In this document: positions 1 through 33,055 of the stretch, piece after piece
Position numbering within the stretch: the stretch's first letter is position 1
Layout of the letters: each line of letters begins with the position of its first letter
Origin: Alphaproteobacteria bacterium
Lineage (GTDB): Bacteria > Pseudomonadota > Alphaproteobacteria > JAJTHO01 > CANGYM01
Reading direction: 5' to 3'
Length of the DNA: 33,055 nt
NCBI GenBank assembly: GCA_947458145.1
Contig: CANGYM010000008.1
Location: forward strand, 1 to 33,055
Notes under the pieces: generated by a model
The model's database searches: none
Told to the model about the DNA's origin: nothing
What the model saw: the letters and a program-made list of their open reading frames with translations, nothing else
Translations under genes and position numbers: made by a program

Positions 1-148
1 CAGATATTTCCAGCGTATCGCAATCCGATCTTGACCACATCGCCAACATCATGAACAATACCCCACGAAAATGCCTCGGCTACAAAACCCCAAACGAGGC
101 CTTTTCCGCCGCTCTCAAAGGGTGTTGCACTTCGAGTTAGACACCGCC
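1..148 (+). mobile_element. Right end of an IS30-type insertion sequence
   Basis: The 3' end of a transposase frame is followed within a few bases by what looks like the element's terminal inverted repeat, around 118-148. The other end lies outside the window, so the exact boundary and any target duplication cannot be confirmed. The terminal sequence also supplies the stop codon of the converging gene at 137-709. Confidence 0.65.
3..140 (+). CDS. IS30-family transposase, C-terminal end (partial)
   Basis: An open frame enters from the left edge and ends with TAG at 138-140. The last 45 residues include an LDHIANIMNNTPRKCLGYKTP block, the usual C-terminal signature of IS30-family DDE transposases (N-x-x-P-R-K-x-L-x-[YF]-x-T-P), followed by a short alanine-rich helix. 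The DDE residues would lie upstream and cannot be seen, so activity cannot be judged. The gene runs into the 3' end of the opposite-strand gene at 137-709 and overlaps it by 4 bases. Family assignment is firm for so short a piece; the subgroup is not known. Confidence 0.8.
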   Translation, partial: DISSVSQSDLDHIANIMNNTPRKCLGYKTPNEAFSAALKGCCTSS

Positions 149-709
149 ATCACCTTCGGTAGCAGTATAATTAAAATTATTAAAATGACTCTTTAAAAAA
201 GCAATTCCATTATCAACAAGATCCTTCATAGGAAGAAAATTAGGTTGTCCCAAAGAAGCTTTGATAAACTTTTTATCTGTTTCAGCTTCCTTTTGTCGTA
301 CATCCCACTTCTTTTCGGCTTTTGCTCCCTCACCCGCCCAAAACATGGTATCCGATTTTGGGATATCGCGCAGCGTTCTCAGGGCATCTAATAGCACTTT
401 TCTATCCAACAACTGCCGCTCAGAAGCATATGCAACAAACGCCGCGGCGTCCGCAACCAAACGTGCGGCTGTCTCAATAAGACCAATGGCAGGTAAAATT
501 GGCCCTCCCAAATCAACAAAGGTTGTCTTCTGATCTTCTGTTCCCCTAACAAGGGAGCGAGCCTTCCCCAGCGCATTCTCAAAAGCGTCTCTTACTGGCT
601 TTCCCAAATCAACAATGGTTGCATTCTGATCTTCTGTTCCCGCAGCAAGGGAGCTAGCCTTCCCCAGCGCCTTCTCAAAAGGTGTTGGTGTTTTATTCTC
701 ATCCACCAT
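137..709 (-). CDS. Hypothetical protein with a 32-residue tandem repeat
   Basis: Not recognised. The 190-residue product begins with two head-to-tail 32-residue units (residues 11-42 and 43-74), each carrying F-E-x-A-L-G-K-A, then G-T-E-D-Q and V-D-L-G. A helical, alanine-rich stretch follows (about 75-125, the most hydrophobic part), then a charged lysine-rich segment. There is no signal peptide or clear membrane span. The ATG at 709 is preceded by a GAAGGGGA ribosome-binding site. The final codons (Gly-Gly-Val-stop) lie in the presumed IS30 terminal repeat, so the natural C-terminus may have been replaced by the insertion. The coding DNA is more AT-rich than its neighbours, which hints at foreign origin. 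A promoter is visible at 751-779. Function unknown. Confidence 0.7.
   Translation of the reverse strand: MVDENKTPTPFEKALGKASSLAAGTEDQNATIVDLGKPVRDAFENALGKARSLVRGTEDQKTTFVDLGGPILPAIGLIETAARLVADAAAFVAYASERQLLDRKVLLDALRTLRDIPKSDTMFWAGEGAKAEKKWDVRQKEAETDKKFIKASLGQPNFLPMKDLVDNGIAFLKSHFNNFNYTATEGDGGV
488..679 (-). repeat. Two tandem 96-bp units inside the hypothetical gene
   Basis: Positions 584-679 and 488-583 are adjacent, nearly identical 96-base copies in frame with the 137-709 gene, each coding for 32 residues. The high DNA-level similarity suggests a fairly recent in-frame duplication. Confidence 0.75.
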
Positions 710-750
710 AAAAAATCCCCTTCAAATCATAAGAAACAACAATGGGACAG

Positions 751-779
751 GGTATAACCCATTTTATGCAAAATGCCAA
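751..779 (-). promoter_or_regulatory. Probable sigma-70 promoter of the 137-709 gene
   Basis: On the minus strand TTGGCA (complement of 774-779) is followed after exactly 17 bases by TATACC (complement of 751-756). Transcription would start near 744, about 35 bases before the ATG. Confidence 0.5.
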
Positions 780-792
780 AGAAAAAAAGCAT

Positions 793-836
793 AAAAAAAA
801 GCGGCTGGGGCGGCAGAGGGGTGTTTGGCCCTCTGC
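793..836 (-). terminator. Hairpin terminator after the AbrB/Doc-like pair
   Basis: GCAGAGGG (813-820) and CCCTCTGC (829-836) form a perfect 8-bp stem with an 8-base loop. On the minus strand a run of eight T follows after about twelve bases (793-800); on the plus strand a short TGTGTTTTT follows directly, so it may act in both directions. It lies 22 bases past the stop of the Doc-like gene. Confidence 0.5.
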
Positions 837-858
837 TGTGTTTTTGTCTCCCGCGCCT

Positions 859-1293
859 TTAGGACGCTGCCGCCAGCGGCGCCGCCTGTGACAGGGATTC
901 CTGCAAAGGCACCTGATTGTCGCGCAGCCATTCGGCCAGATCGGGGGCGTGCTTGCGATAGGCCTGCACGTCCAGCAATTCTTGGCGCAGGGACACTTCC
1001 CGCGCATCCAACGCGCTGCCGTTCAACCCAAAGGTCACGACGATGAACACCAACGCCATGGGCAGGGCGTCTTCGCCAAAGCATCCCTTGCGCATGGATT
1101 GAAAGACATACTGCGCGGCCAGATCGGCCAGATCACCAGCTTTGACTGTGGTTTCCCGCCAAGCAAGGTTTTGGACAGAATCCAAAACGGATTTCAGGCT
1201 TGTGGTGTCCTCGGGCAGGCTGCGCCCGTGGCTTTCCAAAAACCGCCCATACAAACGCAGCATCAGGGACACATCGAGTTTTTCAAAAGACAT
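859..1293 (-). CDS. Doc-like (Fic-fold) protein lacking the catalytic motif
   Basis: The 144-residue product follows an AbrB/MazE-type antitoxin gene by 16 bases. From memory, its layout matches phage P1 Doc: an N-terminal helix (LMLRLYGRFLESHGRSLPE), a central helix (DLADLAAQYVFQSMRKG), then a helix ending in ALVFIVVTFGLNG, which resembles the ALLFLRRNG of Doc. Where Doc has the Fic motif H-x-F-x-D-x-N-K-R-T-A-L, this protein reads K-G-C-F-G-E-D-A-L-P-M-A-L. The catalytic His, the Asn and the phosphate-binding Lys-Arg are missing, so kinase or AMPylation activity is unlikely. I chose the ATG at 1293 because GGGGAGGA precedes it closely; an in-frame start further upstream would run into the antitoxin gene. 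The fold call rests on hand comparison only. Confidence 0.6.
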   Translation of the reverse strand: MSFEKLDVSLMLRLYGRFLESHGRSLPEDTTSLKSVLDSVQNLAWRETTVKAGDLADLAAQYVFQSMRKGCFGEDALPMALVFIVVTFGLNGSALDAREVSLRQELLDVQAYRKHAPDLAEWLRDNQVPLQESLSQAAPLAAAS

Positions 1294-1309
1294 AAGATCC
1301 TCCCCCCCC

Positions 1310-1534
1310 TTAAGCGGCAACAGATAACACCGTGGGATAACGGCGCACAGCCGCATCATACAGCGTGACGTATTTTTGCCATGGGCCGTTGGCGCCGTGG
1401 ACTTCGATATGGTCCCCCACGATTTTGACGGTCAATTCCTCGCCCAAATCCCATCCCATCTGGTGGGCCATGGCGCGGGTCAGGGTCATGGCGTTGGTGT
1501 TGCCTTGGCGGCTGAGTTTTGTTTTATGTTCCAT
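1310..1534 (-). CDS. AbrB/MazE-type antitoxin-like DNA-binding protein
   Basis: A 74-residue protein with the swapped-hairpin SpoVT-AbrB pattern: L-S-R-Q-G-N-T-N-A-M-T-L-T near the N-terminus, then a conserved G-W-D-L-G-E-E-L-T-V-K-I and D-H-I-E-V-H. Members of this family bind DNA as dimers, often as antitoxins that repress their own operon. It is the first gene of a two-gene minus-strand unit with the Doc-like gene 16 bases downstream, the usual antitoxin-first order of AbrB-Doc pairs. The ATG at 1534 has an AGGAAA ribosome-binding site. The 57 bases up to the divergent PAP2 gene must hold both promoters; none is convincing. Confidence 0.75.
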   Translation of the reverse strand: MEHKTKLSRQGNTNAMTLTRAMAHQMGWDLGEELTVKIVGDHIEVHGANGPWQKYVTLYDAAVRRYPTVLSVAA

Positions 1535-1591
1535 TTGTGTTTTCCTGCGTTGGCGTTAGGATAATGGTGTTTTTCCTCTGGAGGCCCCCTT

Positions 1592-2323
1592 ATGATCGAC
1601 CCCATGGTCAGACATATCAAACCCTATTCGGGTGAACAACAGGTTAATCGGCGCACCCTGTGGGGGTGGATTTTTTTATTTGTGGTCAGTGTGCTGTTTG
1701 TGGATCCGGCGGCGTTGTCCTTTATGGCGGCGCTGCAGGGGCAGGATGTGTATCATAACACCCTCCATCCCCTGATGGAGGGCATCACCACGCTGGGCAT
1801 GGCCCGTTTGTATTTGGTGCCCTGCGCCGTGTTAACGGCGGTGGTGCTGTTCAAAGCGCGGCGGCATCCGTTATCGGTGATTTTGCGCCCCCTGCCGGCG
1901 TTGCCGTTTTTTATGCAGGCCCTGTTGGTGCTGCCCGTGATGCTGTTTCTGGCCAAAGTGGCCAAAATCCTGATTGGTCATGCGCGGCCCAAAACCTTGC
2001 TGGACATGCCCAATGTCCCGCCGTTTTGGGAACAATACCACGGCCCCATGATTCAGGATGCCTTTCATGGCCTGCCCTCGGGCCATACCACCACGGCCCT
2101 GACCTTGGCCATTCTGGCGGCGCGGTTTTATCCGTCGCTGGCGTGGCCGGCCTATATCACGGCGGGGGGGGTGATGATCTCCCGCGTCTTCCTGCTGGAA
2201 CACGAAGTCAGCGATGTCATCGGCACCGTCGTTTTCGTCATGATCCTGCTGCCCCTGATCCAGCGCAGCTGGGACCTGTTTCAGGGATGGGCTGCGGGGA
2301 AAGCTGGGAAACGGGTGGGGTGA
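1592..2323 (+). CDS. PAP2-family membrane phosphatase
   Basis: A 243-residue integral membrane protein with all three type 2 phosphatidic acid phosphatase motifs: K125-x6-R132-P133 (KILIGHARP), P162-S-G-H-T166, and S197-R-x5-H204-x3-D208. H165 and H204 are the expected nucleophile/acid pair. About five or six hydrophobic spans are visible (near 25-45, 72-90, 103-122, 168-185, 188-200, 210-225). Such enzymes remove phosphate from lipid phosphates such as undecaprenyl pyrophosphate, phosphatidic acid or lipid A; the substrate cannot be told from sequence. The start at 1592 has GGAGG nine bases upstream. It is a single gene, divergent from the antitoxin unit and converging with yqhA. Confidence 0.85.
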   Translation: MIDPMVRHIKPYSGEQQVNRRTLWGWIFLFVVSVLFVDPAALSFMAALQGQDVYHNTLHPLMEGITTLGMARLYLVPCAVLTAVVLFKARRHPLSVILRPLPALPFFMQALLVLPVMLFLAKVAKILIGHARPKTLLDMPNVPPFWEQYHGPMIQDAFHGLPSGHTTTALTLAILAARFYPSLAWPAYITAGGVMISRVFLLEHEVSDVIGTVVFVMILLPLIQRSWDLFQGWAAGKAGKRVG

Positions 2324-2380
2324 GTTTTTTGGGGTGTGATGCAGAGTTATCTGGGCACTTTCACTTTAATGGTTACCCCC

Positions 2381-2920
2381 CTACCCCTTCTTCATCGTTT
2401 TGGCCTTGGACGAAATAAAATCCATCAGGGCCAGCAACACGCCGGAGATTACAAACACCAAATGAATGATGATCATGGTTTTGATGTGCTGGGCGTCGGT
2501 TTTGTTGATGTCCATAAAAACCTTCAGCAAATGAATCCCCGAAATGGCGACGATGGAGGCCACCAGTTTCATTTTCAGCTGGGAAAAATCCACCGAACCG
2601 AACCATGCCGGCACGTCTTTGTGACTCTGTATATCCAAACGGGATACAAAATTTTCATAGCCCGATAAAATCACAATCAACAGCAAATTGGCGGCCAACG
2701 ACAGGTCAATCAGGGTCAGGGCCCCCAAAATGGCATCGTTTTGGGTCATCTGGGGGATTTTTTCCACCAGAATCACAAATTCCTTGCCAAAACTGATCAG
2801 CAAAATCATCAAACACAAACACAGCCCCACATACATGGGGGCCATCAACCAACGGCTGGCAAACAGGCCCTGTTCTAACAGTTTTTCCACGGCCTTCCCT
2901 TGGGTATGTTCAAGAGGCAT
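2381..2920 (-). CDS. yqhA: YqhA/UPF0114-family inner-membrane protein
   Basis: The 179-residue product has the YqhA (UPF0114) pattern: an amphipathic N-terminus with a hydrophobic span (about 24-46), a second span (about 65-85) with D-L-S-L-A-A-N-L-L-L-I-V-I, the family motif S-G-Y-E-N-F-V-S, a cytoplasmic W-F-G-S-V-D-F segment, and two more spans (about 118-133 and 147-165). Function in the family is not established. The start at 2920 overlaps the end of rplI by 11 bases, so translation is probably coupled; a longer start would lie deep inside rplI. It is the last gene of the ribosomal operon. Family assignment is good. Confidence 0.85.
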   Translation of the reverse strand: MPLEHTQGKAVEKLLEQGLFASRWLMAPMYVGLCLCLMILLISFGKEFVILVEKIPQMTQNDAILGALTLIDLSLAANLLLIVILSGYENFVSRLDIQSHKDVPAWFGSVDFSQLKMKLVASIVAISGIHLLKVFMDINKTDAQHIKTMIIIHLVFVISGVLLALMDFISSKAKTMKKG

Positions 2921-3392
2921 CTGCCGCAGCCTGACTCTCGGCTTCTTCGATGGATTTGGCCACATTCACCAGAATGGACACCGCCACATCCGCATGCAAC
3001 ACCACGGTATAGGGGTGCACGCCGATAGTTTTGATGGGGCGATCAAACAGAATTTGGTTTTTTTCCAGCGTAAAGCCATTGTCTTTCAGGACATTGAGCA
3101 GATCCGTGGTGGACACGCCCCCATACAGCTGGCCACTTTCCCCCGCGCGACGAATCAGGGTGATGCGAAACCCATCCAAAGCCTTGGCCAGATTTTGCGC
3201 GGCGGCTTTGCGCTCTTGATCCTGTTGCTGAAAGTGAACCTTGCGGTCCTCGAACGCCACGATATTGTTTTTGCTGGCCGATACCGCCAACCCACGGGGA
3301 AACAGGAAATTGCGGGCATAACCCGTCTTTACGGTGACGACATCACCCAATTTTCCCAGTTTACGAATATTTTCCTGTAACAAAACCTGCAT
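2910..3392 (-). CDS. rplI: 50S ribosomal protein L9
   Basis: A 160-residue L9. The N-terminal 23S-rRNA-binding domain is typical (M-Q-V-L-L-Q-E-N-I at the start, G-D-V-V-T-V-K-x-G-Y-A-R-N-F-L-F-P near residues 18-35), followed by the long connecting helix (about 42-75) and the C-terminal domain with G-G-V-S-T-T-D and a truncated acidic tail. The ATG at 3392 gives the family N-terminus exactly; an upstream in-frame ATG would add twelve atypical residues. It begins 7 bases after the DUF2232 gene and overlaps yqhA by 11 bases. Confidence 0.97.
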   Translation of the reverse strand: MQVLLQENIRKLGKLGDVVTVKTGYARNFLFPRGLAVSASKNNIVAFEDRKVHFQQQDQERKAAAQNLAKALDGFRITLIRRAGESGQLYGGVSTTDLLNVLKDNGFTLEKNQILFDRPIKTIGVHPYTVVLHADVAVSILVNVAKSIEEAESQAAADAS

Positions 3393-3399
3393 AATGTCT

Positions 3400-4422
3400 T
3401 TAGCCTTTCTCTGTTGGATACACATCACGACGCATGGACACGATGGGGTCCATCAACCCTACCATAGCCACCACATAAATCAATAAAGGAATAAACAAAA
3501 ACGCAGCATAAAACAAGGGGATAAGAAAGCGCCGTTTTTCCGCCATTCGGTGAAAAACCCCCGCCCCGTTGAAAAAAAATCCCCCCAAAGCCACCAGTAA
3601 GATATTGTTCAGCAAAGAAAAAACATCCTGCGGTAACGCCACAACATCCCGCGTGTGCAGCATCAAAACCAACCCCAAACCAAACACCACCCCCACCAAC
3701 CAGCGGGGCAAGCGGAACCAACCCATTTTCATCAGGGGCGGGGACGTGCGGGTGATTTTGGACCAAAAACGCACCGCCACCACGGCATTGATACAAAATC
3801 CCACCAACCACCCCAATGCCGAAAGGCCCGGCACGGCCGCCGCCAACTGGGCCGCAACATCGGGGCCCCAAGCTTGCTGTAACACCTTCAGGGTTTTGGG
3901 ATCGGCGTCCCCCACGGATTTCAGGGTTTCCTCTAAAATGGCCTGAACCGCCTGAGCATCCAACAGGGACGTCATGACCACAGCCAAAACCATGGCATAC
4001 AGCGTCAGGCTGCCCGTGACAGCCCCCTGCATCACCACGGGGGCCGGCAGATTCAGCGGCGAGGCGCCCCCCCGCAGGTACTGAGGAATGGTATAGGCCA
4101 AATGCACAAAAAAAGCCGCTGGCACCGTGTTTTCCACAAAAAACAACACCGATCCATGGGCTGTGGGCACATCCGGCAGCGCAAGGCCCCCACTTTGGGC
4201 CAAAGCCACCCCCAAAGCCCCCAAAAGGCCCGCCCCCAAACCATAAACCCAGCCATACACCAATCCGCACACCAACAGCGGCAAGGCATCAAAAAAAGAA
4301 AACGCCACCGCAGGCAACGCCGGCAGAAACGACGGCGATACAAAAAATAACGCGGAGAGCACCGCACACACCCCCATGGCAACCATGGCACCAGAATGAC
4401 GAAAAGGCAGGGCGGGGGTCAT
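3400..4422 (-). CDS. DUF2232 multi-spanning membrane protein
   Basis: A 340-residue, strongly hydrophobic protein with about eight spans: an N-terminal pair (about 12-60), a span with glycine-rich G-L-G-A-G-L-L-G-A-L-G, spans near 95-110 and 128-150, one near 195-220, one near 240-258, and a C-terminal pair (about 270-325). A soluble loop (about 155-195) separates the halves. A DUF2232 protein between rpsR and rplI is a recurrent alphaproteobacterial arrangement; the family resembles S-component-like membrane proteins and its role is not known. It ends 7 bases before rplI. A 332-base gap containing a structured repeat separates it from rpsR, unusual inside an operon. Confidence 0.8.
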   Translation of the reverse strand: MTPALPFRHSGAMVAMGVCAVLSALFFVSPSFLPALPAVAFSFFDALPLLVCGLVYGWVYGLGAGLLGALGVALAQSGGLALPDVPTAHGSVLFFVENTVPAAFFVHLAYTIPQYLRGGASPLNLPAPVVMQGAVTGSLTLYAMVLAVVMTSLLDAQAVQAILEETLKSVGDADPKTLKVLQQAWGPDVAAQLAAAVPGLSALGWLVGFCINAVVAVRFWSKITRTSPPLMKMGWFRLPRWLVGVVFGLGLVLMLHTRDVVALPQDVFSLLNNILLVALGGFFFNGAGVFHRMAEKRRFLIPLFYAAFLFIPLLIYVVAMVGLMDPIVSMRRDVYPTEKG

Positions 4423-4489
4423 GGCACGATCAGAGTTTTTCTTTTGTTTTCATGCAGAAATCCAAAGGTCGGGGGGAAGACTGCGGGGC

Positions 4490-4633
4490 GGGACGGTTTT
4501 CTTTTGACGTCAAGGGGCGAGGCGGGAAAAATACCGGACCGAAGACCGCGGCGCGGGCTGAGGGAGGATGATTTTTTCTGACTCGGCGCAGCGCACCCCT
4601 TGATGTCAAAAGAAAAGTGGGGGGGTGGGGAGC
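4490..4633 (+). repeat. Structured intergenic repeat, copy 1
   Basis: This 144-base element fills much of the gap between rpsR and the DUF2232 gene. A core of 94 bases runs from TCAAGGGG (4510-4517) to its inverse CCCCTTGA (4596-4603). Outside the core TTTTCTTTTGACG pairs with TGTCAAAAGAAAA, giving a stem of about 21 bp with one G-U-type pair. Inside, AAAAATACCG on the left and GATGATTTTTTC on the right are shared with copy 2 at 13366-13509. Flanking GGGACGG and GGGGAGC are shared as well. No credible gene lies in the rest of 4423-4754. Confidence 0.75.
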
Positions 4634-4754
4634 AGGCTTCGGAGAGCCAAGGGCAAGCCCCGAAACCCTCATACCCTTTCAAAGGAAAAGCCATGAGGCG
4701 CACGGGAAATCTCTCTGATCGGTTGTCTCTCGCCAAGGGCTCCCAAAAAATGGC

Positions 4755-5045
4755 TTATTGCACCACGTAGGGCATCAGGCCCAAAAAACGGGCGCGTTTG
4801 ATGGCGTTGGCCAAATCACGCTGTTTTTTTTGGGACACAGTGCCAATGCGGCTGGGGGCAATCTTGCCGCGCTCGGACACATAACGCTCCAGCAGGGGAA
4901 GATCTTTGTAATCAATCACAGGGGCATTGTCACCAGAAAAGGGGCAAGATTTCGGACGACGAAACATGGAACGGCGCATGGCACCGCCTTGGGCGTTCTT
5001 GTCCTTGTCTTTATCTTTGTCACGACCTCTGCGATTATTGTACAT
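4755..5045 (-). CDS. rpsR: 30S ribosomal protein S18
   Basis: A 96-residue S18. The conserved body is present: R-P-K-S-C-P-F near residue 30, D-Y-K-D-L-P-L-L near 45-52, R-Y-V-S-E-R-G-K-I, then T-G-x-x-type [22 protein letters not shown] and L-G-L-M-P-Y at the C-terminus. The first 24 residues are an unusual basic/acidic extension with four consecutive Asp-Lys pairs. The ATG at 5045 overlaps the end of rpsF by 11 bases; an internal ATG at the MRRSMF segment would remove the extension, so the true start is slightly uncertain. S18 binds next to S6 on the 30S platform. Confidence 0.95.
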
Positions 5046-5460
5046 CTTCTGACTCCGTTACAGGTTTGGGGGCCTGACGATACCCCTGATCGGCCACGGC
5101 CGCACGGGGGGCACCGCCAAAGCGACGGGACTGATCGTCCTTGTTTTTCATCATGGCGGTTTCGCCCTCAATAAATTTGTCCACACGCACAAACAGGCTG
5201 CGCAAAACATCATCGTGAATGCGCAAACGGCGATTCAGCTCATCAACGGCCACAGAGGGTGCATCAATTTCAAAGTACAGATAGTGGGCCTTCTTGTTTT
5301 TATTGATTTTATAGGCCAACTGACGACTGCCCCATGATTCTTTTTTCAGAACCTGACCCTTTTCCGTGGTCAAACAGTCAACAATGGCGACATCCAAGGC
5401 CTCAACCTGCGTAGAGGAGAGTTCTTGGCGTCCTAAAACAACACATTCGTATAAAGGCAT
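5035..5460 (-). CDS. rpsF: 30S ribosomal protein S6
   Basis: A 141-residue S6. The ferredoxin-like fold begins M-P-L-Y-E-C-V-V, and the family motifs W-G-x-R-x-L-A-Y-x-I and A-H-Y-L-Y-F-E-I are clear at about 43-66, followed by [12 protein letters not shown]. The last 40 residues form a charged, probably disordered tail, common in alphaproteobacteria. First gene of the operon rpsF-rpsR-DUF2232-rplI-yqhA, with a promoter at 5520-5547. S6 pairs with S18 during 30S assembly. Confidence 0.97.
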
Positions 5461-5519
5461 AGCATCTCAAGCATCATAATCGAAAGAAAGAGGCCCCTTC
5501 ACGGGACCCGAAACCAGAG

Positions 5520-5547
5520 ACTATAGAGATTTTGCCGCAACGTGCAA
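5520..5547 (-). promoter_or_regulatory. Probable sigma-70 promoter of the rpsF operon
   Basis: On the minus strand TTGCAC (complement of 5542-5547) and TATAGT (complement of 5520-5525) are 16 bases apart. Transcription would begin near 5513, about 50 bases upstream of rpsF. Confidence 0.55.
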
Positions 5548-5639
5548 GATTTTTTTTGACATAATTTTCATCCCCTTGATTTTCATTCTCCTTGGCATAG
5601 GCCGTGGGCTGGTGTAGGGTGGGTGAAAAAGGACCACTC

Positions 5640-6008
5640 ATGATGCTGCCCCTCATGTCCCTTAAATCGCGATTGTTTCGTTATCGTCGGTTTGTGTTCC
5701 TGATGGCTGTTGTGGCCTATTTTCTGGTTCAGGCGTTAACGGGACAAAACGGCTTGCTTTCAGGGCTGGCGCGTTATCAGGAATGGCAGGACAAAAAAAA
5801 TCAGCTGGCGGCTTTGGATATGCATGTCAAAGAGATGCAGCGCCAAACCGAGGGCCTGCGCTCCTCCCATTTGAATTTGGATTTAATCGAAGAGCGCATC
5901 CGCGCGGACCTAGGGTATGCCGGCCCCACAGAACAGGTCATTCTGGTTCGGCCACTGCCTCAAGAGACCCCCTCTTCCGGCGGAGAAGCCCCCTCCCCTC
6001 AACCATGA
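5640..6008 (+). CDS. ftsB: Septum formation initiator, FtsB/DivIC family
   Basis: A 122-residue bitopic membrane protein: short basic cytoplasmic N-terminus, one span (about 18-36, F-V-F-L-M-A-V-V-A-Y-F-L-V), then a periplasmic coiled coil (about 45-80) with N-Q-L-A-A-L-D-M-H-V-K-E-M-Q and the family ending L-D-L-I-E-E-R-I-R-A-D-L-G-Y. FtsB acts in the FtsQLB division complex. I chose the ATG at 5640 because AAGGA lies about 7 bases upstream; ATGs at 5643 and 5655 are alternatives. In many alphaproteobacteria this gene sits near eno and pdhA; here it opens an envelope operon 13 bases ahead of the DUF374 gene. The proline/serine-rich tail is not conserved. Confidence 0.85.
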   Translation: MMLPLMSLKSRLFRYRRFVFLMAVVAYFLVQALTGQNGLLSGLARYQEWQDKKNQLAALDMHVKEMQRQTEGLRSSHLNLDLIEERIRADLGYAGPTEQVILVRPLPQETPSSGGEAPSPQP

Positions 6009-6021
6009 GGGCATCCCTACC

Positions 6022-6756
6022 ATGTCCCTGAAATCCCTTTGGAAAACCACCTTTCAACATCCTTGGTTTCAGGACATTCTGGCCTTTCTGGTGTATGGGT
6101 ATTTGCGGCTGGTGGGGCTGGGGATTCGATGGACCGTGCGGGACGTGGCAGCGCGGGATGCGGTGATGGACCAACACGGGGCCTGTATCGTGTGTTTCTG
6201 GCACAATCGTTTGGCCATGATGCCCTGGGGATGGCGTGGGCGAAAGGAACCCTTTCATATGCTGATTTCCAGCCACAATGATGGACGGTTTATTGCCGAT
6301 GTCATTGGATTTTTTGGCCTGAAAACCATTTACGGGTCCATGCGCAATCAGGCCAAAACCAAAAACAAAGGGGGCGCACGGGCCTATCGGGATTTGCTAG
6401 GGGCCCTGAAAAAAGGGGGCGCTGTGGGCATAACGCCCGATGGACCCCGCGGCCCCCGTCACCAAGTTCATTTGGGCATCATCAAGCTGGCCCAACGCGC
6501 GGGGATTCCCATTGTGCCCGCCAGTGTGGCCACACGCCGCCGCTGGGTTCTGCGCCGGACATGGGATCGGTTTATCATTCCCGCCCCCATGGGCAAGGCC
6601 GCCCTGATGTTCGGCCCGCCCCTTTCGGTACCGCCTGAGGCCACCGCAGAAGAGCTTCAGGCTTTGGCGGCAGAGTTAACCGCGCGGTTAAACGCGGCGG
6701 ATCGTTTTGTGGATGAATCCGTGGCGGAGACGATCAAGGCAAAGCCCCATGCGTAG
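6022..6756 (+). CDS. DUF374 lysophospholipid/lipid A acyltransferase family protein
   Basis: A 244-residue LPLAT-superfamily protein of the DUF374 type: H-N at 61-62 with F-W before it, S-S-H85-N-D87-G-R-F-I-A-D in the acyltransferase histidine box, and I-T-P-D-G-P-R-G-P at 137-145 for acceptor binding, then G-I-P-I-V-P. Members transfer acyl groups to lipids; in this neighbourhood, next to waaA and lpxK, a role in lipid A or LPS-linked acylation is likely but not shown. The ATG at 6022 has GAGGG about 11 bases upstream; a longer in-frame reading overlaps ftsB and lacks family similarity. The gene overlaps waaA by 8 bases. Confidence 0.85.
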   Translation: MSLKSLWKTTFQHPWFQDILAFLVYGYLRLVGLGIRWTVRDVAARDAVMDQHGACIVCFWHNRLAMMPWGWRGRKEPFHMLISSHNDGRFIADVIGFFGLKTIYGSMRNQAKTKNKGGARAYRDLLGALKKGGAVGITPDGPRGPRHQVHLGIIKLAQRAGIPIVPASVATRRRWVLRRTWDRFIIPAPMGKAALMFGPPLSVPPEATAEELQALAAELTARLNAADRFVDESVAETIKAKPHA

Positions 6757-7996
6757 GCTCTATCTTGCCCTGTGGTGGATTTTAACGCCGGTGGTTCTGG
6801 GCTTTATGGCCCTGCGCTGGCGCAAGGGCAAAGAGCATCCCACCCGTTATCCCGAACGATTTGGCGTTGCCTCTCAACCCCGCCCTACCGGCAAAGTCAT
6901 CTGGATGCACGGGGCCAGCGTGGGGGAGGTTTTATCGCTGCTGCCCCTGATCACCACCCTGAAAGAGCATCATCCGGACATTTCTGTGCTGGTGACCTCA
7001 GGAACCGTAACCTCCGCTGCGTTGATGGCAGAACGGTTGGGATCTGCCGTGATTCATCAGTTTCTGCCCCTGGATCATCCCCTGTTTTATCGTCGTTTTT
7101 TTAACCATTGGCGGCCGGATGCGGTGTATTGGACGGAATCCGATTTGTGGCTGGGTATACTGGGGCAGGTCAAAAAACGGGCCCTGCCCGCGTTCCTGAT
7201 CAATGCCCGCATGTCAGCGGCCTCCTATCACCACTGGCGCAAAATGCCCGCATTCATTCGCCGCATCCTGTCCACGTTTTCCGTTATCATCGCCTGTGAT
7301 CCGGTGTATCAGGGGCGCTTTGAAAGCCTGTCCGGGCAACCGGTTGTGTTAACACCCGATTTAAAATACGATACCCCACCGCCCCCGTTTTCAGAAGAGA
7401 AACAGACAACGTTGCGGTCTATGTTGGGCACATCTCCCCTTTGGATGGCAGCCTCCACCCACGATCCGGAAGAGGCCATGATCCTGTCGGTGCACCAGCG
7501 CCTGCGGCAGGATATTCCCACCCTGCGCCTGATTCTGGCCCCCCGTCACCCCCACAGGCGGGAAAGCGTCAAAGGTTTGGCCGAATCCCAAGGTTTCCGC
7601 GTGGCCCTGCGATCCAAAAATGATGATTTTACAGACAAAGACATTTATCTCATCGATACCATGGGGGAGATGGATGTGTTTTACAGCCTATGTCCCCTGG
7701 TTTTTGTGGGGGGCAGCCTGATTCCCCATGGGGGGCAAAATGTGTTCGAGCCGGCCCGCTGGGGCTGCGCCGTCTTGCACGGCCCCTATATGGACAATTT
7801 TCCCCGCATGTGCACCGATTTGGGGGATGGACTGTTGGCCGTTGCTAATCCAGATGATTTGTATGACAACCTGCGGGATCTGCTGCTCAATCCCGCAGCC
7901 TTGACCCAGCAACAGGAAAAGGCCCGCCGCAACGCCGCCCACCTGCGCGGGGCCGCCGCCATGATTTACGAAAGAACCCATATTCTATGGCCCTAA
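6749..7996 (+). CDS. waaA: 3-deoxy-D-manno-octulosonic acid (Kdo) transferase
   Basis: A 415-residue GT30 enzyme. An N-terminal membrane anchor (about 4-23) precedes the acceptor domain with H-G-A-S-V-G-E60, the conserved catalytic Glu region, and W-T-E-S-D-L-W near 128-134. The C-terminal donor domain shows A-P-R-H-P-H-R, D-T-M-G-E-M, F-V-G-G-S-L-I-P-H-G-G-Q-N-V-F-E-P, the CMP-Kdo-binding signature. It adds Kdo from CMP-Kdo to lipid IVA at the inner membrane. The start at 6749 overlaps the previous gene by 8 bases and the end overlaps lpxK by 10, typical of a coupled operon. Confidence 0.95.
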   Translation: MRRLYLALWWILTPVVLGFMALRWRKGKEHPTRYPERFGVASQPRPTGKVIWMHGASVGEVLSLLPLITTLKEHHPDISVLVTSGTVTSAALMAERLGSAVIHQFLPLDHPLFYRRFFNHWRPDAVYWTESDLWLGILGQVKKRALPAFLINARMSAASYHHWRKMPAFIRRILSTFSVIIACDPVYQGRFESLSGQPVVLTPDLKYDTPPPPFSEEKQTTLRSMLGTSPLWMAASTHDPEEAMILSVHQRLRQDIPTLRLILAPRHPHRRESVKGLAESQGFRVALRSKNDDFTDKDIYLIDTMGEMDVFYSLCPLVFVGGSLIPHGGQNVFEPARWGCAVLHGPYMDNFPRMCTDLGDGLLAVANPDDLYDNLRDLLLNPAALTQQQEKARRNAAHLRGAAAMIYERTHILWP

Positions 7997-8931
7997 AGGA
8001 TCGTATCTGGGCCAGCCCTCTTTCGCGGTTTTTGGTGCCGCTTTCGTGGTTATATCGTTTTGGCGGGGTCCTGCGGGCGGCTATGGTGCGGCCCAAACGT
8101 TTAAACAAACCCGTGATCTGTGTGGGCAATGCGGTGGTGGGCGGGGCGGGAAAAACCCCTGTAACGCTTGCTTTGGCGGAACTTCTGAAAAACCAAGGCC
8201 ACCATCCCGCCTTGGTTTACAAAGGGTATAAACGCACCAACCACGAAACCTTGCGGGTGGACCTTAACCAGCACACTTTGGCGGATGTGGGGGATGAACC
8301 GTTGATGGCGGCGGCTTTTGCCCCCACGTTTGTGGCCAAAACGCGCCTGATGGCGGCGCAGGCGGCGGATGATGATTCTGAATCAGACCTTTTGATTTTG
8401 GATGATGGCCTGCAAAACCCCACCCTGATGAAGGATCTGACGTTTCTGGTGGTGGATGCCACGTATGGGTTTGGGAATGGTCGCATTTTGCCGGCGGGCC
8501 CCCTACGCATGACCCAAGAGGATGCCCTGCATCAGGCCGATGCGGTGATTCTGTTGGGGGATGGTCCCGCACCCGCAACGCCCAAGCCCCTGTTTCGGGG
8601 GCATCTGGTATCCCTGCTGCCAGATGCGCTGAGGGGCAAGCCTCTGGTGGCCTTTGCCGGTATCGCTCGACCGGAAAAGTTTTTTGAGGGGCTGGGGCGT
8701 GCCGGTGCCCATCTGGTGGAAACCCTGAGTTTTCCCGATCATCATGCTTATACGCCGGAAGATCTGGCCCTGTTAACCCAATGCACCCCCGAGGGGGCCA
8801 TCCGCGTCACCACCGGCAAGGATGCCGTTCGCCTACCCCCCCATTTTGCCACTCCCATTCCCGCCCAGTTGGTGTGGGAGAATCCTGAGGGGGTTGGGGG
8901 GTTTTTAAAAGGGAAGGTGGGGACATTTTAA
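7987..8931 (+). CDS. lpxK: Tetraacyldisaccharide 4'-kinase
   Basis: A 314-residue LpxK. An N-terminal membrane-associated helix (about 10-30) is followed by the P-loop G-N-A-V-V-G-G-A-G-K-T-P at 47-58, Y-K-G-Y-K-R, D-E-P-L-M-A-A, and the family block L-I-L-D-D-G-L-Q-N-P-T-L with G-N-G-R-x-L-P-A-G-P-L-R; F-P-D-H-H-A-Y is in the C-terminal part. It phosphorylates the 4' position of the lipid A precursor, the step before Kdo addition by waaA, with which it overlaps by 10 bases. The usual Q-x-H after D-D-G is Q-x-P here, a small deviation. Last gene of the envelope operon. Confidence 0.95.
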   Translation: MALKDRIWASPLSRFLVPLSWLYRFGGVLRAAMVRPKRLNKPVICVGNAVVGGAGKTPVTLALAELLKNQGHHPALVYKGYKRTNHETLRVDLNQHTLADVGDEPLMAAAFAPTFVAKTRLMAAQAADDDSESDLLILDDGLQNPTLMKDLTFLVVDATYGFGNGRILPAGPLRMTQEDALHQADAVILLGDGPAPATPKPLFRGHLVSLLPDALRGKPLVAFAGIARPEKFFEGLGRAGAHLVETLSFPDHHAYTPEDLALLTQCTPEGAIRVTTGKDAVRLPPHFATPIPAQLVWENPEGVGGFLKGKVGTF

Positions 8932-8942
8932 TCCCCAAAAAA

Positions 8943-9101
8943 GAGTCTTTTGTTATTGTATTTTATTATGTCCTTGGTTTCCTCCACAATCGTTTGCATG
9001 CCGCCATTTTTACCCCACGACCCGATGGCATTCGGATGATCAGCCTAAGAAAAGCCAACGCAAAGGAGATTGAATGTTATGAAAACCAAACCCGACCCTG
9101 A
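8943..9101 (+). pseudogene. brnT: 5'-truncated brnT toxin remnant
   Basis: The frame from 8943 to the TGA at 9099-9101 gives 52 residues with no usable start codon. They match the second half of BrnT: Y-Y-V-L-G-x6-R-L, then F-T-P-R-P-D-G-I-R-M-I-S-L-R-K-A-N-A-K-E-x-x-x-Y-E-N. The complete BrnT at 26653-26931 carries the equivalent R-I-I-S-A-R-K-A-N-S-K-E-A-R-Y-Y-E-N. The N-terminal half, with the catalytic region, is missing and the fragment abuts the end of lpxK. It overlaps brnA by 23 bases, the same gene order and kind of overlap as in the intact operon (26 bases). So this is a decayed brnTA locus whose toxin was lost. Confidence 0.75.
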
Positions 9102-9327
9102 TAACATTCCGGATTTAACAGAAGCCTTTTGGAGCCAGGCAAAGCCCGCATCTGAAATCCTACCCACTTTATTTTCCCATGATGTTGCGGAGGAACTCTT
9201 GGCCCGTCGTCACGGACAACGCATGATTGCTCTGGATGCCGATATTGTGACGGCTCTGGAAAAAATAGGACCTGATTGGCAAAGCCGCTTAAATGGTGCC
9301 CTACGCCATGTTTTGGGGGTGCATTAG
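9079..9327 (+). CDS. brnA: BrnA-type antitoxin, orphaned
   Basis: An 82-residue protein whose C-terminus has the BrnA ribbon-helix-helix pattern: I-A-L-D-A-D-I-V-T-A-L-E, then G-P-D-W-Q-S-R-L-N-G-A-L-R-H-V-L. The N-terminus has P-D-L-T-E-A-F-W-S-Q-A, comparable to E-A-D-A-A-F-W-A-K-A in the intact BrnA at 26379-26678. BrnA binds and neutralises BrnT and represses its operon. Here the toxin is truncated, so the antitoxin is an orphan. I prefer the ATG at 9079, with AAAGGAG upstream; a TTG at 9070 would be only two bases from the ribosome-binding site. It may still be made and cross-act on the intact BrnT, which is inference. Confidence 0.75.
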   Translation: MKTKPDPDNIPDLTEAFWSQAKPASEILPTLFSHDVAEELLARRHGQRMIALDADIVTALEKIGPDWQSRLNGALRHVLGVH

Positions 9328-9433
9328 CCTCTCTTCCATTCACGATCACCTTAATGAGACTGCCCTTAAACGCTTTTTTAGTCTCCTTTGGGGTAAAGTC
9401 TAAAGGAAAACCATAAAACGTGGGGTTGAGATT

Positions 9434-10192
9434 ATGAAGGATTCTTCCGTGCGCCTTTTGGCGCTTTGTCTGTTTGGTCTTTTTGCGCAGACGGCGGGGG
9501 CCGAGCCTCCGGTGCAAATGCCCGATCCTGGGAACTGGCGCGGGTCCATCACGGCTGGGCTGGATACGGATATTAGCAGCGACCTGATCAGTTCTGGCCG
9601 CTGGCAGTATCAATCCGGCGGCACAACGTCGGATGTGGCGGTGGAAAAAACCACATTTAATGATGTTTATGGCAGCACGCTGACCGGCGGTTTTGAGGCC
9701 TCTTACGCCGTAACCCGTTTTTCAGAGGTTTTCGGGCGTTTATCGTACAGCACCGCCAGCGGGGATACGGTGAATTTAGGAAAAATCGGCACTGCCGATC
9801 TGATGGCGTCTTTTGATGATTACAAAGCCTACGGCGTGGATTTGGGATACCGTTATTTCTTTGATATGGAAAACACGGGCTTTACCCCGTATCTGGGGGC
9901 GGCGGCGGGTATGCGGTATGTGCCTGGGTTTGGCGCATCTTTAAACACCGCACAATCGGATCTGGGGACGCTGAATCTGTTTGATGACAGCTTTGTGCCC
10001 ACCGTGGGTCTGGATTTAGGGTTTTTATACCCCCTCAGCCGAAATTTTGCCGTGGGATTTGAAACGGGTCTTTATTACAGCTTTAAACTGAAAGATGACG
10101 ACAGTTCCTTTGCAAACGGGGGATCCGACACCAACGACAATGCCGATCGGTTGTATGTTCCTGCCCGTGTGAAGGGGGTATGGAAGTTTTAG
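9434..10192 (+). CDS. Outer-membrane beta-barrel protein
   Basis: A 252-residue protein with a signal peptide (hydrophobic 7-20, A-x-A site at about 21-23), then alternating beta strands rich in Gly, Tyr, Phe and Asp, and a C-terminal aromatic (Val-Trp-Lys-Phe) as recognised by the BAM complex. Motifs such as Y-G-V-D-L-G-Y-R-Y-F-F, T-P-Y-L-G-A-A-A-G and V-G-L-D-L-G-F-L-Y suggest an eight-stranded OmpW/OmpX-like or Omp25-like barrel; the exact family is uncertain. No periplasmic OmpA domain is present. It converges with glmS and stops only 4 bases from it, leaving no room for a separate terminator. Of the 106 bases upstream, only a weak hairpin (9356-9361 with 9380-9385) stands out. Confidence 0.75.
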   Translation: MKDSSVRLLALCLFGLFAQTAGAEPPVQMPDPGNWRGSITAGLDTDISSDLISSGRWQYQSGGTTSDVAVEKTTFNDVYGSTLTGGFEASYAVTRFSEVFGRLSYSTASGDTVNLGKIGTADLMASFDDYKAYGVDLGYRYFFDMENTGFTPYLGAAAGMRYVPGFGASLNTAQSDLGTLNLFDDSFVPTVGLDLGFLYPLSRNFAVGFETGLYYSFKLKDDDSSFANGGSDTNDNADRLYVPARVKGVWKF

Positions 10193-10196
10193 CCCC

Positions 10197-11993
10197 CTAC
10201 TCCACCGTCACTGATTTCGCCAGATTACGGGGCTGGTCAATATCCGTGCCCCGTGCCAACGCCACGTGATAGGCCAACAGTTGCAATGGCAACGTATAAA
10301 TCAAAGGCATGCTGAGCGCCGTAGTTTCGGGCAGGGTGATCAGGGTATGGGCAAAACGCTGCAAACGCGGGGCCCCTTCCCTGTCGGTGAGGATGATCAG
10401 CTGCCCTTGGCGGGCGGCGATTTCCTCGATATTGCTGGCGGTTTTTTCAAACAGGGCATCGGTGGGGGCCAAGGCCACCACGGGCAAATGTTCATCCACC
10501 AGCGCAATGGATCCGTGTTTCAATTCACCGGCGGCCAAGGCCTCGGCGTGGATATAGGATAGCTCTTTGAGCTTCAGCGCCCCCTCCAGCGCCACAGCGT
10601 AACTGGGGCCCCGACCGATAAACAGGGCGCTTTGGGCGTAACGGAAAATCCCGTGGGCCAAATCATGATAGGGCGCGGTGACATTCAAAACATGGCGCAG
10701 GTGGCCCGGGACAGAGAGCAACTCCGCCGTTCCCTCAGCATCGGCCCCTTTCCAAAACAGAGACAGGGCCGCCAAGGTCATGAGCTGCGTGGTAAAGGCC
10801 TTGGTGGAGGCCACCCCAATTTCCGGACCGGCTTTGGTGAGTAGGGTATGATGGGCCAGCCGGTTTAAACTGCTGCCCGCCACATTAACAATGGCCAGAC
10901 TGCGCCCGCCCTGCGCATGAATATGTTTCAGGGCAGCCAGCGTATCCGCCGTTTCCCCCGATTGGGAAATGAACAGCGAGAGTTTGTTGGGATCCGCAAA
11001 ATACGGACGATAGCGGAACTCTGAGGCGATATGCACCTGCGTGGGAATCCCCACACGCTCCAGCCATGTCTGCCCCACCATGCCGGCGAAATAGGATGTG
11101 CCGCAGGCGATGATGTCCACACTGTGGGGGCGGGGCGGGGCGTCCTCCATAATCACCGTTTCATGGACAGGATCCCAAAAGGACCGCAGGGTGCTGGCGG
11201 TCACGATGGGTTGTTCATCCATTTCTTTGGCCATAAAGTGCCGGTAAGGGCCCCGATCCAAGGCCGCCACACTGGGGGGCAAAATGACAACGGGGCGCGT
11301 TACGGGGGCGCCCGTATCATCGGTAATGCTGACTTGCCCCGCGCTGAGAATCACCAGATCCCCATCCTGCAGATAGATCGCCCGCGTGGCATAGGACGCA
11401 AAGGCCAAGGCGTCTGAGGCCACATAGCCCGCCCCGTCCGAAAGACCCACCACCAAGGGGCTGCCCTTCACCGCCGCGTAGAGATGCTGGGCATCCCCCG
11501 CAAACAACGCCACAATGGCAAAGGCCCCCTGCAACTGGGGCATGGCCCATGCCAAAGCCTGCGGCGGGGTCTGGCCTTGGCGCAGGGCTTCCTCGAGCAG
11601 GTGGACAATCACCTCGGAATCCGTTTCTGAGGCAAAGCGATGCCCCTGATCCATCAGGGTTTGCTTTAACGCCATGTAATTTTCGATGATCCCGTTATGA
11701 ACAATGCTGACGGAGGCACTGCTGTGGGGGTGGGCGTTCTGTTCCACGGGTTTGCCGTGGGTGGCCCAGCGGGTATGGGCAATGCCCACGGTGCCCGACA
11801 GGGGCTGTTTTAAGGTTAAATCCAAAAGCGCAGAAACCTTGCCCGAGGTGCGGCGACGTTCAATCTGTCCCGCCCCATCCAGAACGGACAATCCGGCGGA
11901 ATCATAGCCCCGATATTCCAAACGCTGCAGGGCCGCAACCATGTCGGATGTGACGTTGCCCGATTCCCGAATGATCCCGATGATGCCGCACAT
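10197..11993 (-). CDS. glmS: Glutamine--fructose-6-phosphate aminotransferase (isomerizing)
   Basis: A 598-residue GlmS making glucosamine-6-phosphate from fructose-6-phosphate and glutamine, the entry to peptidoglycan and lipid A amino sugars. The mature N-terminus would be Cys (M-C-G-I-I-G), the glutaminase nucleophile, so the start must be at 11993. The glutaminase domain shows Y-R-G-Y-D-S-A-G, H-T-R-W-A-T-H-G, N-G-I-I-E-N-Y and S-E-T-D-S-E-V-I; two SIS domains follow with C-G-T-S-Y-F-A-G, S-Q-S-G-E-T-A-D-T and K-E-L-S-Y-I-H-A-E. The C-terminus reads L-A-K-S-V-T-V-E, as in E. coli. No glmS ribozyme is visible in the 95-base upstream gap; a promoter is at 12018-12047. Confidence 0.97.
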   Translation of the reverse strand: MCGIIGIIRESGNVTSDMVAALQRLEYRGYDSAGLSVLDGAGQIERRRTSGKVSALLDLTLKQPLSGTVGIAHTRWATHGKPVEQNAHPHSSASVSIVHNGIIENYMALKQTLMDQGHRFASETDSEVIVHLLEEALRQGQTPPQALAWAMPQLQGAFAIVALFAGDAQHLYAAVKGSPLVVGLSDGAGYVASDALAFASYATRAIYLQDGDLVILSAGQVSITDDTGAPVTRPVVILPPSVAALDRGPYRHFMAKEMDEQPIVTASTLRSFWDPVHETVIMEDAPPRPHSVDIIACGTSYFAGMVGQTWLERVGIPTQVHIASEFRYRPYFADPNKLSLFISQSGETADTLAALKHIHAQGGRSLAIVNVAGSSLNRLAHHTLLTKAGPEIGVASTKAFTTQLMTLAALSLFWKGADAEGTAELLSVPGHLRHVLNVTAPYHDLAHGIFRYAQSALFIGRGPSYAVALEGALKLKELSYIHAEALAAGELKHGSIALVDEHLPVVALAPTDALFEKTASNIEEIAARQGQLIILTDREGAPRLQRFAHTLITLPETTALSMPLIYTLPLQLLAYHVALARGTDIDQPRNLAKSVTVE

Positions 11994-12017
11994 ACTAAAG
12001 ACTCTCCCAAAAGGGGG

Positions 12018-12047
12018 AGCATAAACTTTCCCCCGAAACCCTGTCAA
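12018..12047 (-). promoter_or_regulatory. Probable glmS promoter
   Basis: On the minus strand TTGACA (complement of 12042-12047) and TATGCT (complement of 12018-12023) are 18 bases apart. Transcription would start near 12011, and GGGAG then serves as the ribosome-binding site before the ATG at 11993. Confidence 0.5.
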
Positions 12048-12088
12048 TGCCGTTGCACCAGTTCTGTCAACGGTGTAAAAGGGCCGCT

Positions 12089-13150
12089 ATGCCCCTTGAT
12101 CTTTACCACGACCAGATTGCCAAAGGTGTTTTATTCCCCAATGCGGACCAAAAGCGCGTGGTGGAGCATTTTGCGCGTCTTTGTGATGAGATTCAGGCTT
12201 ACTTGGCCAAACAGCGCCGCTATGCCCGTTGGCAATTCTGGAAAAAGCGTCCCCTGCCCCCACGGGGGGTTTATGTGGTGGGCGATGTGGGAACGGGCAA
12301 AACCGCCATGATGGATTTGTTTTGCCAGTCTTTGCCCAAAAAAACCGTTTACCGCCAGCATTTTCATGCTTTTATGCATGATATTCATGATCGGCTGCGT
12401 CGTTTATCCGATCAAAAAGACCCGCTGAAAATCGTGGCCCAATCTTGGGAAAAGCCGATTGTGTGTTTGGATGAATTTCTGGTGCAGGACATTGCCGATG
12501 CCATGATTTTAAAGGAGCTGTTTTCCCATTTGTTTCATAGGGGATTGGTTCTGATCACCACATCCAACACCCTGCCCGAAGACCTGTATAAACATGGGTT
12601 GCAGCGGGATCGTTTTTTGCCCTTCATCCCCCTGCTGCAGGCGCATTGTCAGGTTTTATCCCTGAATCATGATCAGGATTACCGCCTGCGCCATGGGACC
12701 CAGATGGGGGCGCATTATTTATACCCCCTCACCGAAGAGACACAGGCCACCTTTGCCAAAACGTTTGAGGCCGCCATCGGTCCTGATCTGGCCACCGCCG
12801 CCGTTGTGTTTGGGGAAGAGCGGTCGCTGATTCTGGAAAAGGCCTCCCCCCGCGTGGCGTGGACGACATTTCAGAATCTGTGCGGGGAACCCCGCGGGAC
12901 GCGGGATTATCAGCGTTTGTGCGATGCCTTTGAACATATCTTCATCGATCAAGTCCCCTGTATGAGCGATCAAGATCTGGATCAGGTCAAACGTTTGATT
13001 TTGCTGATTGATTGCCTGTATGATCGGGGCATCACCCTGACCGTGCGGGCAGCGGCGGCCCCCCGTTTGCTGTATCAGGGCACATTGCTGGCCAAAGACT
13101 TTGCCCGCACCGCATCCCGCCTGATTGAAATGGCGCATCCCAAACGGTGA
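12089..13150 (+). CDS. zapE: ZapE/AFG1-like AAA ATPase
   Basis: A 353-residue AFG1-family P-loop ATPase. Walker A G-D-V-G-T-G-K-T lies at 65-72, followed by H-F-H-A-F-M-H-D-I-H, Walker B I-V-C-L-D-E-F at 124-130, a T-T-S-N-T sensor at 158-161 and L-Q-R-D-R-F-L-P-F-I at 171-180, all family signatures. In E. coli ZapE associates with the division ring; mitochondrial Afg1 aids respiratory-complex turnover. I prefer the ATG at 12089, with AAGGG upstream and P-L-D-L-Y-H-D as first residues; a start at 12047 would add 14 atypical residues. Divergent from glmS. The gap that follows (13151-13581) holds no gene but two structured repeats. Confidence 0.9.
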   Translation: MPLDLYHDQIAKGVLFPNADQKRVVEHFARLCDEIQAYLAKQRRYARWQFWKKRPLPPRGVYVVGDVGTGKTAMMDLFCQSLPKKTVYRQHFHAFMHDIHDRLRRLSDQKDPLKIVAQSWEKPIVCLDEFLVQDIADAMILKELFSHLFHRGLVLITTSNTLPEDLYKHGLQRDRFLPFIPLLQAHCQVLSLNHDQDYRLRHGTQMGAHYLYPLTEETQATFAKTFEAAIGPDLATAAVVFGEERSLILEKASPRVAWTTFQNLCGEPRGTRDYQRLCDAFEHIFIDQVPCMSDQDLDQVKRLILLIDCLYDRGITLTVRAAAAPRLLYQGTLLAKDFARTASRLIEMAHPKR

Positions 13151-13209
13151 GGGGGGAATCAGGTCAGGGCTGTTCCCTTCAAAATCATAGTGAAAAGGCG
13201 GGGTCGGGG

Positions 13210-13335
13210 CAGCAGGATTTGTCCCTCGGGTCAAGGGCGAGACCCGAAAAAAGTGGCCGAAGGCCAAGCCCCGCAGGGGCGGCTTTTTTGGTGCGAGGCG
13301 AAGCGCACCCTTGAGGCGGGGGGCAAATTCTGCTG
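13210..13335 (+). repeat. Structured intergenic repeat, copy 3 (divergent)
   Basis: The core runs from TCAAGGG (13231-13237) to CCCTTGA (13308-13314), 84 bases. After two G-G mismatches the outer arms pair over about 19 positions, from CAGCAG (13210-13215) to CTGCTG (13330-13335). The inner right arm holds a small GTGCG/CGCAC hairpin, and GCGCACCC before the closing arm is shared with copy 1. The arm sequences differ from copies 1 and 2, but the pairing is kept. Confidence 0.7.
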
Positions 13336-13365
13336 GGTGGGAGCCTTTTCCTCGGGGGAGCACGC

Positions 13366-13509
13366 GGCTCCCGCCCCCACACTTCTCTTTGGGCCTCAAG
13401 GGGTCCGCTACGCCGGAGCGAAAAAAATCATCCTCGCCCGCCGCTCTCCGAGCGCCGGCCTGCGGTATTTTTTCCGCCCCGCCCCTTGACCCCCAAAGAC
13501 AACCGTCCC
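13366..13509 (-). repeat. Structured intergenic repeat, copy 2 (inverted)
   Basis: Read on the minus strand this has the same length as copy 1 (144 bases overall, 94-base core between 13396-13403 and 13482-13489) and the same landmarks in order: GGGACGG, TCAAGGGGCG, AAAAAATACCG, GAGGATGATTTTTT, AGCG, ACCCCTTGA, AAGTG, GGGAGC. The central 25 bases are different. It lies 30 bases from copy 3, in opposite orientation. Confidence 0.75.
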
Positions 13510-13581
13510 ACCCCGCCGCGTTTTTGAAACCAATAAAAAACACATTACCCCCCTTAAAATACAATATAAAGGAGAATTTTT

Positions 13582-14025
13582 ATGAATCATACAACCAAAA
13601 GCACAACAGAAAGCTTTGCCTTTGCGGGGTACGCCAGTTTGTACAATGTGGCGGATCAGCAAAATGATGTGGTTTTGCCTGGGGCCTTTACGGCCAGTTT
13701 GCGGGATTGGCAGGCCCGCAAACGTCTGCCCAGCCTGTTGTGGCAGCATGACACCACCCAGCCCATTGGCCGCATCAATCGTATTGTGGACAATGCCAAG
13801 GGCTTGTTGATTGAGGGGGTGTTGTTTTTTGCCCTTAAACAGGGGTTTGAAGCCAGCACATTGGTCAAGGAAAAGGCACTGGATGGCTTGTCTATTGGCT
13901 TTCAGGTGGCCAAATCCACCAAAGATCCCCGCAGCGGGAACCGCCTGATTCAAGAAGCCATTTTGTGGGAAGTGTCGCTGGTGACGTTTCCGGCTAACCT
14001 GAAAACCCGTATTCAACAGTTTTAA
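13582..14025 (+). CDS. HK97-type prohead protease, stand-alone
   Basis: A 147-residue member of the U35 prohead protease family, which processes capsid protein and scaffold during phage head maturation. Features in order: F-A-G-Y-A-S-L-Y near 14-21, N-D-V-V-L-P-G-A-F-T at 28-37, W-Q-H56-D, D-G-L-S104-I-G-F and L-W-E130-V-S-L-V-T-F-P at 129-137. H56, S104 and E130 match the expected order of the catalytic triad, so the enzyme looks intact. AAAGGAG precedes the ATG. No portal, capsid or terminase gene is next to it: zapE is upstream and a lipoprotein gene downstream. A prophage remnant or a dispersed gene-transfer-agent gene are the likely explanations; the second is known in Rickettsiales-type alphaproteobacteria. 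Confidence 0.88.
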   Translation: MNHTTKSTTESFAFAGYASLYNVADQQNDVVLPGAFTASLRDWQARKRLPSLLWQHDTTQPIGRINRIVDNAKGLLIEGVLFFALKQGFEASTLVKEKALDGLSIGFQVAKSTKDPRSGNRLIQEAILWEVSLVTFPANLKTRIQQF

Positions 14026-14032
14026 CGGGGGT

Positions 14033-14065
14033 TTGACCCCCTCTCGCCTACGCGGAGGGGGTCAA
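14033..14065. terminator. Perfect 11-bp hairpin between converging genes
   Basis: TTGACCCCCTC (14033-14043) and GAGGGGGTCAA (14055-14065) form a perfect stem with an 11-base loop, 7 bases after the prohead protease stop and 6 bases before the lipoprotein stop on the other strand. It has no T-run on either side, so termination is likely but not certain. The stem contains the same TTGACCCCC string as the arms of repeat copy 2. Confidence 0.5.
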
Positions 14066-14071
14066 TAGGCC

Positions 14072-14236
14072 TTACATCTTTTTTTCGGTCTCGTTGATTT
14101 TGTCTTTGGTGGCGTTGGATCCACTGCTGATGCCTTCACCGGCAGAGGAAACATCTTTGCCCACGCCCTCAACGGTGTTGCACGCGGATACGGCCAAGGT
14201 TGCCGCGAAAATAAACAATAATGCCAATGTTTTCAT
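14072..14236 (-). CDS. Entericidin-like small lipoprotein
   Basis: A 54-residue protein: basic start M-K-T, hydrophobic stretch L-A-L-L-F-I-F-A-A-T-L-A, lipobox V-S-A-C with Cys19 for lipidation, then C-N-T-V-E-G-V-G-K-D and alternating G-x-x-I-S-S-G-S and K-D-K-I-N-E. This is the entericidin A/B pattern (C-N-T-x-x-G-x-G-x-D). Entericidins are small envelope lipoproteins; the E. coli pair acts as antidote and bacteriolytic partner, but in alphaproteobacteria the role is unclear. AAAGGA is 8-9 bases upstream of the ATG. Single gene; the 116 bases to hldD show nothing definite. Confidence 0.88.
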   Translation of the reverse strand: MKTLALLFIFAATLAVSACNTVEGVGKDVSSAGEGISSGSNATKDKINETEKKM

Positions 14237-14352
14237 GGTTGTTTTCCTTTGAAGATTTTAGATTTTTTAAGAAAGAGGGGCCATGAAGACCATGGACCAC
14301 CAAAATCACACTTATCACCCGCACCACCCTATAGGCAAGAAGAAACACGTTT

Positions 14353-15342
14353 TTAGCGGTATTGATCGGGTTGCATCATATAATCTTGGACATACATCCG
14401 CACGCCCTGTTCCAAAGACGTCATGGGGCTTGTATAGCCAAGGGCCCTGAGCGTCGATAAGTCCGCGCAGGTTTCATATTGATAGGCGCCTTGTAACGTC
14501 ACGGGCATGTCGATGTATTCAATGCGGGCCTGTTCATCCATGGCAGCAAAGACAGAGCGGGCCAGATCATTAAAACTGCGAGCGTGACCACTGCCCACGT
14601 TCAGCAGCATACCCGACAAATTGGGATGATCCAGCAACCACAGGATAACATCCACACAATCCTGAACCCAGACAAAATCCCGCAGCTGTCCCCCATGATC
14701 ATAATCAGGGCGATAGGATTTGAACAAACGGGCCGATTCCCCAGAACGAATTTGATGAAACAGATTGTGAACCACGCTGTGCTGGCCGGTTTTGTGATAT
14801 TCGTTGGGGCCGTAGACATTAAAAAATTTCAGCCCAAACCACTGCGGCGGACAGGGGTGAGAGGCTTCGTAGGTTTTCAGGCAAAACTGATCAAAAACAT
14901 GCTTGCTCCAGCCGTAGGGATTTAAGGGGCGATACTGCCGGTTTTCCTGATAATTCAAATTATCCCGAAAACCCAAACCTCCATCGCCGTAGGTCGCCGC
15001 CGAAGAGGCGTAAACAAAAGGCACCAGATGTTTGGTGCACCAATCCCAAAGCAGGCGGGAACAGCGAACGTTTTGGGTGTAGATTTTATCGGCATCCTGC
15101 TCCAGCGTTGAGGAAATGGCCCCCAGATGAATGACCGCGCTGATGCTGTGACGTCCTTTGTCCAAAAAGCTCTCCAGCGCGTCTGGATGCAAAACATCGG
15201 CAAAGCCATGTTTGGCAATGTTGCGATAACGCCCATCATCGCCCAAAACATCCACCAGCAGGACATCATCCCGCCCCTGTGCATTCAGCGTGGCCAAAAC
15301 GTTGGAGGCAATAAATCCCACCCCACCTGTTAACAAAATCAT
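14353..15342 (-). CDS. hldD: ADP-L-glycero-D-manno-heptose 6-epimerase-like enzyme
   Basis: A 329-residue extended SDR epimerase. Compared by eye with E. coli HldD it shares T-G-G-x-G-F-I at the N-terminus, H-L-G-A-x-S-S-T near 72-79, Y-A-S-S-A-A-T-Y-G at 111-119, catalytic Y143-G-W-S-K147, F-F-N-V-Y-G-P-N-E and R-D-F-V. It makes the heptose precursor of the LPS inner core. The Rossmann glycine motif reads G-G-V-G-F-I-A, with Ala at the third glycine, an uncommon change. Its ATG overlaps the stop of the aldehyde dehydrogenase by 4 bases (ATGA), so it is the last gene of a coupled four-gene operon. Confidence 0.9.
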   Translation of the reverse strand: MILLTGGVGFIASNVLATLNAQGRDDVLLVDVLGDDGRYRNIAKHGFADVLHPDALESFLDKGRHSISAVIHLGAISSTLEQDADKIYTQNVRCSRLLWDWCTKHLVPFVYASSAATYGDGGLGFRDNLNYQENRQYRPLNPYGWSKHVFDQFCLKTYEASHPCPPQWFGLKFFNVYGPNEYHKTGQHSVVHNLFHQIRSGESARLFKSYRPDYDHGGQLRDFVWVQDCVDVILWLLDHPNLSGMLLNVGSGHARSFNDLARSVFAAMDEQARIEYIDMPVTLQGAYQYETCADLSTLRALGYTSPMTSLEQGVRMYVQDYMMQPDQYR

Positions 15343-16691
15343 GACAGCCCCCGCAGTGTTTTCATGTTGGTGAACGATCGGATTCCCTCTGGCCCCAATT
15401 CGCGGCCATAGCCTGAGGCCTTCACACCCCCAAAGGGCAACGCGGGATCGGAGCGAACCATGCCATTCATGGTGATACTACCGGCATCCAGCCCATCGGC
15501 AAAAAAGTTTTTTTCTGTTTCATCATGGGTCCATACCGATGCGCCGAGACCATAGGGGGTGCTGTTGGCCAGTGCCAAGGCCTCGTCTTGGGTTGCGATG
15601 CGGTATAAACTTACCACGGGGCCAAACAGCTCTTTGCGGGCGGCCGGCGCATCCATGGGGATCTCGGCCAACACGGTGGGGGCATAAAAAAAGCCTGGGC
15701 CGTCCGTGGGGCCACCGGTTCTCAGGGCCTTGGCCCCCGCCGCCAGCGTGGCCTTGACGTCGTGGGTGAGGCCCGCGCGTATCCCCTGTGTGGCCAAAGG
15801 GCCCAAATTATGGCGGGGATCCAGGGGATCCCCCACACTAAGGGCATCCACGTGGGCCAGAATGCGCTGCACCACCGCATCATAAACATCGCTGTGAATC
15901 ACAAACCGTTTGGCGGCAATGCAGGATTGACCGGTGTTGAGCATACGGGCCTGAACGGCGGCCTCGGCGGCCCGATCCAGATCCGCGCTGGGCATGATGA
16001 TAAAGGGATCACTGCCCCCCAATTCCAAAACGGTGGGTTTCAGGGCAGCACCGGCCAGACTGGCCAAGGACGCCCCCGCGGCTTCGCTGCCCGTTAAGGT
16101 TGCCCCGCGAATGCGATCATCGGCGATGATGGCGGCCACCGCTTCCTTCTCCACCAGCAACGTTTGAAACAGGTTGGGGATAAACCCTGCCGCCGCAAAA
16201 AGGTCCTGAATGGCCAAAGCGCACTGGGGCACGTTCGAGGCATGTTTCAGCAAAAACCCATTGCCCGCCATCAACACAGGGACGGCGCAGCGGATGACCT
16301 GCCAAAACGGGAAATTCCACGGCATCACCCCCAAAATTAACCCCAAGGGATCATACCGGATCAGGGCGTTTTTTTCACGGCGGGGGGCCAGCAGAGATTC
16401 CCCCTCGGCGGCGTAATAGGCGCAGGCAGCGGCGCATTTTTCAACCTCGGCCACCGCCTGCGTCAGGGGCTTTCCCATTTCGCGGGTCATCAAAGCGGCG
16501 TAGTGATTTTTTTCCGCCAGCAACAGGGCGGCCAATTGGGTTACACATGCCCCGCGCTGGGAAAACGATGTGGTTTTGTGGGACCGCTGGGCCATATCGG
16601 CCCTGTCTAAAGCCACAGAGACCTGATGGGGCGTTAAGGAGGTGAAATGGCGTTCAACAACACCCGTGGTGGGATTTTGGGTTTGGATCAT
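15339..16691 (-). CDS. NAD(P)-dependent aldehyde dehydrogenase, succinate-semialdehyde type
   Basis: A 450-residue ALDH. Catalytic residues are in place: N126 in P-W-N-F-P-F-W, E223 in L-E-L-G-G, C257 in N-T-G-Q-S-C-I-A-A-K-R-F. The shorter length and the N-T-G-Q-S-C-I-A-A-K-R signature fit the Sad/YneI and GabD group of succinate-semialdehyde dehydrogenases, though closely related aldehydes are possible substrates. The start at 16691 is one base past the stop of the phosphofructokinase gene; an upstream in-frame start would lie inside that gene. The C-terminus overlaps hldD. What links this enzyme to heptose synthesis and glycolysis is not evident from sequence. Confidence 0.88.
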   Translation of the reverse strand: MIQTQNPTTGVVERHFTSLTPHQVSVALDRADMAQRSHKTTSFSQRGACVTQLAALLLAEKNHYAALMTREMGKPLTQAVAEVEKCAAACAYYAAEGESLLAPRREKNALIRYDPLGLILGVMPWNFPFWQVIRCAVPVLMAGNGFLLKHASNVPQCALAIQDLFAAAGFIPNLFQTLLVEKEAVAAIIADDRIRGATLTGSEAAGASLASLAGAALKPTVLELGGSDPFIIMPSADLDRAAEAAVQARMLNTGQSCIAAKRFVIHSDVYDAVVQRILAHVDALSVGDPLDPRHNLGPLATQGIRAGLTHDVKATLAAGAKALRTGGPTDGPGFFYAPTVLAEIPMDAPAARKELFGPVVSLYRIATQDEALALANSTPYGLGASVWTHDETEKNFFADGLDAGSITMNGMVRSDPALPFGGVKASGYGRELGPEGIRSFTNMKTLRGLS

Positions 16692-16692
16692 G

Positions 16693-17736
16693 TCAACGGG
16701 TCCGCCCCAAGGCAATCCCCATGGCCTGCGCCAGAATCAGATGATCCGGATTCACAGACACGGGGGCGGTGATGATGGTGTTTAGGTTCATGTGGCCCAT
16801 GTTACCATGTTGATCGACGGTGACAACCGCTTGTTTTGCGCCGGCCTTGGCCAGCGACAGGGCAGCGTGGGCCATTTGGATGGCCCTTTGACGTTCAAAG
16901 GCCGTGGGCGGGGCCCCGCGCTGCAAATACCCCATGACCATGGTTCGGGCGGGGCGATTCAGGCGGGTTTGCAAATGATCTGCCAAAGTTTCCATCAAAC
17001 GCCCACCAGGCAAACCAGGGAGGGATTGCAACCCCTCGGCCACCACAACAATCAGGCTTTTTTGGTGTTGTTTTGTGTCCAGCTGGGCACAAAACATATC
17101 CATATCCGGATGACATTCGGGAATCAGAATCCCATCCACCATAGCGGCCAATCCGCTGGAAAGGGCCAAGTGACCGTGGGCGCGTCCCATGACCTCAACC
17201 AACATGATCCGGTGGTGGCTGTCGGCGGTGGCCCGCAGCAGGGATAGTCCCCGCACATTTTCTGCGGTGGCGCTGTCAAAGCCCAAGGTGTAATGGGTGC
17301 CCCCCACGTCCCCATCAATGGTTTTGGGAATGCCGATGATGGGAATGCCGCTGTGTTGGTGCCACGCGTGGGCGATACGAAAACTGCCATCCCCCCCAAT
17401 CACAATGACCCCTGCCAGCCCCAACTGGTGAACGGCCCGATTCATGGCATCCTGCAGGGCAAGGGCGGCCTCCTCCGTTTCGGGTTTGGGGGTGTCGGCG
17501 TTGATGCTGCCCAATATGCTGCCGCCTTGGCCAATCACAGTGTCTGGCAGGGTATCGGGCATCAGGGGAAACACATCGGGGGGCACCGCCAAAAGTCCCG
17601 CCGCTCCCCCGCGAATGGCCAGAATCTCATAACCAAAGGATGGGGCCATTTTCCCCAACGCGGCCAAGGCCGCATTCAGGCCCGGACAATCCCCGCCTGT
17701 GGTCATCACCCCAAGAATGGGCAACCGTTTTGTCAT
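16693..17736 (-). CDS. 6-phosphofructokinase (G104/K124 type)
   Basis: A 347-residue phosphofructokinase: T-G-G-D-C-P-G-L-N-A at 13-22, G-G-D-G-S at 114-118, P-K-T-I-D-G-D at 137-143 with D141 the expected catalytic base, G-F-D-S-A, V-E-V-M-G-R-A-H-G-H and L-Q-R-G-A-P-P-T near the C-terminus. The Gly in GGDG (E. coli position 104) favours ATP; the Lys in PKTID (position 124) is shared with pyrophosphate-using enzymes. This mix fits the phosphofructokinase III group, so phosphoryl donor needs testing. The ATG at 17736 overlaps the chemoreceptor stop by one base (TGATG); a TTG just upstream is less likely. Confidence 0.9.
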   Translation of the reverse strand: MTKRLPILGVMTTGGDCPGLNAALAALGKMAPSFGYEILAIRGGAAGLLAVPPDVFPLMPDTLPDTVIGQGGSILGSINADTPKPETEEAALALQDAMNRAVHQLGLAGVIVIGGDGSFRIAHAWHQHSGIPIIGIPKTIDGDVGGTHYTLGFDSATAENVRGLSLLRATADSHHRIMLVEVMGRAHGHLALSSGLAAMVDGILIPECHPDMDMFCAQLDTKQHQKSLIVVVAEGLQSLPGLPGGRLMETLADHLQTRLNRPARTMVMGYLQRGAPPTAFERQRAIQMAHAALSLAKAGAKQAVVTVDQHGNMGHMNLNTIITAPVSVNPDHLILAQAMGIALGRTR

Positions 17737-19214
17737 CAAGCCGCACTTTGGGACAATTGCCGCGTGCGATCCGCCAGAGAGATTAAGGTATCCACAGCAG
17801 CCCCCGCATAATTTTCAGCCGTTTGGCTTTCTTTTTCCAGGGTTTTCATGGTCCTGTCAATCTCGTGAATGTGTTTGACGATGGATTTTGCGGATTCATT
17901 TTGCTGGTCCAGCGTGCTGGCAATGGCGTTGCTGGATCCGATGATGGTTTGCATGCTGCGGCTGATGGCCCCGATGGCCCCCACGACGGTTTGGGTGACG
18001 GCCTGAATGTCGCGAATTTTGGTGGCGATGGCGTCGGTGGCTTTGGCGGTTTCGTTGGCCAGATTTTTCACCTCGTGCGCCACCACGGCAAAGCCGCGAC
18101 CGGCTTCACCGGCTGAGGCGGCCTCGATGGAGGCGTTTAAGGCCAACAGACTGGTTTGCTCAGCAATGTCGTTAATCAGGTTCACAACATCGCCCACCTC
18201 TTTGGCGGCAAAGGCCAGACGTTCGATGGTTTGCATGGCATCCTTGGTCAGCATGTTGGCCCCCTGAATGGATAGCTGAGAGGCATCAATGTGCTGGGCA
18301 ATATGGCGGGCGGTGTCGCTCATCCGCTGGGCCATCAGAGAGACAGCGGAAACCGTCATCAAGGAATTCTGGGATGTTCTGTGAATCAGGGTGGTCTGAT
18401 CGTAGACCGATTGGGCCTCTTGCCGTTGGCCCAAATGGGCGGAAAGGTCCATCAGTTCGCGGCGCAAGCGATCGGCAACAAAGCCATAATCTTGGGGGAC
18501 AGCCGGCAAAGGCGCGGCGGATACTTCAGGCTGGGCACAGGGCACCCACAACGCCACCGTTTGGGGCCCCGATGTTGCCATGTGAAGGGTATACCATGCC
18601 TCACCCACAGAAAACATGGCCGACGGGTCGGGTTTTTCCTGATCTGGCAAAAGGGTGTTAAGAAATTCTGAAACACTCAGACCATCCCCCGAAAGGTCCA
18701 TGACTGATAATCCCTGTTGCGCCGCATGGTTGGCATACACCATGCCCCCTGTTTGGGCATCAAACAGGATGCACGCCGCCGGCCAATCGCGAAGCACGTC
18801 AAAGGACGAGGATGATTTTGAGGGCTGGGTGTCTTTTTGAAAATAGGCCTTTAAAATCTCAGCAACAGCCCGATTTTGGGGGGTATGGGGACGGTGATAC
18901 ACAAAGGAATCGCAAATATTGGAAATATCTTTCACCAAATCCCGCTGGCGTTGCCACACGACCCATGATCCCGCCGCGCATAACGCCATGGCCACGATGG
19001 AAAGGTTGACCATCATCCATGACCATGAAGACAGGGATTCAAACACACTCTGCAACGACGCATAATCGGCGCGGGCCTGTTGTTTTTGCAGCTCCACCCA
19101 CAGCGTGCTGTCCAGGGAAAACACCATGACGAGCAAACTGCCCACCAGCAAAACCGCAGCCCCCCACAGAATAACGGGCAGGTATTGTTTCACGAAAGTC
19201 CATTCTTTGCGCAT
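17736..19214 (-). CDS. Methyl-accepting chemotaxis protein with a PAS-like region
   Basis: A 492-residue receptor. Two spans (about 11-33 and 66-86) enclose a short periplasmic loop of some 30 residues, too small for a classical ligand domain. A PAS-like segment follows (about 135-230, [20 protein letters not shown]), then the signalling coiled coil with the hairpin tip [20 protein letters not shown] and [15 protein letters not shown]. It would signal to CheA/CheW, none of which are in the window. Sensing is probably cytoplasmic. AGGAG precedes the ATG. First gene of an overlapping operon with glycolytic and LPS genes, an unusual setting. Confidence 0.92.
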
Positions 19215-19362
19215 GGGAAGGAAGCTCCTAACCTTATTCTTTTTTAAAGTACCACCATAGCGTGTTTTTTCCTTTGTATCAGGACAGGGTTAAGGGAAGG
19301 TAAAGGGGGGGGGAACGGACCCTAATGATCCTCTCTTTTTTCGTGCCGTTTCATAACCCAGA

Positions 19363-19489
19363 ACTTACGCAGAACCTTTGTCATTGCGACTGCGAGGAAC
19401 GAAGCAGGAAGCAATCCAGAAATGTCCCCAGCGGAAAGACTGGATTGCCACGCCTCCTGCGGAGGCTCGCAACGACGATGGGCGTAAGT
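19363..19489. repeat. MITE-like palindromic element
   Basis: A 127-base imperfect palindrome with perfect 8-bp ends, ACTTACGC (19363-19370) and GCGTAAGT (19482-19489). Inside, GTCATTGCGA and GAAGCAATCCAG on the left mirror CTGGATTGC and GCTCGCAACGAC on the right. The TCATTGCGAGGA.CGAAGCA..GCAATCCAG string is a motif seen in dispersed palindromes of many bacteria. No obvious target duplication. It occupies the centre of the 379-base gap 19215-19593; the rest shows no gene. Confidence 0.7.
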
Positions 19490-19593
19490 CCTAAAAAAAC
19501 AAACATGTGATTTTTGTTACAGACCACCCCGCGCGTTTGGGGGATGATGGGGGCATGAGTTTAATGTTTTAAGGATTGAAAGGGAGGTTGGGG

Positions 19594-20280
19594 ATGGGAA
19601 ACAGAAGTCCAGAGGATAGACAGAAACGATTCAAATCTCACGGCTTATTCGCAAAAGAAATAAGTGCCCCCCAAAGAACTTTAATCCCATACGCTTGGAT
19701 TAGAAAACTTTCTGAAATTTTAAACCCATTTGCTGAATTGCAAAGGCTAAGCAGCCATCTCAAAACTGAGGTTGCAGGCCGAAATTTTTTGGATGATCTG
19801 GAAAATATATTAAATCACAACAGTGACTATCAAAAGTTTTCCCCTCAAGCTATGACCATATTAAGGGATGGTATAAACACTTTACTTCAGACGGATGAAA
19901 ATACTGATCTAAACCATCTGAAACAAAAAATTGCAGAACGCTATGGATCTGAATCTGATCCTGCAAAAGCCTTTCAGAAGGATCTCATTCAACACATAGA
20001 CGATCTTCACACATATCTTCTAACCTTTAAAAATTCAGACGAACAGATAGCAGAATGGAAAAATGCTGTACGGAATGTTCTTGGGATTCTAGAAGATGAA
20101 GAATTTTCATTTTCTGCAAGTTCCCTATTGGAAAAAATTCGATCTAACCATATTACCACAATGCAATTTAAGCAAAGCGTGACTAGACAATTAGGTAGCG
20201 ACCCTGTGACAGACCAACAAGAAAATCTTTTAATGCAGCCAATCTGGACATCTTGCCTCCTTAGCCAAGGTCGCCAATAA
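19594..20280 (+). CDS. Hypothetical AT-rich helical protein
   Basis: Not recognised. A 228-residue, mostly helical and charged protein with no signal peptide or membrane span. Features: a basic start with R-S-P-E-D-R-Q-K-R-F-K, leucine-spaced helices (L-S-E-I-L-N-P-F-A-E-L-Q-R-L), and several D-L-x-x-L-L-x-T-like segments in the middle. Base composition is far more AT-rich than the neighbours until about 20240, where it becomes GC-rich. The last 15 residues (after L-L-M-Q-P) lie in that GC-rich stretch and may not be native: the +1 frame there stays open into the spacer. The ATG at 19594 has GGGAGG about 6 bases upstream. Possibly acquired; an effector or phage origin is only a guess. Confidence 0.6.
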   Translation: MGNRSPEDRQKRFKSHGLFAKEISAPQRTLIPYAWIRKLSEILNPFAELQRLSSHLKTEVAGRNFLDDLENILNHNSDYQKFSPQAMTILRDGINTLLQTDENTDLNHLKQKIAERYGSESDPAKAFQKDLIQHIDDLHTYLLTFKNSDEQIAEWKNAVRNVLGILEDEEFSFSASSLLEKIRSNHITTMQFKQSVTRQLGSDPVTDQQENLLMQPIWTSCLLSQGRQ

Positions 20281-20290
20281 CCCCCCCAAA

Positions 20291-20368
20291 GCCCCCCACC
20301 ACGGGGGGCCCTCTGGTGCGGATCAGGTGGATTTCGTCGCACCCCCTCGGGGTCCTTTAAACTTTTTT
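20291..20368 (+). terminator. Cluster of hairpins with a T-run before acs
   Basis: Three successive hairpins follow the stop at 20280: GCCCCCC/GGGGGGC (20291-20297, 20303-20309), GGTGCG/CGCACC (20315-20320, 20338-20343) and ACCCC/GGGGT (20341-20345, 20349-20353), the last followed by a run of six T at 20363-20368. This should end transcripts of the upstream gene before the acs promoter. Confidence 0.55.
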
Positions 20369-20387
20369 GTCCTTTTAAACTTTTTTT
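20352..20387 (+). repeat. Two direct copies of a 17-19 base T-rich motif
   Basis: GTCCTTTAAAC plus six T (20352-20368) is directly followed by GTCCTTTTAAAC plus seven T (20369-20387). The second copy runs into the acs -35 box, so the pair may be an activator or UP-element-like site, or simply a duplicated terminator tail. Confidence 0.55.
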
Positions 20388-20414
20388 GACAGCACCCCCG
20401 CCCCTTTCTACAAT
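20386..20414 (+). promoter_or_regulatory. Near-consensus sigma-70 promoter of acs
   Basis: TTGACA (20386-20391), a 17-base spacer, TACAAT (20409-20414). This is the best promoter match in the window. Transcription would start near 20421, giving a leader of about 24 bases with AGAGGA before the ATG. Confidence 0.8.
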
Positions 20415-20444
20415 GGAGGTCAGAATCAAGATTAAGAGGACCCC

Positions 20445-22286
20445 ATGATGCCAGCCCCCTCCCCCGTTGATGCCTATTGGTTGGACCGTGCCACAGCGTT
20501 GGTGGATTGGATCAAGGTTCCGACGCAAGGGGGCGCGTTTTCGTTTCATACCCCCGTGTCCATTCGCTGGTTTCAGGACGGGATTTTAAATGTCACCACC
20601 ACCTGTGTGGACCGTCACGCCGCCGCCACGCCGGATCGGGTGGCCTTTTTTTATGAGGGGGAGGATGAAACCCAGCGCCAAACCATCACCTATGGCCAGT
20701 TACAGGACCATGTTTGTCGTTTTGCCAACAGTTTAAAAGCCCTCGGCGTGGCCAAAGGGGATCGCGTTGTCATTTATATGCCCATGATCCCGCAGGCGGT
20801 GTATGCCATGTTGGCCTGCGCCCGCATCGGGGCGGTGCATTCGGTGGTGTTTGGGGGGTTTTCCGCCCACGCGCTGCACACGCGCATTATGGACTGCGGC
20901 GCCAAGGTGGTCATCACCGCCGACGGCGGGACGCGGGGGGGAAAGGTCATTGCGCTAAAATCTGCGGTGGATGAAGCCATCCCCGAAACCCCTGTGCAAC
21001 ACGTGGTTGTGGTGCGGCATTTGGGGCAGGATATCCCGTGGACGGCGGGGCGGGATCACGATTATGGGGATTTGCAAAAGGCGGCCGCCCCCATCTGTGA
21101 CCCTGAGCCTATGCAGGCGGAGGATCCCCTGTTTATCCTCTACACCTCTGGCTCCACCGGCACGCCCAAGGGGGTTGTGCACACCTGCGGCGGGTATCTG
21201 GTGTATGCGGCCCATACGATGCAAACGGTCTTTGATCCCAAAGCCTCTGACGTGTTCTGGTGCACCGCCGATGTGGGGTGGATTACGGGGCACAGCTATA
21301 TCGTTTACGGCCCCCTGTCCATGGGAACAACGCAGGTTTTGTTTGAGGGGGTGCCCACGTGGCCCGACGCGTCCCGCTGGTGGCAGATGGTGGATCGTTA
21401 CGGCGTGACGATATTTTACACCGCCCCCACGGCCATTCGCACCCTGATGCGGCTGGGGCTGGATCCCTTAAACACAACCCACCGAAGCACCCTGCGCTTG
21501 CTGGGATCGGTGGGGGAGCCCATTGATCCCGAAGCGTGGCACTGGTACCACACCCACATCGGCGGCGGCCGCTGCCCCATTATGGATACATGGTGGCAGA
21601 CGGAAACGGGGGGCATTCTGATGGCGCCCCTTGATCACACCCATCAAAAACCGGGGTTTGCCGCCAAGGCTTTGCCCCATATTCAGCCTGTATTGCTGGA
21701 TACCCACGGTCAACCCACGGCGGACGAGGGAAATTTGTGCTTTGCCACATCGTGGCCCGGCCAAGCCCGCACCCTGCACGGGGATCACGCCCGTTTTGAA
21801 AAAACCTATTTTGGGGATTTCCCTGGGTTTTATGTCAGCGGCGATGGGGCGAAGCGTGATGAATCCGGTGATTATCGCATCACGGGCCGCGTGGATGATG
21901 TCATTAACGTCTCAGGCCACCGCCTGAGCACCGCCGAAATCGAGGCCGCGCTGGACGATGCCCACGGCGTCATCGAATCCGCCGTGGTGGGGGTTCCCGA
22001 TCCCCTGAAGGGTCAGGGGATTTATGCCTTTGTGGTGCTGGCATCGGACGTGATGGCCTCAGATGCCCTAACAAAAGATCTGATGGACCATGTGCGCACC
22101 TATATCAGTGCCATTGCCAAGCCCGATCATATCCAGTTTTGTGATGGCCTGCCCAAAACCCGATCGGGCAAAATCATGCGCCGCATTCTGCGCAAAATCG
22201 CCGCAGGGGAATCCGATTTTGGGGACATTTCCACACTGGCCAACCCAGAGGTGGTGGCGGTGCTGCGCCGCACGACAGGGGTGTGA
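20445..22286 (+). CDS. acs: Acetyl-CoA synthetase (AMP-forming)
   Basis: A 613-residue adenylate-forming enzyme making acetyl-CoA from acetate, ATP and CoA. Motifs: N-terminal W-F-x-D-G-x-L-N-V, [22 protein letters not shown] (P-loop-like), [19 protein letters not shown] (the Trp limits the acyl pocket to short chains), [17 protein letters not shown] and C-terminal [11 protein letters not shown] with the Lys that is acetylated in regulated Acs proteins. It is about 40 residues shorter than E. coli Acs, mainly at the N-terminus. Propionate is a possible alternative substrate. It has its own strong promoter and stands alone. Confidence 0.95.
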
Positions 22287-22305
22287 CAGGCTTTTGGGAA
22301 CAGCC

Positions 22306-22333
22306 TTGACATTTATACTGTATATAGTATCAT
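22306..22333 (+). promoter_or_regulatory. hicAB promoter with overlapping palindromic operator
   Basis: TTGACA (22306-22311), 16 bases, TATCAT (22328-22333). The spacer and -10 are covered by the near-palindrome ATACTGTATATAGTAT (22315-22330), the natural site for HicB autorepression. The toxin ATG follows the -10 by 7 bases with no ribosome-binding site, so the transcript is predicted to be leaderless or nearly so. Confidence 0.65.
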
Positions 22334-22340
22334 ACAATAT

Positions 22341-22589
22341 ATGACCCAACGTGAAAAGTTGATCCGGCAAATTCTCAGCAATCCCCAAAATGTCCGTTTT
22401 GTGGATGCGTGCAAAGTGGCAGAGGCCCTTGGTTTTGTTCACAAAGGCGGCAGGGGGTCTCATACCGCTTTTGCCAAAACGGGTGAGCCCATGGGGTTGA
22501 ATTTTCAAAACCGTAACGGGCTTATTCCGCCCTATCAGGCACGTCAGTTGATTGTCATGATCGAAAAATATGGAGACGATTGTTTATGA
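22341..22589 (+). CDS. hicA: HicA-type mRNA interferase toxin
   Basis: An 82-residue HicA with the double-stranded RNA-binding fold. The active-site segment reads K-G-G-R-G-S-H41-T-A-F, with the conserved His; V-A-E-A-L-G-F and P-Y-Q-A-R-Q-L-I complete the pattern. HicA cleaves mRNA and is neutralised by HicB. Its stop overlaps the hicB start (ATGA), the usual toxin-first order. The ATG lies 7 bases from the predicted -10 box and lacks a ribosome-binding site. The length is at the normal family size and all key residues look intact. Confidence 0.9.
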   Translation: MTQREKLIRQILSNPQNVRFVDACKVAEALGFVHKGGRGSHTAFAKTGEPMGLNFQNRNGLIPPYQARQLIVMIEKYGDDCL

Positions 22590-22906
22590 CCCAAACCTAT
22601 CCCATAGAAATTTTTTACAGCGAAGAGGATGCGGGGTACATCGCAACATTCCCTGATTTGCCAGGGTGTTCCGCCTTTGGAGAGACAGAAAACGACGCCC
22701 TCTCCGCCGCCCAAAAGGCGAAAGAGGCATGGATCGCCGCCCAAAACGCTGCCGGCAACCCCATACCTTTGCCGGCGGAAACCCATAAATTCAGCGGAAA
22801 ATTTTTGGTGCGGGTCCCAAAGGATCTCCACGCCCACCTATCCCACGCCGCCCAGCGTCAGGGCGTCAGTCTGAATCAATACGTTTTGTATCGCTTGGCG
22901 CAGTAG
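22586..22906 (+). CDS. hicB: HicB-type antitoxin
   Basis: A 106-residue HicB. The N-terminal partial RNase-H-like domain shows E-D-A-G-Y-I-A-T-F-P-D-L-P-G-C and G-E-T-E-N-D-A-L; the C-terminal ribbon-helix-helix domain shows G-K-F-L-V-R-V-P-K-D-L-H-A-H-L and Q-G-V-S-L-N-Q-Y-V. It should bind HicA through the first domain and the operator at 22315-22330 through the second. ATG at 22586 overlaps hicA by 4 bases, with GGAG about 10 bases upstream inside hicA, so the antitoxin has a ribosome-binding site while the toxin does not. An in-frame TTG at 22580 is less likely. Confidence 0.92.
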   Translation: MTQTYPIEIFYSEEDAGYIATFPDLPGCSAFGETENDALSAAQKAKEAWIAAQNAAGNPIPLPAETHKFSGKFLVRVPKDLHAHLSHAAQRQGVSLNQYVLYRLAQ

Positions 22907-22925
22907 GGGAAGGGGTTAGCGTGGT

Positions 22926-23861
22926 TCAAAAATACGTTTTTTCCACCTGATCCCAAACCGTTTCCTGCAGGCGCACGCCGTACAGGGCGTTCATTTCCTG
23001 CATACCGGTGGGGGAGGTCACATTGATTTCCGTCAGCCATGGCCCAATCAAATCAATGCCCACAAAAAACAAATCGTTGTCTTTCAGGGATTGCCCGATG
23101 CGGGCGCACAGGGCTTGCTCGGCGGGGCTCAGGTCCGTGGCGGCACCGCTGCCGCCGCTGTGAAAGTTGGCCCGCACGCTGCCGATTTGGGGCACACGCA
23201 GGACTGCCCCCAAAACCTCGCCGCCACAAAACAAAATGCGTTTATCCCCTTGGGCGACCTCTGGCAGGAATTTTTGCGCCACCCACGGCCCGGGGTATCG
23301 GGTATCAAACAGCTCGATCAGGGTTTTCAGGTTGGGGTCTGCGGGTTTTAGGTGAAACACACCCTCCCCGCCGCAGGAATACAGGGGCTTTAGGACAATA
23401 TCACCGTGGGCCTTGTGAAAATCAGCAATGGCCACCGGATGGCGCGACACCAACGTGGGGGGCATCAGGTCCGCAAACAGTGTGGGATAAATTTTTTCCG
23501 GCAACGTCAATACGCTGGCGGGTGTGTTCAGCACAGGGGGATTGGGGTGCACACGGTTCAGCACATATCCCGCGCTGAGATACCGCATATCATACGGCGG
23601 ATCGTGCCGCATGAACACCACGGCAAAATCGGTGACGGGGCGGCGGGTGGTGCTGCCCCCCTGTACGGGCTGCCCCAAAGCGGGAACAGCAATGTCGGTG
23701 ACAAAGGCCGAAACCACGCCATTTTCCAAACACAAATCCTCCGGCGTGCAGGCAAAGGATTCATGGCCGCGGCGCTGGGCCTCATGCATGAACAGGTACG
23801 TGGTATCCTTTTGGGGATTGATGGTGGCGATGGGCTCGATGACAAAGAGAATGCGGGACAT
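22926..23861 (-). CDS. gshB: Glutathione synthetase
   Basis: A 311-residue ATP-grasp ligase joining gamma-glutamylcysteine and glycine. Matches to E. coli GshB by eye: I-E-P-I-A-T-I-N-P-Q-K-D-T-T, E-A-Q-R-R-G, M-R-H-D-P-P-Y-D (equivalent to R-K-D-P-P-F-D), D-I-V-L-K-P-L with a glycine-rich loop C-G-G-E-G, Q-G-D-K-R-I-L, F-V-G-I-D-L-I-G and L-T-E-I-N-V-T-S-P-T-G. The start at 23861 gives the family N-terminus. It lies 14 bases downstream of nrdB on the same strand, so the two are probably co-transcribed; both supply reducing-power-dependent growth functions. gshA is not in the window. Confidence 0.95.
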   Translation of the reverse strand: MSRILFVIEPIATINPQKDTTYLFMHEAQRRGHESFACTPEDLCLENGVVSAFVTDIAVPALGQPVQGGSTTRRPVTDFAVVFMRHDPPYDMRYLSAGYVLNRVHPNPPVLNTPASVLTLPEKIYPTLFADLMPPTLVSRHPVAIADFHKAHGDIVLKPLYSCGGEGVFHLKPADPNLKTLIELFDTRYPGPWVAQKFLPEVAQGDKRILFCGGEVLGAVLRVPQIGSVRANFHSGGSGAATDLSPAEQALCARIGQSLKDNDLFFVGIDLIGPWLTEINVTSPTGMQEMNALYGVRLQETVWDQVEKTYF

Positions 23862-23875
23862 GGCGTTTGGCGTGT

Positions 23876-24835
23876 TTAGGCAAAGGCCTCTTCCCACGTG
23901 CCCACAGTGGCGGCTTTGGTGTATTCGGTGGCGCGGCTTTCAAAAAAGTTGGCGTGCTCCACCCCGTTCATGATTTCATCAATCCACGGCAGGGGGTTGA
24001 TGGCAATGTTGTATAGGGGGGCCATACCCAGTTGGCTCAGGCGCAAATCGGCAATATAGCGGATGTAGCGTTTGATGTCCTCGGCGGTCATGCCCTCGAT
24101 CCCGCCCAGTTCAAAGGCCAGATCAATAAACGCATCCTCGTGATGCACAATGGTGCGGCAGGCGGTGATGATTTCCGCCCGAAAGGCATCGCTGTCAATG
24201 TTGGGATTTTCGGACAAAAAGGTCTGAAACAGACGGATGATGGACGCGCAGTGCAAACTTTCGTCCCGCACGGACCATGATACAATCTGGCCCATGCCCT
24301 TCATTTTGTTAAAGCGGGGGAAATTCAACAGCATGGCAAAACTGGCAAACAGCTGCAACCCTTCCGTAAAGGCCCCAAAAACAGCCATGGTCAGGGCAAT
24401 ATCACGGGGTGTATCCACCCCAAACTGCTGCATGTAATCGTATTTGTCTTTCATTTCTTTGTAATGCAAAAAGGCACTGTATTCAATTTCCGGCATCCCC
24501 ACCGTGTCCAGCAAATAAGAATACGCGGCAATGTGAATGGTTTCCATGTTGGAAAACGCCGCCAGCATCATTTGAATTTCTGTGGGCTTGAACACGCGGG
24601 AATAGTGGCGCATGTAACAGTTATTCACCTCAACATCCGCCTGGGTGAAAAAGCGGAAAATCTGGGTTAACAGGTTGCGCTCTTGGGGGTTGAGGACACG
24701 CTGCCAATCTTTGACATCATCAGCAAGCGGCACTTCCTCTGGCAACCAGTGAATACGCTGTTGCATCAACCAAGCATCATAGGCCCAAGGATACGCAAAA
24801 GGCTTATAAACCACATGGGATGACAAAAGGGACAT
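23876..24835 (-). CDS. nrdB: Ribonucleotide reductase class I beta subunit
   Basis: A 319-residue R2 protein housing the diiron/radical cofactor. Ligands visible: D67 in F-T-Q-A-D-V-E-V, E98 and H101 in M-E-T-I-H-I-A-A-Y105, with Y105 at the position of E. coli Tyr122, so a tyrosyl-radical enzyme is expected. Second half ligands: E in F-G-A-F-T-E-G-L-Q-L-F and R-D-E-S-L-H. The C-terminal tail (T-V-G-T-W-E-E-A-F-A) would bind the alpha subunit. nrdA is not next to it. Upstream there is no clear NrdR-box pair; a candidate promoter is at 24911-24939. Confidence 0.95.
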   Translation of the reverse strand: MSLLSSHVVYKPFAYPWAYDAWLMQQRIHWLPEEVPLADDVKDWQRVLNPQERNLLTQIFRFFTQADVEVNNCYMRHYSRVFKPTEIQMMLAAFSNMETIHIAAYSYLLDTVGMPEIEYSAFLHYKEMKDKYDYMQQFGVDTPRDIALTMAVFGAFTEGLQLFASFAMLLNFPRFNKMKGMGQIVSWSVRDESLHCASIIRLFQTFLSENPNIDSDAFRAEIITACRTIVHHEDAFIDLAFELGGIEGMTAEDIKRYIRYIADLRLSQLGMAPLYNIAINPLPWIDEIMNGVEHANFFESRATEYTKAATVGTWEEAFA

Positions 24836-24891
24836 AAGGATTTTCCGTGCCTAAAGGTGAAAACGGGTGAAAACCAAGAATCAGGAATCTG

Positions 24892-24939
24892 TTGTTGATC
24901 CCCTTTTTATGTTGTAGAATGTTTCCCTAAGTAGGTCAA
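24892..24939. promoter_or_regulatory. Overlapping divergent promoters, nrdB and DUF465 gene
   Basis: Minus strand: TTGACC (complement of 24934-24939), 17 bases, TACAAC (complement of 24911-24916), driving nrdB. Plus strand: TTGTTG (24892-24897), 17 bases, TAGAAT (24915-24920), driving the DUF465 gene. The -10 boxes overlap, so the two may compete. Confidence 0.45.
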
Positions 24940-24966
24940 CATCAACAACACTAAGGAGGCGTATTT

Positions 24967-25146
24967 ATGACCCATCCGCGTTTAGAGTCCCTATTAAAAA
25001 AAATCTCCCAAATCGAAACGTCGTTAGAGGCCGAGCAAAACCGTCCCTCACCGGATCCCATGCGGCTGCAGTTTTTGAAACGTGAAAAACTAAAGCTGCG
25101 TGACGAGATTCATTTGATCCGCACATCCCCTGCTCTGGCGGCTTAA
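24967..25146 (+). CDS. DUF465 (YdcH-like) small coiled-coil protein
   Basis: A 59-residue protein, two charged helices: H-P-R-L-E-S-L-L-K-K-I-S-Q-I-E-T and R-L-Q-F-L-K-R-E-K-L-K-L-R-D-E-I-H-L-I. The closing L-K-R-E-K-L-x-L-R-D-E-I is the DUF465/YdcH signature (L-K-K-x-K-L-x-L-K-D-E-I). Function in the family is unknown. It has a perfect AAGGAGG ribosome-binding site 7 bases before the ATG and is likely well translated. Single gene between nrdB and rpsG. Confidence 0.8.
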   Translation: MTHPRLESLLKKISQIETSLEAEQNRPSPDPMRLQFLKREKLKLRDEIHLIRTSPALAA

Positions 25147-25188
25147 GGCCCACGGGCATCTTAAGGGCATCTCGCTATAACCCTGCGC

Positions 25189-25252
25189 CATCCCCCGAAC
25201 GTGGGGATCCAGATCTTTTGTTGGTTTGGATTCCCCCTTACGGGAGAATGAT
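25189..25252. repeat. Degenerate palindromic repeat
   Basis: CATCCCCCGAACGTGGGGAT at 25189 and its mirror GGATTCCCCCTTACGGGAGA around 25228 form an imperfect inverted repeat with GGGGATCCA/TGGATTCCCC arms. It resembles worn copies of the TGGATTCCCGC..GCGGGAATGAC palindromes common in proteobacteria. It lies in the 224-base gap 25147-25370, which has no gene. Confidence 0.5.
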
Positions 25253-25314
25253 ACCTTGGGGTGTAGTAGGGGTGCCTTTTTGTCAATTGTGGGGACAATG
25301 ACAAGAATCGATGA

Positions 25315-25339
25315 GGGCCCCCTCTGTAAGAGGAGGCCC
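25315..25339 (-). terminator. Strong hairpin after rpsG
   Basis: GGGCC-C-CCTCT (25315-25325) and AGAGG-A-GGCCC (25329-25339) form a stem of about 11 positions with one mismatch and a 3-base loop, some 30 bases past the rpsG stop. It lacks a T-run. Probable end of the rpsL-rpsG transcript. Confidence 0.5.
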
Positions 25340-25370
25340 CAAAACATCTACCCAAAACAAGAAACTGGGT

Positions 25371-25880
<510 letters not shown>

Positions 25881-26252
25881 CTATTTGGGACGCTTGGCAC
25901 CGTACAAGGAACGGCGTTGCTTTCTATTTTTCACACCTTGGGTATCCAAGGTTCCCCGGATCATGTGGTAACGCACACCAGGCAAATCTTTCACACGGCC
26001 CCCACGGATCAACACCACGGAGTGTTCCTGCAGGTTGTGGCCTTCCCCAGGGATATAACTGATGACCTCGTACCCGCTGGTTAGGCGCACACGGGCGACC
26101 TTCCGCAAAGCGGAGTTTGGTTTTTTGGGGGTTGTGGTGTAAACACGGGTGCAAACCCCCCGACGCTGGGGACATTCCTTCAGAGCGGGAACTTTGTCAC
26201 GCTTGGCGATTTTACGACGAGGATTGCGGATAAGCTGATTGATTGTGGGCAT
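25881..26252 (-). CDS. rpsL: 30S ribosomal protein S12
   Basis: A 123-residue S12. M-P-T-I-N-Q-L-I-R is the family start, so the ATG at 26252 is right and the in-frame start at 26270 is not. Decoding-centre loops [10 protein letters not shown] (about 42-51) and [12 protein letters not shown] (about 84-95) are intact, with Lys at the classic streptomycin position in P-K-K-P-N. First gene of the unit, behind the promoter at 26295-26323. Confidence 0.98.
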
Positions 26253-26279
26253 GAAAAACCGAAAATTCATTTTTAAGTC

Positions 26280-26299
26280 AACAAAGAGCCCTCTTTGTT
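26280..26299. promoter_or_regulatory. Perfect 9-bp palindrome at the rpsL start of transcription
   Basis: AACAAAGAG (26280-26288), CC, CTCTTTGTT (26291-26299). It overlaps the predicted -10 box of rpsL and the start site. The two-base centre makes a protein-binding site more likely than an RNA hairpin. Confidence 0.55.
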
Positions 26300-26323
26300 A
26301 GGGCCGTTTGCCCCTGTTGTCAA
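26295..26323 (-). promoter_or_regulatory. Candidate rpsL-rpsG promoter
   Basis: Minus strand TTGACA (complement of 26318-26323), 17 bases, TAACAA (complement of 26295-26300). The -35 is perfect, the -10 weak. Leader about 35 bases. Confidence 0.5.
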
Positions 26324-26378
26324 GCACAAATTCGCTCAGGGAACAGAACATTCCCTCTCTTTTTTGGGCCAAAAATCC

Positions 26379-26678
26379 TTAGCTTTCGGCCCCCTGTTGG
26401 GTGCGGACGTAACTTTCCAGAACGGCGTTCATGCGAGATTGGTATCCCTTTTTGCCCTGGCGTTTAAAATGGGCCAATACGGATTGTTTCACACGCAAGG
26501 TCACGGGTAACGTGGTATCAGGGGCGACAGACACAGCCTTGGCCCAAAACGCCGCATCCGCTTCGGGGCTGTCGGAATAATCAATATCATCATCCCGCAG
26601 ATGGACCAAGTGGGCCTCCTCGGATGGGGTCAGGGTGACGGGGGTTTTGGGATCAGGGGTGTAAACGATTGTTTTCAT
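26379..26678 (-). CDS. brnA: BrnA antitoxin
   Basis: A 99-residue antitoxin. The N-terminal half is acidic (L-R-D-D-D-I-D-Y-S-D-S-P-E-A-D) and contains E-A-D-A-A-F-W-A-K-A, the segment that wraps around BrnT. The C-terminal ribbon-helix-helix part reads P-V-T-L-R-V-K-Q-S-V-L-A-H-F-K, K-G-Y-Q-S-R-M-N-A-V-L-E-S-Y-V, the BrnA signature. It overlaps brnT by 26 bases (toxin first), the standard brnTA arrangement. BrnA-BrnT complexes repress the operon. The second, decayed brnTA copy is at 8943-9327. Confidence 0.92.
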   Translation of the reverse strand: MKTIVYTPDPKTPVTLTPSEEAHLVHLRDDDIDYSDSPEADAAFWAKAVSVAPDTTLPVTLRVKQSVLAHFKRQGKKGYQSRMNAVLESYVRTQQGAES

Positions 26679-26931
26679 AATAACGCGCCTCCTTGCTATT
26701 GGCTTTGCGGGCGGAGATGATGCGAATGTTCTCAGACCTTAGAGTGTAAACAACAAGATAAACAAGCGTGTCGATCTTGCCCAAACACACATAACGAACC
26801 TCTCCGTAGTCAGAGCGATGATCAATGGCCACAATCCTTTTGTGGTCGAAAAAAATACGCGCCGCAAAAGGAAAAGGAACACCGTGTTTGGTTATGTTCA
26901 GACTGGCTTTATGATCATCCCATTCAAACAT
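26653..26931 (-). CDS. brnT: BrnT ribonuclease toxin
   Basis: A 92-residue BrnT. It begins F-E-W-D-D-H-K-A-S-L-N-I-T-K-H-G-V, the family N-terminus with the active-site Lys/His region, then F-D-H-K-R-I-V and R-I-I-S-A-R-K-A-N-S-K-E-A-R-Y-Y-E near the end (the conserved Arg pair). BrnT is a RelE-like RNase. There is no ribosome-binding site before the ATG at 26931; the predicted -10 box ends 5 bases before it, so the toxin mRNA looks leaderless, as for hicA. The gene looks intact. Confidence 0.93.
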   Translation of the reverse strand: MFEWDDHKASLNITKHGVPFPFAARIFFDHKRIVAIDHRSDYGEVRYVCLGKIDTLVYLVVYTLRSENIRIISARKANSKEARYYENNRLHP

Positions 26932-26936
26932 AGAAA

Positions 26937-26965
26937 ATGTTAGTACATTTTGTGCATACAGTCAA
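26937..26965 (-). promoter_or_regulatory. brnTA promoter
   Basis: Minus strand TTGACT (complement of 26960-26965), 17 bases, TAACAT (complement of 26937-26942). The -10 ends at 26937, so transcription should begin at about 26930-26931, at or next to the first base of the brnT ATG. Confidence 0.6.
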
Positions 26966-26979
26966 GATTATAATACCCC

Positions 26980-27750
26980 CTAAACCCCACCCAACCGAAT
27001 CCAAACCGGTGTGTGATCCGACGGTTTTTCCAACCCCCGTGGCGTTCGGTCAATGCCCGCATCCACCAGACGATCGGTGGCCTGAGGGCTGGTGAGCAGA
27101 TAATCAATGCGCAGGCCTTCGTTGCGATCATAGCGCCCCGCCCGATAATCCCACCAGCTGTACAGGACCTCGTCAGGGTGTTTTAACCGCAAAGCATCGT
27201 GGTATCCGTGATGAATCAGGGTGCGGAATTTTTTGCGTTCTTCATCGGAAAACAGCAGGCGATTTTTAAAATGTTTGGGGTCATACACATCAATGGGATC
27301 GAACGCCACATTGAAATCCCCCCCGACAATCACCGGCAATCCGTCATCCAGCATGGACTGCATCCGCGTTTGCAGGGCATCGAAGAAGGCCATTTTGTTC
27401 ACAAATTTGGGGGACGTTACATCTTCCCCGTTGGGGACATAGACCGAGGCGACCTTCAGGCCCGCCGTTAAAACCTCAAGATAACGGGCCTGCGTTTGGC
27501 CGATCAGGCTGCGGCACAGAACCTCGATGGGCGCTTTGGAAAGCACCGCCACGCCATTATAGCTTTTTTCCCCCACCACGGAAACGTTATAGGGGGTTGT
27601 TTCCAAATCCAAATGGGGAAAGGTATCGTCGGTGCATTTGGTTTCTTGCAACAAAACGATATCGGGGCGAAAGGCATCCAGCCACGTCAACAGGTGCCCC
27701 ATGCGGGCCTTGATCGAATTGACGTTCCAAGAGGCAATGAGCAAAGACAT
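26980..27750 (-). CDS. xthA: Exodeoxyribonuclease III
   Basis: A 256-residue ExoIII/AP endonuclease of the EEP superfamily, acting in base-excision repair. Motifs in order: S-W-N-V-N-S-I-K-A-R at 7-16, L-L-Q-E-T-K metal-binding Glu near 34-39, Y-N-G-V-A-V-L-S, Y-V-P-N-G, G-G-D-F-N-V-A near 145, Y-S-W-W-D-Y-R, R-I-D-Y-L-L and catalytic S-D-H-T-P-V-W. The ATG at 27750 gives the family N-terminus; a start at 27792 would begin inside a terminator hairpin. GGGGAT directly precedes the ATG. A possible -10 (TATACT, complement of 27757-27762) ends 6 bases before the ATG. Confidence 0.95.
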   Translation of the reverse strand: MSLLIASWNVNSIKARMGHLLTWLDAFRPDIVLLQETKCTDDTFPHLDLETTPYNVSVVGEKSYNGVAVLSKAPIEVLCRSLIGQTQARYLEVLTAGLKVASVYVPNGEDVTSPKFVNKMAFFDALQTRMQSMLDDGLPVIVGGDFNVAFDPIDVYDPKHFKNRLLFSDEERKKFRTLIHHGYHDALRLKHPDEVLYSWWDYRAGRYDRNEGLRIDYLLTSPQATDRLVDAGIDRTPRGLEKPSDHTPVWIRLGGV

Positions 27751-27761
27751 ATCCCCAGTAT

Positions 27762-27790
27762 AAAAAAAAGGGCTGGAACAAGTCCAGCCC
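27762..27790 (-). terminator. Intrinsic terminator just upstream of xthA
   Basis: On the minus strand GGGCTGGA and TCCAGCCC (27783-27790 and 27770-27777) form a perfect 8-bp stem with a 5-base loop, followed by eight T (27762-27769). It is a textbook terminator for transcripts coming from the 28111-28446 gene and ends 12 bases before the xthA ATG. Confidence 0.85.
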
Positions 27791-27910
27791 ATAAGTTGGT
27801 TATTAAGGAGAGTACGAATGTATGTCTTATAAAAGATATTTGCGGGGGGTGAAAGTGATAAATGTCACAGGGGGGATAAATTTTTGGGGGGGTGGGGAGA
27901 GATCCTTCTT

Positions 27911-28101
27911 CCCCTCCTCTGGAGGGGTGCCCCGTAGGGGCGGGGTGGTTGGTGCCACACAAAAACCAACCCACCGTCAGGACCACCCCGTCAGGCTGCG
28001 CCTGACACCCCTCCAAAGGAGGGGAATGGACCTACGCCCTCTCCAAGGGGGAGGGGGGGATTGGCAGGCACCGGCCCTCCCCCGTTGGGAGGGGCCGGTG
28101 C
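27911..28101. repeat. GC-rich palindromic repeat block
   Basis: Within the gene-free stretch 27791-28110, CCCCTCCTCTGGAGGGGTGC (27911-27930) with GGCGGGGTGGTT is mirrored by GACCACCCCGTCAGG and CACCCCTCCAAAGGAGGGG (27980-28024). A second block, GCACCGGCCC.CCC/GGGAGGGGCCGGTGC (about 28068-28101), forms a roughly 15-bp hairpin directly after the 28111-28446 gene. Such CCCTCC/GGAGGG palindromes are dispersed repeats in many genomes; the last hairpin could also slow or end transcription. Confidence 0.65.
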
Positions 28102-28110
28102 TGGGAACCA

Positions 28111-28446
28111 TCAACCGCTAAAGTAACCGTTCACACGGTTTCCGTCTTCGTCGACTATCTTAATCACTTGATTAAGAAAAATTGCCACTATCTCTGATTT
28201 GGATAGGCAATTTTTTACAACCAGCTCCCCAAGTTGCGTCACTGCTTCTAACAACAGTCCTGGCTCAAAGTGAACTACCTCACGGCGGCCCTCGATAGCC
28301 CTCCCATCATGTACCGATGAGATAAGTTTTGTCATACTTGGTGATCTCATAAAAGGAATGCTAAGTAGAACCCCTCGATCAAGTGTTTGCAGAAAAGACC
28401 TCATTTCTGGGGTCAGAGAAGAATTCACATCAACAGAAGTAGACAT
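28111..28446 (-). CDS. Hypothetical small protein
   Basis: Not recognised. A 111-residue soluble protein with alternating helices, L-T-P-E-M-R-S-F-L-Q-T-L near the N-terminus, F-E-P-G-L-L-L-E-A-V-T-Q-L-G-E-L-V in the middle and I-V-D-E-D-G-N-R-V at the end. The frame is open up to 28593, but the extra 49 residues come from an AT-rich leader with strong hairpins and look non-coding, so I prefer the ATG at 28446; the ribosome-binding site is weak. Composition is AT-rich compared with its neighbours. Flanked downstream by repeats and a terminator, upstream by an NPD-family gene. Function unknown. Confidence 0.5.
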   Translation of the reverse strand: MSTSVDVNSSLTPEMRSFLQTLDRGVLLSIPFMRSPSMTKLISSVHDGRAIEGRREVVHFEPGLLLEAVTQLGELVVKNCLSKSEIVAIFLNQVIKIVDEDGNRVNGYFSG

Positions 28447-28473
28447 GGTAAAAAAACAGGATGGTTTGGATTT

Positions 28474-28524
28474 CCAACAGAAGGGCCCTGTTGGTGGCTG
28501 GCCTTTTGTGGTTAACAAAGGGCC
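28474..28524 (-). promoter_or_regulatory. Two hairpins in the leader of the 28111-28446 gene
   Basis: CCAACAG/CTGTTGG (28474-28480, 28488-28494; 7 bp, 7-base loop) and GGCCTTTTG/CAAAGGGCC (28500-28508, 28516-28524; 9 positions with one mismatch) lie between the promoter and the ATG. They would make a structured 5' leader of about 115 bases. Confidence 0.45.
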
Positions 28525-28568
28525 CAGAAAGCAAAAAAAAATGCCTCCGCTAATGAACAGATTTAGCG

Positions 28569-28593
28569 TAATATATATATATATATTAGTCAA
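28569..28593 (-). promoter_or_regulatory. AT-repeat promoter region
   Basis: Minus strand TTGACT (complement of 28588-28593) is followed by an uninterrupted run of alternating T and A of about 20 bases (28569-28588) with TATTAC at suitable spacing for a -10. The dinucleotide run forms the spacer, so its length would set promoter strength. Confidence 0.45.
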
Positions 28594-28655
28594 GCATTTT
28601 ATGAAAAAATTTTACCGCCCTTGGGGGGAATCCCAATGGGGGGAGGGAGAACCCC

Positions 28656-30053
28656 TCAATCCCCCGTGGCAATGCGGTCCACCAGCTGTTTGACGGTGGG
28701 AATCAGGCCATTTTTGTAAAAGGGATCCGATGCAAAGCGATAGGCGTTGTGGCCGGCGAACATCAATTGATCCTCGGTCTCACCCCCGTGGGCAATGTCC
28801 TGCAGGGTTTTTTGAATGCAAAAGGATCGGGGGTCTGCCCGTTTGCCTGTGGTGCCCTCTTCGTTCTGGGACCAGTTGCTAAAGGCGCAGGCGCTGAGGC
28901 AGCCCATGCAGTTGATCTGATCTTCGTGGATGGTGGCGGATTCGGCGGGGGTGACAAAAACCACCGTGGAATCGGGGGTTTTCAGGATGTCTGTATACCC
29001 CGCGGCCACATAGGCATCGGCTTTGGCTTTATCCTCGGGCGTTAAGTAAACCAGCCGGCCCCGCGCCCCGTGGGCAAAGGGGACACTGTGGGCCCCAAAG
29101 GGTTCTGAGGTAAAGGCCACCTGACGTTCGGATCGGGTTTTTAACCCCTCCAAAAAGCGGTTATGCACGGCGGAGGAATAAAACCCCGTGGGACTGAAAC
29201 GGTTTAAGTAAACATCCCCTGGTTTCAGGTTCAGCAGGCGATGTTTCCATTGAGCCGAAATGGGGCTTTCCTGGGTCAGCAAGGGGCGGGTTCCAAATTG
29301 AAAGGCAATGGGTCCGATTTCTGGATTGTCCAGCCACGATTCCCATTCCCGAAGATACCACACACCGCCAGCCATGATGATGGGGATGTGATGCAGCCCC
29401 ACGCTGTTCATCAGGGTGCGCAAATCCCGCACGCGGGGATAGGGGTCCTCAGGAATGTTGGGGTTTTCGCTGTTGCTCAGGCCATTGTGGCCACCGGCCC
29501 GCCAAGGGTCTTCGTAAACAACCCCGCCCAAAAGATCGGAAAATTTCTGATACGCCCGTTTCCATAACGCACTAAACGCCCGCGCCGAGGATACGATGGG
29601 ATAGTAATACAGGCCATAATGCGCGGAAATTTCCGCAATCCGGTACGGCATACCCGCGCCGCAGGTTACGCCGTGGATCAGGCCCTTGGTCCCCTCTAAA
29701 ATCCCGTGCAAAATTTGCTCGGTGGCGGCCATTTCCCACAACACGTTCATGTGCAAACGGCCGCGACCACCCGCCATATCATGGGCAATGCGGGCCTGAC
29801 TGATGCCCCCGCGGATGGCGTAGGCAATCAATTCTTCGTGGCGTTGCCGGCGGGTTTTGCCGTGGTAAATCTGGGGAATGACATCCCCGTTTTCATCATA
29901 GGAATCCGCATTCACACCGGAAAAGGTCCCCACACCGCCAGCCGCGGCCCATGCGCCAGAGCTTTCGCCGTTGGACACAGAGATGCCTTTGCCGCCTTCA
30001 ACAATGGGCAAAACCTCCGCACCGGAGATACGAAGAGAAGAAAGAGATTTCAC
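28656..30053 (-). CDS. NPD/nitronate monooxygenase-family flavoprotein
   Basis: A 465-residue TIM-barrel flavoprotein related to nitronate monooxygenase (2-nitropropane dioxygenase). Visible parts: G-G-K-G-I-S-V-S-N-G near the N-terminus, A-A-A-G-G-V-G-T-F-S-G (flavin phosphate loop), G-V-T-C-G-A-G-M-P, H-I-P-I-I-M-A-G-G-V-W, F-Q-F-G-T-R-P-L-L-T and a C-terminal C-M-G-C-L-S-A-C cluster, possibly a metal site. It is longer than classical NMOs and belongs to a subgroup seen in alphaproteobacteria whose substrate is not known. It starts with GTG at 30053 behind AGGAG. It follows ntrX by 49 bases on the same strand and may be co-transcribed. Confidence 0.8.
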   Translation of the reverse strand: MKSLSSLRISGAEVLPIVEGGKGISVSNGESSGAWAAAGGVGTFSGVNADSYDENGDVIPQIYHGKTRRQRHEELIAYAIRGGISQARIAHDMAGGRGRLHMNVLWEMAATEQILHGILEGTKGLIHGVTCGAGMPYRIAEISAHYGLYYYPIVSSARAFSALWKRAYQKFSDLLGGVVYEDPWRAGGHNGLSNSENPNIPEDPYPRVRDLRTLMNSVGLHHIPIIMAGGVWYLREWESWLDNPEIGPIAFQFGTRPLLTQESPISAQWKHRLLNLKPGDVYLNRFSPTGFYSSAVHNRFLEGLKTRSERQVAFTSEPFGAHSVPFAHGARGRLVYLTPEDKAKADAYVAAGYTDILKTPDSTVVFVTPAESATIHEDQINCMGCLSACAFSNWSQNEEGTTGKRADPRSFCIQKTLQDIAHGGETEDQLMFAGHNAYRFASDPFYKNGLIPTVKQLVDRIATGD

Positions 30054-30102
30054 GGCGTCAGGGTCTCCTAAACAAACAATACCTATAGTAACAGCAAAAC
30101 CA

Positions 30103-31476
30103 TCATTCGCAATGATCCAGCCCCAAGCTTTTCATTTTTCGGTGCAGGGCCGAGCGTTCCATGCGAATGTTATTGGCCACACGGGAAATGTTGCCATTGT
30201 GGCGCAGCAGTTGGGCCTGCAGATACTCCCGCTCGAACACCGCCCGCGCATCCCGCAGGGTTAGGGCCATTAAATCTTTTTTGCGTTCGCTTTTTAAAAT
30301 CAGGGGGGCCATTTCGTAAATGTCTTTGGGCAGCAAATCCACCGTAATGGGGTCGCGGGCGCCGCCGGTGCCCATGATCAAAAGCCACTCGATGGTGTGT
30401 TGTAACTGCCTGACGTTGCTGGGCCAAGCATAGGATTGCAGGGCCGCCATGGCATCTTGGGAAAAGGGTCGCTCTGGCAATCCCAAAACGGCGGCGCACA
30501 TCTGCATAAAATGATGGGCTAGGGGGATGACATCTTCCCGACGCTGGGCCAAAGGCAGCATGGGAATGCAAACAACATTCAGGCGGTGATAAAGATCCTC
30601 TCGCAGGGTGCCGTCCGCCAAAGCCTCTTGGGGATCGCGGGAGGTGGAGGCCATAATCCGCACATCCACCTGCACAGGGTTCTGCCCCCCCATGCGTGTG
30701 AATTTTCCATCCTGTAAAAACCGCACCAGTTTGGTTTGAAAGGCCTGGGGTAAACTGCAAACCTCATCCAAAAACAGGGTGCCACCGTGGGCCTGTTCAA
30801 AAAAACCAACCTGCCGCTGATCGTGGGTTTCCGTCCCCATAAAGCGTTGATCGACATAGGGACTGTCCTGAAACAGGCTGCAATGCGCCACGACAAAGGG
30901 GGCATCTTTTCTGCGGGACGCCCGATGAATCTGACGCGCCAACAGGGTTTTTCCTGTTCCAGGGGGGCCAGAGATAAAAACACGCGCATTCAACGCGCTC
31001 ACCTTGGCCACGGTGGCCTGAAGCTGCTGGATAAAGGGGGAATGACCCACAAAGGCATCCTGGGAAAAGGACTGTGTTTTCAAATGCGCATTTTCCTGCA
31101 GCAAAAACTGCATTTGAAACACGCGGTCCAGAATATGAAGCAATTTTTCTGTTTTAAACGGCTTTTCAATAACGTCTTCCGCGCCCTTTTGCATGGCTTG
31201 GACGGCGATTTCTATGGTGGCATGGCCGCTCATCATCACGATGGGCAAAGAGGGACACTGGGTTTTAAACAGCATCAAAAGCTCCAGACCATCCCGAGGG
31301 CTGCCCTGTAACCAAATATCCAGAAGGATCAGATGGGGAAAACGATGGGCAATCATTTGTTCCGCTTCATCGCTGCTGCGGGCCACACGGACGGTATAGC
31401 CCTCGTCCTGTAAAATAGCCCTGAGCTGATCACAAATATCAGCCTCGTCATCAACGACCAAAATATCCTTTGTCAT
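30103..31476 (-). CDS. ntrX: NtrX-type response regulator
   Basis: A 457-residue regulator. The receiver domain has D9-D10, the phosphoacceptor D53 in L-L-D-I-W, M-S-G-H-A and E-K-P-F-K. The AAA+ domain follows with Walker A G-P-P-G-T-G-K-T, G-G-T-L-F-L-D-E-V (Walker B) and R-E-D-L-Y-H-R-L-N-V. The GAFTGA loop that contacts sigma-54 is replaced by a short G-T-E-T-H-D-Q-R-Q-V-G-F-F, as in other alphaproteobacterial NtrX. The C-terminus is a Fis-type HTH (N-I-S-R-V-A-N-N-I-R-M-E-R-S-A-L-H-R-K). The ATG at 31476 has AAGGA upstream. It follows ntrY by 12 bases and is likely phosphorylated by it. Confidence 0.93.
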   Translation of the reverse strand: MTKDILVVDDEADICDQLRAILQDEGYTVRVARSSDEAEQMIAHRFPHLILLDIWLQGSPRDGLELLMLFKTQCPSLPIVMMSGHATIEIAVQAMQKGAEDVIEKPFKTEKLLHILDRVFQMQFLLQENAHLKTQSFSQDAFVGHSPFIQQLQATVAKVSALNARVFISGPPGTGKTLLARQIHRASRRKDAPFVVAHCSLFQDSPYVDQRFMGTETHDQRQVGFFEQAHGGTLFLDEVCSLPQAFQTKLVRFLQDGKFTRMGGQNPVQVDVRIMASTSRDPQEALADGTLREDLYHRLNVVCIPMLPLAQRREDVIPLAHHFMQMCAAVLGLPERPFSQDAMAALQSYAWPSNVRQLQHTIEWLLIMGTGGARDPITVDLLPKDIYEMAPLILKSERKKDLMALTLRDARAVFEREYLQAQLLRHNGNISRVANNIRMERSALHRKMKSLGLDHCE

Positions 31477-31488
31477 GCAGTACAATCC

Positions 31489-33055
31489 TTAGGGCTGAGA
31501 AGGTAAGGTTATAACCACACGGGCACCCTGTTTTTGACCATCTGCGTCACAGATGTTTGACAGTGCGATGTTCCCCCCGTGTTCGTCAACAATTTTTTGC
31601 ACAACGGACAATCCCAAGCCCGTCCCCATGGCCTTTGTGGTGCGATAGGGCTGCAAAAAAGGGGATAAATCATCCAGCCCATCAAACCCCATTCCGTTGT
31701 CCTCTATCGTCAAAAGGGCATGATTCCCCTGATGGGCCAAAGCACACAAAATTTTCCCCTGTGCGGAATTCGGGCCATGGCGTTCCTGAATGGATTCCAG
31801 CGCATTTTTAAACACGTTGGTTAACAGCTGGCGCATCAATCCGGCATCACAGATCAGGGTGACGGCTGTTTCAGGTTTTTCAACGCTAACCGACAGGGCC
31901 GGATAGCTGTGACGGTACAGGGCGATGATTTCAGACACCAGCGCACCCAGATTTTCCGGCTGTTTTTGCGGGGCGGGAATACGGGCAAACGACGAAAATT
32001 CATTGACCAGACGCATGATGTTGTCTGTTTGACGCAGAATCGTGGATGTGCATTCCGCCACCATGGTTTTTTCCGCCTCCGCCAGATCCAAACGGCCCAA
32101 ACGGCGCTGCATGCGCTCTGTGGACAATTGAATGGGGGTTAGGGGGTTTTTGATTTCATGGGCCAAGGTTTTGGCCACATCGGACCACGCCGCCACGCGC
32201 TGGGCCTGGGCCAGCTCGGTCATATCATCCAGACTGATGACGGTTCCCCCTGTGTCATTTTGCTGGGCAATACGGGCCAGTATTTGGCGGCTGCCCTTGG
32301 ATCTTTTCAGGGTGATGTTCTGCTCGCCCGAGCGCAGGGGGAAAATTTCGGGCAACAGATCGTGCAACGTTACCTCGGAAAGGGGCGTTTTTTCCTCGCA
32401 CCCCAACAGCATTTGGGCGGGCCGATTCATCATTTGCACCGATTGCCCCGCATCCAGAACAATCACACCCGAAGAGAGGGTTTGAAACATGGTTTCAATA
32501 AAATGACGACGTTCCTGCAGGGCCTCGTTCACGGACAGCAAAACCGTGCGCTGCTGGTCAATGTGGTCCATCATGGTGTTAAAGGCGAGGGACAAATCCT
32601 TAATCTCGTCCTCTGTTTTGGGGATTTTCACACGGGTTTTCATTTCCCCTGCCTGAATATGTTGCGACGCTGTGGCCAGATCCCGAATGGGATTGACAAT
32701 TTTTCCCGCCAAACGCAATCCAATGGATACGGCAATCAACAGCAACAGCAGCCCCACCACCGCAATGACAATCAACACACCGTATTGCAGAAAACTACGC
32801 TTGTCATCGGCGGCCTGATAGGCATCCACCGCCCGCTTTGTGGTTTGGGTATGGTTTAATACCACGGGATCAATGGGCCGCGATACATACAAAAACGCAT
32901 CCACAAACTGGGGCAAGGGCAGGATGGCATACACCCGATCTTTTTCTGCATTTGTGGTAATCAGAAGCTCCCCCTTTCGGGCCTCCTCTAGCAGGGTTTG
33001 GCTCAGGCGCAGGGGGGCCTCTCGATCCGCCACCAGACCGGCGCGGGCGATGATG
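31489..33055 (-). CDS. ntrY: NtrY-type sensor histidine kinase (N-terminus outside window)
   Basis: The frame is open to the right edge; 521 C-terminal residues are visible. In order: the end of a periplasmic/sensor part, one membrane span (Y-G-V-L-I-V-I-A-V-V-G-L-L-L-L-L-I), a HAMP domain (I-V-N-P-I-R-D-L, E-D-E-I-K-D-L-S-L-A-F-N), a PAS domain (about residues 195-290 of the visible part, G-V-I-V-L-D-A), the H-box L-A-H-E-I-K-N-P-L-T-P-I-Q-L, N-box N-V-F-K-N-A-L-E, D-N-G-M-G-F-D and G-T-G-L-G-L-S. This is the NtrY layout, which with NtrX responds to nitrogen or redox state. Upstream membrane spans should lie beyond the window. Confidence 0.93.
   Translation of the reverse strand, partial: IIARAGLVADREAPLRLSQTLLEEARKGELLITTNAEKDRVYAILPLPQFVDAFLYVSRPIDPVVLNHTQTTKRAVDAYQAADDKRSFLQYGVLIVIAVVGLLLLLIAVSIGLRLAGKIVNPIRDLATASQHIQAGEMKTRVKIPKTEDEIKDLSLAFNTMMDHIDQQRTVLLSVNEALQERRHFIETMFQTLSSGVIVLDAGQSVQMMNRPAQMLLGCEEKTPLSEVTLHDLLPEIFPLRSGEQNITLKRSKGSRQILARIAQQNDTGGTVISLDDMTELAQAQRVAAWSDVAKTLAHEIKNPLTPIQLSTERMQRRLGRLDLAEAEKTMVAECTSTILRQTDNIMRLVNEFSSFARIPAPQKQPENLGALVSEIIALYRHSYPALSVSVEKPETAVTLICDAGLMRQLLTNVFKNALESIQERHGPNSAQGKILCALAHQGNHALLTIEDNGMGFDGLDDLSPFLQPYRTTKAMGTGLGLSVVQKIVDEHGGNIALSNICDADGQKQGARVVITLPSQP

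What the first reader, a model, noticed from the sequence alone, without database searches (positions are those of the whole stretch)
859..1534. AbrB-Doc-like pair whose Fic active site is erased
The gene order and the antitoxin fit an AbrB-Doc module, and the second protein follows the Doc helix layout, but the Fic motif is K-G-C-F-G-E-D-A-L-P-M-A-L instead of H-x-F-x-D-x-N-K-R-T-A-L. The frame and ribosome-binding site are intact, so this is not plain decay. A catalytically dead Doc could have become a co-repressor, an antitoxin decoy or a protein with another activity.
Basis: partly seen in the sequence, partly recalled or inferred. Interest (0 to 1): 0.6.

Follow-up and report, generated by a model that had tools for sequence, protein, structure and literature searches.

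The report
Conserved dead Doc toxin with AbrB
A two-gene bacterial "toxin-antitoxin" locus has lost the toxin's catalytic residues, yet both genes are kept by selection in a sister species and the same loss has happened separately in other alphaproteobacteria, so the ex-toxin has probably become a partner of a gene regulator instead of a poison.

Summary
On the minus strand, an AbrB/MazE-fold gene (1310-1534) is followed 16 nt later by a 144-residue Doc-like gene (859-1293). No family library calls the second protein Fic/Doc above threshold. Profile-profile comparison, two AlphaFold2 models (top PDB match P1 Doc in both) and gene pairing all make it a Doc descendant. In the Fic motif H-P-F-x-D-G-N-K-R only the Phe is left: it reads G-C-F-G-E-D-A-L-P.

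This is not local decay. The only other genome of the genus has the syntenic pair with an identical motif region, and dN/dS is 0.15 (95% 0.09-0.26), like the neighbouring gene; the AbrB DNA-binding half is 100% identical.

Searching with the AbrB partner found a second lineage of AbrB + motif-less Doc: one well-supported clade of eight species in another alphaproteobacterial genus, nested among intact Docs, beside rho. A third case is G231. Outside that genus, 47 of 48 sampled Docs are intact. The losses therefore look independent.

Best reading: a non-toxic pseudo-Doc retained as AbrB's partner, most likely a co-repressor of its own and possibly the divergent PAP2 promoter. Identity and selection are shown computationally; the regulatory role is inferred. 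New variant of a known kind.

The parts
1310..1534 (-). AbrB/MazE-fold DNA-binding protein, 74 aa (antitoxin homologue)
   Evidence: NCBIfam MazE NF052488 E=3.3e-4 and TIGR02609 doc_partner E=0.09, both below cut-off; hhalign to AbrB partners of intact Docs prob 85%, score 31.9 vs shuffled maximum 18.1; best named hits in plasmids are the AbrB genes directly upstream of annotated Docs in Azospirillum
859..1293 (-). pseudo-Doc, 144 aa, Doc-derived protein with erased Fic motif
   Evidence: phrog_577 Doc-like toxin E=0.0093; hhalign prob 97.2 over 123 columns; AlphaFold2 and Foldseek
1060..1086 (-). position of the former Fic motif, residues 70-78 GCFGEDALP facing HPFVDGNKR
   Evidence: alignments; identical in the sister species
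1294..1309 (-). intergenic spacer with Shine-Dalgarno GGGGAGG for the pseudo-Doc gene
   Evidence: sequence
1535..1591 (.). 57-bp divergent promoter region between abrB (-) and the PAP2 phosphatase gene (+), 51 of 57 bases identical in the sister species; candidate operator region
   Evidence: no clear palindromic operator found
1592..2323 (+). PAP2-family phosphatase, divergent neighbour conserved in the sister species (context, possible target)
   Evidence: PF01569 E=1.4e-13; same arrangement in L006
810..839 (.). G+C-rich stem-loop just after the pseudo-Doc stop, probable transcription terminator
   Evidence: scored on the + strand; on the minus strand a run of T follows further on (sequence)

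Best explanation
An AbrB-Doc type II toxin-antitoxin module lost its toxin's catalysis and was kept. Shown computationally: the second protein descends from Doc, keeps the Fic/Doc helical fold, has none of the Fic catalytic or phosphate-binding residues except the motif Phe, and is under purifying selection together with its AbrB partner. Inferred: it cannot transfer a nucleotide or phosphate and is not toxic; it still binds the C-terminal part of its AbrB partner, and the AbrB-pseudo-Doc complex binds the 57-bp divergent promoter, with pseudo-Doc acting as the co-repressor or bridging subunit that tunes AbrB. That is the regulatory half of Phd-Doc conditional cooperativity without the poison half. 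Targets would be its own operon and possibly the divergent PAP2 gene.
For: Doc ancestry: searches (score 67 vs shuffle maximum 21; Doc top PDB match without any Doc in the alignment), 63/70. AbrB ancestry and pairing; the AbrB-only and Doc-only profiles hit the same AbrB-Doc locus in G347. Maintenance: syntenic orthologous pair in the sister species, dN/dS 0.15, bootstrap 0.09-0.26; neutral drift at this distance would leave a stop-free frame in fewer than 5% of runs and at most 67% identity, against 81% observed. The AbrB N-terminal half is 47/47 identical and the intergenic region 89% identical. Recurrence: a second AbrB + motif-less Doc clade of eight species nested within intact Docs (ultrafast bootstrap 100), His replaced by R/K/Q in all eight, AbrB far better conserved than pseudo-Doc. 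Literature: the Doc motif-His mutant H66Y is non-toxic yet was crystallised bound to Phd (PMC2686095); Doc acts as co-repressor or derepressor with Phd (PMC4803016); an inactive TA pair with an AbrB/MazE-fold antitoxin, MtvTA, acts as a transcription regulator (PMC11826091).
Against: No direct evidence of DNA binding, complex formation or regulation. No palindromic operator was found in the 57-bp region. The AbrB C-terminus, the expected toxin-binding part, is also diverged from canonical AbrB-Doc partners. Only two species of the genus are known, so the selection test rests on one pair.
Confidence: 0.5

Rival explanations
1. Antitoxin-side role: AbrB is kept as an anti-addiction or decoy antitoxin against incoming AbrB-Doc modules, and pseudo-Doc only stabilises AbrB or is a passive passenger.
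For: AbrB is better conserved than pseudo-Doc here (92% vs 81%) and in the second lineage; a related order-mate genome carries an intact AbrB-Doc (G003).
Against: Pseudo-Doc itself is under purifying selection, including the former active-site loop. The AbrB is so diverged from active partners (13% identity in the hhalign alignment) that cross-neutralisation is doubtful. No intact Doc was found in either genome of the genus.
Confidence: 0.18
2. Still an enzyme: the rebuilt loop G-C-F-G-E-D forms a different active site, so the pair is a working TA module with altered chemistry.
For: The altered loop is itself conserved between the two species. Campylobacter fetus Fic2 with a degenerate motif is still toxic (PMC5651007), and the Fido-fold effector AvrB lacks the motif yet binds ADP (PMC2686095).
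Against: C. fetus Fic2 keeps its His (H184A abolishes toxicity), whereas here His, Asn, Lys and Arg are all gone and the phosphate-binding helix start carries Glu, Asp and Pro. In the second lineage the loop varies freely between species, as expected of a lost site rather than a new one.
Confidence: 0.12
3. Plain decay: a dying toxin-antitoxin remnant caught before its frame broke.
For: Toxin inactivation is a common first step in TA loss (general knowledge).
Against: dN/dS 0.15 at dS about 0.8, no stop or frameshift in two species, intact ribosome-binding site and conserved promoter region. The same state persists in eight species of another genus.
Confidence: 0.06
4. The second protein is not a Doc relative; the resemblance is chance.
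For: No Pfam or NCBIfam Fic/Doc hit.
Against: Profile-profile score more than three times the shuffle maximum; independent fold match to Doc; independent partner homology.
Confidence: 0.03

Closest known systems
AbrB-Doc / Phd-Doc type II toxin-antitoxin modules (TIGR01550 DOC_P1 with TIGR02609 doc_partner)
   Same: Gene order, sizes, close spacing, AbrB/MazE-fold upstream protein, Fic/Doc fold of the second protein
   Different: Fic motif erased; neither protein reaches the curated family cut-offs; toxicity not expected
DocH66Y of phage P1 (PDB 3dd7)
   Same: Doc fold without the catalytic His; best structural match (TM 0.72/0.83); H66Y is non-toxic and was solved bound to Phd
   Different: A laboratory point mutant, whereas here the entire motif has been replaced in nature
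MtvT/MtvA of Pseudomonas aeruginosa plasmid pPAD8 (PMC11826091)
   Same: Inactive type II TA pair with an AbrB/MazE-fold antitoxin, acting as a transcription regulator
   Different: The paper does not describe MtvT as Fic or Doc (words absent); plasmid-borne; regulation demonstrated there, not here
Degenerate Fic2 of Campylobacter fetus (PMC5651007)
   Same: Fic-family TA component with a non-canonical motif
   Different: Retains its catalytic His and is toxic; partner is another Fic protein, not AbrB
AvrB (Fido fold without the motif, PMC2686095)
   Same: Fic/Doc-type fold lacking the Fic motif
   Different: Secreted plant effector with an inserted domain, not a TA-derived pair

Membership tests
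Doc toxin (TIGR01550 / Pfam Fic) | Score above the curated family cut-off | tested here: not met
   No Fic or Doc hit at E up to 10 in Pfam or NCBIfam; phrog_577 Doc-like E=0.0093 only
Doc toxin (TIGR01550 / Pfam Fic) | Fic motif HxFx(D/E)(G/A)N(K/G)R with catalytic His | tested here: not met
   GCFGEDALP at that place; only Phe kept; same in sister species
Doc toxin (TIGR01550 / Pfam Fic) | Fic/Doc helical fold | tested here: met
   Predicted, not solved: Doc chains are top PDB matches with two different alignments
Doc toxin (TIGR01550 / Pfam Fic) | Sequence homology to Doc over the full length | tested here: met
   hhalign prob 97.2, 123 columns, shuffled and reversed controls far lower
Doc toxin (TIGR01550 / Pfam Fic) | Toxicity through kinase/AMPylation-type transfer, neutralised by the partner | not testable with these tools
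   Needs expression and biochemical assays
AbrB/MazE-fold antitoxin of Doc (TIGR02609) | Score above the curated cut-off (55.9 bits) | tested here: not met
   13.2 bits, E=0.09, full-length match
AbrB/MazE-fold antitoxin of Doc (TIGR02609) | Homology to AbrB partners of Doc | tested here: met
   hhalign prob 85%, score 31.9 vs shuffle maximum 18.1; nearest named relatives sit upstream of Doc in Azospirillum
AbrB/MazE-fold antitoxin of Doc (TIGR02609) | Gene lies directly upstream of a Doc-family gene | tested here: met
   16-nt spacer here, 25 nt in the sister species; the downstream gene is Doc-derived, not a canonical Doc
Inactive TA pair used as regulator (MtvTA-like) | Complex binds promoters and alters transcription | not testable with these tools
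   Only indirect: conserved 57-bp divergent promoter region, 51/57 identical

The most novel reading that the evidence does not exclude
AbrB plus pseudo-Doc is a recurrent regulatory module: in at least three separate alphaproteobacterial lineages the Doc toxin has lost its catalytic site, beginning with the His, but has been retained as a fixed chromosomal subunit of an AbrB regulator.
Probability: 0.45. Interest if true: 0.65.

Novelty: new variant of a known kind. Interest (0 to 1): 0.55.

Why it matters
Toxin-antitoxin modules are usually judged by the toxin's activity, and what happens to them after domestication is debated. Here is a natural separation of function: Doc's catalytic half is gone while the antitoxin-binding, potentially regulatory half is kept by selection. 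The second lineage gives a graded natural series in one genus, from intact HPFxDGNKR through loss of only His and Asp to complete loss at the same chromosomal slot, so the order of loss and the retained function can be tested directly. It also shows that Fic/Doc annotation by motif or HMM cut-off misses such proteins.

Tried and rejected
Single-sequence searches of phages and viral contigs found no relative of the pseudo-Doc, so there is no sign of a phage-borne family. A supposed match in L035 (G074) was AT-rich non-coding sequence with a stop, rejected. PDB sequence searches gave nothing for pseudo-Doc and only short alpha-crystallin stretches for AbrB, judged chance. A search for a palindromic operator in 1535-1591 found none, and CCTAACGCCAA occurs only at this locus in both genomes, so no regulon motif was found. 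Common origin of the window's pseudo-Doc and the g43 clade: not supported. hhalign between them is weak (prob 16%) and the window pair sits on a long separate branch, though long-branch placement is uncertain.

Full report
WHAT IS THERE. On the minus strand of the window an AbrB/MazE-fold ORF (1310-1534, 74 aa) is followed after a 16-nt spacer with a strong Shine-Dalgarno by a 144-aa ORF (859-1293). Divergently, 57 bp upstream of abrB, lies a PAP2-family phosphatase gene (1592-2323, PF01569 E=1.4e-13). A G+C-rich stem-loop (810-839) follows the pair. The window is contig 8 of a 1.41-Mb, 111-contig genome. The only same-genus genome (G001, about 1.4 Mb) corresponds to the record 'Alphaproteobacteria bacterium isolate RE-18aug17-8'.

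IS IT DOC? Pfam and NCBIfam give no Fic/Doc hit for the 144-aa protein, and PHROGs only a weak Doc-like match, E=0.0093. Weak relatives found in other alphaproteobacteria are intact Docs, several next to an AbrB gene. Profile-profile comparison of the two orthologues with 14 intact Docs gives probability 97.2% over 123 columns, score 67.2; 200 column-shuffled queries reach at most 20.8 and the reversed query 14.9. AlphaFold2 with only the two orthologues gave a modest model (pLDDT 63), whose best PDB match was nevertheless P1 Doc, with four Doc chains in the top five (E about 0.5, so suggestive only). With 60 viral Docs in the alignment the model is good (pLDDT 89.7, pTM 0.83) and matches DocH66Y 3dd7 with TM 0.72/0.83, E=1.3e-3, followed by other Doc and Fic structures. 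The second model is biased toward Doc by its alignment; the first is not. The AbrB protein matches AbrB partners of Docs (prob 85%, score 31.9 vs shuffle maximum 18.1). Its best named relatives, in Azospirillum plasmids, are AbrB genes immediately upstream of annotated death-on-curing toxins. The Doc and AbrB profiles independently hit the same AbrB-Doc locus in genome G347.

THE MOTIF. Against R-N-H-P-F-V-D-G-N-K-R the protein reads R68-K-G-C-F-G-E-D-A-L-P78: His to Gly, Asp to Glu, Gly to Asp, Asn to Ala, Lys to Leu, Arg to Pro; only Phe stays. From the known role of this loop (general base His, phosphate-binding start of the next helix, Arg contacting phosphate; established knowledge of Fic proteins), nucleotide transfer is very unlikely. 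In P1 Doc a His change alone abolishes toxicity (PMC2686095).

NOT DECAY. The sister species has the same pair at the same place beside PAP2, 81% (Doc) and 92% (AbrB) identical, with no amino-acid change in residues 67-80. dN/dS is 0.15 for pseudo-Doc (bootstrap 0.09-0.26), 0.09 for AbrB and 0.145 for PAP2. Neutral simulations at 0.3-0.8 substitutions per site leave a stop-free frame in 4.4% to 0.3% of runs and never reach the observed identity. The AbrB N-terminal DNA-binding half is 47/47 identical and the divergent promoter region 51/57 identical, though synonymous sites have diverged by 0.4-0.8.

RECURRENCE. The AbrB profile, searched over 385 alphaproteobacterial genomes, hit two genomes of another genus (g43). 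There the AbrB gene beside rho is followed by a Doc-like gene whose motif is also lost, with sub-cut-off TIGR01550 and TIGR02609 matches and profile-profile probability 99.4% to intact Docs. In that family 12 of 26 genomes carry the locus or a relative. Four have intact Docs only; eight have altered ones, and one of these eight also has an intact copy. The altered motifs are QRPFSHGNRR, EKPFAKGNKR, EKPFAVGNIR, EKPFPENNRR, EKPASSGNTA, EKPLSIGNPH, EQPASKGNAS and EQPAPKGNAS. The eight form one clade (ultrafast bootstrap 100) nested in intact Docs. His is lost in all; Asp, Lys, Arg and Phe variably, down to complete loss. AbrB stays far better conserved. In every pseudo-Doc case where rho is on the locus the pair is co-directional downstream of rho; in the intact rho-linked cases it faces rho, in the same rho/oxidoreductase slot. 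A third case is L024 (G231), AbrB followed by Doc with NRPFTGGNAR, still above the Fic cut-off. Among the sampled Docs outside g43, 47 of 48 are intact. The window's pair and the g43 clade do not group, so independent losses are the simpler reading; the window's long branch leaves this uncertain. The weak search sensitivity for motif-less Docs means their number is a lower bound.

MECHANISM. Shown by computation: Doc descent, fold, motif loss, selection, pairing, recurrence. Inferred: non-toxicity, binding to AbrB, regulation. Doc is known to act as co-repressor or derepressor of its operon by bridging Phd dimers (PMC4803016), and the His mutant still binds Phd in the crystal (PMC2686095). Loss of catalysis with retention of both genes is what one expects if the regulatory half is the selected part. 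An inactive TA pair with an AbrB/MazE-fold antitoxin that regulates transcription is already documented (MtvTA, PMC11826091). Hence the co-repressor reading, confidence about 0.5; Doc descent and loss of Fic catalysis about 0.9. No operator or regulon motif was found.

VERDICT. It should not be filed as a Doc toxin, since the motif and family score fail, but as a Doc-derived pseudo-toxin paired with AbrB: a new variant of a known kind. No paper describing an AbrB-paired Doc without its motif turned up in the library searched; that is limited evidence of novelty, since subscription papers are not held.

Noticed in passing
L159-L169 (genus g43; e.g. L153:1483-2130, L168:1498-2147): AbrB-Doc locus fixed between rho and a quinone-oxidoreductase-like gene. 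Intact Docs face rho, pseudo-Docs are flipped and lie co-directionally downstream of rho; the flip and the loss of the catalytic His map to the same branch.
   Followed up: partly
L024:1130-1749: AbrB plus Doc with motif NRPFTGGNAR (His, Asp, Lys changed), still above the Fic Pfam cut-off: a third, separate loss.
   Followed up: partly
window 137-709 (-): 190-aa ORF next to the pair with no Pfam or NCBIfam match; contains an 86-nt direct repeat (500-585 and 596-681, 88% identical).
   Followed up: partly
window 1-140: Reading by eye gives the C-terminal end of an IS30-like transposase at the contig edge, close to the AbrB/pseudo-Doc pair.
   Followed up: no
L001-L004 (own genome, contigs 98, 21, 38, 26): Four other Fic proteins in this 1.4-Mb genome all have intact HPFx(D/E)GNGR motifs, so Fic loss is specific to this locus.
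   Followed up: yes
window 4419-4736 (-) and 12719-13564 (-); L006 1942-2146: Similar low-complexity peptides (KIPQ...EDDFF / ASPLDVKRK type) recur in unrelated stretches, suggesting a dispersed G+C-rich repeat element in this genus.
   Followed up: no
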